NCBI GenBank assembly: GCA_022563885.1
Contig: JADFMM010000032.1
Coordinates: 1-33,230 of the forward strand
DNA: 33,230 nucleotides
Source of the DNA: Planctomycetota bacterium
GTDB lineage: Bacteria > Planctomycetota > Phycisphaerae > Sedimentisphaerales > Anaerobacaceae
Direction of reading: 5' to 3'
Under the pieces are notes generated by a model. The model had not been told where the DNA came from. It made no database searches and saw only the letters and a list, made by a program, of their open reading frames with translations. The translations under genes were made by a program, and so were the position numbers. Below, piece after piece: positions 1 through 33,230 of this stretch; positions within the stretch are counted from its first letter, which is position 1, and each line of letters starts with the position of its first letter.

Positions 1-151
1 ATGAGTAGAAGAGACGGCGGGGGACTTGCCTAGCGTCACATGCGGTCCAAGGACTGACTTGGTTCGCTCAGAAACGCAGTGTCACTATCCCCCGGCACCC
101 GGCGTTGGTTCCCACTCAACTCCCATTTGCAGGGAGCCACTACCAACATCG
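1..151. other. Left-edge non-coding sequence
   Basis: No gene can be supported between the window edge and the end of the minus-strand ATP-grasp gene. There is a small hairpin (CTCCC / GGGAG around 124-140) just past that gene's stop, but no T-run follows it on the minus strand, so it is not called a terminator. Confidence 0.5.
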
Positions 152-1357
152 TCAGGGATCACGCAGAAATCGCGAAATCCTGGACAGTCTCCTTGATAGG
201 GTAGCTCTCGACTCAGAGAGGCTCTTCGCGACGCAAGGCCACGGGTCGTTCAGACTAAAATATGGAACAACGTGCCAGTGTAGAACACTCTTTAGCCATG
301 TTCGAAAATCGATAGCGCCCATGCTTCGAAGTTCCCGAAATGCGTCTATGTCCCTTCTAGGCTCCCACTGTCTAACGTATTCTTTGAAGGTGTCTATTCG
401 GGGTAGCGGCAATCCTGTGAGTCGACAATAAATCATGAAAGCGATGTCTATGCCACTGCGCGTGATTTGCTCCTGGACCGCCGTGAATCTTGGATTAACC
501 TCAATCACCTTCAGTTGGCCATCACGGAGATCTCGCTTAAATTCAATGTTTCCTAATCCTCTGTAATCCGTCCCCGCGAAGAACCTTTTTCCGAGTTCTG
601 CGACTTCGGGCAGCCACTCGGTAATTTGTAACGTTCCTCCACCCTCATTAACGGGATAACGCCTAATACACCGTTTTGTGAAATTAAACAGTAACGTTGA
701 ATCTTCATCGACATAAGTATAATAGCTACAGGCCAAATCGTCCGGACCGGGTATCATTTCACAAATCATTACTTGCACACCCTTGTTCGCGGCGTCCTTC
801 GCCTTACTGATTAGCTCATCGAAGTCATTTGCTGAGAGATACTTCCTATCGGGGAATTGCCGTCGAAACAAATGTGAGTGCAATGGCTTTAAAATGACCG
901 GGAATTTGACCTTGCCCTCAAGTTTCAGTACGTCTTCTAACGTGTCGATCTCCCAAAATTCAGGTGTGGGGCAACCTGCAGCTCTTGCCATTTCCAGCGT
1001 CTTCTTCTTGTTCAGCATATCCAACTGAATGCTGGGATTGTTGTAGTCAACAAGATAGTGAGACGCGAGTGGGTCCCTGTTTTTCGCCAGAAATTCAACT
1101 GCATCATCATCGCATGCCAGCAAGATATTGCCATGATAGTCATCAGTTGAATCGCTAAGCAACAATTCGGCCCAATAAGTACCTATATCCACATCGTCCG
1201 GGCAGATGTGCTTGCGATGACAGTACCGAGATCTCAGTGCCCAACATTTGTTTCTCGCCGACACAGATACGGGAATTCCTCTTCTTCCTAGACTCCGAGC
1301 AACAGACAACGTATTCTGTTGCCCACCCAGTACAATCACTGGTGTAGGATTCTTCAT
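152..1357 (-). CDS. ATP-grasp carboxylate-amine ligase family protein
   Basis: This is a probable ATP-dependent ligase that would join a carboxylate to an amine through an acyl-phosphate. The protein is about 401 residues. The N-terminal part is a Rossmann-like pre-ATP-grasp domain (VIVLGGQQN, residues 7-15). Next come a nucleotide-binding lysine (VILKP, 154-158), the central strand ICEMIPG (198-204), and the Mg/ATP-binding end GLGNIEF (267-273) and VIEVNPR (284-290, Glu286 and Asn288). The start at 1357 is preferred over the ATG at 1378 because GGGGA lies about 8 bases upstream of it, while nothing SD-like precedes 1378. The family includes D-aspartate ligase and carbamoyl-phosphate-synthase-like enzymes; the substrate cannot be read here. 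It lies 88 bases after the RraA-like gene on the same strand and is the last gene of that run. The C-terminal 100 residues are basic and have no motif I recognise. Confidence 0.85.
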   Translation of the reverse strand: MKNPTPVIVLGGQQNTLSVARSLGRRGIPVSVSARNKCWALRSRYCHRKHICPDDVDIGTYWAELLLSDSTDDYHGNILLACDDDAVEFLAKNRDPLASHYLVDYNNPSIQLDMLNKKKTLEMARAAGCPTPEFWEIDTLEDVLKLEGKVKFPVILKPLHSHLFRRQFPDRKYLSANDFDELISKAKDAANKGVQVMICEMIPGPDDLACSYYTYVDEDSTLLFNFTKRCIRRYPVNEGGGTLQITEWLPEVAELGKRFFAGTDYRGLGNIEFKRDLRDGQLKVIEVNPRFTAVQEQITRSGIDIAFMIYCRLTGLPLPRIDTFKEYVRQWEPRRDIDAFRELRSMGAIDFRTWLKSVLHWHVVPYFSLNDPWPCVAKSLSESRATLSRRLSRISRFLRDP

Positions 1358-1445
1358 GACGTGTTTCCCCAACAACATAGGGCGACGGTAAAAAGCGGAA
1401 AGTCAGCATACGCTTCGACCACCAGCCAACCAATCAATGGCCGGG

Positions 1446-2165
1446 CTAGAGCGTCTCGTCTTCCCCTAAAACACCTTTGGCACGTAGCGTGGGAATAAGC
1501 CAACCCGGGTAGATACCGTCAGGGTCGTCGCCTCCGATTGCCGCAAAGCGTTTCTGCTCGGCTTCGACGCGACCCTGGGCCCAGCCGATCGCACTTTGCG
1601 CCAGTTGTTGTGGCACTACTACAATGCCATCGGCGTCGCCTACCACGACGTCTCCGGGATTGACGACCAAGCCGCCGCAGGAAATCGGCAAGTTGACCTG
1701 CCCTGTCCCTTCTTTACCGCCACCGCATGGGGAAACACCGCGGCAAAAGACTGGAAATCCGCTTGAAATGAGTTCACGGCTGTCACGTACGGCACCATCC
1801 AACACGAGGCCGGCCAGGCCCTTGCGCATCGACATTCGTGTGGTCAACTCTCCCCAACAGGAGTTCGACAGGCTGCCGTGTGAATTGACAACGAGCACGT
1901 CACCCGGCTCGGCGAGCTTGAGCGCCGCATGGACCATGAGATTGTCGCCTACGCGCGTTTCGACCGTAATCGCAGAGCCAGCGAAGCTAGACTCTGGATT
2001 TAAAGGCTTCATTCCGCTGTCCATGACTCCCCGTCGCCCTATGCCATCACCAATAATGGCCGACTTAAACGTTCCTAATTGCTCAATTATCTTCTTCGGG
2101 GCCCTGTCGATCTCCTTGACGATGCAAAACCCTGGTTTACCGTATATCTTTCTTGTGTTTGTCAT
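1446..2165 (-). CDS. RraA / HMG-aldolase family protein
   Basis: The 239-residue protein belongs to the RraA-like fold, whose catalytic members are class II pyruvate aldolases (4-hydroxy-4-methyl-2-oxoglutarate aldolase) or oxaloacetate decarboxylases. The signature VLDGAVRD (121-128) gives the substrate/metal residues Arg127 and Asp128. The C-terminal motif GDVVVGDADGIVVVP (171-185) is typical. In characterised aldolases the motif is D-x20-R-D; the matching position here is Glu106 (WGEL), so it is E-x20-R-D, a variant seen in related sugar-acid proteins. A role as an aldolase or decarboxylase on a sugar-derived oxo acid is more likely than RNase E inhibition, given the neighbouring dehydrogenase and ATP-grasp genes. 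GAGGG lies about 5 bases before the start. Confidence 0.85.
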   Translation of the reverse strand: MTNTRKIYGKPGFCIVKEIDRAPKKIIEQLGTFKSAIIGDGIGRRGVMDSGMKPLNPESSFAGSAITVETRVGDNLMVHAALKLAEPGDVLVVNSHGSLSNSCWGELTTRMSMRKGLAGLVLDGAVRDSRELISSGFPVFCRGVSPCGGGKEGTGQVNLPISCGGLVVNPGDVVVGDADGIVVVPQQLAQSAIGWAQGRVEAEQKRFAAIGGDDPDGIYPGWLIPTLRAKGVLGEDETL

Positions 2166-2247
2166 GTTTCCCTCAAGTATTGCCTGAAAGCAAAAGATCT
2201 TCAGTCATATCGCTGGCACCAACAGGCTCAAATAAGACAACAATTTG

Positions 2248-3231
2248 CTACGATTCTTGCCTTCTTGGCAAGACCTCCGGGTTGGCAAGACATACCAGAT
2301 CGTAGCTGCCGTCTCTAAGAAATCTCAACACATTGTCTACAGTTTTCATCCCCATACGATGATTAGACTCTCCCGTTATGCCTGCAACGTGAGGCGTGAC
2401 CACTAACCTGGACGATTCCCAAAGCGGGTTGTCGGCATGGGTCGGTTCATTGCCGAATGTGTCCAAGCCGGCCCCCATGATTTGTTCTTTTTGCAGCGCC
2501 CTCAGAAGTGCTGCTTCATCGATCAGACCGCCGCGGGCTGTGTTGATCAAAAGTGCAGTGGGTTTCATCAGGTTGAATGCTTCGGTACCGATGATATTTC
2601 TGGTCTCATCGGTCAGGGGACAGTGCAAGCTCACTACATCGACAACAGAGAGCAATTCATTCAGGCACATTACCTGCTGCACACCATCGAGGCGTTTGTC
2701 CTCCGCCAGGTAGGGATCGTATACCGTGATCGTCACACTAAATGGTTTTACCAATCTTGCCAATCGCCGGGCGACATGGCCATAGCCCACCAAACCCAGG
2801 TGTTTGCCGGCAAACTCAATACCATTATAAGTTGATTTATCCCAGTGGCCCTTGCGGACACGTTCATTCTGAATGAGCAGGTTTTTCATCAATGCAAGAA
2901 TCATCGCAAGGGTGTGCTCTGCCACAGACTGAACACTGGCACCTGCCCCTATGAGGACCGGGATGCCTTTTTCCGTTGCTGCCTTCAGATCGATGTTGTC
3001 TACTCCGACGCCATGTTTGGCAATAACCTTTAGCTCGGGTGATGCTTCAATAAGGTCTCCAGTGAATCTGCCCGTCCGTACGATAACTGCGTCAAACTGC
3101 ATGTCGTCTACTTGCGTTGAGAATTCTCCGGGGTCGGAGTACGGCGGCATCGCTTGAACTTGGGCACCGTTCAATCTGAACTCTTCCATGGCCTGCGGGA
3201 CCAGTGGAGGCCCGGTTATAATTACTTTCAT
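2248..3231 (-). CDS. D-isomer-specific 2-hydroxyacid dehydrogenase (SerA-like)
   Basis: An NAD(P)-dependent oxidoreductase that interconverts a 2-hydroxy acid and a 2-oxo acid. The 327-residue length matches the single-domain-pair family without an ACT domain. Visible features are the dinucleotide loop GLVGYGHVA (146-154), the substrate/NAD arginine in NTARGG (Arg233), the catalytic glutamate in FGNEP (Glu262) and the catalytic histidine in TPHVAG (His281). It is first in the minus-strand run, followed by RraA and ATP-grasp genes, and faces a Gfo/Idh gene across a 0.5-kb divergent region. A second, clearly diverged homologue lies at 4808-5785, so the two are unlikely to be redundant copies of serA. 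The substrate is unknown. Confidence 0.88.
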   Translation of the reverse strand: MKVIITGPPLVPQAMEEFRLNGAQVQAMPPYSDPGEFSTQVDDMQFDAVIVRTGRFTGDLIEASPELKVIAKHGVGVDNIDLKAATEKGIPVLIGAGASVQSVAEHTLAMILALMKNLLIQNERVRKGHWDKSTYNGIEFAGKHLGLVGYGHVARRLARLVKPFSVTITVYDPYLAEDKRLDGVQQVMCLNELLSVVDVVSLHCPLTDETRNIIGTEAFNLMKPTALLINTARGGLIDEAALLRALQKEQIMGAGLDTFGNEPTHADNPLWESSRLVVTPHVAGITGESNHRMGMKTVDNVLRFLRDGSYDLVCLANPEVLPRRQES

Positions 3232-3280
3232 TTCATTGCTCGTATTGTTTTCATGGGCGGATGCAACTCACAAGCGCAAT

Positions 3281-3311
3281 AGATGAGTCGCTTTTATTGT
3301 GCCACTCATCT
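3281..3311. promoter_or_regulatory. Inverted repeat in divergent intergenic region
   Basis: AGATGAGT (3281-3288) and ACTCATCT (3304-3311) form a perfect 8-bp inverted repeat with a 15-base spacer. It sits about 50 bases upstream of the start of the minus-strand dehydrogenase at 3231. It could be an operator or the stem of a leader hairpin. No convincing promoter pair was found next to it. Confidence 0.3.
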
Positions 3312-3376
3312 GATTGATTCAAAGGATATTTTCAAGAGTGTGGCATCGTCAAGTACCTTCCTCGGTCTTGTACTTA

Positions 3377-3466
3377 GGGACCGGCAAGAAATAACTTGGA
3401 CTTTTGAATGCCCAATTGCACCCCATCTTGGACCCCAAATTGTCCAACTTATTTCTTGCCGATCCC
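3377..3466. repeat. Short MITE-like element (copy 1, 90 bp)
   Basis: The element has 25-base imperfect terminal inverted repeats (3377-3401 and 3442-3466, 23 of 25 positions matching), starting GGGACCGGCAAGAAATAA and ending with its near-complement. It is flanked on both sides by TTA (3374-3376 and 3467-3469), which could be a target-site duplication. Bases 3377-3432 match 16019-16074 at 55 of 56 positions, and the right end matches 16159-16198. No coding capacity. It lies in the divergent region upstream of the Gfo/Idh gene; the rest of 3467-3758 holds only weak small palindromes (for example GGATTA / TAATCC at 3569-3586). Confidence 0.8.
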
Positions 3467-3758
3467 TTACCTAACAAGAAGCTGTCGGGCATATGTGCTT
3501 GTTTCTTGAGAGCAATTCTCGCTGTCGTATTAATCTACCGCAGTGCCATGTGCAAGCGCTAGGCTAAATGGATTAATTAGATAATCCTCCATCGCCCTAT
3601 GACCGATTATCGCCACAGACCAGGCTGCATCTATTGTGGCTTATTTTCCCTAACACAGGGTACAGAAGTGATTGTAGAACCCGGAAGTAAGTTGAAGTGC
3701 TCCGCAAGAAATTGCAGACAAGTACCATCTACGCCGAACTAAACTGGAGTTGAACGCT

Positions 3759-4811
3759 ATGGGTGAACCGATAAGAGTGGGCATTATTGGCCTCGGAAAG
3801 ATGGGAGGAATTCGTGCCCAATGCATCCGTGAGAATGACCAGACGGTATTGATCTCAGGTACAGATCCTAACCCTCCGGCGAAGGGTTGGGACGACATAC
3901 AGGTTCTTCCTGATTACCGGACGGTCATAAATTCCGGCGTCGATGCCATATTTGTGTGCACCCCCAACCGCTTTATCCCCGATGTGGTGGTGGCGTCCCT
4001 GGATGCCGGCAAGCATGTGTTTTGTGAAAAACCACCTGGCCGCGATATGCACGATATTGAGCGGATTATGGAGGCCGAAAAACGCAATCCGGGTCTGGTT
4101 TTAAAGATAGGGTTTAACCACCGATATCACTATGGAATCATGGAGGCTAAAAAGAGCGTTGACAGCGGAAAATACGGAGAAATCCTGTGGATGAGGGGCG
4201 TTTACGGGAAAGCGGAAGGGTCGGGAAATCCAGATGAATGGCGTCTGAATCCGGCGCTTTCCGGAGGAGGTATCCTGCTGGATCAGGGCATTCACATGTT
4301 GGACCTCTTCAGGTATTTTTGCGGGGAGTTTTCCGAGATCAAGAGCATGTGTACCACCGCCTATTGGGACATTCCGATGGAAGACAACGCGTTTGCCTTG
4401 CTGCGAGATAAGAGAGGCCGCATTGCCATGCTACACAGCTCCTTTACGCTGTGGAAGCACCGTTTCACGCTGGACATATGCCTGGAAGACGGATACATCA
4501 CTGTCGAGGGTATGCCTTCAGTGAGTCGCAGCTATCGCGACGAATGGATCATTCAAGGTCGCAGGCACACTGGCTATGCCATCGGTAATCCGCCGGAGGA
4601 ATCCACTTTCTGTAATACGGACCCTTCCTGGGAGATGGAGCTGGCGGAATTCGTCGATTGCATTCGTACGGGACGGCCACTCGAAAACGGCACTTCAAAC
4701 GATGCTTATGAGACGATGCGCCTGGTCTTTGGCATATATGAAGCCGATGATTCATTCATGAAGCAAGCGGCCGGTAAGTCGGAAAATAAATGTTTAAGAA
4801 CGCAAGTATGA
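3759..4811 (+). CDS. Gfo/Idh/MocA family oxidoreductase
   Basis: A predicted NAD(P)-dependent sugar or cyclitol dehydrogenase of 350 residues. It has the N-terminal dinucleotide motif GLGKMG (11-16), the family motif CEKPPG (89-94, Lys91 active site) and the C-terminal-domain residues Asp175 and His179 (LLDQGIHMLD). The ATG at 3759 is chosen over the in-frame TTG at 3750 because GGAG ends 9 bases before the ATG and abuts the TTG. It starts the plus-strand run, and its stop overlaps the next gene's start (ATGA at 4808-4811), so the two are translationally coupled. It is only distantly like the Gfo/Idh protein at 16359-17435, so a different substrate is expected. Confidence 0.88.
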   Translation: MGEPIRVGIIGLGKMGGIRAQCIRENDQTVLISGTDPNPPAKGWDDIQVLPDYRTVINSGVDAIFVCTPNRFIPDVVVASLDAGKHVFCEKPPGRDMHDIERIMEAEKRNPGLVLKIGFNHRYHYGIMEAKKSVDSGKYGEILWMRGVYGKAEGSGNPDEWRLNPALSGGGILLDQGIHMLDLFRYFCGEFSEIKSMCTTAYWDIPMEDNAFALLRDKRGRIAMLHSSFTLWKHRFTLDICLEDGYITVEGMPSVSRSYRDEWIIQGRRHTGYAIGNPPEESTFCNTDPSWEMELAEFVDCIRTGRPLENGTSNDAYETMRLVFGIYEADDSFMKQAAGKSENKCLRTQV

Positions 4812-5785
4812 AAAGCAGCACCCCCATTGCTGTCGCATCCCGTTCCTTTTCCCGTCACCCACAGTTGCGCGCGGAGTTGCTAGAGAAATACTCCAGTGTC
4901 CGGTTCAATGACGACGGCGTGGCCCTCGAAGGAACGGCTTTGATCGAATTCGCCCGAGGACGTGAAAAACTGATTATCGGACTGGAATGTGTCAATGAAG
5001 CGTTCCTGGCGGCGCTACCCGAGCTTAGGGTCATCAGCAAGTATGGCGTGGGCACGGACATGCTGGACCGTGAGGCCATGGTGCGCCGTGGCGTTCACCT
5101 TGGCTGGACTGGGGGGGTCAATCGCCGGTCGGTGGCTGAGTTGGCGATCGCGCTGATGCTCTCACTTTTGCGGAAAATCCCACAAGCCTACGCGGACATG
5201 CGTGAAGGAATTTGGAAAAACCGCAAGGGAAAGGAGCTGTCGGGTCGCACGGTTGGTATTGTCGGATGCGGCCATGTAGGCAAGGAATTGGCCATTCTGT
5301 TGCGGGCATTCGGCTGTAGAGTATTTGCCCATGACATACTGGATTTTCCCGAATTCTACGCCGCCCATCAGGTAGAGCCTCTGGCGCTTGAACCACTACT
5401 GCAGCGCTCGGAGATCGTATCGTTGCACGTTCCCTTGGACGATAGCACCCGCAACATCCTAAATGCCGAACGCCTAGCACTGCTGCCATCGGAGGGCCTA
5501 GTGATCAACACGGCTCGGGGCGGTTTGGTAGATGAGGCCGCCTTAAAACAGATGCTGAAGGAGGGCCGACTCGCCGGGGCCGCCTTCGATGTTTTCACCG
5601 ACGAACCCCCACAAGATGAGGAGTTGCTGCAATTGCCAAACTTCCTTGGCACGCCGCACATCGGTGGGAGTTCACAAGAGGCCATCCTGTCGATGGGACG
5701 GGCCGCCATCAGTGGATTGGGTGAGAATGCCCTGCCTTCAGTCGAGCGCGTCGACGGAGACAAAACCTGCAATATGACGACCTGA
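4808..5785 (+). CDS. D-isomer-specific 2-hydroxyacid dehydrogenase, second paralogue
   Basis: A 325-residue NAD(P)-dependent 2-hydroxyacid dehydrogenase. Motifs: GIVGCGHVGKE (150-160), Arg237 in NTARGG, Glu266 in FTDEPP, His284 in TPHIGG. The ATG at 4808 is preferred to 4790 because it makes the classic ATGA overlap with the Gfo/Idh stop. It shares the fold and all catalytic residues with 2248-3231 but differs widely elsewhere. Coupling to a Gfo/Idh enzyme and the spacing of only about 40 bases to an HpcH-type aldolase suggest sequential steps on the same 2-oxo or 2-hydroxy acid. SerA-like phosphoglycerate oxidation is possible but not favoured by the context. Confidence 0.87.
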   Translation: MKSSTPIAVASRSFSRHPQLRAELLEKYSSVRFNDDGVALEGTALIEFARGREKLIIGLECVNEAFLAALPELRVISKYGVGTDMLDREAMVRRGVHLGWTGGVNRRSVAELAIALMLSLLRKIPQAYADMREGIWKNRKGKELSGRTVGIVGCGHVGKELAILLRAFGCRVFAHDILDFPEFYAAHQVEPLALEPLLQRSEIVSLHVPLDDSTRNILNAERLALLPSEGLVINTARGGLVDEAALKQMLKEGRLAGAAFDVFTDEPPQDEELLQLPNFLGTPHIGGSSQEAILSMGRAAISGLGENALPSVERVDGDKTCNMTT

Positions 5786-5823
5786 GATTCGAAACCATGG
5801 ATTGTCCCTAGGAGACATGATCG

Positions 5824-6627
5824 ATGAGACCGAACACGCTCAAAGAAATCTGGGCACGGGGAGAAGCCGTGTTAAACGGCTGGTGTTCCATTCCCAGCTC
5901 CTTTTCCGCCGAGGTGATGGCACATCAGGGGTTCGACTCCATTACCATTGACATGCAGCATGGTATGGTAGGATACCAGGTAGCGGTGACCATGTTGCAG
6001 GCGATTTCGACGACGTCGGTCATTCCACTGACCCGAGTCCCCTGGAACGATCCGGGCCGACTCATGAAAATGCTCGACGCCGGTTCCTATGGCGTCATCT
6101 GCACGAGGATTAACACCGCCGAAGCTGAGGAAAAACTGGTTCGCGCCTGTAAATATCCCCCCATGGGATTTCGTAGCTTTGGCCCTATCCGGGCGAAGTA
6201 TTATGCGGCTGGCGCGACCCACGGTGGCGGCGATTACCATACCCATGCCAACGAAGAAACCCTCGTGATTCCCCAGATCGAAACCCGCGAGGCCATCCGG
6301 AATCTTGACGAGATCCTCCAGGTTCCGGGGATTTCGGCGATCTATGTGGGCCCCTCAGATTTGGCCATGGCATTGGGTAGCGAGCCGCGAACGGGACAGA
6401 AGGACCCTCAGGTCATCGAGGCAAAACAAACGATCATTGAAACCTGCCAGCGACACGGCATACCGGCGGGCATTCACACCAATTCCACCGAAGTCGCGGT
6501 AGAGATGATTCGAAAGGGATTCCAGTTGACGTCCCTTCAAAGCGACGATCGCTTCCTGATGTCAAAAGCAAAACAGGAAGTGAATGCGGTAAGAGATGCC
6601 CTGAAGGTTCAGAGCCGCGTGTCATGA
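5824..6627 (+). CDS. HpcH/HpaI family class II aldolase
   Basis: A metal-dependent pyruvate aldolase of 267 residues, usual for the family. It would split, or in the biosynthetic direction form, a 4-hydroxy-2-oxo acid from pyruvate and an aldehyde. The active-site set is complete: His46 (MQHG), Arg71 (TRVPW), metal ligands Glu153 (QIET) and Asp179 (GPSDLA). GGAG sits 9 bases before the start. Relatives include 2-keto-3-deoxy-L-rhamnonate aldolase and 4-hydroxy-2-oxoheptanedioate aldolase. In this cluster it could build the carbon skeleton of a 3-deoxy-2-oxo sugar acid or break one down; the sequence does not decide between them. Confidence 0.9.
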   Translation: MRPNTLKEIWARGEAVLNGWCSIPSSFSAEVMAHQGFDSITIDMQHGMVGYQVAVTMLQAISTTSVIPLTRVPWNDPGRLMKMLDAGSYGVICTRINTAEAEEKLVRACKYPPMGFRSFGPIRAKYYAAGATHGGGDYHTHANEETLVIPQIETREAIRNLDEILQVPGISAIYVGPSDLAMALGSEPRTGQKDPQVIEAKQTIIETCQRHGIPAGIHTNSTEVAVEMIRKGFQLTSLQSDDRFLMSKAKQEVNAVRDALKVQSRVS

Positions 6628-6665
6628 CTGAGGGGCGTTCACATTCGTTGTCAATACGTGCCCTG

Positions 6666-6829
6666 TTAAGAGCACCTACGCAAAATGACTCTGCATTCGA
6701 GCGGCTTATTTTCCCTCTGGACGGCGTCAGGCTGCATCGACCCTCCTCGGATGGCCTGCTTCGCCTTCCTTGCCGGAGGCAAAAACGCTCGCTCTCGGTG
6801 CGACGATCATTTTGCGTAGGGGCTCTAAA
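6666..6829. repeat. MITE-like element with 23-bp terminal inverted repeats
   Basis: The left end (6666-6688, TTAAGAGCACCTACGCAAAA...) and right end (6807-6829) are inverted repeats matching at 21 of 23 positions. Inside, CGAGCG and CGCTCG extend the fold. The whole 164 bases could form one long hairpin. It has no coding capacity and fills nearly all the gap between the aldolase and SIS-isomerase genes. It is unrelated in sequence to the element at 3377 and 16019, and no second copy was found in the window. Confidence 0.7.
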
Positions 6830-6857
6830 TACCAGGCAGAATTAAAAGGAGACTCGC

Positions 6858-7478
6858 ATGGCCTTTCCCGACGCCAAATTCAGTGACATCGAGAGTTATG
6901 CCAACGGCTACTTTGACCACCTCAATCAGGCAGCCGCCTCGGTGGATCGCCAAAAACTAGAAGAGGCAGCCGACATTCTCACAAAGGTGTATACCCATGG
7001 CGGTATGGTCTATTCCTGCGGCAATGGCGGATCGGCGGCCATCGCCAACCATCTTGTGTGCGACCATTGCAAACTGGTGCAAACGGATACCGAGCTAACG
7101 CCACGCGTTGTTTCTCTCAGTTCAACAGTGGAAATCATAACGGCTATTGGAAATGACATCTCCTATGACGAGATATTTCTCTATCAACTCCGTTCTTTGG
7201 CGAAACCGGGTGACGCACTCATTACCATCAGCTCTTCGGGAGATTCAGAGAATATCGTGCGAGCGGTCCAGTGGGCCCGGGAAAATGGGGTCTCAGTTAT
7301 TTCCATGACGGGCTTTTCCGGCGGGCGGTCAGCCGAACTATCCGATGTGAATATCCATGTTCAAGCGGAGAACTACGGCATGATCGAGGATGTGCATCAG
7401 TCCATCATGCATTTACTTGCCCAATATGTTCGTCAAACTCACATGGAAGAGGAACTGGTCAAGGATCGCAGATTTTAG
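6858..7478 (+). CDS. SIS-domain phosphosugar isomerase, GmhA-like
   Basis: A 206-residue protein resembling sedoheptulose-7-phosphate isomerase (GmhA), the first enzyme of heptose synthesis. SIS motifs are CGNGGSA (54-60) and SSSGDS (126-131). His65 and His180 align with metal/active-site residues of GmhA, but the position of the catalytic Glu65 of E. coli GmhA is Asp69 here (HLVCD). That may mark a relative with a different phosphosugar substrate. AGGAG lies 6 bases before the start. It ends the plus-strand run and converges with the ATP-grasp gene at 7603. No heptose kinase or nucleotidyltransferase (HldE or HddA/HddC type) is in the window. Confidence 0.85.
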   Translation: MAFPDAKFSDIESYANGYFDHLNQAAASVDRQKLEEAADILTKVYTHGGMVYSCGNGGSAAIANHLVCDHCKLVQTDTELTPRVVSLSSTVEIITAIGNDISYDEIFLYQLRSLAKPGDALITISSSGDSENIVRAVQWARENGVSVISMTGFSGGRSAELSDVNIHVQAENYGMIEDVHQSIMHLLAQYVRQTHMEEELVKDRRF

Positions 7479-7520
7479 GTCATAGGAATGTGGGCGTCCT
7501 TCGGAGGCGTAGGGGGCAAG

Positions 7521-7539
7521 TCCTTCGCTTCTCGAAGGA
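7521..7539. terminator. Hairpin between convergent genes
   Basis: TCCTTCG and CGAAGGA form a 7-bp stem with a 5-base loop in the 124-base gap between two convergent genes. It could act on both strands. No T-run follows on either side, so factor-independent termination is doubtful. Confidence 0.35.
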
Positions 7540-7602
7540 GAGCGCAAAATGGCTATGTGCTTTGACTCAAGTGAGCTGTCTATTCGCGTCCCATTGGGAG
7601 AA

Positions 7603-8712
7603 CTAGCAGTTAAGCGCATGGGGCAATTTGCAGATCTCGCTGCTTTCAAATATATGAGTTAGAATCTGTTTTCCGATATGGTATTTTTCAACTTGCGTGG
7701 CAACCAAATCATGATGATGAAGACCCGGTGTCGTATTGATCTCATTTATGGCCCCACCCGAGTCTTCAAGAGGAACGCTAATATCAGGGCACATAATGTC
7801 TAATCCAAGTAATTTAAGATCGAATATCATCGCAATATGAACTCCCAATTCCACTATCGAGGCATGAAAGTCATTGACGGGAATAATATGGTTGTCTCTG
7901 GAGGCGTTCTGATTGACCACATCCTTGACGATGACGGTTTCATCCAAGGAAGGCACGTCATTCAAGCTTAAACCTTGCTGTTTCAGTTTTAGTCTCATTT
8001 CCAAATCCGCGGCTAGCGGACTCAGGGCTAAATACTCTGTTCCTTGAAGTCGCTTCTGGTTTTCCAGAGAAACAAGTTTTCGGACTGAACTCTGTCCATC
8101 TCCGATGATGGAGGGCGGATCCCGTCGAACACCTTCTAGAAAGACTCCGTCTAAATACAATAATCTATAGGAACGTCCCGCGATCTGCTCTTCTGCCAGC
8201 AGGTTTTTGGAAAACAGGAATGCGGATTTTGATGCTGATCTAAGCTGCCGCTCGTCGGCAATTTTGGTGGTAACACCCCTGCCCCCTCCCCCGCTGGATG
8301 GTTTAACGACAAGATCGCAGTCCACACTTTTTAAGAAGTTCAGTGCTTTGCTTAACGAACTACGATTATACTCAACGAAACGCGGCACCGGAAACCCGTT
8401 TTCAGCAAGTATTCTATTGACGAGAGGCTTATTCCCGGCCATTTTCAAGACCAAGTGATTGTCAAGCATCACTTCATACGACCTAACGAAGGTCCAGTGT
8501 TTGCCTTTCATTATTCTCAAGTAATCATATCCAACATCTTGTACGACCGCGTCAAGCGAAGCCGCGACCTCCTCCCAATAGTCTCTGTAATACCGCCTTC
8601 TAAGCGCGCTATACACTGCGTGCTGACGTCTACTCCGCAGGTCTAGACCGGCTTTGACATTGCAAAAGACCTGCATACCCCGATAGAATTGATCGGTGAA
8701 CCGTGAAATCAT
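7603..8712 (-). CDS. ATP-grasp ligase, cyanophycin-synthetase / RimK-like
   Basis: A 369-residue ATP-grasp protein resembling the central domain of cyanophycin synthetase and glutathione-synthetase-like ligases. Seen: VVKPSSGGGGRGV (135-147, ATP lysine Lys137 and glycine-rich loop), EEQIAGRSYRLL (174-185), LGLDIM (302-307, Asp305) and NEINTTPG (323-330, Glu324 and Asn326 as Mg ligands). It lacks the Mur-ligase half of true cyanophycin synthetase, so it is a stand-alone ATP-grasp enzyme. AGGAG lies 9 bases before the ATG. It is the second ATP-grasp protein in the left half and is only distantly related to the one at 152-1357. An amide- or peptide-forming role on a metabolite or polysaccharide is inferred. 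Confidence 0.85.
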   Translation of the reverse strand: MISRFTDQFYRGMQVFCNVKAGLDLRSRRQHAVYSALRRRYYRDYWEEVAASLDAVVQDVGYDYLRIMKGKHWTFVRSYEVMLDNHLVLKMAGNKPLVNRILAENGFPVPRFVEYNRSSLSKALNFLKSVDCDLVVKPSSGGGGRGVTTKIADERQLRSASKSAFLFSKNLLAEEQIAGRSYRLLYLDGVFLEGVRRDPPSIIGDGQSSVRKLVSLENQKRLQGTEYLALSPLAADLEMRLKLKQQGLSLNDVPSLDETVIVKDVVNQNASRDNHIIPVNDFHASIVELGVHIAMIFDLKLLGLDIMCPDISVPLEDSGGAINEINTTPGLHHHDLVATQVEKYHIGKQILTHIFESSEICKLPHALNC

Positions 8713-8808
8713 AAGTATGATCTCCTCTAGAAGGCTGACCGTCGGGTCGTGTTTGCGCCAAAGGCGCTGACCAAAGCGGCATGAGTGCCTTTCAATGCAA
8801 ACGCGGCT

Positions 8809-9441
8809 TCAGGTCGTGTATCGACTCCTCGCCAACTGGACATAATGCATGATAAACCCAGCCAGATAGCCCATCATGGACATAATCTCGAACATTTCTT
8901 CAAGCCAATTCTGCGTGTGCCGCGTGAAAGGCAGCATGAAGAAGTCTCCGTCACCCATATCCACGGCTAGATAGAACGTGTGCGACAGAAAGCCGAATAG
9001 AAAGAGCTTGACCACCAGGGAGGTCGTCGGGCGCTCTACCCAATAGAGAAAGGACAACCCCAGCAAAGCCGCCGGCCACGTTGCGATCTTGATGTAGTCG
9101 TCATCGCCTACAATGTGTTTAGTGTATTCGTGGAATTCGAACATCTCGTCGATTGCGACCGCACCCGCACACGCACCTACGACCATCCATAGAACCATTT
9201 TCGCGATTGACGGATACCGTATCGCCGCGATCAGTATGCTGAAGATGCTTATCGCCCAAATCAAGCTGCCGTTGAACATATCGAGCGGGGTTCCCGATTT
9301 TTCAGGTGGCTGATGCGAGCGGATCTGGAGAAGAATGGCCGAGGTGATATAGACAACGCAGAATAGCAAGTACAGCAAGAGCAGGCGCGTGTCTTCTTGC
9401 TTATCTGCTTTGGTTTCCATCTTAGTGATAAGGGTTTTCAC
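8809..9441 (-). CDS. Orphan membrane protein (DE-x-F-x-FHE family), GTG start
   Basis: A 210-residue protein with a short charged N-terminus and five or six hydrophobic segments (about 20-40, 58-75, 83-98, 120-136, 143-161, 186-203). I do not recognise the family. Charged residues sit at helix ends: AIDEMFEFHEYTKH (96-109), LAVDMGDG (158-165) and WLEEMFEIMS (179-188). The same three blocks recur in the protein at 28872-29783 with similar spacing, and a looser version in 10225-10992. The GTG at 9441 is preferred to the upstream ATG at 9477 because CTGGAG lies 6 bases before the GTG, while nothing SD-like precedes 9477 or the ATG at 9420. The acidic/His pattern would suit metal binding in the membrane (inference). 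Confidence 0.75.
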   Translation of the reverse strand: MKTLITKMETKADKQEDTRLLLLYLLFCVVYITSAILLQIRSHQPPEKSGTPLDMFNGSLIWAISIFSILIAAIRYPSIAKMVLWMVVGACAGAVAIDEMFEFHEYTKHIVGDDDYIKIATWPAALLGLSFLYWVERPTTSLVVKLFLFGFLSHTFYLAVDMGDGDFFMLPFTRHTQNWLEEMFEIMSMMGYLAGFIMHYVQLARSRYTT

Positions 9442-9501
9442 AATAATCTCCAGGACTGACTGATCAGAAATTCTCATTTACACTGATAGACAGTGCTTTT
9501 A

Positions 9502-9511
9502 CCCCCCCCCC
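9502..9511. repeat. C10/G10 homopolymer tract
   Basis: Ten consecutive C on the plus strand, hence G10 on the coding strand of the membrane protein gene, about 60 bases upstream of its GTG start. Tracts of this length are prone to slippage. CACTG / CAGTG (9481-9495) forms a small inverted repeat between the tract and the gene. Confidence 0.6.
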
Positions 9512-9741
9512 GATGGTTGACAGATCAGAAGATAAATCGGCCTGGTTCAATAACGCCCTATTAAGCCTGCTGACCGACGTCCCAAAATGGGCCAATAATT
9601 CACACGATCAAAAATTAATTTGGACCGGGTTCAGTTTCGCCGGGGCTAGGGTAACGCTGGTAAGAGCCGCTACAAAACCATAGTGATGTAGCCATCGGTG
9701 GATCGGTATTAGCACTTGAAGACAAATAATTGATACTGCCG

Positions 9742-9918
9742 CTATTCATAGGCAGCACAATTGCGGAAGCCCTCAGGCATGTCTTTCCTTCGGTAGGTGG
9801 CCCAAGATATGATCTTCGGTATTTCCGTCCGGCGAATCTCGGCCAGCATCGGGACGGCCAGCGGCTCCGACTGGATCTTGCCCGCCAGCGCTGGGTAAAG
9901 CAACCACAGCAATACCCT
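9742..9918 (-). pseudogene. Unidentified coding-like remnant
   Basis: On the minus strand a 58-codon open stretch reads like real protein: it begins RVLLWLLYPALAG, includes EIPKIISWATYRRKD and ends GFRNCAAYE before TAG at 9742-9744. No start codon or RBS can be assigned, and it begins right after the intron-like hairpins, as a 3' exon fragment might. I cannot name the family. The rest of 9442-9741 shows nothing else coding. Confidence 0.25.
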
Positions 9919-9990
9919 AGATAGGGTAGGGCCTTTTCGGCCCCCTTCCCTCCTGAGAACCGAGCGTATTGGCTTTCATACCGTCGGCTC
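9913..9990 (-). mobile_element. Possible group II intron 3' end (domains V-VI), degraded
   Basis: Read on the minus strand, 9990-9957 is a 34-base segment starting GAGCCG, with GAAAGCC inside and ending CGGTTC. This is the size and outline of intron domain V, though its inner stem pairs poorly. It is followed by TCAGGAGGGAA and a hairpin (GGCCC / GGGCC, 9929-9943) and a palindrome TACCCTA-TC-TAGGGTA (9913-9928), as expected for the domain VI end. No reverse transcriptase gene is present. Known group II introns show this layout; the identification is by pattern recall only. Confidence 0.35.
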
Positions 9991-9996
9991 ATGCAT

Positions 9997-10071
9997 TTAG
10001 CAAGGACTAGCGTTCGATCGCATCAATTGTGTGCAGCCATCACCCGTACCCTTCAGCGCATGACTTTCCAC
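9997..10071 (-). pseudogene. Truncated duplicate of the sugar-transferase gene start
   Basis: From a GTG at 10071 the minus strand reads VESHALKGTGDGCTQ and on to a TAA at 9997-9999, 24 codons in all. The intact sugar transferase at 14509-15402 begins MESSVLKGTGDRWQQ. The similarity continues upstream through the leader: 10022-10120 aligns with 15354-15455 with few gaps, including GTCAGATCCG and the CCCTTTT block. So this is a relic of a duplicated 5' region whose start codon changed from ATG to GTG and whose body has been lost. It lies next to the intron-like sequence. Confidence 0.65.
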
Positions 10072-10224
10072 CTTTTCATCCCCTTTTGGATGGTCAGATC
10101 CGCCTCACTCCTGCCAATGCAAGAGTATTCCCGCTCTGTAGGCCTCGCGGAAGTCAACAAAACAAGGAATTAGCGAGAGAGAGGAATTTCCGATAAGGAA
10201 TTCCGACAAGACTCGTCTATCGGG

Positions 10225-10992
10225 CTAAAGCGGGACACTACGCCCCACTGCCGAGAGTTCCCGTGGACGGGACGCACACTGACGCTCGTCCGGCTGGCGG
10301 AGAAAAAGGCAGACGGAACCAAGCATCAGGAGGAATGCACAATTCGCCTCCTTGATTTCAACCCAGGGGTGGGTGGGGTAGTTCAACGACTCCAGAGCAG
10401 GCATGGACTCGGAAATGATGTAGTTCAGCACGAAGAAGACAGAGAAAGCAACGGGCAAGACCGGCATCCTGATGTCCGAGAACAGCGTCCGACACCTCTG
10501 CGAATACCTATCCAATAGTGGCACGATCACACCGAACACTAGCCAGAAGACACTGAATAGCCTATCCCCATTGATCAATAGCTTCAGGAAGCTCTTTCGA
10601 CTGCCATCTTTCTCTTTGCCGTGGAACCAGTTGAGGTTGTGAATATTGATCTCGCCCTGCCGATTCGCGTCAGCCAAGGCTTCAGGAGTCCCGACACCAA
10701 ACACCCGTTGCCCCCAACTTATTTCCTCTAAGAAGCACACTAGGAAGAAGAGTCCAAGCAGGAGTACCGCCACCTGACTCCTACTACCTGAACCCCTATT
10801 TGATCTAATCTTACGGTTCTTCCGGTAAATAAGGAAAAACACCAAGGCCGCCCCCAGGAAGCACAACGCACCGACAGTTTCCACGAGGCCATCTTCGGCG
10901 CTCAATCTACGAATTGTCTCGTCGTCCAAGAAGACCACGGCATAACCAGCAATCACCAACACCAAAAGAATCAGACTTTTCCCGAAGCTCAT
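10225..10992 (-). CDS. Orphan membrane protein with EEISWGQR motif
   Basis: A 255-residue protein with about six hydrophobic segments (5-22, 36-55, 74-88, 145-162, 177-194, 216-231). The conserved-looking blocks are LEEISWGQRVFG (88-99), EINIHNL (114-120) and PWVEIKEAN (209-217). The first block is typical of a widespread family of unknown function. The ATG at 10992 is preferred to that at 11016 because GGAGG lies about 9 bases upstream. The pattern of acidic pair, then aromatic, then Gln/His, and a terminal helix preceded by two glutamates, resembles the proteins at 8809 and 28872. No function can be assigned. Confidence 0.75.
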   Translation of the reverse strand: MSFGKSLILLVLVIAGYAVVFLDDETIRRLSAEDGLVETVGALCFLGAALVFFLIYRKNRKIRSNRGSGSRSQVAVLLLGLFFLVCFLEEISWGQRVFGVGTPEALADANRQGEINIHNLNWFHGKEKDGSRKSFLKLLINGDRLFSVFWLVFGVIVPLLDRYSQRCRTLFSDIRMPVLPVAFSVFFVLNYIISESMPALESLNYPTHPWVEIKEANCAFLLMLGSVCLFLRQPDERQCASRPRELSAVGRSVPL

Positions 10993-11016
10993 CGAAGCAC
11001 ACCTCCAACACGCCAA

Positions 11017-11464
11017 TCAAGGGAGTTCTCGCGGTCAAAACAGAACCGACATCCTCTGTGAAGGAGTCGGTTTTTATCACGACGAACACTAAAAGAATAA
11101 TGCCAACACTGAACTATGTTGAACATATGGGGGGGGATAATAATAAGAAACCCCATTACCCGCACCTCTCTCTGAGGACTGTACCATGATTGAATCATAT
11201 TGTCAATGACATCTTACAAGCGTTCATTGACACATTTATGCCCCTGCCAGGTGTCGATCTGTTGTGTCCGATAATCCTTGTACGGGCATAAACTTCTCAA
11301 TGAAATGCTGCTGTCGCAAACCACGCCTGTCTTGACACGACCATCGCTCCAAAGCTGGAATACCGTTGACTTGGCGCATTCCACGGAGAGGCGTTATGCC
11401 GGCGCTCGAATCGTCCGAAGATTGAGTTGGATATAGGGACAAAGGGCAAACTAAACCCTGGATC
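11017..11464. other. Divergent intergenic region
   Basis: No gene is supported. It holds the promoter candidate at 11178-11206 for the minus strand, a G8 run (11129-11136), and two small perfect palindromes (ATGATT-G-AATCAT at 11186-11198 and TGTCA-A-TGACA at 11201-11211) overlapping that promoter. No clear promoter was found for the plus-strand gene at 11465, although TTGACA occurs at 11227 and 11332. Confidence 0.4.
11178..11206 (-). promoter_or_regulatory. Sigma-70-type promoter for the minus-strand membrane protein gene
   Basis: On the minus strand TTGACA (11206-11201) is followed by a 17-base spacer and TACAGT (11183-11178). The spacer contains the palindrome ATGATTCAATCAT, and the -35 box is part of TGTCA-T-TGACA; both could bind a repressor. 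The leader to the start at 10992 would be about 180 bases. Confidence 0.4.
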
Positions 11465-13192
11465 ATGTTGACTATGATAACCTTGATTGAAGAAAAAACC
11501 CACAGGGAACCGACACAATCCACCGAACGACTGCTTGGAAAAGGAAGGTCGGCGCTGGTTTATCGCGCGCGAAGCGACGACGGGCAGTCCGTGGCGCGTA
11601 AAGTGTTTGAAGGCGAGTGGCTGGCGAATCTTGTGCATGTCTTATTGCACGGTGCTCCCAACCCCTACACCTGGAGTGACAAGGCGATTGGTGCCGCGGT
11701 AGCCCGACGCGAGTTGTTGGCCACGCTGGTTGAGTATTGGTTTGATGACAAACTCCGCCTACCGACGTTCGTGGCGGCTAGATGGAATCCGCAAGCGCGT
11801 GCCTACGAGATCCAGATGGAACTCATCACGGGGCGGCCTGCCGCACTACACCATGCGTTCTCCGCCGACCGAGACGGCGAATTGCGCGACCTGCACCACC
11901 GGGTCATGAAGCCCCTGCAGCGGCATCTCATCCAGTCTGGCTTTGACGGGCTGGTGTGGCAGGCTGGGATGGCCAATCCCGTCGCCGCGAGTAACTTCCT
12001 GCTTGATTCGACTCAAAGAACGTCTTCCCCTGCTGTCACTGGGCCGAACGGAATAAAAGCGTGCGTTGATGTTAGCGAAAATGATCCCGACAGACCGTTT
12101 GGCGCCTGGGTTTGGATAGACCTCGAGTCGGGCGTACCGGCATTGTTTCCGCTTAATCCGTGGGCGCTAATGCGCTTCTATCTGCCCAAATCTCTCCAGC
12201 ACGGCGGCCCATTGTTTGACGACGTCGACGAACCGAAATTAACGGCTTACCTGCAGGACCATCGCGACGAGATGATCAAGAAGTTCGGCCAGAATCGTTT
12301 TGATCGCATGCTTGAACTTGCCTGTCAGATCGGGAGGTGCCAGCACGCGTGGCGGTCCATGCGGCGCATAGACAGAAGCGTCACATGCGCCCACAAGCGA
12401 GGGAAGATCAATCAGGCACAGGCCGACTCATACCGTCAGCGTCCCATCGCCTGGTACTCGCGGCTATTTGTTCGGGGTGTAAAAAGCGGATTTAAGAAGC
12501 TCGGCCGAAAGATTCGCTCTTTTCTATCGACGTTCACGCCTCGCTGGATCTGGAGCAAAGTGTGCATGACGGCGCATTTTCTGGTTTCGCAGAAATACCG
12601 GGCACGCATCGGACGGGTACTGGTGGTGCATCGAATTGCCTCGTGGGCGCGCCGTCGGCAACTTTTCCCACATGAGGCAAGGGTGTTGCGGCTGCATGTA
12701 AAGAGTGAGGAAGCGACCGAATACCTCGCGGATTTTGGGATTCATCTCGCCATCAAGCCACTTATTAAATTCAGTCAGTGGGTCATTTTGCCGGCCCTGC
12801 ATGGTGCCGGCGTCATCAGCCTGAACACGATGATGATCGGTATTGTGTCCGGCGGGCTGATAGGACGCACGGTGTACACACTGTTCCGATTGATTCAGAT
12901 GACGATGCGAGGTCGCGAAAAACCGTGGATTGCGCTGATGGTCGGTTGCCTGCCGGTGGTGGGGAACGCGGCATATCCTGCGCAGATCATCTATACCAGT
13001 ACTGAACGAGATCACGACGTGGCACGGTTCATTCTGTACGACCTCTTTACCTGGGCCGGACGGGCTCTACCCATCTGGGGCGGGCCGGACACCATGACCG
13101 AGCACTTTTTCAACCGCTGGCCAAGCGTGGTCTTTCCTGCGAAGTCTCGGCGACTGCATGGGGAAGACCGTCTCGACGACAGCGACGAATGA
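11465..13192 (+). CDS. Kinase-fold (possibly pseudokinase) membrane protein
   Basis: A 575-residue protein. The N-terminal half resembles the protein-kinase fold: a glycine-rich loop LGKGRSALVYRA (24-35), the lysine VARKVF (43-48), a catalytic-loop-like NPVAASNFLLD (171-181) and WIDLESG (217-223) where the DFG motif would be. The usual HRD aspartate is not visible and DFG reads DLE, so it may be inactive or atypical. The C-terminal third has two or three hydrophobic segments (about 435-480 and 490-515). The start has only a weak GGAT upstream; the ATG at 11474 is an alternative. It overlaps the lyase gene by ATGA (13189-13192), so the two are made together. I do not know the family's function. 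Confidence 0.7.
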   Translation: MLTMITLIEEKTHREPTQSTERLLGKGRSALVYRARSDDGQSVARKVFEGEWLANLVHVLLHGAPNPYTWSDKAIGAAVARRELLATLVEYWFDDKLRLPTFVAARWNPQARAYEIQMELITGRPAALHHAFSADRDGELRDLHHRVMKPLQRHLIQSGFDGLVWQAGMANPVAASNFLLDSTQRTSSPAVTGPNGIKACVDVSENDPDRPFGAWVWIDLESGVPALFPLNPWALMRFYLPKSLQHGGPLFDDVDEPKLTAYLQDHRDEMIKKFGQNRFDRMLELACQIGRCQHAWRSMRRIDRSVTCAHKRGKINQAQADSYRQRPIAWYSRLFVRGVKSGFKKLGRKIRSFLSTFTPRWIWSKVCMTAHFLVSQKYRARIGRVLVVHRIASWARRRQLFPHEARVLRLHVKSEEATEYLADFGIHLAIKPLIKFSQWVILPALHGAGVISLNTMMIGIVSGGLIGRTVYTLFRLIQMTMRGREKPWIALMVGCLPVVGNAAYPAQIIYTSTERDHDVARFILYDLFTWAGRALPIWGGPDTMTEHFFNRWPSVVFPAKSRRLHGEDRLDDSDE

Positions 13193-14442
13193 TCAACGAC
13201 CGAATGGTACGCACTCCTTCCATACGACTCGCCCGGACCAGCAGGACATGGCTGTTCTTTCTTACTGCCGTTCTGGTCGCCGTGGCAACCTCTGCCGACC
13301 GTGTCGGCGTCAGTCAAGATCAATCCTGTCGGGGGCCCAGCGGAGATTCCGACCAGACCCGAAGCCATCCCACAGGCGGCGATGGCTCTGACGCTCATGC
13401 CCATCTTCGGTATGAAGGCTTTGGTGCGGTGACGCGTGGAAGCGAGAGTAGCCCCGGTCGCTATGACACCTTTCATGTCACCACGCTAGCAGACTCGGGA
13501 ACCGGTAGCCTGCGGGACGCCGTTTCGCGTGGCAGGCGTCACATCGTATTTGATCTTGGGGGTACGATCACGCTGCAACACAATCTGAACATTCGCTACT
13601 CCTTTATCACGATTGATGGGGCTTCCGCCCCGGACCCGGGAATCACCATTGTTCAACCGGGAACAATCGGTACTACGATTGAGGCTCGGCCCAGCACGGG
13701 TCCGGTTTCGGATGTGGTGATTCATCACCTGCGCATGGAGGGACAGGCAGTTGAGCACCAAAACCGTGGAGATATCTGGGGAATAGATGGCGATGATGAA
13801 TCGGTTTCTCGTGTCGTGATCGACCATATTACAGCTCGGGCGGCGACCGATGGTGTTTTTGATATCTATGGTGATGTCACGGACATCACCCTTCAGTGGA
13901 ACCTGATCACCGACACCGTTACGATGCTGCATCTTTCAACCGGAAGCACGAGGCAGGCCCGAGAGCGGGTCTCTATTCATCACAATGTGTTTGCCGGCAA
14001 CAATGAGCGACAGATCAGGATTCGGCATAACAATCAATTGGTCGATTATGTCAACAACGTCATATACGGCTGGGGATACTTTGAAGGAGGGGCCGCCGGA
14101 CTTGACATCGCGTACGACAAGGGCGAAATAAACCCGAGTCTCAACGTCGTGAACAATCTCTTTCATTATGTGAGCGGTTTGGCCGGTGACGAGGATGATG
14201 CCATCCGGTTTAAGCGGGGAGCCGATGAGGGAAATGTCTATTTTAGTGGGAACCTTCTTCCATTGGCGGAGGCCGACAATCGTTCGACCTCGCAAGCCCT
14301 ACCGATTCCAGTGGCCGCTCGAGTCACGACCTTTACCGCCAGCGAGTTGAAAGAGGCGGTCTTGCCCTACGTGGGTACCCACTATCCAACTAAAGCGGAA
14401 ACCGCGCTGCTTGAGTCTATCGGGAACGCCCTCCAGAGGTGA
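13189..14442 (+). CDS. Secreted PL1-type (pectate lyase-like) polysaccharide lyase
   Basis: A 417-residue right-handed beta-helix protein. After a long basic N-terminus comes a hydrophobic signal segment (21-34, likely cleaved after ATSA near residue 36). The domain opens with EGFGAVTRG, then HVTTLADSGTGSLRDAV and IVFDLGGTI, the usual start of PL1 lyases. It also has VVIDHITARAATDGVFDI and YVNNVIYGWG, matching the family's beta-helix strands. Lyases of this kind cut uronate-containing polymers by beta-elimination. Within a polysaccharide locus it may trim or release the cell's own polymer. It is coupled by a 4-base overlap to the kinase-like protein and converges with the sugar transferase gene. 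Confidence 0.85.
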   Translation: MINDRMVRTPSIRLARTSRTWLFFLTAVLVAVATSADRVGVSQDQSCRGPSGDSDQTRSHPTGGDGSDAHAHLRYEGFGAVTRGSESSPGRYDTFHVTTLADSGTGSLRDAVSRGRRHIVFDLGGTITLQHNLNIRYSFITIDGASAPDPGITIVQPGTIGTTIEARPSTGPVSDVVIHHLRMEGQAVEHQNRGDIWGIDGDDESVSRVVIDHITARAATDGVFDIYGDVTDITLQWNLITDTVTMLHLSTGSTRQARERVSIHHNVFAGNNERQIRIRHNNQLVDYVNNVIYGWGYFEGGAAGLDIAYDKGEINPSLNVVNNLFHYVSGLAGDEDDAIRFKRGADEGNVYFSGNLLPLAEADNRSTSQALPIPVAARVTTFTASELKEAVLPYVGTHYPTKAETALLESIGNALQR

Positions 14443-14508
14443 TTCCCGCGATCTTTCCACCCTCTGGCATTCTGCTAAGAAACTCGCCGAGTGACTCTCC
14501 CAGTCTAA

Positions 14509-15402
14509 CTACATCGCCGCCTCTACAGCCGTGTCGGACTTCTCGTCCAAAGCGTCATCCTCCGGCGCCGCTTCATTCTGCTGCCTCTCTCGAATGGTAT
14601 CGAGCAGCTGCATGACGATGGCACTCGGTGTCTTGAGGATAATGGATATGTCCAACAACAAGCTCTTCTTCATCCAATAGCGGACATCAAGATCCACCAT
14701 TTCATTGAAGGAGAGTCTATTCTTTCCGCTCACTTGCCAGAGGCCGGTCAAGCCGGGCATTGCCTGCAAACGCTCGCGATGGTGAGATGAATACTGCTCC
14801 ACTTCATAGGAAATCGCGGGCCGGGGCCCGACGAGACTCATATCGCCTTGCAGGACATTGAAGAGCTGAGGAAGTTCGTCGATGCCCGTCTTCCTAAGGA
14901 CATTCCCAAAGGGAATGATGCCCGGATGCCTGTCCAGTTTCTTCATGGGTTTGTGGGAGATTCCAGCACCCGCTTGAGCGTCCGCAATAATCTTGATGAG
15001 GTGTAGCTTATGGGTAGTGGACTCAGCGGCCACTTCGTAGGTGCGAAACTTCCACATGGTGAAAGTCTTTCCCTTGAACCCAACCCTCTCCTGCTTGAAG
15101 AATACCGGTCCTCTTGACACCAATTTGATGAGAACGCCGACGATGGCTAGGATAGGGAAGGTGAGAATGAGACCAATAGTTGCCCCCGTAACATCCAAAG
15201 CCCGCTTCCACTGCGGAAGCGTTTGATTTGTCTCCTTCAGCCCATCGGCGCCATGTGCCTTGATTCCTGGGGATTTACCCTCCCTGATGTTGACAATCTT
15301 CGGGTCTGGCTGTTGGTGGGTCCCCTTCCCGGAAGACACGTTGCGGACAACGTCGAATTGTTGCCAGCGATCCCCCGTACCCTTCAGCACGCTACTTTCC
15401 AT
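14509..15402 (-). CDS. Initiating sugar transferase (undecaprenyl-phosphate glycosyl-1-phosphate transferase)
   Basis: A 297-residue protein of the WcaJ/bacterial sugar transferase family, which moves a sugar-1-phosphate to undecaprenyl phosphate at the inner membrane to begin the repeat unit. A disordered 60-residue N-terminus is followed by KRALDVTGA (66-74), one membrane-entering segment (75-97), MWKFRT (116-121), the catalytic Asp175-Glu176 (GIDELPQLFNV), SLVGPRP (189-195) and PGLTGLWQVSG (216-226). It lacks the N-terminal multi-helix domain of full-length WbaP/WcaJ. GGGGGG lies 8-13 bases before the ATG. It is transcribed alone, away from the main operon, from the promoter at 15486-15515. 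Confidence 0.93.
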   Translation of the reverse strand: MESSVLKGTGDRWQQFDVVRNVSSGKGTHQQPDPKIVNIREGKSPGIKAHGADGLKETNQTLPQWKRALDVTGATIGLILTFPILAIVGVLIKLVSRGPVFFKQERVGFKGKTFTMWKFRTYEVAAESTTHKLHLIKIIADAQAGAGISHKPMKKLDRHPGIIPFGNVLRKTGIDELPQLFNVLQGDMSLVGPRPAISYEVEQYSSHHRERLQAMPGLTGLWQVSGKNRLSFNEMVDLDVRYWMKKSLLLDISIILKTPSAIVMQLLDTIRERQQNEAAPEDDALDEKSDTAVEAAM

Positions 15403-15455
15403 CTTTTCACCCCCCTTTTCGGATTCGTCAGATCCGTCCTCACTCCAGTCAATGC
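15354..15455 (-). repeat. Leader and first codons duplicated at 10022-10120
   Basis: This stretch, spanning the leader and first 16 codons of the sugar transferase gene, aligns with 10022-10120 with only a few single-base gaps. It is the intact source or sister copy of the relic there. Confidence 0.65.
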
Positions 15456-15467
15456 GTCATCGCATTG
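15450..15467. promoter_or_regulatory. Perfect palindrome in the sugar-transferase leader
   Basis: CAATGCG-TCAT-CGCATTG is a perfect 7-bp inverted repeat with a 4-base gap. It starts about 10 bases past the predicted transcription start and about 50 bases before the start codon. It could be an operator or an mRNA hairpin. The duplicated leader at 10022-10120 keeps only the first half (CAATGC). Confidence 0.45.
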
Positions 15468-15485
15468 GCAACTACAACGCTGGCC

Positions 15486-15515
15486 ATCTTACCCGAAACA
15501 ACACACGAATGTCAA
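15486..15515 (-). promoter_or_regulatory. Sigma-70-type promoter of the sugar transferase gene
   Basis: On the minus strand TTGACA (15515-15510), an 18-base spacer and TAAGAT (15491-15486). The leader would be about 76 bases and contains the palindrome at 15450-15467 and the sequence shared with 10022-10120. Confidence 0.5.
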
Positions 15516-15740
15516 TATCAAACTTTTAAATAGGTTGGGCATGACTATTCTAGAATCCTAAGTTCCTATAAAGATGCTTACATCATCCAATGCGCAAGTC
15601 TTGTGTGTTTTCAAGATTGAAGTCATTCTAAACTTACAAGATTTCCTAAAGATCGCATTCTTCCAAGAACATAAAGTCGGGATATAAAAGTACCGACCTA
15701 TTCCCTGGAAACTAAGGAGTATTGAATGTAACGCAGCAGC

Positions 15741-15759
15741 ATTGGCACGGGGAGCCAAT
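15741..15759. promoter_or_regulatory. Inverted repeat ATTGGC / GCCAAT
   Basis: A 6-bp perfect inverted repeat with a 7-base spacer in the middle of the 956-base divergent region. Apart from this, the palindrome ATTCTAGAAT (15547-15556) and the repeat at 16019, nothing coding was found in 15516-16358. Confidence 0.25.
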
Positions 15760-16018
15760 ATGTCATAAGTCGTTTATACAACTTAGTTTACATCATAGTC
15801 CTGCTCCATAGCCTGGAATCAGATGGACCTTCCTAGAAGAGGAAGTACGTGTCTGCTGGAAGAATTCGGCGTGCAGCCCACGGGGCGAAGCTATGCAAAT
15901 AATTACGTACTTTCAATAGGTGATTTAGGTATCCTGGGTCGTCCTCGGCTACCAAGATACTGCGGCGTTCAGTGGCGCCCTGAGTTGACTGCCATGGGGA
16001 AGTAGGTCTACCCCCCTA

Positions 16019-16198
16019 GGGACCGGCAAGAAACAACTTGGACTTTTGAATGCCCAATTGCACCCCATCTTGGATCGCTTCCCAATCGCGACATCCGCGA
16101 CGTAGAACAGCTACGCCCGTGGTGTCGCTCAATCGGTCGCGACCAAATATGGGGCACACTTGGACCCCAAATTGTCCAATTAATTTCTTGCCGATCCC
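16019..16198. repeat. MITE-like element (copy 2, 180 bp, longer form)
   Basis: It has the same ends as the 90-bp element at 3377-3466: left repeat 16019-16043, right repeat 16174-16198. It has a further 90 bases in the middle, bounded by direct repeats CTTGGA (16069-16074 and 16159-16164). One deletion between those repeats would give exactly the short form. The interior contains the palindrome GGTCGCGACC (16135-16144). There is no coding capacity and no clear target duplication (CTA / CTT at the edges). It lies about 160 bases upstream of the second Gfo/Idh gene. Confidence 0.8.
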
Positions 16199-16358
16199 CT
16201 TTGCCGTGTCTTTGTCGCCGAGCGAAACGAAAATCATACCCGAATAGTCTGAGAGAAGAACAATAGGTTTGAGCGATTCTGGCCGGAGCCGATGGTCATT
16301 CCACCTAAAGTCCTACCATGAATAGGTCGACCAACTACCCCACTATTGAGGAATGTGA

Positions 16359-17435
16359 GTGATGCATAGTACAAAGGATGAGTTCAGAGATCCGGATAAT
16401 GATTCAGTGAATATCGCAGTCGTAGGATGTGGGTATTGGGGACCGAATTTAGTTCGCAACTTGTGCTCAACATCCGGCTGTACTGTCAAGCTAATTTGCG
16501 ATACCGATACCGCCCGCCTCGAGCACCTTAGGGCAGTCTATCCGCGGGTCGATACAACCAACCACTTCGATGAAGTCGTTTCCCGTGAGGATATAGCTGC
16601 CACTGTCATCGCAACTCCTGTTCGTTTGCACTACGACATGGCGAAGCGATTGTTGGAAGCGGAAAAACACGTCTTTGTTGAAAAGCCATTGGCGCCCTCC
16701 GTGGAGGAATGCCAGGACTTGATTCAGACCGCGGACACGAGGCATCTGACCCTCATGGTGGGACACACGTTTCTCTATTCACCTACTGTTCGGCGGATTA
16801 AGGACATCATTGAACGCGGTGACTTGGGAAATATCCAGTACATTAGTTCCAGGCGTTTGAATTTGGGCCTGTTCCAAAAGGACATCAACGTCGCGTGGGA
16901 CCTGGCGCCTCACGATATCTCAATCCTCCTCTATGTACTCGGCGAGATGCCAACTGGCGTCAACTGTCAAGGAAAGGCGCATATTACGCCGGGAATCGAG
17001 GACGTGACCAATATGACATTGACTTACAGAAACGGGATGTTCGCTACCATACAGAGCAGTTGGCTCGATCCCTGTAAAGTGAGGGACATGACGTTTGTCG
17101 GGGACAAGCGGATGCTGGTCTATGACGACATGGAGCCCTTGGAAAAAGTAAAAATTTACGACAAGCGGGTGGAGGTTCCACCGCACTACGATACGTTTGC
17201 CGAGTTTCAGTACTCTTACCACTATGGAGACGTCTATTCTCCCTTCGTCAAACAAGTAGAATCCTTAAAGTTTGAGTGTCAACACTTCGTTGATTGCATT
17301 AAGTCGGGAGAGACGCCGATATCCGGCGGTAGAGACGGATTGCAAGTGGTCCAAGTGCTCACCGCCGCCGCCGAATCTTTACGGCTTGAGGGAGCACGGG
17401 TGGAGATCGGGAAGCTAGCCACCGTTGAAGCATAA
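16359..17435 (+). CDS. Gfo/Idh/MocA sugar dehydrogenase, WbpB/WlbA-like
   Basis: A 358-residue NAD-dependent dehydrogenase. Motifs: VVGCGYWGPN (21-30) for the dinucleotide, VEKPLAP (107-113, Lys109) and AWDLAPHDIS (179-188, Asp181 and His185). These closely follow the WbpB/WlbA group, which oxidises C3 of a UDP-N-acetylglucosaminuronate before transamination. A DegT aminotransferase follows two genes later, supporting a 3-amino sugar. The start is GTG at 16359 or the next codon, ATG at 16362; GAGG (16348-16351) fits either. It is the first gene of the long plus-strand operon. Confidence 0.88.
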   Translation: MMHSTKDEFRDPDNDSVNIAVVGCGYWGPNLVRNLCSTSGCTVKLICDTDTARLEHLRAVYPRVDTTNHFDEVVSREDIAATVIATPVRLHYDMAKRLLEAEKHVFVEKPLAPSVEECQDLIQTADTRHLTLMVGHTFLYSPTVRRIKDIIERGDLGNIQYISSRRLNLGLFQKDINVAWDLAPHDISILLYVLGEMPTGVNCQGKAHITPGIEDVTNMTLTYRNGMFATIQSSWLDPCKVRDMTFVGDKRMLVYDDMEPLEKVKIYDKRVEVPPHYDTFAEFQYSYHYGDVYSPFVKQVESLKFECQHFVDCIKSGETPISGGRDGLQVVQVLTAAAESLRLEGARVEIGKLATVEA

Positions 17436-17517
17436 GAAAAAGTATGCAAGAGGGGTGGCACCATGGGTATCGAATTGCAGGGATAGGACCCGAATCTGGG
17501 TTTTGATAGGTTGCTAA

Positions 17518-18549
17518 ATGAAAATATGGATTGATCTTGCCAACGCCCCCCATGTGCCATTCTTTCTGCCCATCATAGAACAACTGGAGCAGGAAGGCCA
17601 TGAGGTGATCTTGAGCCTGAGAGACTTTAACTATACGGTGGAACTCGCAGCCCGAAACGGATGTCAGGGCACCGTCATTGGGAGGCACGGAGGCAGAAAT
17701 CCGTTTGCAAAGGTCGTCGACTTGATGAGTCGAACGAAGGGCCTCATCGAGTTTGCCCGTGGCCAACAAATTGATATCGCCGTCAGTCACAACTCCTACG
17801 CCCAAACGATCGCGGGAAGGCTCTCAGGCATTCGAGTCGTCACGATCATGGACTATGAGGGGCAGCCGGCAAATCATATCGGCTTCCGTTTTGCGCACAA
17901 AGTGATTGTTCCCGATTCCTTCCCAGATAAGGATCTCAAGCGTTTTGGAGCAACCGTTCAGAAAACCTACAGGTACACAGGCTACAAGGAGCAACTCTAT
18001 CTGTCGAGTTTTGCGGCAGATCCCAATTTTAAGCGTCAACTCGAGGAGGCCTGTGATCTGCCCGATAGCTGGAATCACGAAAAAACGACACTCGCCGTTG
18101 TGCGGACTCCTGCCACCATGGCGGCTTACCACCCCAAAAGCAGTCCCACCTTCGATCGATTGCTGGAAGCGCTGGATACCCGAAATGACTTGACCGTCGT
18201 CATGCTCTGTCGGACGGATCAGCAGCGGGAAGAGATTCGCCAGAGGTATCCCGACTTCCATATTCCCAAGCACCAGCTCGATGGAAACAATTTGGTTTAT
18301 CATGCCGATTTGGTCATTAGCGCCGGAGGCACGATGAACCGCGAGGCGGCAATTCTTGGCACTCCTGCCTATACGGTGTTCGCCGGCGCCTTGCCGGCCG
18401 TGGATGCCAATTTGGTCAAAGTGGGGAGACTTACCAGACTCGAAACAGAACAGGACTTGGACAAGATTGAGTTCGGCAAGAAAGTCCCGGGAAATACGTT
18501 ACAGAACTCCAATCTCTGTCAAGAAATCGTCCACGAGATTCTCCAGTAA
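17518..18549 (+). CDS. DUF354 family glycosyltransferase-like protein
   Basis: A 343-residue protein with the DUF354 start MKIWIDLANAPHVPFF and ILSLRDFNYTVELA further on. DUF354 proteins have a GT-B-like fold related to MurG and WecB, and often lie in polysaccharide loci. The C-terminal half holds VISAGGTMNREAAILGTP, a nucleotide-sugar-type loop. A role in making or transferring a nucleotide sugar is likely but unproven. It sits between the dehydrogenase and aminotransferase genes. Confidence 0.85.
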   Translation: MKIWIDLANAPHVPFFLPIIEQLEQEGHEVILSLRDFNYTVELAARNGCQGTVIGRHGGRNPFAKVVDLMSRTKGLIEFARGQQIDIAVSHNSYAQTIAGRLSGIRVVTIMDYEGQPANHIGFRFAHKVIVPDSFPDKDLKRFGATVQKTYRYTGYKEQLYLSSFAADPNFKRQLEEACDLPDSWNHEKTTLAVVRTPATMAAYHPKSSPTFDRLLEALDTRNDLTVVMLCRTDQQREEIRQRYPDFHIPKHQLDGNNLVYHADLVISAGGTMNREAAILGTPAYTVFAGALPAVDANLVKVGRLTRLETEQDLDKIEFGKKVPGNTLQNSNLCQEIVHEILQ

Positions 18550-18639
18550 GCTTTGCTTCATTTTCGTTACCCACTGAGCACACGGCCTCGAATCAAGAGG
18601 ATGTAGCTAGACACATCTATTAGGTAGGGAGATCACCGT

Positions 18640-19758
18640 ATGAAAGTGCCTTTCTTTGACCTTAACGCTCAGAACGAGTCGATCAAAGAGGAATTGCTGG
18701 CAGGGATCCAGGCGGTACTGGACTGTTCTGCGTTTGCGGGGGGTCCTTTTGTGGAAGCCTTTGAGGACAACTTTGCACGGTTTTGCCAGTGTGACCATGC
18801 CGTCGGCGTAGGCACGGGCACCGCTGCTCTGTGGATGGCCCTCCTGGGCTTAGGCGTCGGCCCGGGGGATGAAGTCATCACGGTCCCCAACACCTTCATT
18901 GCGACGGCCGAGGCCATTACCTTCTGTGGTGCCCGGCCTGTGTTTGTGGATATTGATGAACAGTCCTACAACATGGACCCCGCCCTGCTGGAGGCGGCCA
19001 TCACGGACAAGACGAAAGCAATTGTTCCGGTTCATCTCTACGGTCAGCCCTGCGACATGGATCCGATCCTGGCCATCGCCAAGAGATGGGGTCTCTACGT
19101 GGTAGAGGATGCTTGCCAGGCACATGACGCCGAATACAGAGGAAAACGGGCAGGATCCATGGGCGATGCCGGCTGCTTCAGCTTTTATCCCGGCAAGAAC
19201 CTAGGTGCCTGGGGCGAGGCTGGCGCAGTCGTCACCAACAACACGGAGTTAGCCGACCGCATGAGGATGTTCCGAGATCATGGTCAAGACAAGAAGTACT
19301 ATCACTCGATGGTAGGCTGGAATGCCCGCATGGATGGTATTCAGGGGGCCATTTTAACGATCAAACTGAAATACTTGCCGCAGTGGACGGAGGCTCGGCG
19401 AGAGAATGCAAAACTCTATCAGGAACGGCTTGACCCCGAAGGGAGTGTGATCGCTCCTATTGAGATGGCCTATGCCAAACATGTTTACCATGTCTATGCC
19501 GTTCGTGCCAAAAATCGCGACGCACTCCTCACTGGACTGCGTGACAGAGAGATCTTCTGCGGCATTCACTATCCAGTTCCACTCCACTTGCAGGAGGCGT
19601 ACGCCTCAATGGGTCTAGGACCCGCTTCGTTTCCGGTCGCAGAGCAATGTGCGAAAGAGATTCTCTCGCTGCCGATGTTCCCGGAACTGCCCTCCCAACA
19701 GATCGACTTTGTCTGCCACGCGGTGAATGCCTGCCTGACCGAACAGCTCACACACTGA
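18640..19758 (+). CDS. DegT/DnrJ/EryC1/StrS sugar aminotransferase (WbpE-like)
   Basis: A PLP-dependent aminotransferase of 372 residues that would move an amino group from glutamate to a keto sugar nucleotide. The PLP lysine is Lys186 (FYPGKNLGAWG). Asp157 in VVEDACQAHDA binds the pyridine nitrogen, and GTGTAALWMAL (58-68) lies near the cofactor phosphate. GGGAG lies 8 bases before the ATG. With the WbpB-like dehydrogenase it would make a 3-amino-3-deoxy sugar. The acetyltransferase (WbpD) and 6-dehydrogenase (WbpA) of that pathway are not in the window. Confidence 0.92.
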   Translation: MKVPFFDLNAQNESIKEELLAGIQAVLDCSAFAGGPFVEAFEDNFARFCQCDHAVGVGTGTAALWMALLGLGVGPGDEVITVPNTFIATAEAITFCGARPVFVDIDEQSYNMDPALLEAAITDKTKAIVPVHLYGQPCDMDPILAIAKRWGLYVVEDACQAHDAEYRGKRAGSMGDAGCFSFYPGKNLGAWGEAGAVVTNNTELADRMRMFRDHGQDKKYYHSMVGWNARMDGIQGAILTIKLKYLPQWTEARRENAKLYQERLDPEGSVIAPIEMAYAKHVYHVYAVRAKNRDALLTGLRDREIFCGIHYPVPLHLQEAYASMGLGPASFPVAEQCAKEILSLPMFPELPSQQIDFVCHAVNACLTEQLTH

Positions 19759-19788
19759 AACCGTTCGTTCAAACTGAAGAGTCGACCC

Positions 19789-22206
19789 ATGGCGAATTCA
19801 AATAGAGACGACATGTCGGAAGGCAGTGCGTTTTACGACAATATCGAGCATGTGTTCACCAAGATCTGTGCAGACGATCCAGAGCCAGCCGTCGTCACGG
19901 AGAGCCCGCTGGTCCCCGTGGAACCGGTGAGTCCGCCGCCGCTTGAGCCCATTCCGGAGACCAGCCTAACTGCGCATGCAGCCGAACCACCGATGGATAT
20001 CGTCCAGTCCCTGTTGCGATTCAAATGGACGCTGGTGACCACCTTCATGCTGGTGTCCGCCACCTTGATCTGGCTAATCTGGACCAAGACGACCCTGAAG
20101 TACCAGGCAAGGGGAGAGATACGCATTCGCCCGGTCATTCCACGATTGGTGTTCAATATCGACGAGAATGGAGCGATTCCCTTTTACGACTCTTTCGTGA
20201 GAACACAAGTCTCAGTCATCCGCAGTCTCGGTATCTTGAAACCGGTTTTGGAAAGGCCGGACATCCGGAAAACCCTGTGGTATCAGAATCCGGACAGTTC
20301 ACTGATCCAGAAAATAAGGGCCGACACCATCTCTCCCTTCGAGCGCCTGAGAGAGGGCCTGGTGGTTACTCCCCGACGAGGAACCGAGGTAGTCGACCTG
20401 GATTTCACATGTCCTTTTCCTGAAGACGCGAAGGTCATTGTCAATGCAATCTTAGATCAGTACCTCGCTGAGGTGGGCGACAGGGCACACGCAGACAAAG
20501 ACGATCTCGACAGCAAGCGGATTGCACGGTTTGAAGCGTTACAAAATGAGATACAGCTTCACGACAGCAGGATTTCCGAACTGCTCAAGAGCATGGGCAC
20601 CGATGATGCACAGGCCCTGGTGGCCGACAGGCGGGCGAATTCGGACCGGAAGAAGGCCCGTCTGGACGAACTGAGACAACAGCAAAAACACCTCCAATGG
20701 ACTCTCGACCGACAGACTCGTCCGGTTCCCGATGGTGTCACCCAGGAGGGCGGCGGTGGCGCCATCAATCCGCCGACTGCCATGGAGACCCAACCAAGAT
20801 ATTACGAGGACGCAGCGTGGGTTCGGCTCGATGGCATTGTCATGACGCTGCGGCACGATTTGGACACCACCTCGTATGGTCCCAGGCATCATGCTCTAGC
20901 AACGTTGAGAAACGACCTAGCATTCCAAGAAGTCGCAAAGCTCAGGCGTGAGGAACAACTGGATGCACAGTGGCGGGACAGAACGAGCTCCGTGGACGCT
21001 GCTCCTTGGGCAGGTGGCGCGGGTGGCGATGGTGGCGCGGTGGCCGCAGGTGACGCGGACATACGTCCGCTCTCTCCCAGAGATCAAATTGCCCTGCTTC
21101 GGTATGAAGAGGACAATCTGGCCGTGGTGTACGCCAAGGAAAAGGAGGAGTTTGCGAAACTCCTGGAAACGGTTCAGTTACTCAACAAAGAGACCGCGGC
21201 CCTGGCACACACGCGTGACCTCTGGAATGCGGTCCGTCAACGGATCGACCAGAAAAACATGGAACGCGATGTGCCGGGCACCATCGAGATTCTGATGCGA
21301 GCCATTACCCCCTCCGAACCCCACCAAGACCGCCGCATCGCCTTCTCCTGTCTTTCTCTGATCCTAGGATTAGGGTTAGGGGGTAGCGCGGCACTGATCC
21401 GTGCGCAGAAGAATCAGACGATTTATACGCCGAAGGACTTACCAGCCGCCATGCGGGAGCTTTTCCTAGGCAGAGTTCCTTTGATACGCAGCAAGAAGTT
21501 GCTGGGCCAGGCACTGTGGCAGGAGATAGAAAAAAAACAGTCTCTCATGGTCGAGCCTATCCGTGTGATGCGCACGATACTTCTGTCGCGTTTGAGCCGC
21601 CACGGCCAATCTGCCGTGTTGGTCAGCAGTGCCATGCCGGGGACGGGTAAATCGAGTTTCACAGCTCTGCTGGGTAAGAGTTTGGCTGAGGGAGGCAAGC
21701 GAGTGCTGCTGATCGACACGGACGTTCACGGCAAGGCGCTGTCTCGGCGATTCAAGCTTGTTGACCGTGCCGGATTCATAGAATCGGTGAGAGATGGAGA
21801 AATCGACAGGGAATTGATTGTTGAGACGGAGACAATCGGTTTAAGCATCTTACCTGCCGGAAAACCGGAGAAGGGCAAGATGGCACTGGAACAAATCGCA
21901 AACGGCGCCCTACAGAGATGCCTGGACCAGCTATCATCGCAATCAGACTTTAACCTCATCCTACTAGATTGCCCGGCAATCCTCATGATAGCGAACACGA
22001 TCATCATGGCCAGCCAGGTCGATGGGACCATCATGGTGGAACGCGAACGCCTTTCCCACCGGGGAAGGGTTGCAAAGGCTCTAGCCCGGCTCGCCTCCGC
22101 CGGAGGGCGACTCTTAGGAACCGTCTTTGTCGGTTCGTACAAAAACGAGGACTCCGGCTGCGGCTCCGGTTATGAATATGGCAGCAGCGCTCAAGCCAGC
22201 ACATAG
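19789..22206 (+). CDS. Wzc-like polysaccharide co-polymerase with tyrosine autokinase domain
   Basis: An 805-residue protein. A Pro/Glu-rich cytosolic start (30-60) is followed by TM1 (about 80-98), a periplasmic Wzz-type domain with coiled coils (about 230-330 and 380-500), TM2 (about 513-535) and a C-terminal BY-kinase. Kinase motifs: Walker A MPGTGKSS (about 614-621), Walker A' VLLIDTD (about 640-646) and Walker B LILLDCPA (about 723-730). The C-terminal tail has three tyrosines in a Gly/Ser context rather than a dense cluster. A Gly/Ala-rich insert (PWAGGAGGDGGAVAAGD) breaks the coiled coil. It would control chain length and export; the outer-membrane partner (Wza) is not here. M9 at 19813 is an alternative start. 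Confidence 0.9.
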   Translation: MANSNRDDMSEGSAFYDNIEHVFTKICADDPEPAVVTESPLVPVEPVSPPPLEPIPETSLTAHAAEPPMDIVQSLLRFKWTLVTTFMLVSATLIWLIWTKTTLKYQARGEIRIRPVIPRLVFNIDENGAIPFYDSFVRTQVSVIRSLGILKPVLERPDIRKTLWYQNPDSSLIQKIRADTISPFERLREGLVVTPRRGTEVVDLDFTCPFPEDAKVIVNAILDQYLAEVGDRAHADKDDLDSKRIARFEALQNEIQLHDSRISELLKSMGTDDAQALVADRRANSDRKKARLDELRQQQKHLQWTLDRQTRPVPDGVTQEGGGGAINPPTAMETQPRYYEDAAWVRLDGIVMTLRHDLDTTSYGPRHHALATLRNDLAFQEVAKLRREEQLDAQWRDRTSSVDAAPWAGGAGGDGGAVAAGDADIRPLSPRDQIALLRYEEDNLAVVYAKEKEEFAKLLETVQLLNKETAALAHTRDLWNAVRQRIDQKNMERDVPGTIEILMRAITPSEPHQDRRIAFSCLSLILGLGLGGSAALIRAQKNQTIYTPKDLPAAMRELFLGRVPLIRSKKLLGQALWQEIEKKQSLMVEPIRVMRTILLSRLSRHGQSAVLVSSAMPGTGKSSFTALLGKSLAEGGKRVLLIDTDVHGKALSRRFKLVDRAGFIESVRDGEIDRELIVETETIGLSILPAGKPEKGKMALEQIANGALQRCLDQLSSQSDFNLILLDCPAILMIANTIIMASQVDGTIMVERERLSHRGRVAKALARLASAGGRLLGTVFVGSYKNEDSGCGSGYEYGSSAQAST

Positions 22207-22272
22207 CCACCCGAGTAGAGGCTTGGTTCGAAGCCCTCAACTGTCCGTTTCTGCCGACAGAGCCGACCCATC

Positions 22273-23694
22273 ATGAGCATCAGGATTATCGCCCTCTATA
22301 TTGTCATTACGGCTCTTGCGGCCTACGCCTGGAAGGATTGGTTCAAGAGTCTCTGTGGCCTCATCCTTCTCATGGCCTTCATGGCCCATGAAGACATGCC
22401 TAAAAACATAGCGGGAATCCAGGGCCTCAACCTCTGGAATGTGCTGTTCGCCAATGTATTCCTGGTCTACCTGCTCAGCCGTCGCCGCCAGGGTCTACGT
22501 TGGGATCTGCCCTGCTATTTCAATTGGCTGCTGGTGCTCTACCTTGTGGTTATAGTGGTGGGCGTCATGCGGGCTATTTTTGACCGTCGAAACATTCCGG
22601 ATATTCCTCTCGCCGATTTGGTCAGTGATGAACTCATCAACACCGTCAAATGGGTGTTTCCTGCTCTGCTGGTGTATGACGGATGTCGGACACGGAGCCA
22701 GGCGCAACTGGTGTTCGTCACCCTGCTGCTGCTACAATTCTTCATTGCGGCCCAGATTGTCAAGAAAATGCCCTTGTCCATGGCATTTGGAACCATGGAC
22801 CGGCAGTACATGAGGGACCGGAGGAGACTGAGCGATGAACTCGGCTTCAGCGCGGACGACATGTCGACGGTCCTCGCCGGAACGTCCTGGGGAATCGTGG
22901 CAGCGCTGCCCTTGGTGCGTAAGAAGAAATACAAGCTGATGCTGCTGCCAGCCGTCGGTCTGGTGATCTTGGGCCAGGCGATGACCGGCGGCAGAGCGGG
23001 CTATGCAGCTTGGGGAGCGACGGGCTTGATCATGTGTGCGCTGAAATGGCGAAAATGCCTACTGCTCGCACCGGTGGCGGTGATGCTATTGCCCGTCGTA
23101 TTTCCCGCTGCCGCCGAACGCATGATGGTCGGCTTTGGAGAAAAAGATGCCAGCGGCCAAATCAGCCGCGATGACAATAAGATCACCTCGGGCCGGTCGC
23201 GCATCTGGCCTTTTGTTATAGACAAAATCGGGACTTCACCCCTCATTGGGCATGGACGCCTGGCCATGAAGCGAACGGGCCTTACGGCAAAAATGAGGAA
23301 CGATCTAGGTGAATCATTCCCCCATCCCCATTCCATGTATTTGGAGACCCTCCTCGACAATGGTCTGCTCGGTGCTATTCCGATTGCCTTATTCTGGGGC
23401 ACAGTCCTCGTTTTGTCGGGCCGGCTGTTTCGAATGGAGGATCCCCTCCACTCGGCCATCGGCGGCCTGACGCTGGCCCTGGTGCTCACCCAATTGATCT
23501 CCGGTGTCGGCTCACAGCATTACTATCCCACCGAGAGCAAGATGGCCCATTGGGTCGCCATGCTTCTCACCCTGCGCATTTACTACGATGAGAAGCGAAG
23601 GCAATTGGGGGGGCTTCTCTCCGAAAATCCGATAGAGAGTCCGGCTATCGCGAAACAACCGGCCCCGGCATTGTGCCATGAGGAGTTCCTGTAA
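22273..23694 (+). CDS. O-antigen ligase / Wzy-type polymerase family membrane protein
   Basis: A 473-residue protein with about ten to twelve hydrophobic segments. The periplasmic loop ends in PHPHSMYLETLLDNGLLG, matching the H-x6-7-D/N-x-G region of the Wzy_C family, and GGRAGYAAWG precedes it. Family members polymerise repeat units or ligate O-antigen. Placement between a Wzc-like kinase and Wzx favours the polymerase role. No clear SD precedes the ATG. Confidence 0.87.
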   Translation: MSIRIIALYIVITALAAYAWKDWFKSLCGLILLMAFMAHEDMPKNIAGIQGLNLWNVLFANVFLVYLLSRRRQGLRWDLPCYFNWLLVLYLVVIVVGVMRAIFDRRNIPDIPLADLVSDELINTVKWVFPALLVYDGCRTRSQAQLVFVTLLLLQFFIAAQIVKKMPLSMAFGTMDRQYMRDRRRLSDELGFSADDMSTVLAGTSWGIVAALPLVRKKKYKLMLLPAVGLVILGQAMTGGRAGYAAWGATGLIMCALKWRKCLLLAPVAVMLLPVVFPAAAERMMVGFGEKDASGQISRDDNKITSGRSRIWPFVIDKIGTSPLIGHGRLAMKRTGLTAKMRNDLGESFPHPHSMYLETLLDNGLLGAIPIALFWGTVLVLSGRLFRMEDPLHSAIGGLTLALVLTQLISGVGSQHYYPTESKMAHWVAMLLTLRIYYDEKRRQLGGLLSENPIESPAIAKQPAPALCHEEFL

Positions 23695-23699
23695 GGGGC

Positions 23700-24677
23700 A
23701 TGGCAAAGCTTGCTTATATCCTGGCAGCCAGCCACTCAGGGTCGACCCTGTTGAGCATGTTGCTCGGCTCGCATCCCCAATTGGCAACCATTGGTGAGAT
23801 CAATCTATCGCCGCAGGCCATGGGATCGCTGGATCGCTATCGCTGCTCCTGCGGTGAATTGATCGGTCAATGCGAGTTTTGGAAAAAAGTCCAGCAGGGC
23901 ATGGCCGCCCGTGGGCATGATTTCGACCTTAGCAACGCCGGCACTGATTTCAAGTGGGTTAACTCACGCTACGCCCGGCGTCTCCTGAGACCCATGTATC
24001 GAGGACCTGTGACGGAGGCCATTCGGGACGCCGCGTTGTCAATCTCGCCGACCTGGCGAGAGCAACAATCCACCCTACAGCGGCGGAACGCGGCGCTCGT
24101 GTCAACGGCCCTGGAGATTACCGGGGCCCAAGCCTTGGTTGATTCATCCAAGATCGGGCTGCGCCTGAAATACCTGCTACGGAACGCCGAATTGGATGTT
24201 AGGGTCATTCGCCTGATGCGCGACGGCCGTGCGGTTGCCCTGACCTACATGGACCCGGCCGGATTCGCCGACGCCAAAGATCCCAATCGACGAGCCGGCG
24301 GCATGGGTGGTAGCAGAGCGAATGAGCGGCTGCAGATGGCGAAAGCGGCCTTTGAGTGGCGGCGCCATGTCGAAGAGGCAGAACAACTCTTGCGCAGCCT
24401 CAGGCCTTCGCAGTGGATCGAGTTGCGCTACGAGGAATACTGCAGTCAGCCAGAGGAAACGCTGGCCCGTATCTTTCGCTTCCTCGGCGTCGAATCGAGC
24501 CACCAGCCGAATACCTTCCGCAGTGTCCGACAACATGTGGTAGGCAACGGCATGCGACTCGATACCACTTCGGAGATTCAGTGTGACGAGCGCTGGCGGA
24601 CCCAACTCACAGAGCGTGACTTGCAGGTGTTTGACGAAATCGCCGGCGACGCGAACCGCCGATACCGATACGAGTGA
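23700..24677 (+). CDS. PAPS-dependent sulfotransferase family protein
   Basis: A 325-residue cytoplasmic protein. The 5'-phosphosulfate loop is SHSGSTLLSMLLGSHP (11-26) and the 3'-phosphate site is VIRLMRDGRAVALTYMD (169-185). These define the sulfotransferase fold, which moves sulfate from PAPS to a hydroxyl or amine. It starts 5 bases after the polymerase stop, with AGGGG just before the ATG, so it is in the same operon. It probably sulfates a sugar of the polymer or a lipid-linked repeat unit. Confidence 0.88.
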   Translation: MAKLAYILAASHSGSTLLSMLLGSHPQLATIGEINLSPQAMGSLDRYRCSCGELIGQCEFWKKVQQGMAARGHDFDLSNAGTDFKWVNSRYARRLLRPMYRGPVTEAIRDAALSISPTWREQQSTLQRRNAALVSTALEITGAQALVDSSKIGLRLKYLLRNAELDVRVIRLMRDGRAVALTYMDPAGFADAKDPNRRAGGMGGSRANERLQMAKAAFEWRRHVEEAEQLLRSLRPSQWIELRYEEYCSQPEETLARIFRFLGVESSHQPNTFRSVRQHVVGNGMRLDTTSEIQCDERWRTQLTERDLQVFDEIAGDANRRYRYE

Positions 24678-24749
24678 TCTTCATTTCCTTTCGTTGGCCG
24701 AGGTTATTGGATTGCAGCACAAAAACTCGCCGCCAAGCGATGAAACCCC

Positions 24750-26348
24750 ATGATTGCGACTATAACGGAAAAACCAGACACCTCTAAGGACACGATTCAA
24801 TCGGCAGACAAACTCCAACAGGACATCAGCGGTAGAGATCGGCTGATCTCAAACGTCCTCTTCAGCTGGACCTCTCATCTCGTCTTCTTCATCGCCGGGT
24901 TCATCATGCCTCGCATGATCGACAATCACCTGGGGCAGGAGCTACTCGGGGTATGGGATTTGGGCTGGTCACTGGTCGGCTACTTCTACCTGGTTCAAGG
25001 CGGGGTCAACTCTTCCGTCAACCGCTACGTGGCCAGGTACCGCGCGGCCAACGACATGACCCGCGTCAACGACACGGTCAGCTCGGGACTCTGCGTGATG
25101 GGACTGGCCGGACTTGGGATGCTCGGATTGACCGTCGGCGTCACCATGCTCATGCCTGCCTGGTTTGGTGGGCGCTTGGCCGGGAATGTGCGGGAAGCCC
25201 AGTGGGTCTATTTCTACCTGGGCATCAGCATGGTAATTGACACAGGCTTGGGTCCTTTTACCGGCGTCCTCACCGGCTGCCACCGCTGGAAAATGCATAA
25301 TCTTATCAAGAGCGGTTCGCATATGGCCTCCGTGGCTGGAATGATCGTCGTTCTACTGGCAGGCGGAAACCTGGTGAACCTTGCCCAAGCCTACTTGGTA
25401 GGCCAAGTCGTTTCCTACGCGATGCGGGTGGTCTGCGCCTATCGGGTCTGTCCAGGCCTGCACGTTAATCCTTTCAGAGCGCGCAGATCCACCATCAAGA
25501 GCATATTTGCCTTCAGTGGAAAGATCCTGATTCCGACACTCTCGGTCATACTCGCGACACAGACAACCGGCGTTCTAATCGTCGCCTCTCTCGGCCCGGC
25601 CGCCTTGGCCCTGTTTACTCGCCCGCAATCGCTCACACGCCAGATCTCCACATTCGTCAACAAACTGGCCTTCGTGCTGACACCCACCGCCAGTTCCTTG
25701 CAGAGTACCGGCAACCACAAGGAGATCAAGGCACTGCTGCTCAAGACGATCGGTTACGCCAGCCACCTATCCCTGCCCTTGGTTCTGGTGCTCACCGTGT
25801 TCGGGGGTCCCATCCTGCAACTGTGGATGGGAAAGAGTTACGCCAGCAACCTATTGCCAGCCATCTTGGCTCTCGGGGCTCTGCCTCAGATGATCAACAT
25901 GCCGGCGTGGCAAATCCTTGTTGGCCTCAATGCTCACGGGCGCGTTGGGGTCGCCCAGCTTCCCGCATCCATGGCCTCAGTCCTACTGATCGTCCTCGTT
26001 TTGGGGGTTTTAGATTTAGGTCTGGTCGCCGTGGCGGTGGCAGGGGCTTGTCCGAGGATGGTCGTGCACCTATTTTATTTACCCCTCTGCGTCCGTCGTC
26101 GGCTCAACATTCGCCTCGGTGAATACGCCACACACGCCCTTCTGCGCCCTATGGTGCATGTTTTTCCCTTCGCGGCATGCCTGGTGGGAGCCCGTTTCTT
26201 TTTGAACACCCATCCCCTAGCCGAGTTGGCCTGGGGCTTGACGCTCGGCGGCACTGTCCTGATGGTCATCTATTGGCGGTATGTCTTGCCGGCTCGACTC
26301 AAAGGCCGCCTCATTCGCATGGTTCCAACCTATCATGATTTCGAATAG
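24750..26348 (+). CDS. Wzx-type flippase (MATE/MOP superfamily)
   Basis: A 532-residue inner-membrane protein with about twelve to fourteen hydrophobic helices. The start of the first membrane unit is SNVLFSWTSHLVFFIAGFIM, with PRMIDNHLGQELLGVWDLG after it, typical of polysaccharide flippases. It would carry the lipid-linked repeat unit to the periplasm. The C-terminus overlaps the next gene by 14 bases. No strong SD precedes the chosen ATG. Confidence 0.9.
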   Translation: MIATITEKPDTSKDTIQSADKLQQDISGRDRLISNVLFSWTSHLVFFIAGFIMPRMIDNHLGQELLGVWDLGWSLVGYFYLVQGGVNSSVNRYVARYRAANDMTRVNDTVSSGLCVMGLAGLGMLGLTVGVTMLMPAWFGGRLAGNVREAQWVYFYLGISMVIDTGLGPFTGVLTGCHRWKMHNLIKSGSHMASVAGMIVVLLAGGNLVNLAQAYLVGQVVSYAMRVVCAYRVCPGLHVNPFRARRSTIKSIFAFSGKILIPTLSVILATQTTGVLIVASLGPAALALFTRPQSLTRQISTFVNKLAFVLTPTASSLQSTGNHKEIKALLLKTIGYASHLSLPLVLVLTVFGGPILQLWMGKSYASNLLPAILALGALPQMINMPAWQILVGLNAHGRVGVAQLPASMASVLLIVLVLGVLDLGLVAVAVAGACPRMVVHLFYLPLCVRRRLNIRLGEYATHALLRPMVHVFPFAACLVGARFFLNTHPLAELAWGLTLGGTVLMVIYWRYVLPARLKGRLIRMVPTYHDFE

Positions 26349-27519
26349 ACCCATTTGTGTGGTACTGGTCATCGATGACCTGGAGTATGGCGGTGCCCAG
26401 CGTCAAGTCCTGGAATGTGCCAACAACATGGACCCGACGCGTTTCGACGTCCACGTCTGCACTCTGTCGGATTATGTCCCACTGGGGAAACAACTGACGG
26501 ATGCCAACCGTCGGTTGCATGTCATCGGCAAAAAGAACAAGTTTGACTTCACAGTGGTCCTCCGCTTGGCGCAGCTGTTCAGGTCGCTGGAGGCCGACAT
26601 TGTGCACAGTTACCTGTTCCGTGCGGACATTGCCACCCGCCTGGCCGGACGGCTGGCCGGAACCGCACTCGTCATTGGATCGGAACGGAACGCCAACTAC
26701 AAACCGAAAAAGAGGCACATCCTCGCCTACAAGCTGACGCGTGCTTGTGTCGACCTAACGATTGCCAATTCGAAGACGGGCGCTGACTTCAACAGCAGGA
26801 TGTTTGGCCAACCGGCACCTGACTATCGGGTGGTTTACAATGGTGTCGATACGCAACGATTCAAAGCTCAGAGCCCCAACGCCATACGGACCGAACTCGG
26901 AATCGCCGAAGAGGACCCGGTCATTGGCATCTTTGCAAGTTTTAAACCACAGAAGAATCACGCCATGCTACTCCTCGCCTTCCGACAAGTATTGGAGTCG
27001 ATCCCTAAAACGATCCTTCTCCTCGTTGGGGACCGCCTCGCCGGCAATATGGGCGGAACCACCGACTATCATGGGCAGATGGAAGCCTTAATTGATGAAC
27101 TGAAGATCCGGCACAAGTGCATCTTCCTGGGAAACCGAAACGACGTCGAACGGCTCTATCCGGCTTGTGACATCACGGCACTGTCGTCGCTCTATGAGGG
27201 GACGCCGAATGTCCTGCTGGAATCGATGGCCTCGGGGGTCCCTGTCGTGGCGACCCGTGTATCGGACAATGCCTATATCATCAAGGAGGGAGAAACAGGG
27301 TGCCTCGTACAACTCGATGACGTCGACGGCATGGCGGGGCGTCTCAGAACGCTCTTGCGTGACGCGCCGCGACGACGGGAGATGGGGCGGAAGGCACAAG
27401 AATGGGCAAACGAAAAGTTCTCAATCGAGCAACTGATCAAGAATACGGAAGACGTGTATCTTCAGGGCCTGCATGAAAAACGCCAGCTCTCACAGACTAA
27501 AAACGTCAAAGACGAATAG
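26335..27519 (+). CDS. Glycosyltransferase family 4 (GT-B)
   Basis: A 394-residue GT-B enzyme. The N-terminal acceptor domain begins CVVLVIDDLEYGGAQRQ and the donor domain has ILLLVGDR and the EX7E motif EGTPNVLLESMASGVPVV. The ATG at 26335 is preferred to the upstream 26281, which would add 18 residues overlapping the flippase further; 26335 puts the start right at the family's first strand. It transfers a sugar to the growing repeat unit; donor and linkage are unknown. Confidence 0.9.
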   Translation: MISNRPICVVLVIDDLEYGGAQRQVLECANNMDPTRFDVHVCTLSDYVPLGKQLTDANRRLHVIGKKNKFDFTVVLRLAQLFRSLEADIVHSYLFRADIATRLAGRLAGTALVIGSERNANYKPKKRHILAYKLTRACVDLTIANSKTGADFNSRMFGQPAPDYRVVYNGVDTQRFKAQSPNAIRTELGIAEEDPVIGIFASFKPQKNHAMLLLAFRQVLESIPKTILLLVGDRLAGNMGGTTDYHGQMEALIDELKIRHKCIFLGNRNDVERLYPACDITALSSLYEGTPNVLLESMASGVPVVATRVSDNAYIIKEGETGCLVQLDDVDGMAGRLRTLLRDAPRRREMGRKAQEWANEKFSIEQLIKNTEDVYLQGLHEKRQLSQTKNVKDE

Positions 27520-28780
27520 CCGAGCCCATCAAAGCGATCAAGAGGTACGGTTGCGTGACTTGCCCTATCCTTACCGTTCGATGCTGGCGATCTGCAGTGA
27601 TCTCGACGAGACACCGGATAGGCAGGTCTACTGGGAGATCATGCGATTCTTAAACACAACCGAGACTACCGCGATGGGACCGGGGGCCGGGCTAAATGTT
27701 GGGAATTCGATTTACTTTGATATGCCGCAGGATCAATTCGCCTACTGGAATACGGACGATACCGGGCGGGCCATGGTTCAACAGTTGATCCGGAGTGGCC
27801 ATATTGACTGCCTGCACTCCTATGGCGACCTCGCTACTTCCCGTAGTCACGCCGAGCGGGCACTGGATGAACTGACCCGGCATGACTGCCGGTTGGAGGT
27901 GTGGATGGACCATGATGTCGCGCCAACCAATTTTGATCCCGGCATCATGTTCGGCCACGGCAACGAATCAGGCCACCCGGCATACCATGCCGACTTGACC
28001 CTGGACTACGGAATTCAGTATGTCTGGTGTGGGCGCGTCACGAGCGTGTTAGGTCAGGATATCCCTCCGCAGTTCGGAGGCATCCTCAAATGGAACCATC
28101 CCTTGAGTTCGGGCAGAACGCTACTCAAGGAATTCTCGAAACAGCAACTGGCCAAATTGGGGAATAAAAAATATGCGATGCATGGTACCAATAGCACGCT
28201 ACGTCCGACCTCTCTGGGAGACAGGCGTCGGGTCTATGAATTTCTGCGTTGCAATCCCCATTGGGGCGGCGTCAGTTCTTGTGATCAGGGTCGATACCTC
28301 GCTAGAGTACTGTCGCGAGACATCGTCACCCGACTAGTCCAGCGTGGCGGGACATGCATACTGTATACGCATTTGGGAAAAATCGACAATCCGGACGTTC
28401 CTTTTGATAGCGAGACGGTCGCGGCATTTCGTCTGTTGGCAAGTGAACAGGAGGCCGGGAACCTCTTGCTAACAACCACTCGACGCTTGCTGGGCTACTC
28501 TCGTGCTCTCAGGGCGAGTCGTTTCAGCACCGTCTACCGTGACAATGGACTCACCATTGACATTCAAACCCAAGAAACAGGGAGTGAACTCGGGGACGTC
28601 ACAGTGGCCGACTTACAGGGCTTGACCTTCTACGTACCGGATGCCGAAGTCATTCACGTCACCGTCAACGGACGGGAGATAGCGTCTCTCAACCACAACA
28701 GGCCGGATGAGACAGGAAGGCCCAGCGTGTCACTCCCTTGGCCATTCTTGGAGTTCCCGGACATCGGACCCAGCGCCTAG
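27473..28780 (+). CDS. NodB-like (polysaccharide deacetylase fold) protein
   Basis: A protein of up to 435 residues. CSDLDETPD (41-49), LHSYGDLATSRSH (114-126), WMDHDVAPT (144-152) and HGNESGHPAYH (162-172) are spaced like the metal and catalytic motifs of carbohydrate esterase family 4. They differ from the usual TFDD and HSxxH. The C-terminal 120 residues look like a beta-rich accessory domain. It may deacetylate an N-acetyl sugar, or act as a hydrolase of the same fold. The ATG at 27473 overlaps the GT gene by 47 bases. A TTG at 27551 has GAGG a few bases upstream and is a real alternative. Confidence 0.7.
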   Translation: MKNASSHRLKTSKTNSRAHQSDQEVRLRDLPYPYRSMLAICSDLDETPDRQVYWEIMRFLNTTETTAMGPGAGLNVGNSIYFDMPQDQFAYWNTDDTGRAMVQQLIRSGHIDCLHSYGDLATSRSHAERALDELTRHDCRLEVWMDHDVAPTNFDPGIMFGHGNESGHPAYHADLTLDYGIQYVWCGRVTSVLGQDIPPQFGGILKWNHPLSSGRTLLKEFSKQQLAKLGNKKYAMHGTNSTLRPTSLGDRRRVYEFLRCNPHWGGVSSCDQGRYLARVLSRDIVTRLVQRGGTCILYTHLGKIDNPDVPFDSETVAAFRLLASEQEAGNLLLTTTRRLLGYSRALRASRFSTVYRDNGLTIDIQTQETGSELGDVTVADLQGLTFYVPDAEVIHVTVNGREIASLNHNRPDETGRPSVSLPWPFLEFPDIGPSA

Positions 28781-28871
28781 TACGCTCCCCGGTCGGCATC
28801 CTAAACCCAAAAACGGAAGAACACGTGACGTCCGCCACGAGCCGCACTCTTTTTTTGACGCGAGATATGAT

Positions 28872-29783
28872 ATGACCGATATTGGCAGAACCCATCCAAA
28901 GGGTTCACTGGAAACCAGCAAGATCAACCTTAAACATGTTTTACTGATTGCCCCCATCATCGTGGCAGGCTGGTTTCTTGCCTTACGCACTTCCCAGGTT
29001 GTGTTGACGCAGATGTATGAAGGCAATTCACTGACGTCTCTCAACGATCTACTGACAAACAAGGATCGTCACCCGCTCGAATACTATTTTCATCGCCTCG
29101 AGCCACCCATTGCCGCCGCACATCTTATGCTCGCAGTCGTCGCCACGATATTTGTCGTACGGACTCGGAAGTCGGCTGCCCTATGGTTGACTCTGCTTAT
29201 CCTCGGCGACACGATCCTGCTGGCCTACAGCGAAAAATACGGCGGACCCCTCCTGAACATCGTCGTAGATTGGTCCATCCCGGAGGTGTATCAGTATTTC
29301 AAGGAAGTGTTTTTGGCCGTCCTCCTGGTCGCCTTGTACAGAAGACACAAGCATGTTCTGTATGCAATATTTGCCGGCATCGCCATTTTCCTCTTCGTCG
29401 ACGACGCATTTAAGTATCACGAAACGGTCGGCCACGCCATCGCTCCGCTCATTTCACGTACCCCCCTGCCCGCACTCATCGGGACTGAGCCCAATTACAT
29501 TGGAGAGATATGCAGCCTCGTACCGCTCCTTTTCCTGTTACCCTTCGGTGCAATGTCATTTGTCCACGTGGACCGCGGAACGAAAAGGGTGACGCTCGTG
29601 TTTACCGGGATGCTCGGCGCCCTGTTCCTATTCGGCGTCGTGATCGACCTGATAGGCAACCTCACAGTGTCTCACCCCGTGTTTACCATCCCGTCAATCC
29701 ACATTGTCGAGGATTTTGGTGAGATGATTACGTTGAGCTGTTGGCTGTCGTATACCGCGTATCGCTATTGGAAAACAGAGTAA
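28872..29783 (+). CDS. Orphan membrane protein (DD-x-F-x-YHE family)
   Basis: A 303-residue protein with about seven hydrophobic segments. The blocks FVDDAFKYHETVGH (175-188), VVIDLIGN (256-263) and IVEDFGEMIT (278-287) parallel those of 8809-9441, with the second-to-third spacing nearly the same (21 versus 20 residues). The open frame reaches back to 28707, but 28872 is chosen because the earlier part is proline/arginine-rich, overlaps the preceding gene and lacks an RBS. The role is unknown; it lies between a deacetylase-like gene and asnB. Confidence 0.72.
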   Translation: MTDIGRTHPKGSLETSKINLKHVLLIAPIIVAGWFLALRTSQVVLTQMYEGNSLTSLNDLLTNKDRHPLEYYFHRLEPPIAAAHLMLAVVATIFVVRTRKSAALWLTLLILGDTILLAYSEKYGGPLLNIVVDWSIPEVYQYFKEVFLAVLLVALYRRHKHVLYAIFAGIAIFLFVDDAFKYHETVGHAIAPLISRTPLPALIGTEPNYIGEICSLVPLLFLLPFGAMSFVHVDRGTKRVTLVFTGMLGALFLFGVVIDLIGNLTVSHPVFTIPSIHIVEDFGEMITLSCWLSYTAYRYWKTE

Positions 29784-29856
29784 AACTCGCGCAGCGCATC
29801 CGTTTCTTGGTCCTAGCACCTCGGCTGGCGAGGGGAGACTTTATAGGATAACACAC

Positions 29857-31725
29857 ATGTGTGGTTTGGTTGGCTATAGCTCCGGTAGAGTATTTCAAGA
29901 GGCTCTGATCCAAACGATGAATGACACGCTCAGCCATCGGGGGCCTGACGATTCCGGGCATGTATGTCTCATTGACAACGATAAACAGATTGCGTTGGGA
30001 CACAAACGGTTGTCCATTTTAGATCTATCGACAAACGGTCAACAGCCCATGTACTTTGAGCACTTGATCATCGTATTCAATGGTGAGATCTACAACCACC
30101 TGGAAATCCGCAAACGACTTGAAGCTGAGAACTATGATTTTCAATCCACGAGTGATACCGAAACCCTACTAAAAGCGTTTCACAAGTGGGGAGTGGGGTG
30201 CCTGGAATTATTGAATGGGATGTTTGCCTTTGCTGTGTATGACAAGCAAAGACGGGAACTGTTCTTGGCGCGAGACAGGCTAGGGATAAAACCGCTTTAT
30301 TACTACCACCACGGCAACAGTTTTGTCTTTGCTTCCGAACTCAAGGCGATTATGAAGTTTCCCGATTTCAAAAAAGACATCAATTTCCAAGCAGTCACTG
30401 ACTATTTCACCCGAAGATATATTACCAAACCGCACACCATTTTCAACAGAACCTTCAAGTTAGAAGCCGGACATTACTTGCGTTATAGCGGTAACGAGCT
30501 TACCAAACAGAGTTACTGGTCTCTAGGGGAGAAGTTTTGCACGAGACGCATTGACCCTAAAAAAAGCAAGGATGACTATTTAGATGAATTTGATGCGCTG
30601 TTGCAGAAATCTGTAAAATACAGGATGCTAAGTGACGTCCCCATTGGTTCTTTTTTGAGTGGAGGATATGACTCTTCCCTGGTGACCGGCATGATGCAGC
30701 AGTTATCGCATAAACCGGTTCGATCGTTTTCTATCGGTTTTAATGAGAGCCAGTACAATGAAGGACATTACGCTAAAAAGGTCGCAGCGCATTTGGGGAC
30801 GGATCACCATGAACTATACTTTTCAGCAGATAAGGTCAAAGAGATCATTCCCAGAATTCCGGATATAGTTGACGAACCTTTCAGTGACAGCTCTCTACTA
30901 CCGACCATTTTGCTCAGCGAATTTACACGAGGAAGTGTAACGGTTGCGCTATCCGGAGATGGAGGCGATGAACTCTTCTGTGGATACGATCATTACTATC
31001 AAGATCTGAAGAATCAGAAGTATCTGCTGGCTGGTAAACTGTTCGGGTCCCTCGGGCGATTAAGAGGAGTACCGTCCCTGATCGACAGAATAGACAGACG
31101 TCTATTGAAGTTTTTCTACTTTCAAGACAAAAATGCCATGATCAATTCTCACTATGCTTATTCTGGCGAGTTCTATTTTAATGGCCTGGTCAAGGGGCAT
31201 TCTTACCAAATGGCCTCTCAGTATGGCGCCCTGCTGGACGCCACTGACAATATTCAAGAGAAACACATGCTCCAGGATATGAACAATTTCCTTCCTGAAG
31301 ACATTCTCACCAAAGTCGATAGGGCCAGTATGTACTATGGCTTAGAAGTGCGGACACCCCTATTGGATCATCATCTGGTGGAGTTCTCTTTCTCGGTTCC
31401 CCATGAGTTGAAGTACCACCAGGGCGAACTGAAGTATCTGCTGAAGGAGCTTGCCTATAGACGCGTGCCCAGAGAACTCCTTGACCGTCCCAAGGTTGGT
31501 TTTATCCCCCCCATCGAGAAATGGCTAAGAAACGATTTAAGCTGGCTTGTTGAGGAATATCTATCAGACAGATACCTTACCTCTCAGGACATATTTGACG
31601 TAAAAAAGCTTAGACGAATAGTAGAGCGATCGAAAAACGAGAACGATCGTTTCTTTTCCTGGCACCTGTGGAGCATTATCGTATTTCAAATGTGGTATGC
31701 TAAGCACATGGACTCGAATGTCTGA
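29857..31725 (+). CDS. asnB: Glutamine-hydrolysing asparagine synthase-type amidotransferase
   Basis: A 622-residue protein with the class II glutaminase domain first: Cys2 nucleophile in MCGLVGY, RGPDD, and NGEIYNH. The C-terminal synthetase domain has the pyrophosphate loop SGGYDSS (about 266-272) and ALSGDGGDELFCGY (about 364-377). It uses glutamine and ATP to amidate a carboxylate. In polysaccharide loci such enzymes can amidate uronic acids, as with WbpS in Pseudomonas aeruginosa O6; the same may apply here. AGGA lies about 9 bases before the ATG. Confidence 0.9.
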   Translation: MCGLVGYSSGRVFQEALIQTMNDTLSHRGPDDSGHVCLIDNDKQIALGHKRLSILDLSTNGQQPMYFEHLIIVFNGEIYNHLEIRKRLEAENYDFQSTSDTETLLKAFHKWGVGCLELLNGMFAFAVYDKQRRELFLARDRLGIKPLYYYHHGNSFVFASELKAIMKFPDFKKDINFQAVTDYFTRRYITKPHTIFNRTFKLEAGHYLRYSGNELTKQSYWSLGEKFCTRRIDPKKSKDDYLDEFDALLQKSVKYRMLSDVPIGSFLSGGYDSSLVTGMMQQLSHKPVRSFSIGFNESQYNEGHYAKKVAAHLGTDHHELYFSADKVKEIIPRIPDIVDEPFSDSSLLPTILLSEFTRGSVTVALSGDGGDELFCGYDHYYQDLKNQKYLLAGKLFGSLGRLRGVPSLIDRIDRRLLKFFYFQDKNAMINSHYAYSGEFYFNGLVKGHSYQMASQYGALLDATDNIQEKHMLQDMNNFLPEDILTKVDRASMYYGLEVRTPLLDHHLVEFSFSVPHELKYHQGELKYLLKELAYRRVPRELLDRPKVGFIPPIEKWLRNDLSWLVEEYLSDRYLTSQDIFDVKKLRRIVERSKNENDRFFSWHLWSIIVFQMWYAKHMDSNV

Positions 31726-31760
31726 TCCAGTATCGTATCAGTGGTAGGCGGAAACTCACA

Positions 31761-33023
31761 ATGCCGGAAATCGTACAACCCCAAGAGCTTCCCCCAAGCA
31801 AAGGCAAAGGATTAAAGGGCAAGCTGATAAAGTTTTTACTGCACTTTCTGGTAGATCTGTATCTTGGCTTGTATCGTATAGGCGCTTTGCTGCACCGCAC
31901 AATACCCCGACTAAAGCCCGACCAAAAGCGATGCGTCCTTTTGACCGGCACCTTCCATTCTCGCAATTGGATAATGAACCATTTGGGACCCATGGCCCTA
32001 AGCGGCCAATGCAGGAAGATTTGGATTGTATGTAGCTTTCCGATCCCGGAAACTAAAAAAGTTATTTGGATATGCCCTCCCAAATGGATGCGATCGCTGC
32101 TTGGGGAAACGCCTGCCAGACTTCTGATTTACAGTTACGTCGCTGTTCGACATCGACCCGAAATAATTGGTGGTTTCCACTTGCTGATCAACGGGTTACA
32201 GGCAATGGCCCTTGCACGGTTTCTGGGTCGAAAATCGCTCTATATCAACGGCGGCGGTCCGAGGGAAACTGTCGGTGGCGGCTATCTGGGCAACAAGATG
32301 TTTGGGGGTCTCGGTAAGGCCGACGCAGCTTTGGAAAGAAAGCTACTCAAGGCAGTCAACCAGATCGACATTGTCGTGACGATGGGTAGAAAAGTGATTG
32401 AGTACTTAAGAAAAGAGGGCGCCACTCACCCTCGTTTCGAGGTCGTTCCAGGAGGTATCGACGGTTCGCTCTATGAATCTCGTAACATTGAGAAAAAATA
32501 TGATCTGATAACAGTCGGCCGAATGGGATATGTGAAGAGGTTCGATATTCTTCTTGAGTCCATTAAGGAGGCTAGCAAGCGGATGCCTTCTATTGCATTG
32601 GCCATAGTCGGCGATGGTGAACTCGAAGAGGAACTTAAAGATCAGGCGGCCAGACTTGGCATTTCGGGAAACGTTTCGTTTCCCGGATTTCAGACGAATG
32701 TCGTTTCTTGGCTGCACCAATCGCGGGTATTCGTGCTCACTTCGGACTCAGAGGGTTTATCACTGGCACTGATGGAAGCAATGATGTGTGGTTTACCTGC
32801 CATTGTATCGGATGTCGGCGAATTAAGTGAACTCATAAAGGACGATGAAAATGGCTTTCTGGTGGAAAGACGCCAACCCGGTCAATTTGCCCAGAAGTTC
32901 GTAGAACTGCTAGGAAACAACCCTAAACTTGCCGCGTTTTCACACGCGGCCAGGCAGGCTGCTTCGCGCTTCGAAATAGGCCACACCGCCGAAAGATGGA
33001 ATGCCATCTTCAGCGCATCCTAG
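31761..33023 (+). CDS. Glycosyltransferase family 4 (GT-B), second
   Basis: A 420-residue GT-B enzyme with a basic, partly amphipathic N-terminus (about 12-45) that may sit on the membrane. GGGPRETVGGG and VVPGGIDGSLYES mark the linker, LITVGRMGYVKRFD the donor-domain start, and EGLSLALMEAMMCGLPAIV the EX7E motif. It is more distant from the GT at 26335 than a recent duplicate would be. It transfers another sugar of the repeat unit. Confidence 0.9.
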   Translation: MPEIVQPQELPPSKGKGLKGKLIKFLLHFLVDLYLGLYRIGALLHRTIPRLKPDQKRCVLLTGTFHSRNWIMNHLGPMALSGQCRKIWIVCSFPIPETKKVIWICPPKWMRSLLGETPARLLIYSYVAVRHRPEIIGGFHLLINGLQAMALARFLGRKSLYINGGGPRETVGGGYLGNKMFGGLGKADAALERKLLKAVNQIDIVVTMGRKVIEYLRKEGATHPRFEVVPGGIDGSLYESRNIEKKYDLITVGRMGYVKRFDILLESIKEASKRMPSIALAIVGDGELEEELKDQAARLGISGNVSFPGFQTNVVSWLHQSRVFVLTSDSEGLSLALMEAMMCGLPAIVSDVGELSELIKDDENGFLVERRQPGQFAQKFVELLGNNPKLAAFSHAARQAASRFEIGHTAERWNAIFSAS

Positions 33024-33045
33024 CACTTGCGGTCGTGGAGAAAAG

Positions 33046-33230
33046 ATGAACCGAATAGACTCTCTTATCCTGCGCCGCAAAGAGTTTGCCGGTCCAGTGC
33101 TCGTCCTGGCGGCCATGGTGGGGCCAATCATTTGGTGTGTCGAAGCAGGTGACGCCGCAACACTCACGGTGACGGCACAGCACGGTTCGGTCATCGGCAC
33201 GCCGCACAAGGCGCACTATGAACTCTATCA
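33046..33230 (+). CDS. Secreted repeat-domain protein, 3' end beyond the window
   Basis: An open reading frame from an ATG with GGAG 5 bases upstream runs 61 codons to the window edge without a stop. It begins MNRIDSLILRR, then a hydrophobic signal segment (about 16-31), then ATLTVTAQHGSVIGTPHKA, which resembles the opening of bacterial cell-wall repeat domains (InlB B-repeat type). It is probably an exported surface protein. Nothing more can be said from the fragment. Confidence 0.6.
   Translation, partial: MNRIDSLILRRKEFAGPVLVLAAMVGPIIWCVEAGDAATLTVTAQHGSVIGTPHKAHYELY

Follow-up and report, generated by a model that had tools for sequence, protein, structure and literature searches.

The seven genes at positions 152-7478 of the window (the whole 33,230-nucleotide stretch of planctomycete DNA analysed here) belong to two independent gene sets, a plus-strand set (cassette A) lying inside a minus-strand set (module B), and the genes of the two strands have evolved separately. 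Our preferred reading, a tentative one, is that cassette A may encode an undescribed oxidative route for the cleavage of sugar phosphates, and that the separate module B would link an acid to an amine.

Two interleaved gene sets

ORF calls and a domain search of the window confirmed all seven reading frames, with the families and orientations given in the preliminary description. That description had missed the separate histories of the two runs, as well as a second ATP-grasp gene that belongs with the minus-strand genes. The features of the region are as follows.

152-1378, minus strand: ATPg1, ATP-grasp ligase 1 of module B (CPSase_L_D2 match)
1446-2165, minus strand: RraA-type aldolase/decarboxylase of module B (PF03737, E = 5e-47)
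2248-3231, minus strand: SerA1', D-2-hydroxyacid dehydrogenase of module B (grouped by tree with RraA-linked dehydrogenases)
3376-3467: MITE-like inverted-repeat element, a shortened copy, between SerA1' and cassette A (26-nt inverted arms)
3750-4811, plus strand: Gfo1, Gfo/Idh/MocA dehydrogenase of cassette A (PF01408/PF22725; likely start ATG 3759)
4790-5785, plus strand: SerA2, D-2-hydroxyacid dehydrogenase of cassette A (own clade, R/E/H triad)
5824-6627, plus strand: HpcH/HpaI class II aldolase of cassette A (PF03328)
6666-6829: second MITE-like inverted-repeat element, between HpcH and SIS (23-nt arms)
6858-7478, plus strand: GmhA-like SIS-domain phosphosugar isomerase of cassette A (PF13580)
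7603-8712, minus strand: ATPg2, ATP-grasp ligase 2 of module B (profile matches to the ATP-grasp domains of cyanophycin synthetase and GshAB)

The seven genes adjoin a polysaccharide locus. None of them reaches an NCBIfam equivalog cut-off, so the earlier statement that they match no known pathway was fair; our search of the literature library for cassette A, a sulfoquinovose route and the RraA/ATP-grasp set likewise returned nothing relevant. No other fetched locus contains both sets: cassette A occurs without RraA/ATP-grasp genes, and module B without Gfo/SerA2/HpcH/SIS genes. The possibility, raised in the preliminary description, that the families meet only by chance in this genome thus applies to the set of seven but not to either subset. 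Both repeat elements recur in the same genome. The element at 3376-3467 is high-copy, with a longer copy at 16017-16198 and many more in the sampled contigs, and the element at 6666-6829 has two copies (84-87%) on another contig.

Distribution and composition of cassette A

Complete or almost complete copies of cassette A (Gfo1-SerA2-HpcH-SIS, 3750-7478) occur in nine further loci, carried by KSB1, Calditrichia, Gamma- and Alphaproteobacteria, and Planctomycetota. Identity is 66-83% across these loci and 95-96% in the nearest relative. Gene order is usually kept, with Gfo1 as the first gene in other loci too, and the cassette usually lies away from polysaccharide loci. Gene-to-gene distance correlations within the cassette are 0.56-0.87. 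Cassette A is a conserved, compact and apparently transferable unit, present in distant phyla; searches of plasmids did not find it.

Elsewhere the cassette usually has two further genes, one for a 6-phosphogluconolactonase (PGL) and one for a second 2-hydroxyacid dehydrogenase, the latter either of the SerA1 type or of the unrelated LDH2 type (L011 and L013). The window cassette has neither the PGL nor the usual SerA1, and the latter partner is absent from the rest of its genome. In the cassette A loci we found neither a dedicated transporter nor a kinase or nucleotidyltransferase, and no dehydratase is present in the cassettes compared. The absence of a nucleotidyltransferase from the genes described earlier was likewise borne out. 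In the other cassette loci, neither glycosyltransferases nor a cytidylyltransferase adjoin cassette A. L101, a distant polysaccharide locus, has relatives of SerA2 (56%) and Gfo1 (42%), a distant HpcH (27%) outside the cassette subfamily, a DHQS-like gene, an SDR and a cytidylyltransferase, and so ties SerA2 and Gfo1 relatives to a cytidylyltransferase in a polysaccharide setting. Another locus, L102, has a weaker SerA2 relative without the cassette.

Sequence features of the cassette A enzymes

The preliminary description had held that the key catalytic residues of the aldolase and dehydrogenases are visible, and they are indeed present. Both window dehydrogenases have the R/E/H catalytic triad and NAD(P) fold of D-2-hydroxyacid dehydrogenases, and both fall short of the NCBIfam PGDH equivalog cut-off of 454 bits (279.7 and 209.4 bits). 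SerA2 forms a separate clade (support 0.994) and is scarce outside the cassette. Gfo1 has the Lys in EKPP and the Asp after beta-2.

The nearest solved relative of HpcH, about one third identical, is the hydroxyketoacid aldolase SwHKA. HpcH retains the Q/H/R/E/D set of class II aldolases, equivalent to SwHKA Q43, H44, R69, E145 and D171 and including the metal-binding Glu/Asp, the His base and the Arg. An otherwise invariant active-site Pro-Met is, however, replaced in the window by Thr94-Arg95; Thr94 occupies the position of SwHKA Pro92, which is Pro in all other cassette HpcH sequences, including that of locus L012. Because this motif is lost, it is uncertain whether the window HpcH would be active. 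SwHKA accepts hydroxypyruvate, and its Phe210 stands where the family has Leu (PMC10099721). Cassette HpcH sequences have an invariant His at this position. Read by eye, the gene neighborhoods of more distant HpcH family members (Rokubacteria and Chloroflexi) are too mixed to name a substrate.

The nearest solved relatives of SIS are phosphoheptose isomerases, and the active-site His is conserved. An NHLVCDHCKLV-type signature is common to the whole cassette family, and an Asp stands at what we take to be the position of the GmhA catalytic Glu65. Against the GmhA equivalog model TIGR00441 (cut-off 209 bits), SIS scores 117.7 bits. The isomerase step often duplicates that of ordinary sugar-phosphate isomerases. 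All four cassette frames are open in the window, and dN/dS between the window and L012 is 0.13-0.22 for the cassette genes, i.e. they have been under purifying selection over most of this divergence.

Lactonase and G6PDH in cassette-bearing genomes

Seven loci have a PGL with intact canonical motifs, placed either next to SerA2 or in the interval from SerA2 to HpcH, and in four genomes it is the only strong PF01182 copy. Of the seven genomes whose cassette includes a PGL, six have no G6PDH (PF00479/PF02781), G298 being the exception, and all three whose cassette has no PGL do have G6PDH, a pattern drawn from ten mostly draft genomes (one-sided Fisher p about 0.03, ignoring relatedness). KDPG aldolase is absent from the PGL-bearing genomes G294, G299 and G922, and 6PGDH is also absent from the first two. 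Four cassette genomes (G296, G297, G298 and G358) do encode KDPG aldolase and might therefore use phosphogluconate in a different way. The genome of the window has G6PDH, and the gene after zwf is another lactonase-like gene, identified by eye and of a family other than PF01182. The PF01182 gene of this genome was considered as the missing lactonase and rejected: it resembles the glucosamine-6-phosphate deaminase type and adjoins an Nramp-like transporter.

Module B

The order dehydrogenase-RraA-ATPg2-ATPg1 recurs, within polysaccharide clusters, in all five of the best planctomycete relatives, and ATPg2 directly adjoins ATPg1 in five planctomycete loci. In planctomycetes, ATPg1 has ATPg2-like and RraA-like genes as neighbors. 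Both ligases have the ATP-grasp fold, ATPg1 by its AlphaFold model (pLDDT 88) and Foldseek matches to CPSase-like proteins, PurK, biotin carboxylase and L-amino-acid ligases, and ATPg2 by its profile matches. The closest solved relative of RraA is 4-carboxy-4-hydroxy-2-oxoadipate aldolase (3noj), and the active-site Arg-Asp of the aldolases (Arg127-Asp128) is invariant in eight sequences. SerA1' clusters with RraA-linked dehydrogenases (support 0.989), apart from the cassette SerA1 clade (0.999), and its closest sampled relatives lie with an RraA gene on plasmids of Rhizobium and Paracoccus. Both this tree and the absence of the usual partner from the genome rule out SerA1' as the SerA1 of the cassette.

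In module B, RraA and the dehydrogenase would shape a small hydroxy or keto acid. One or both ATP-grasp enzymes, predicted from their family to be carboxylate-amine ligases, could then couple it to an amine that the polysaccharide carries or that lies close to it. The earlier proposal of an acid linked to an amine, with a tie to the polysaccharide, fits the minus-strand genes and not cassette A. The recurring RraA gene and two ATP-grasp genes mark a putative, uncharacterized system of acid and amide decoration in planctomycete polysaccharide loci.

A possible route for cassette A and its alternatives

The enzymes of cassette A may act oxidatively on an internal sugar phosphate. SIS would interconvert ketose phosphate and aldose phosphate, Gfo1 would oxidize C1 of the aldose to give a lactone, and PGL, or a lactonase of the cell's own, would open this to a phospho-aldonate. 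SerA2 could then oxidize C2, and HpcH could cleave the resulting 2-keto-phosphoaldonate by a retro-aldol reaction into an aldehyde phosphate and a three-carbon 2-keto acid (our best guess is hydroxypyruvate), which SerA1 or LDH2 would reduce. The exact chemistry, substrate and direction are predictions from gene content and conserved residues. Because of the lactonase partner and the G6PDH pattern, we consider oxidative cleavage likelier for cassette A than the condensation of a ketose phosphate with pyruvate proposed earlier. The window copy itself lacks the usual SerA1 and has the changed HpcH motif.

The single pathway of the preliminary description, in which all seven genes would build a 3-deoxy or 2-hydroxy sugar acid from ketose phosphate and pyruvate and link it by ATP-grasp to an amine for the neighboring polysaccharide, is highly improbable. 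All the genes do lie together beside a polysaccharide locus, and both aldolase families can use pyruvate; however, we reject it since the two subsets, each with conserved order, occur elsewhere without one another and together in no other fetched locus, and SerA1' differs from the usual cassette partner. A biosynthetic role for cassette A by itself, in which HpcH would condense a sugar aldehyde with a three-carbon keto acid and the dehydrogenases would turn the product into an acidic sugar, is unlikely, although L101 keeps such a reading open by its SerA2 and Gfo1 relatives, distant HpcH and cytidylyltransferase, and the window cassette adjoins a polysaccharide locus. The aldolase of L101 falls outside the cassette subfamily, the other cassette loci have no adjoining glycosyltransferases or cytidylyltransferase, and a 6-phosphogluconolactonase would be unexpected in such a pathway.

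It is possible, if rather unlikely, that the cassette is catabolic in this outline but acts on another sugar, such as a heptose phosphate reached through the GmhA-like isomerase, or releases pyruvate rather than hydroxypyruvate. The affinity of SIS to phosphoheptose isomerases would fit, as would the release of pyruvate by most HpcH aldolases and the presence of related HpcH genes in transporter-linked, apparently catabolic loci. However, pyruvate would be released only from a 3-deoxy substrate, the cassette has no dehydratase, and SIS has Asp at the presumed position of the catalytic Glu65 of GmhA. It is doubtful that the window cassette is a decaying or repurposed copy that lies next to the polysaccharide locus without functional significance: the loss of SerA1, the Thr-Arg replacement and the MITE-like insertions at the cassette edge and between HpcH and SIS point that way, whereas the four open frames and low dN/dS argue against it, and a two-residue change in HpcH could be an assembly error.

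A bolder form of the oxidative route, which we offer as speculation with the odds against it, is that cassette A oxidizes a hexose or heptose phosphate without G6PDH, 6PGDH or an Edd-type dehydratase, its HpcH releasing hydroxypyruvate and an aldehyde phosphate, and that, passed from phylum to phylum as a compact unit, it has replaced the entry into the oxidative pentose phosphate pathway in several lineages. If the cassette works along the proposed lines, several lineages in which that pathway seems not to operate could still oxidize sugar phosphates by a different way, and it would become clear why a PGL is present for which no substrate source is apparent. The cassette enzymes are soluble, small and of well-expressing families, so the pathway is directly testable.

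Comparison with known systems

Like the oxidative pentose phosphate/Entner-Doudoroff entry (G6PDH and PGL with 6PGDH or Edd-Eda), the proposed route would begin with an NAD(P)-linked dehydrogenase, and seven cassettes, though not that of the window, carry a putative PGL with the motifs of the canonical family. The known entry starts with G6PDH, whereas the cassette contains none and has a Gfo/Idh enzyme in its place; SerA2 and HpcH stand where that entry has 6PGDH or Edd-Eda. The cassette also has no dehydratase, and most carriers are missing G6PDH. The 2-ketogluconate-6-phosphate reductase and related D-2-hydroxyacid dehydrogenases are of the same family as SerA2, which would act on the same C2 but forms its own clade, in which we found no characterized member. 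Cassette HpcH shares the metal and base residues of SwHKA (Sphingomonas wittichii, HpcH/HpaI class II) but has His for Phe210 and, in the window copy, Thr for Pro92. SIS shares fold, family and active-site His with GmhA phosphoheptose isomerase; it differs in the Asp at the presumed Glu65 position, and no genes for a heptose kinase or nucleotidyltransferase are nearby. For module B, the closest parallel is with the catabolic SerA/RraA pairs on Rhizobium and Paracoccus plasmids, where relatives of SerA1' also lie directly beside an RraA gene. Those pairs are accompanied by transporters and have no ATP-grasp genes, whereas module B is found in polysaccharide loci.

Gene content of the window

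The seven open reading frames of the preliminary description, located on a 33-kb contig within a 6.5-Mb draft genome, were all found as stated when checked as ORFs and against family profiles, but their assignment to a single pathway was not borne out. Cassette A, a group of four plus-strand genes, is an undescribed recurring unit, with an oxidative pathway as our proposal for it, and is of main interest; module B, a minus-strand gene set that recurs in planctomycete polysaccharide loci and includes an additional ATP-grasp gene (ATPg2), comes second.

152-3231, minus strand: ATPg1, RraA and SerA1' (module B)
3376-3467 and 16017-16198: high-copy inverted-repeat (MITE-like) family
3750-7478, plus strand: Gfo1, SerA2, HpcH and SIS (cassette A)
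6666-6829: rarer MITE-like element of a second kind, in the HpcH-SIS interval
7603-8712, minus strand: ATPg2 (module B)

To the right of ATPg2 lies a polysaccharide locus encoding a PssY-type sugar transferase, a second Gfo/Idh protein, a DegT aminotransferase, a Wzz/kinase-like protein, a sulfotransferase and AsnB. Two adjacent ORFs without a Pfam match resemble, by eye, a protein kinase (11465-13192) and a secreted pectate lyase (13189-14442). An intergenic repeat of about 100 bases occurs at approximately 10025-10120 and 15356-15455 (81% identity).

Distribution of cassette A

Cassette loci were found by scanning genome contigs with HpcH and then comparing the window genes with every locus by tblastn. 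The order Gfo1-SerA2-HpcH-SIS is conserved in loci L006, L008, L009 and L010, and the genes are rearranged in L011. Contig ends cut the cassette in L012, leaving Gfo1-SerA2-HpcH, and in L007, leaving HpcH-SIS. L013 is a divergent cassette with Gfo1 and HpcH, its SIS matching at only 31%. Three further loci, L098, L099 and L100, came from searching other genomes with SerA2. SerA2 at cassette-level similarity is rare, being found in 4 of 82 KSB1-phylum genomes; with the first few candidates per genome scored, matches occur in at least 2 of 385 alphaproteobacterial and at least 3 of 369 gammaproteobacterial sample genomes. One record among the compared loci, L113 (NZ_CP064203.1, 3.97 Mb), carries the label of an Acinetobacter baumannii plasmid and is probably a mislabelled chromosome.

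Cassette hosts are labelled Halothiobacillaceae, Desulfuromonadales, KSB1, Calditrichia, Kiloniellaceae, Alphaproteobacteria and Planctomycetota. The nearest cassette relative, L012, is 95–96% identical to the window; its label, Planctomycetota, suggests that the window too is of planctomycete origin. Pairwise distances of the four cassette genes are correlated (r 0.56–0.87). The complete cassettes are 66–83% identical to the window across phyla, which implies, from identities rather than a reconciled tree, that cassette A may have spread horizontally as a unit.

Between the window and L012, the cassette genes show purifying selection (dN/dS 0.13–0.22). The window HpcH has Thr94-Arg95 at codons 94-95 (6103-6108), whereas every other cassette HpcH, that of L012 among them, has Pro-Met or something close to it in that place. 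Pro92 of the Sphingomonas wittichii aldolase SwHKA, equivalent to the replaced proline, is named among metal-site residues (PMC10099721); the change could be real or an assembly error. The MITE-like elements flank the cassette and split it. At least about 15 copies or fragments of the high-copy family occur in some 288 kb of sequence sampled from the genome's other contigs, and the rarer element has two copies, both on one other contig (L142).

Partners of cassette A

The SerA1 dehydrogenases of other cassettes form a separate clade (support 0.999), and adjoin SIS or diverge from Gfo1 in L007–L010, L012, L098 and L100; this usual partner was not found in the window's own genome. In L011 and L013, an LDH2-type dehydrogenase beside HpcH takes its place. 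The ORFs listed beside the cassette, read by eye, include no dedicated transporter and no sugar kinase, dehydratase or nucleotidyltransferase; their absence here suggests that the substrate is an internal metabolite.

Wider-family HpcH genes in Chloroflexi and others (L046–L070, e.g. L051, L057, L061 and L066) repeatedly adjoin a SerA-type or LDH2-type dehydrogenase. A polysaccharide locus in a small gammaproteobacterial genome (L101:9918-15214) contains SerA2-like, DHQS-like, SDR, Gfo1-like, HpcH and cytidylyltransferase genes, possibly a set for an uncharacterized CMP-activated acidic sugar.

Seven cassette loci contain a 6-phosphogluconolactonase (PGL)-like gene, between SerA2 and HpcH or, in L011, adjoining SerA2; its motifs SGGRTP, DERWV and [DE]SNE are all intact, and a Pfam check was made. 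Among cassettes with the SerA2-HpcH interval covered, genomes G294, G296, G297, G298, G299, G358 and G922 have the gene, and the window's own genome, G300 and G375 do not. Glucose-6-phosphate dehydrogenase (G6PDH, zwf) is missing in all of the former except G298 and found in all three of the latter, a split that 6PGDH repeats in the genomes tested. The gene directly after zwf in the window's own genome is, by eye, a lactonase of another kind, beta-propeller-like. G294, G299 and G922 lack KDPG aldolase; G296, G297, G298 and G358 have it. Most simply read, the cassette would require a phosphogluconolactonase-type activity and bring along a gene for it where the host genome provides none; the pattern, from ten partly related draft genomes (p ~0.03, one-sided Fisher test), is suggestive.

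Module B

Counting the window's own, 10 of 392 genomes from the phylum have ATPg1 relatives. The best five matches from other genomes (L104–L108; extended as L118–L122) all have dehydrogenase, RraA, ATPg2 and ATPg1 in this order on one strand. Two of these loci, checked with Pfam, have a dehydrogenase of the 6PGDH-like/DUF1932 type, and those of the other loci look alike by eye. PssY-, Wzy- or export-type genes accompany the module, clearly in L118 and L120–L122 and by eye in L119, and in at least L120–L122 the set is followed by an HTTM-like membrane protein and a polysaccharide deacetylase. In the window, SerA1' occupies the dehydrogenase position, and cassette A, in the opposite orientation, parts ATPg2 from the other module B genes. 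The window RraA retains Arg127-Asp128, ATPg1 has an ATP-grasp fold in its predicted structure, and ATPg2 matches cyanophycin synthetase and GshAB. Joining of an acid to an amine, as envisaged in the preliminary description, is a fair inference for module B in polysaccharide loci, though not as the work of seven united genes.

Proposed chemistry of cassette A

Enzyme-family features, together with the lactonase, point to a six-step order. Isomerization would come first, followed by putative oxidation at C1, lactone opening, oxidation at C2 and retro-aldol cleavage, and the resulting keto acid would then be reduced. The nearest solved relatives of HpcH are the structures of SwHKA, a hydroxyketoacid aldolase. 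SwHKA takes hydroxypyruvate as a substrate, which is contacted by Phe210, a residue standing in place of a family-conserved Leu (PMC10099721). Cassette HpcH proteins have an invariant His at this position, making a donor other than pyruvate plausible. Both Gfo1 and SerA2 have an Asp after the second strand and, on this residue, would be expected to use NAD. Compared with GmhA, SIS retains the active-site His, and has an Asp at the position that we take to be Glu65 of GmhA.
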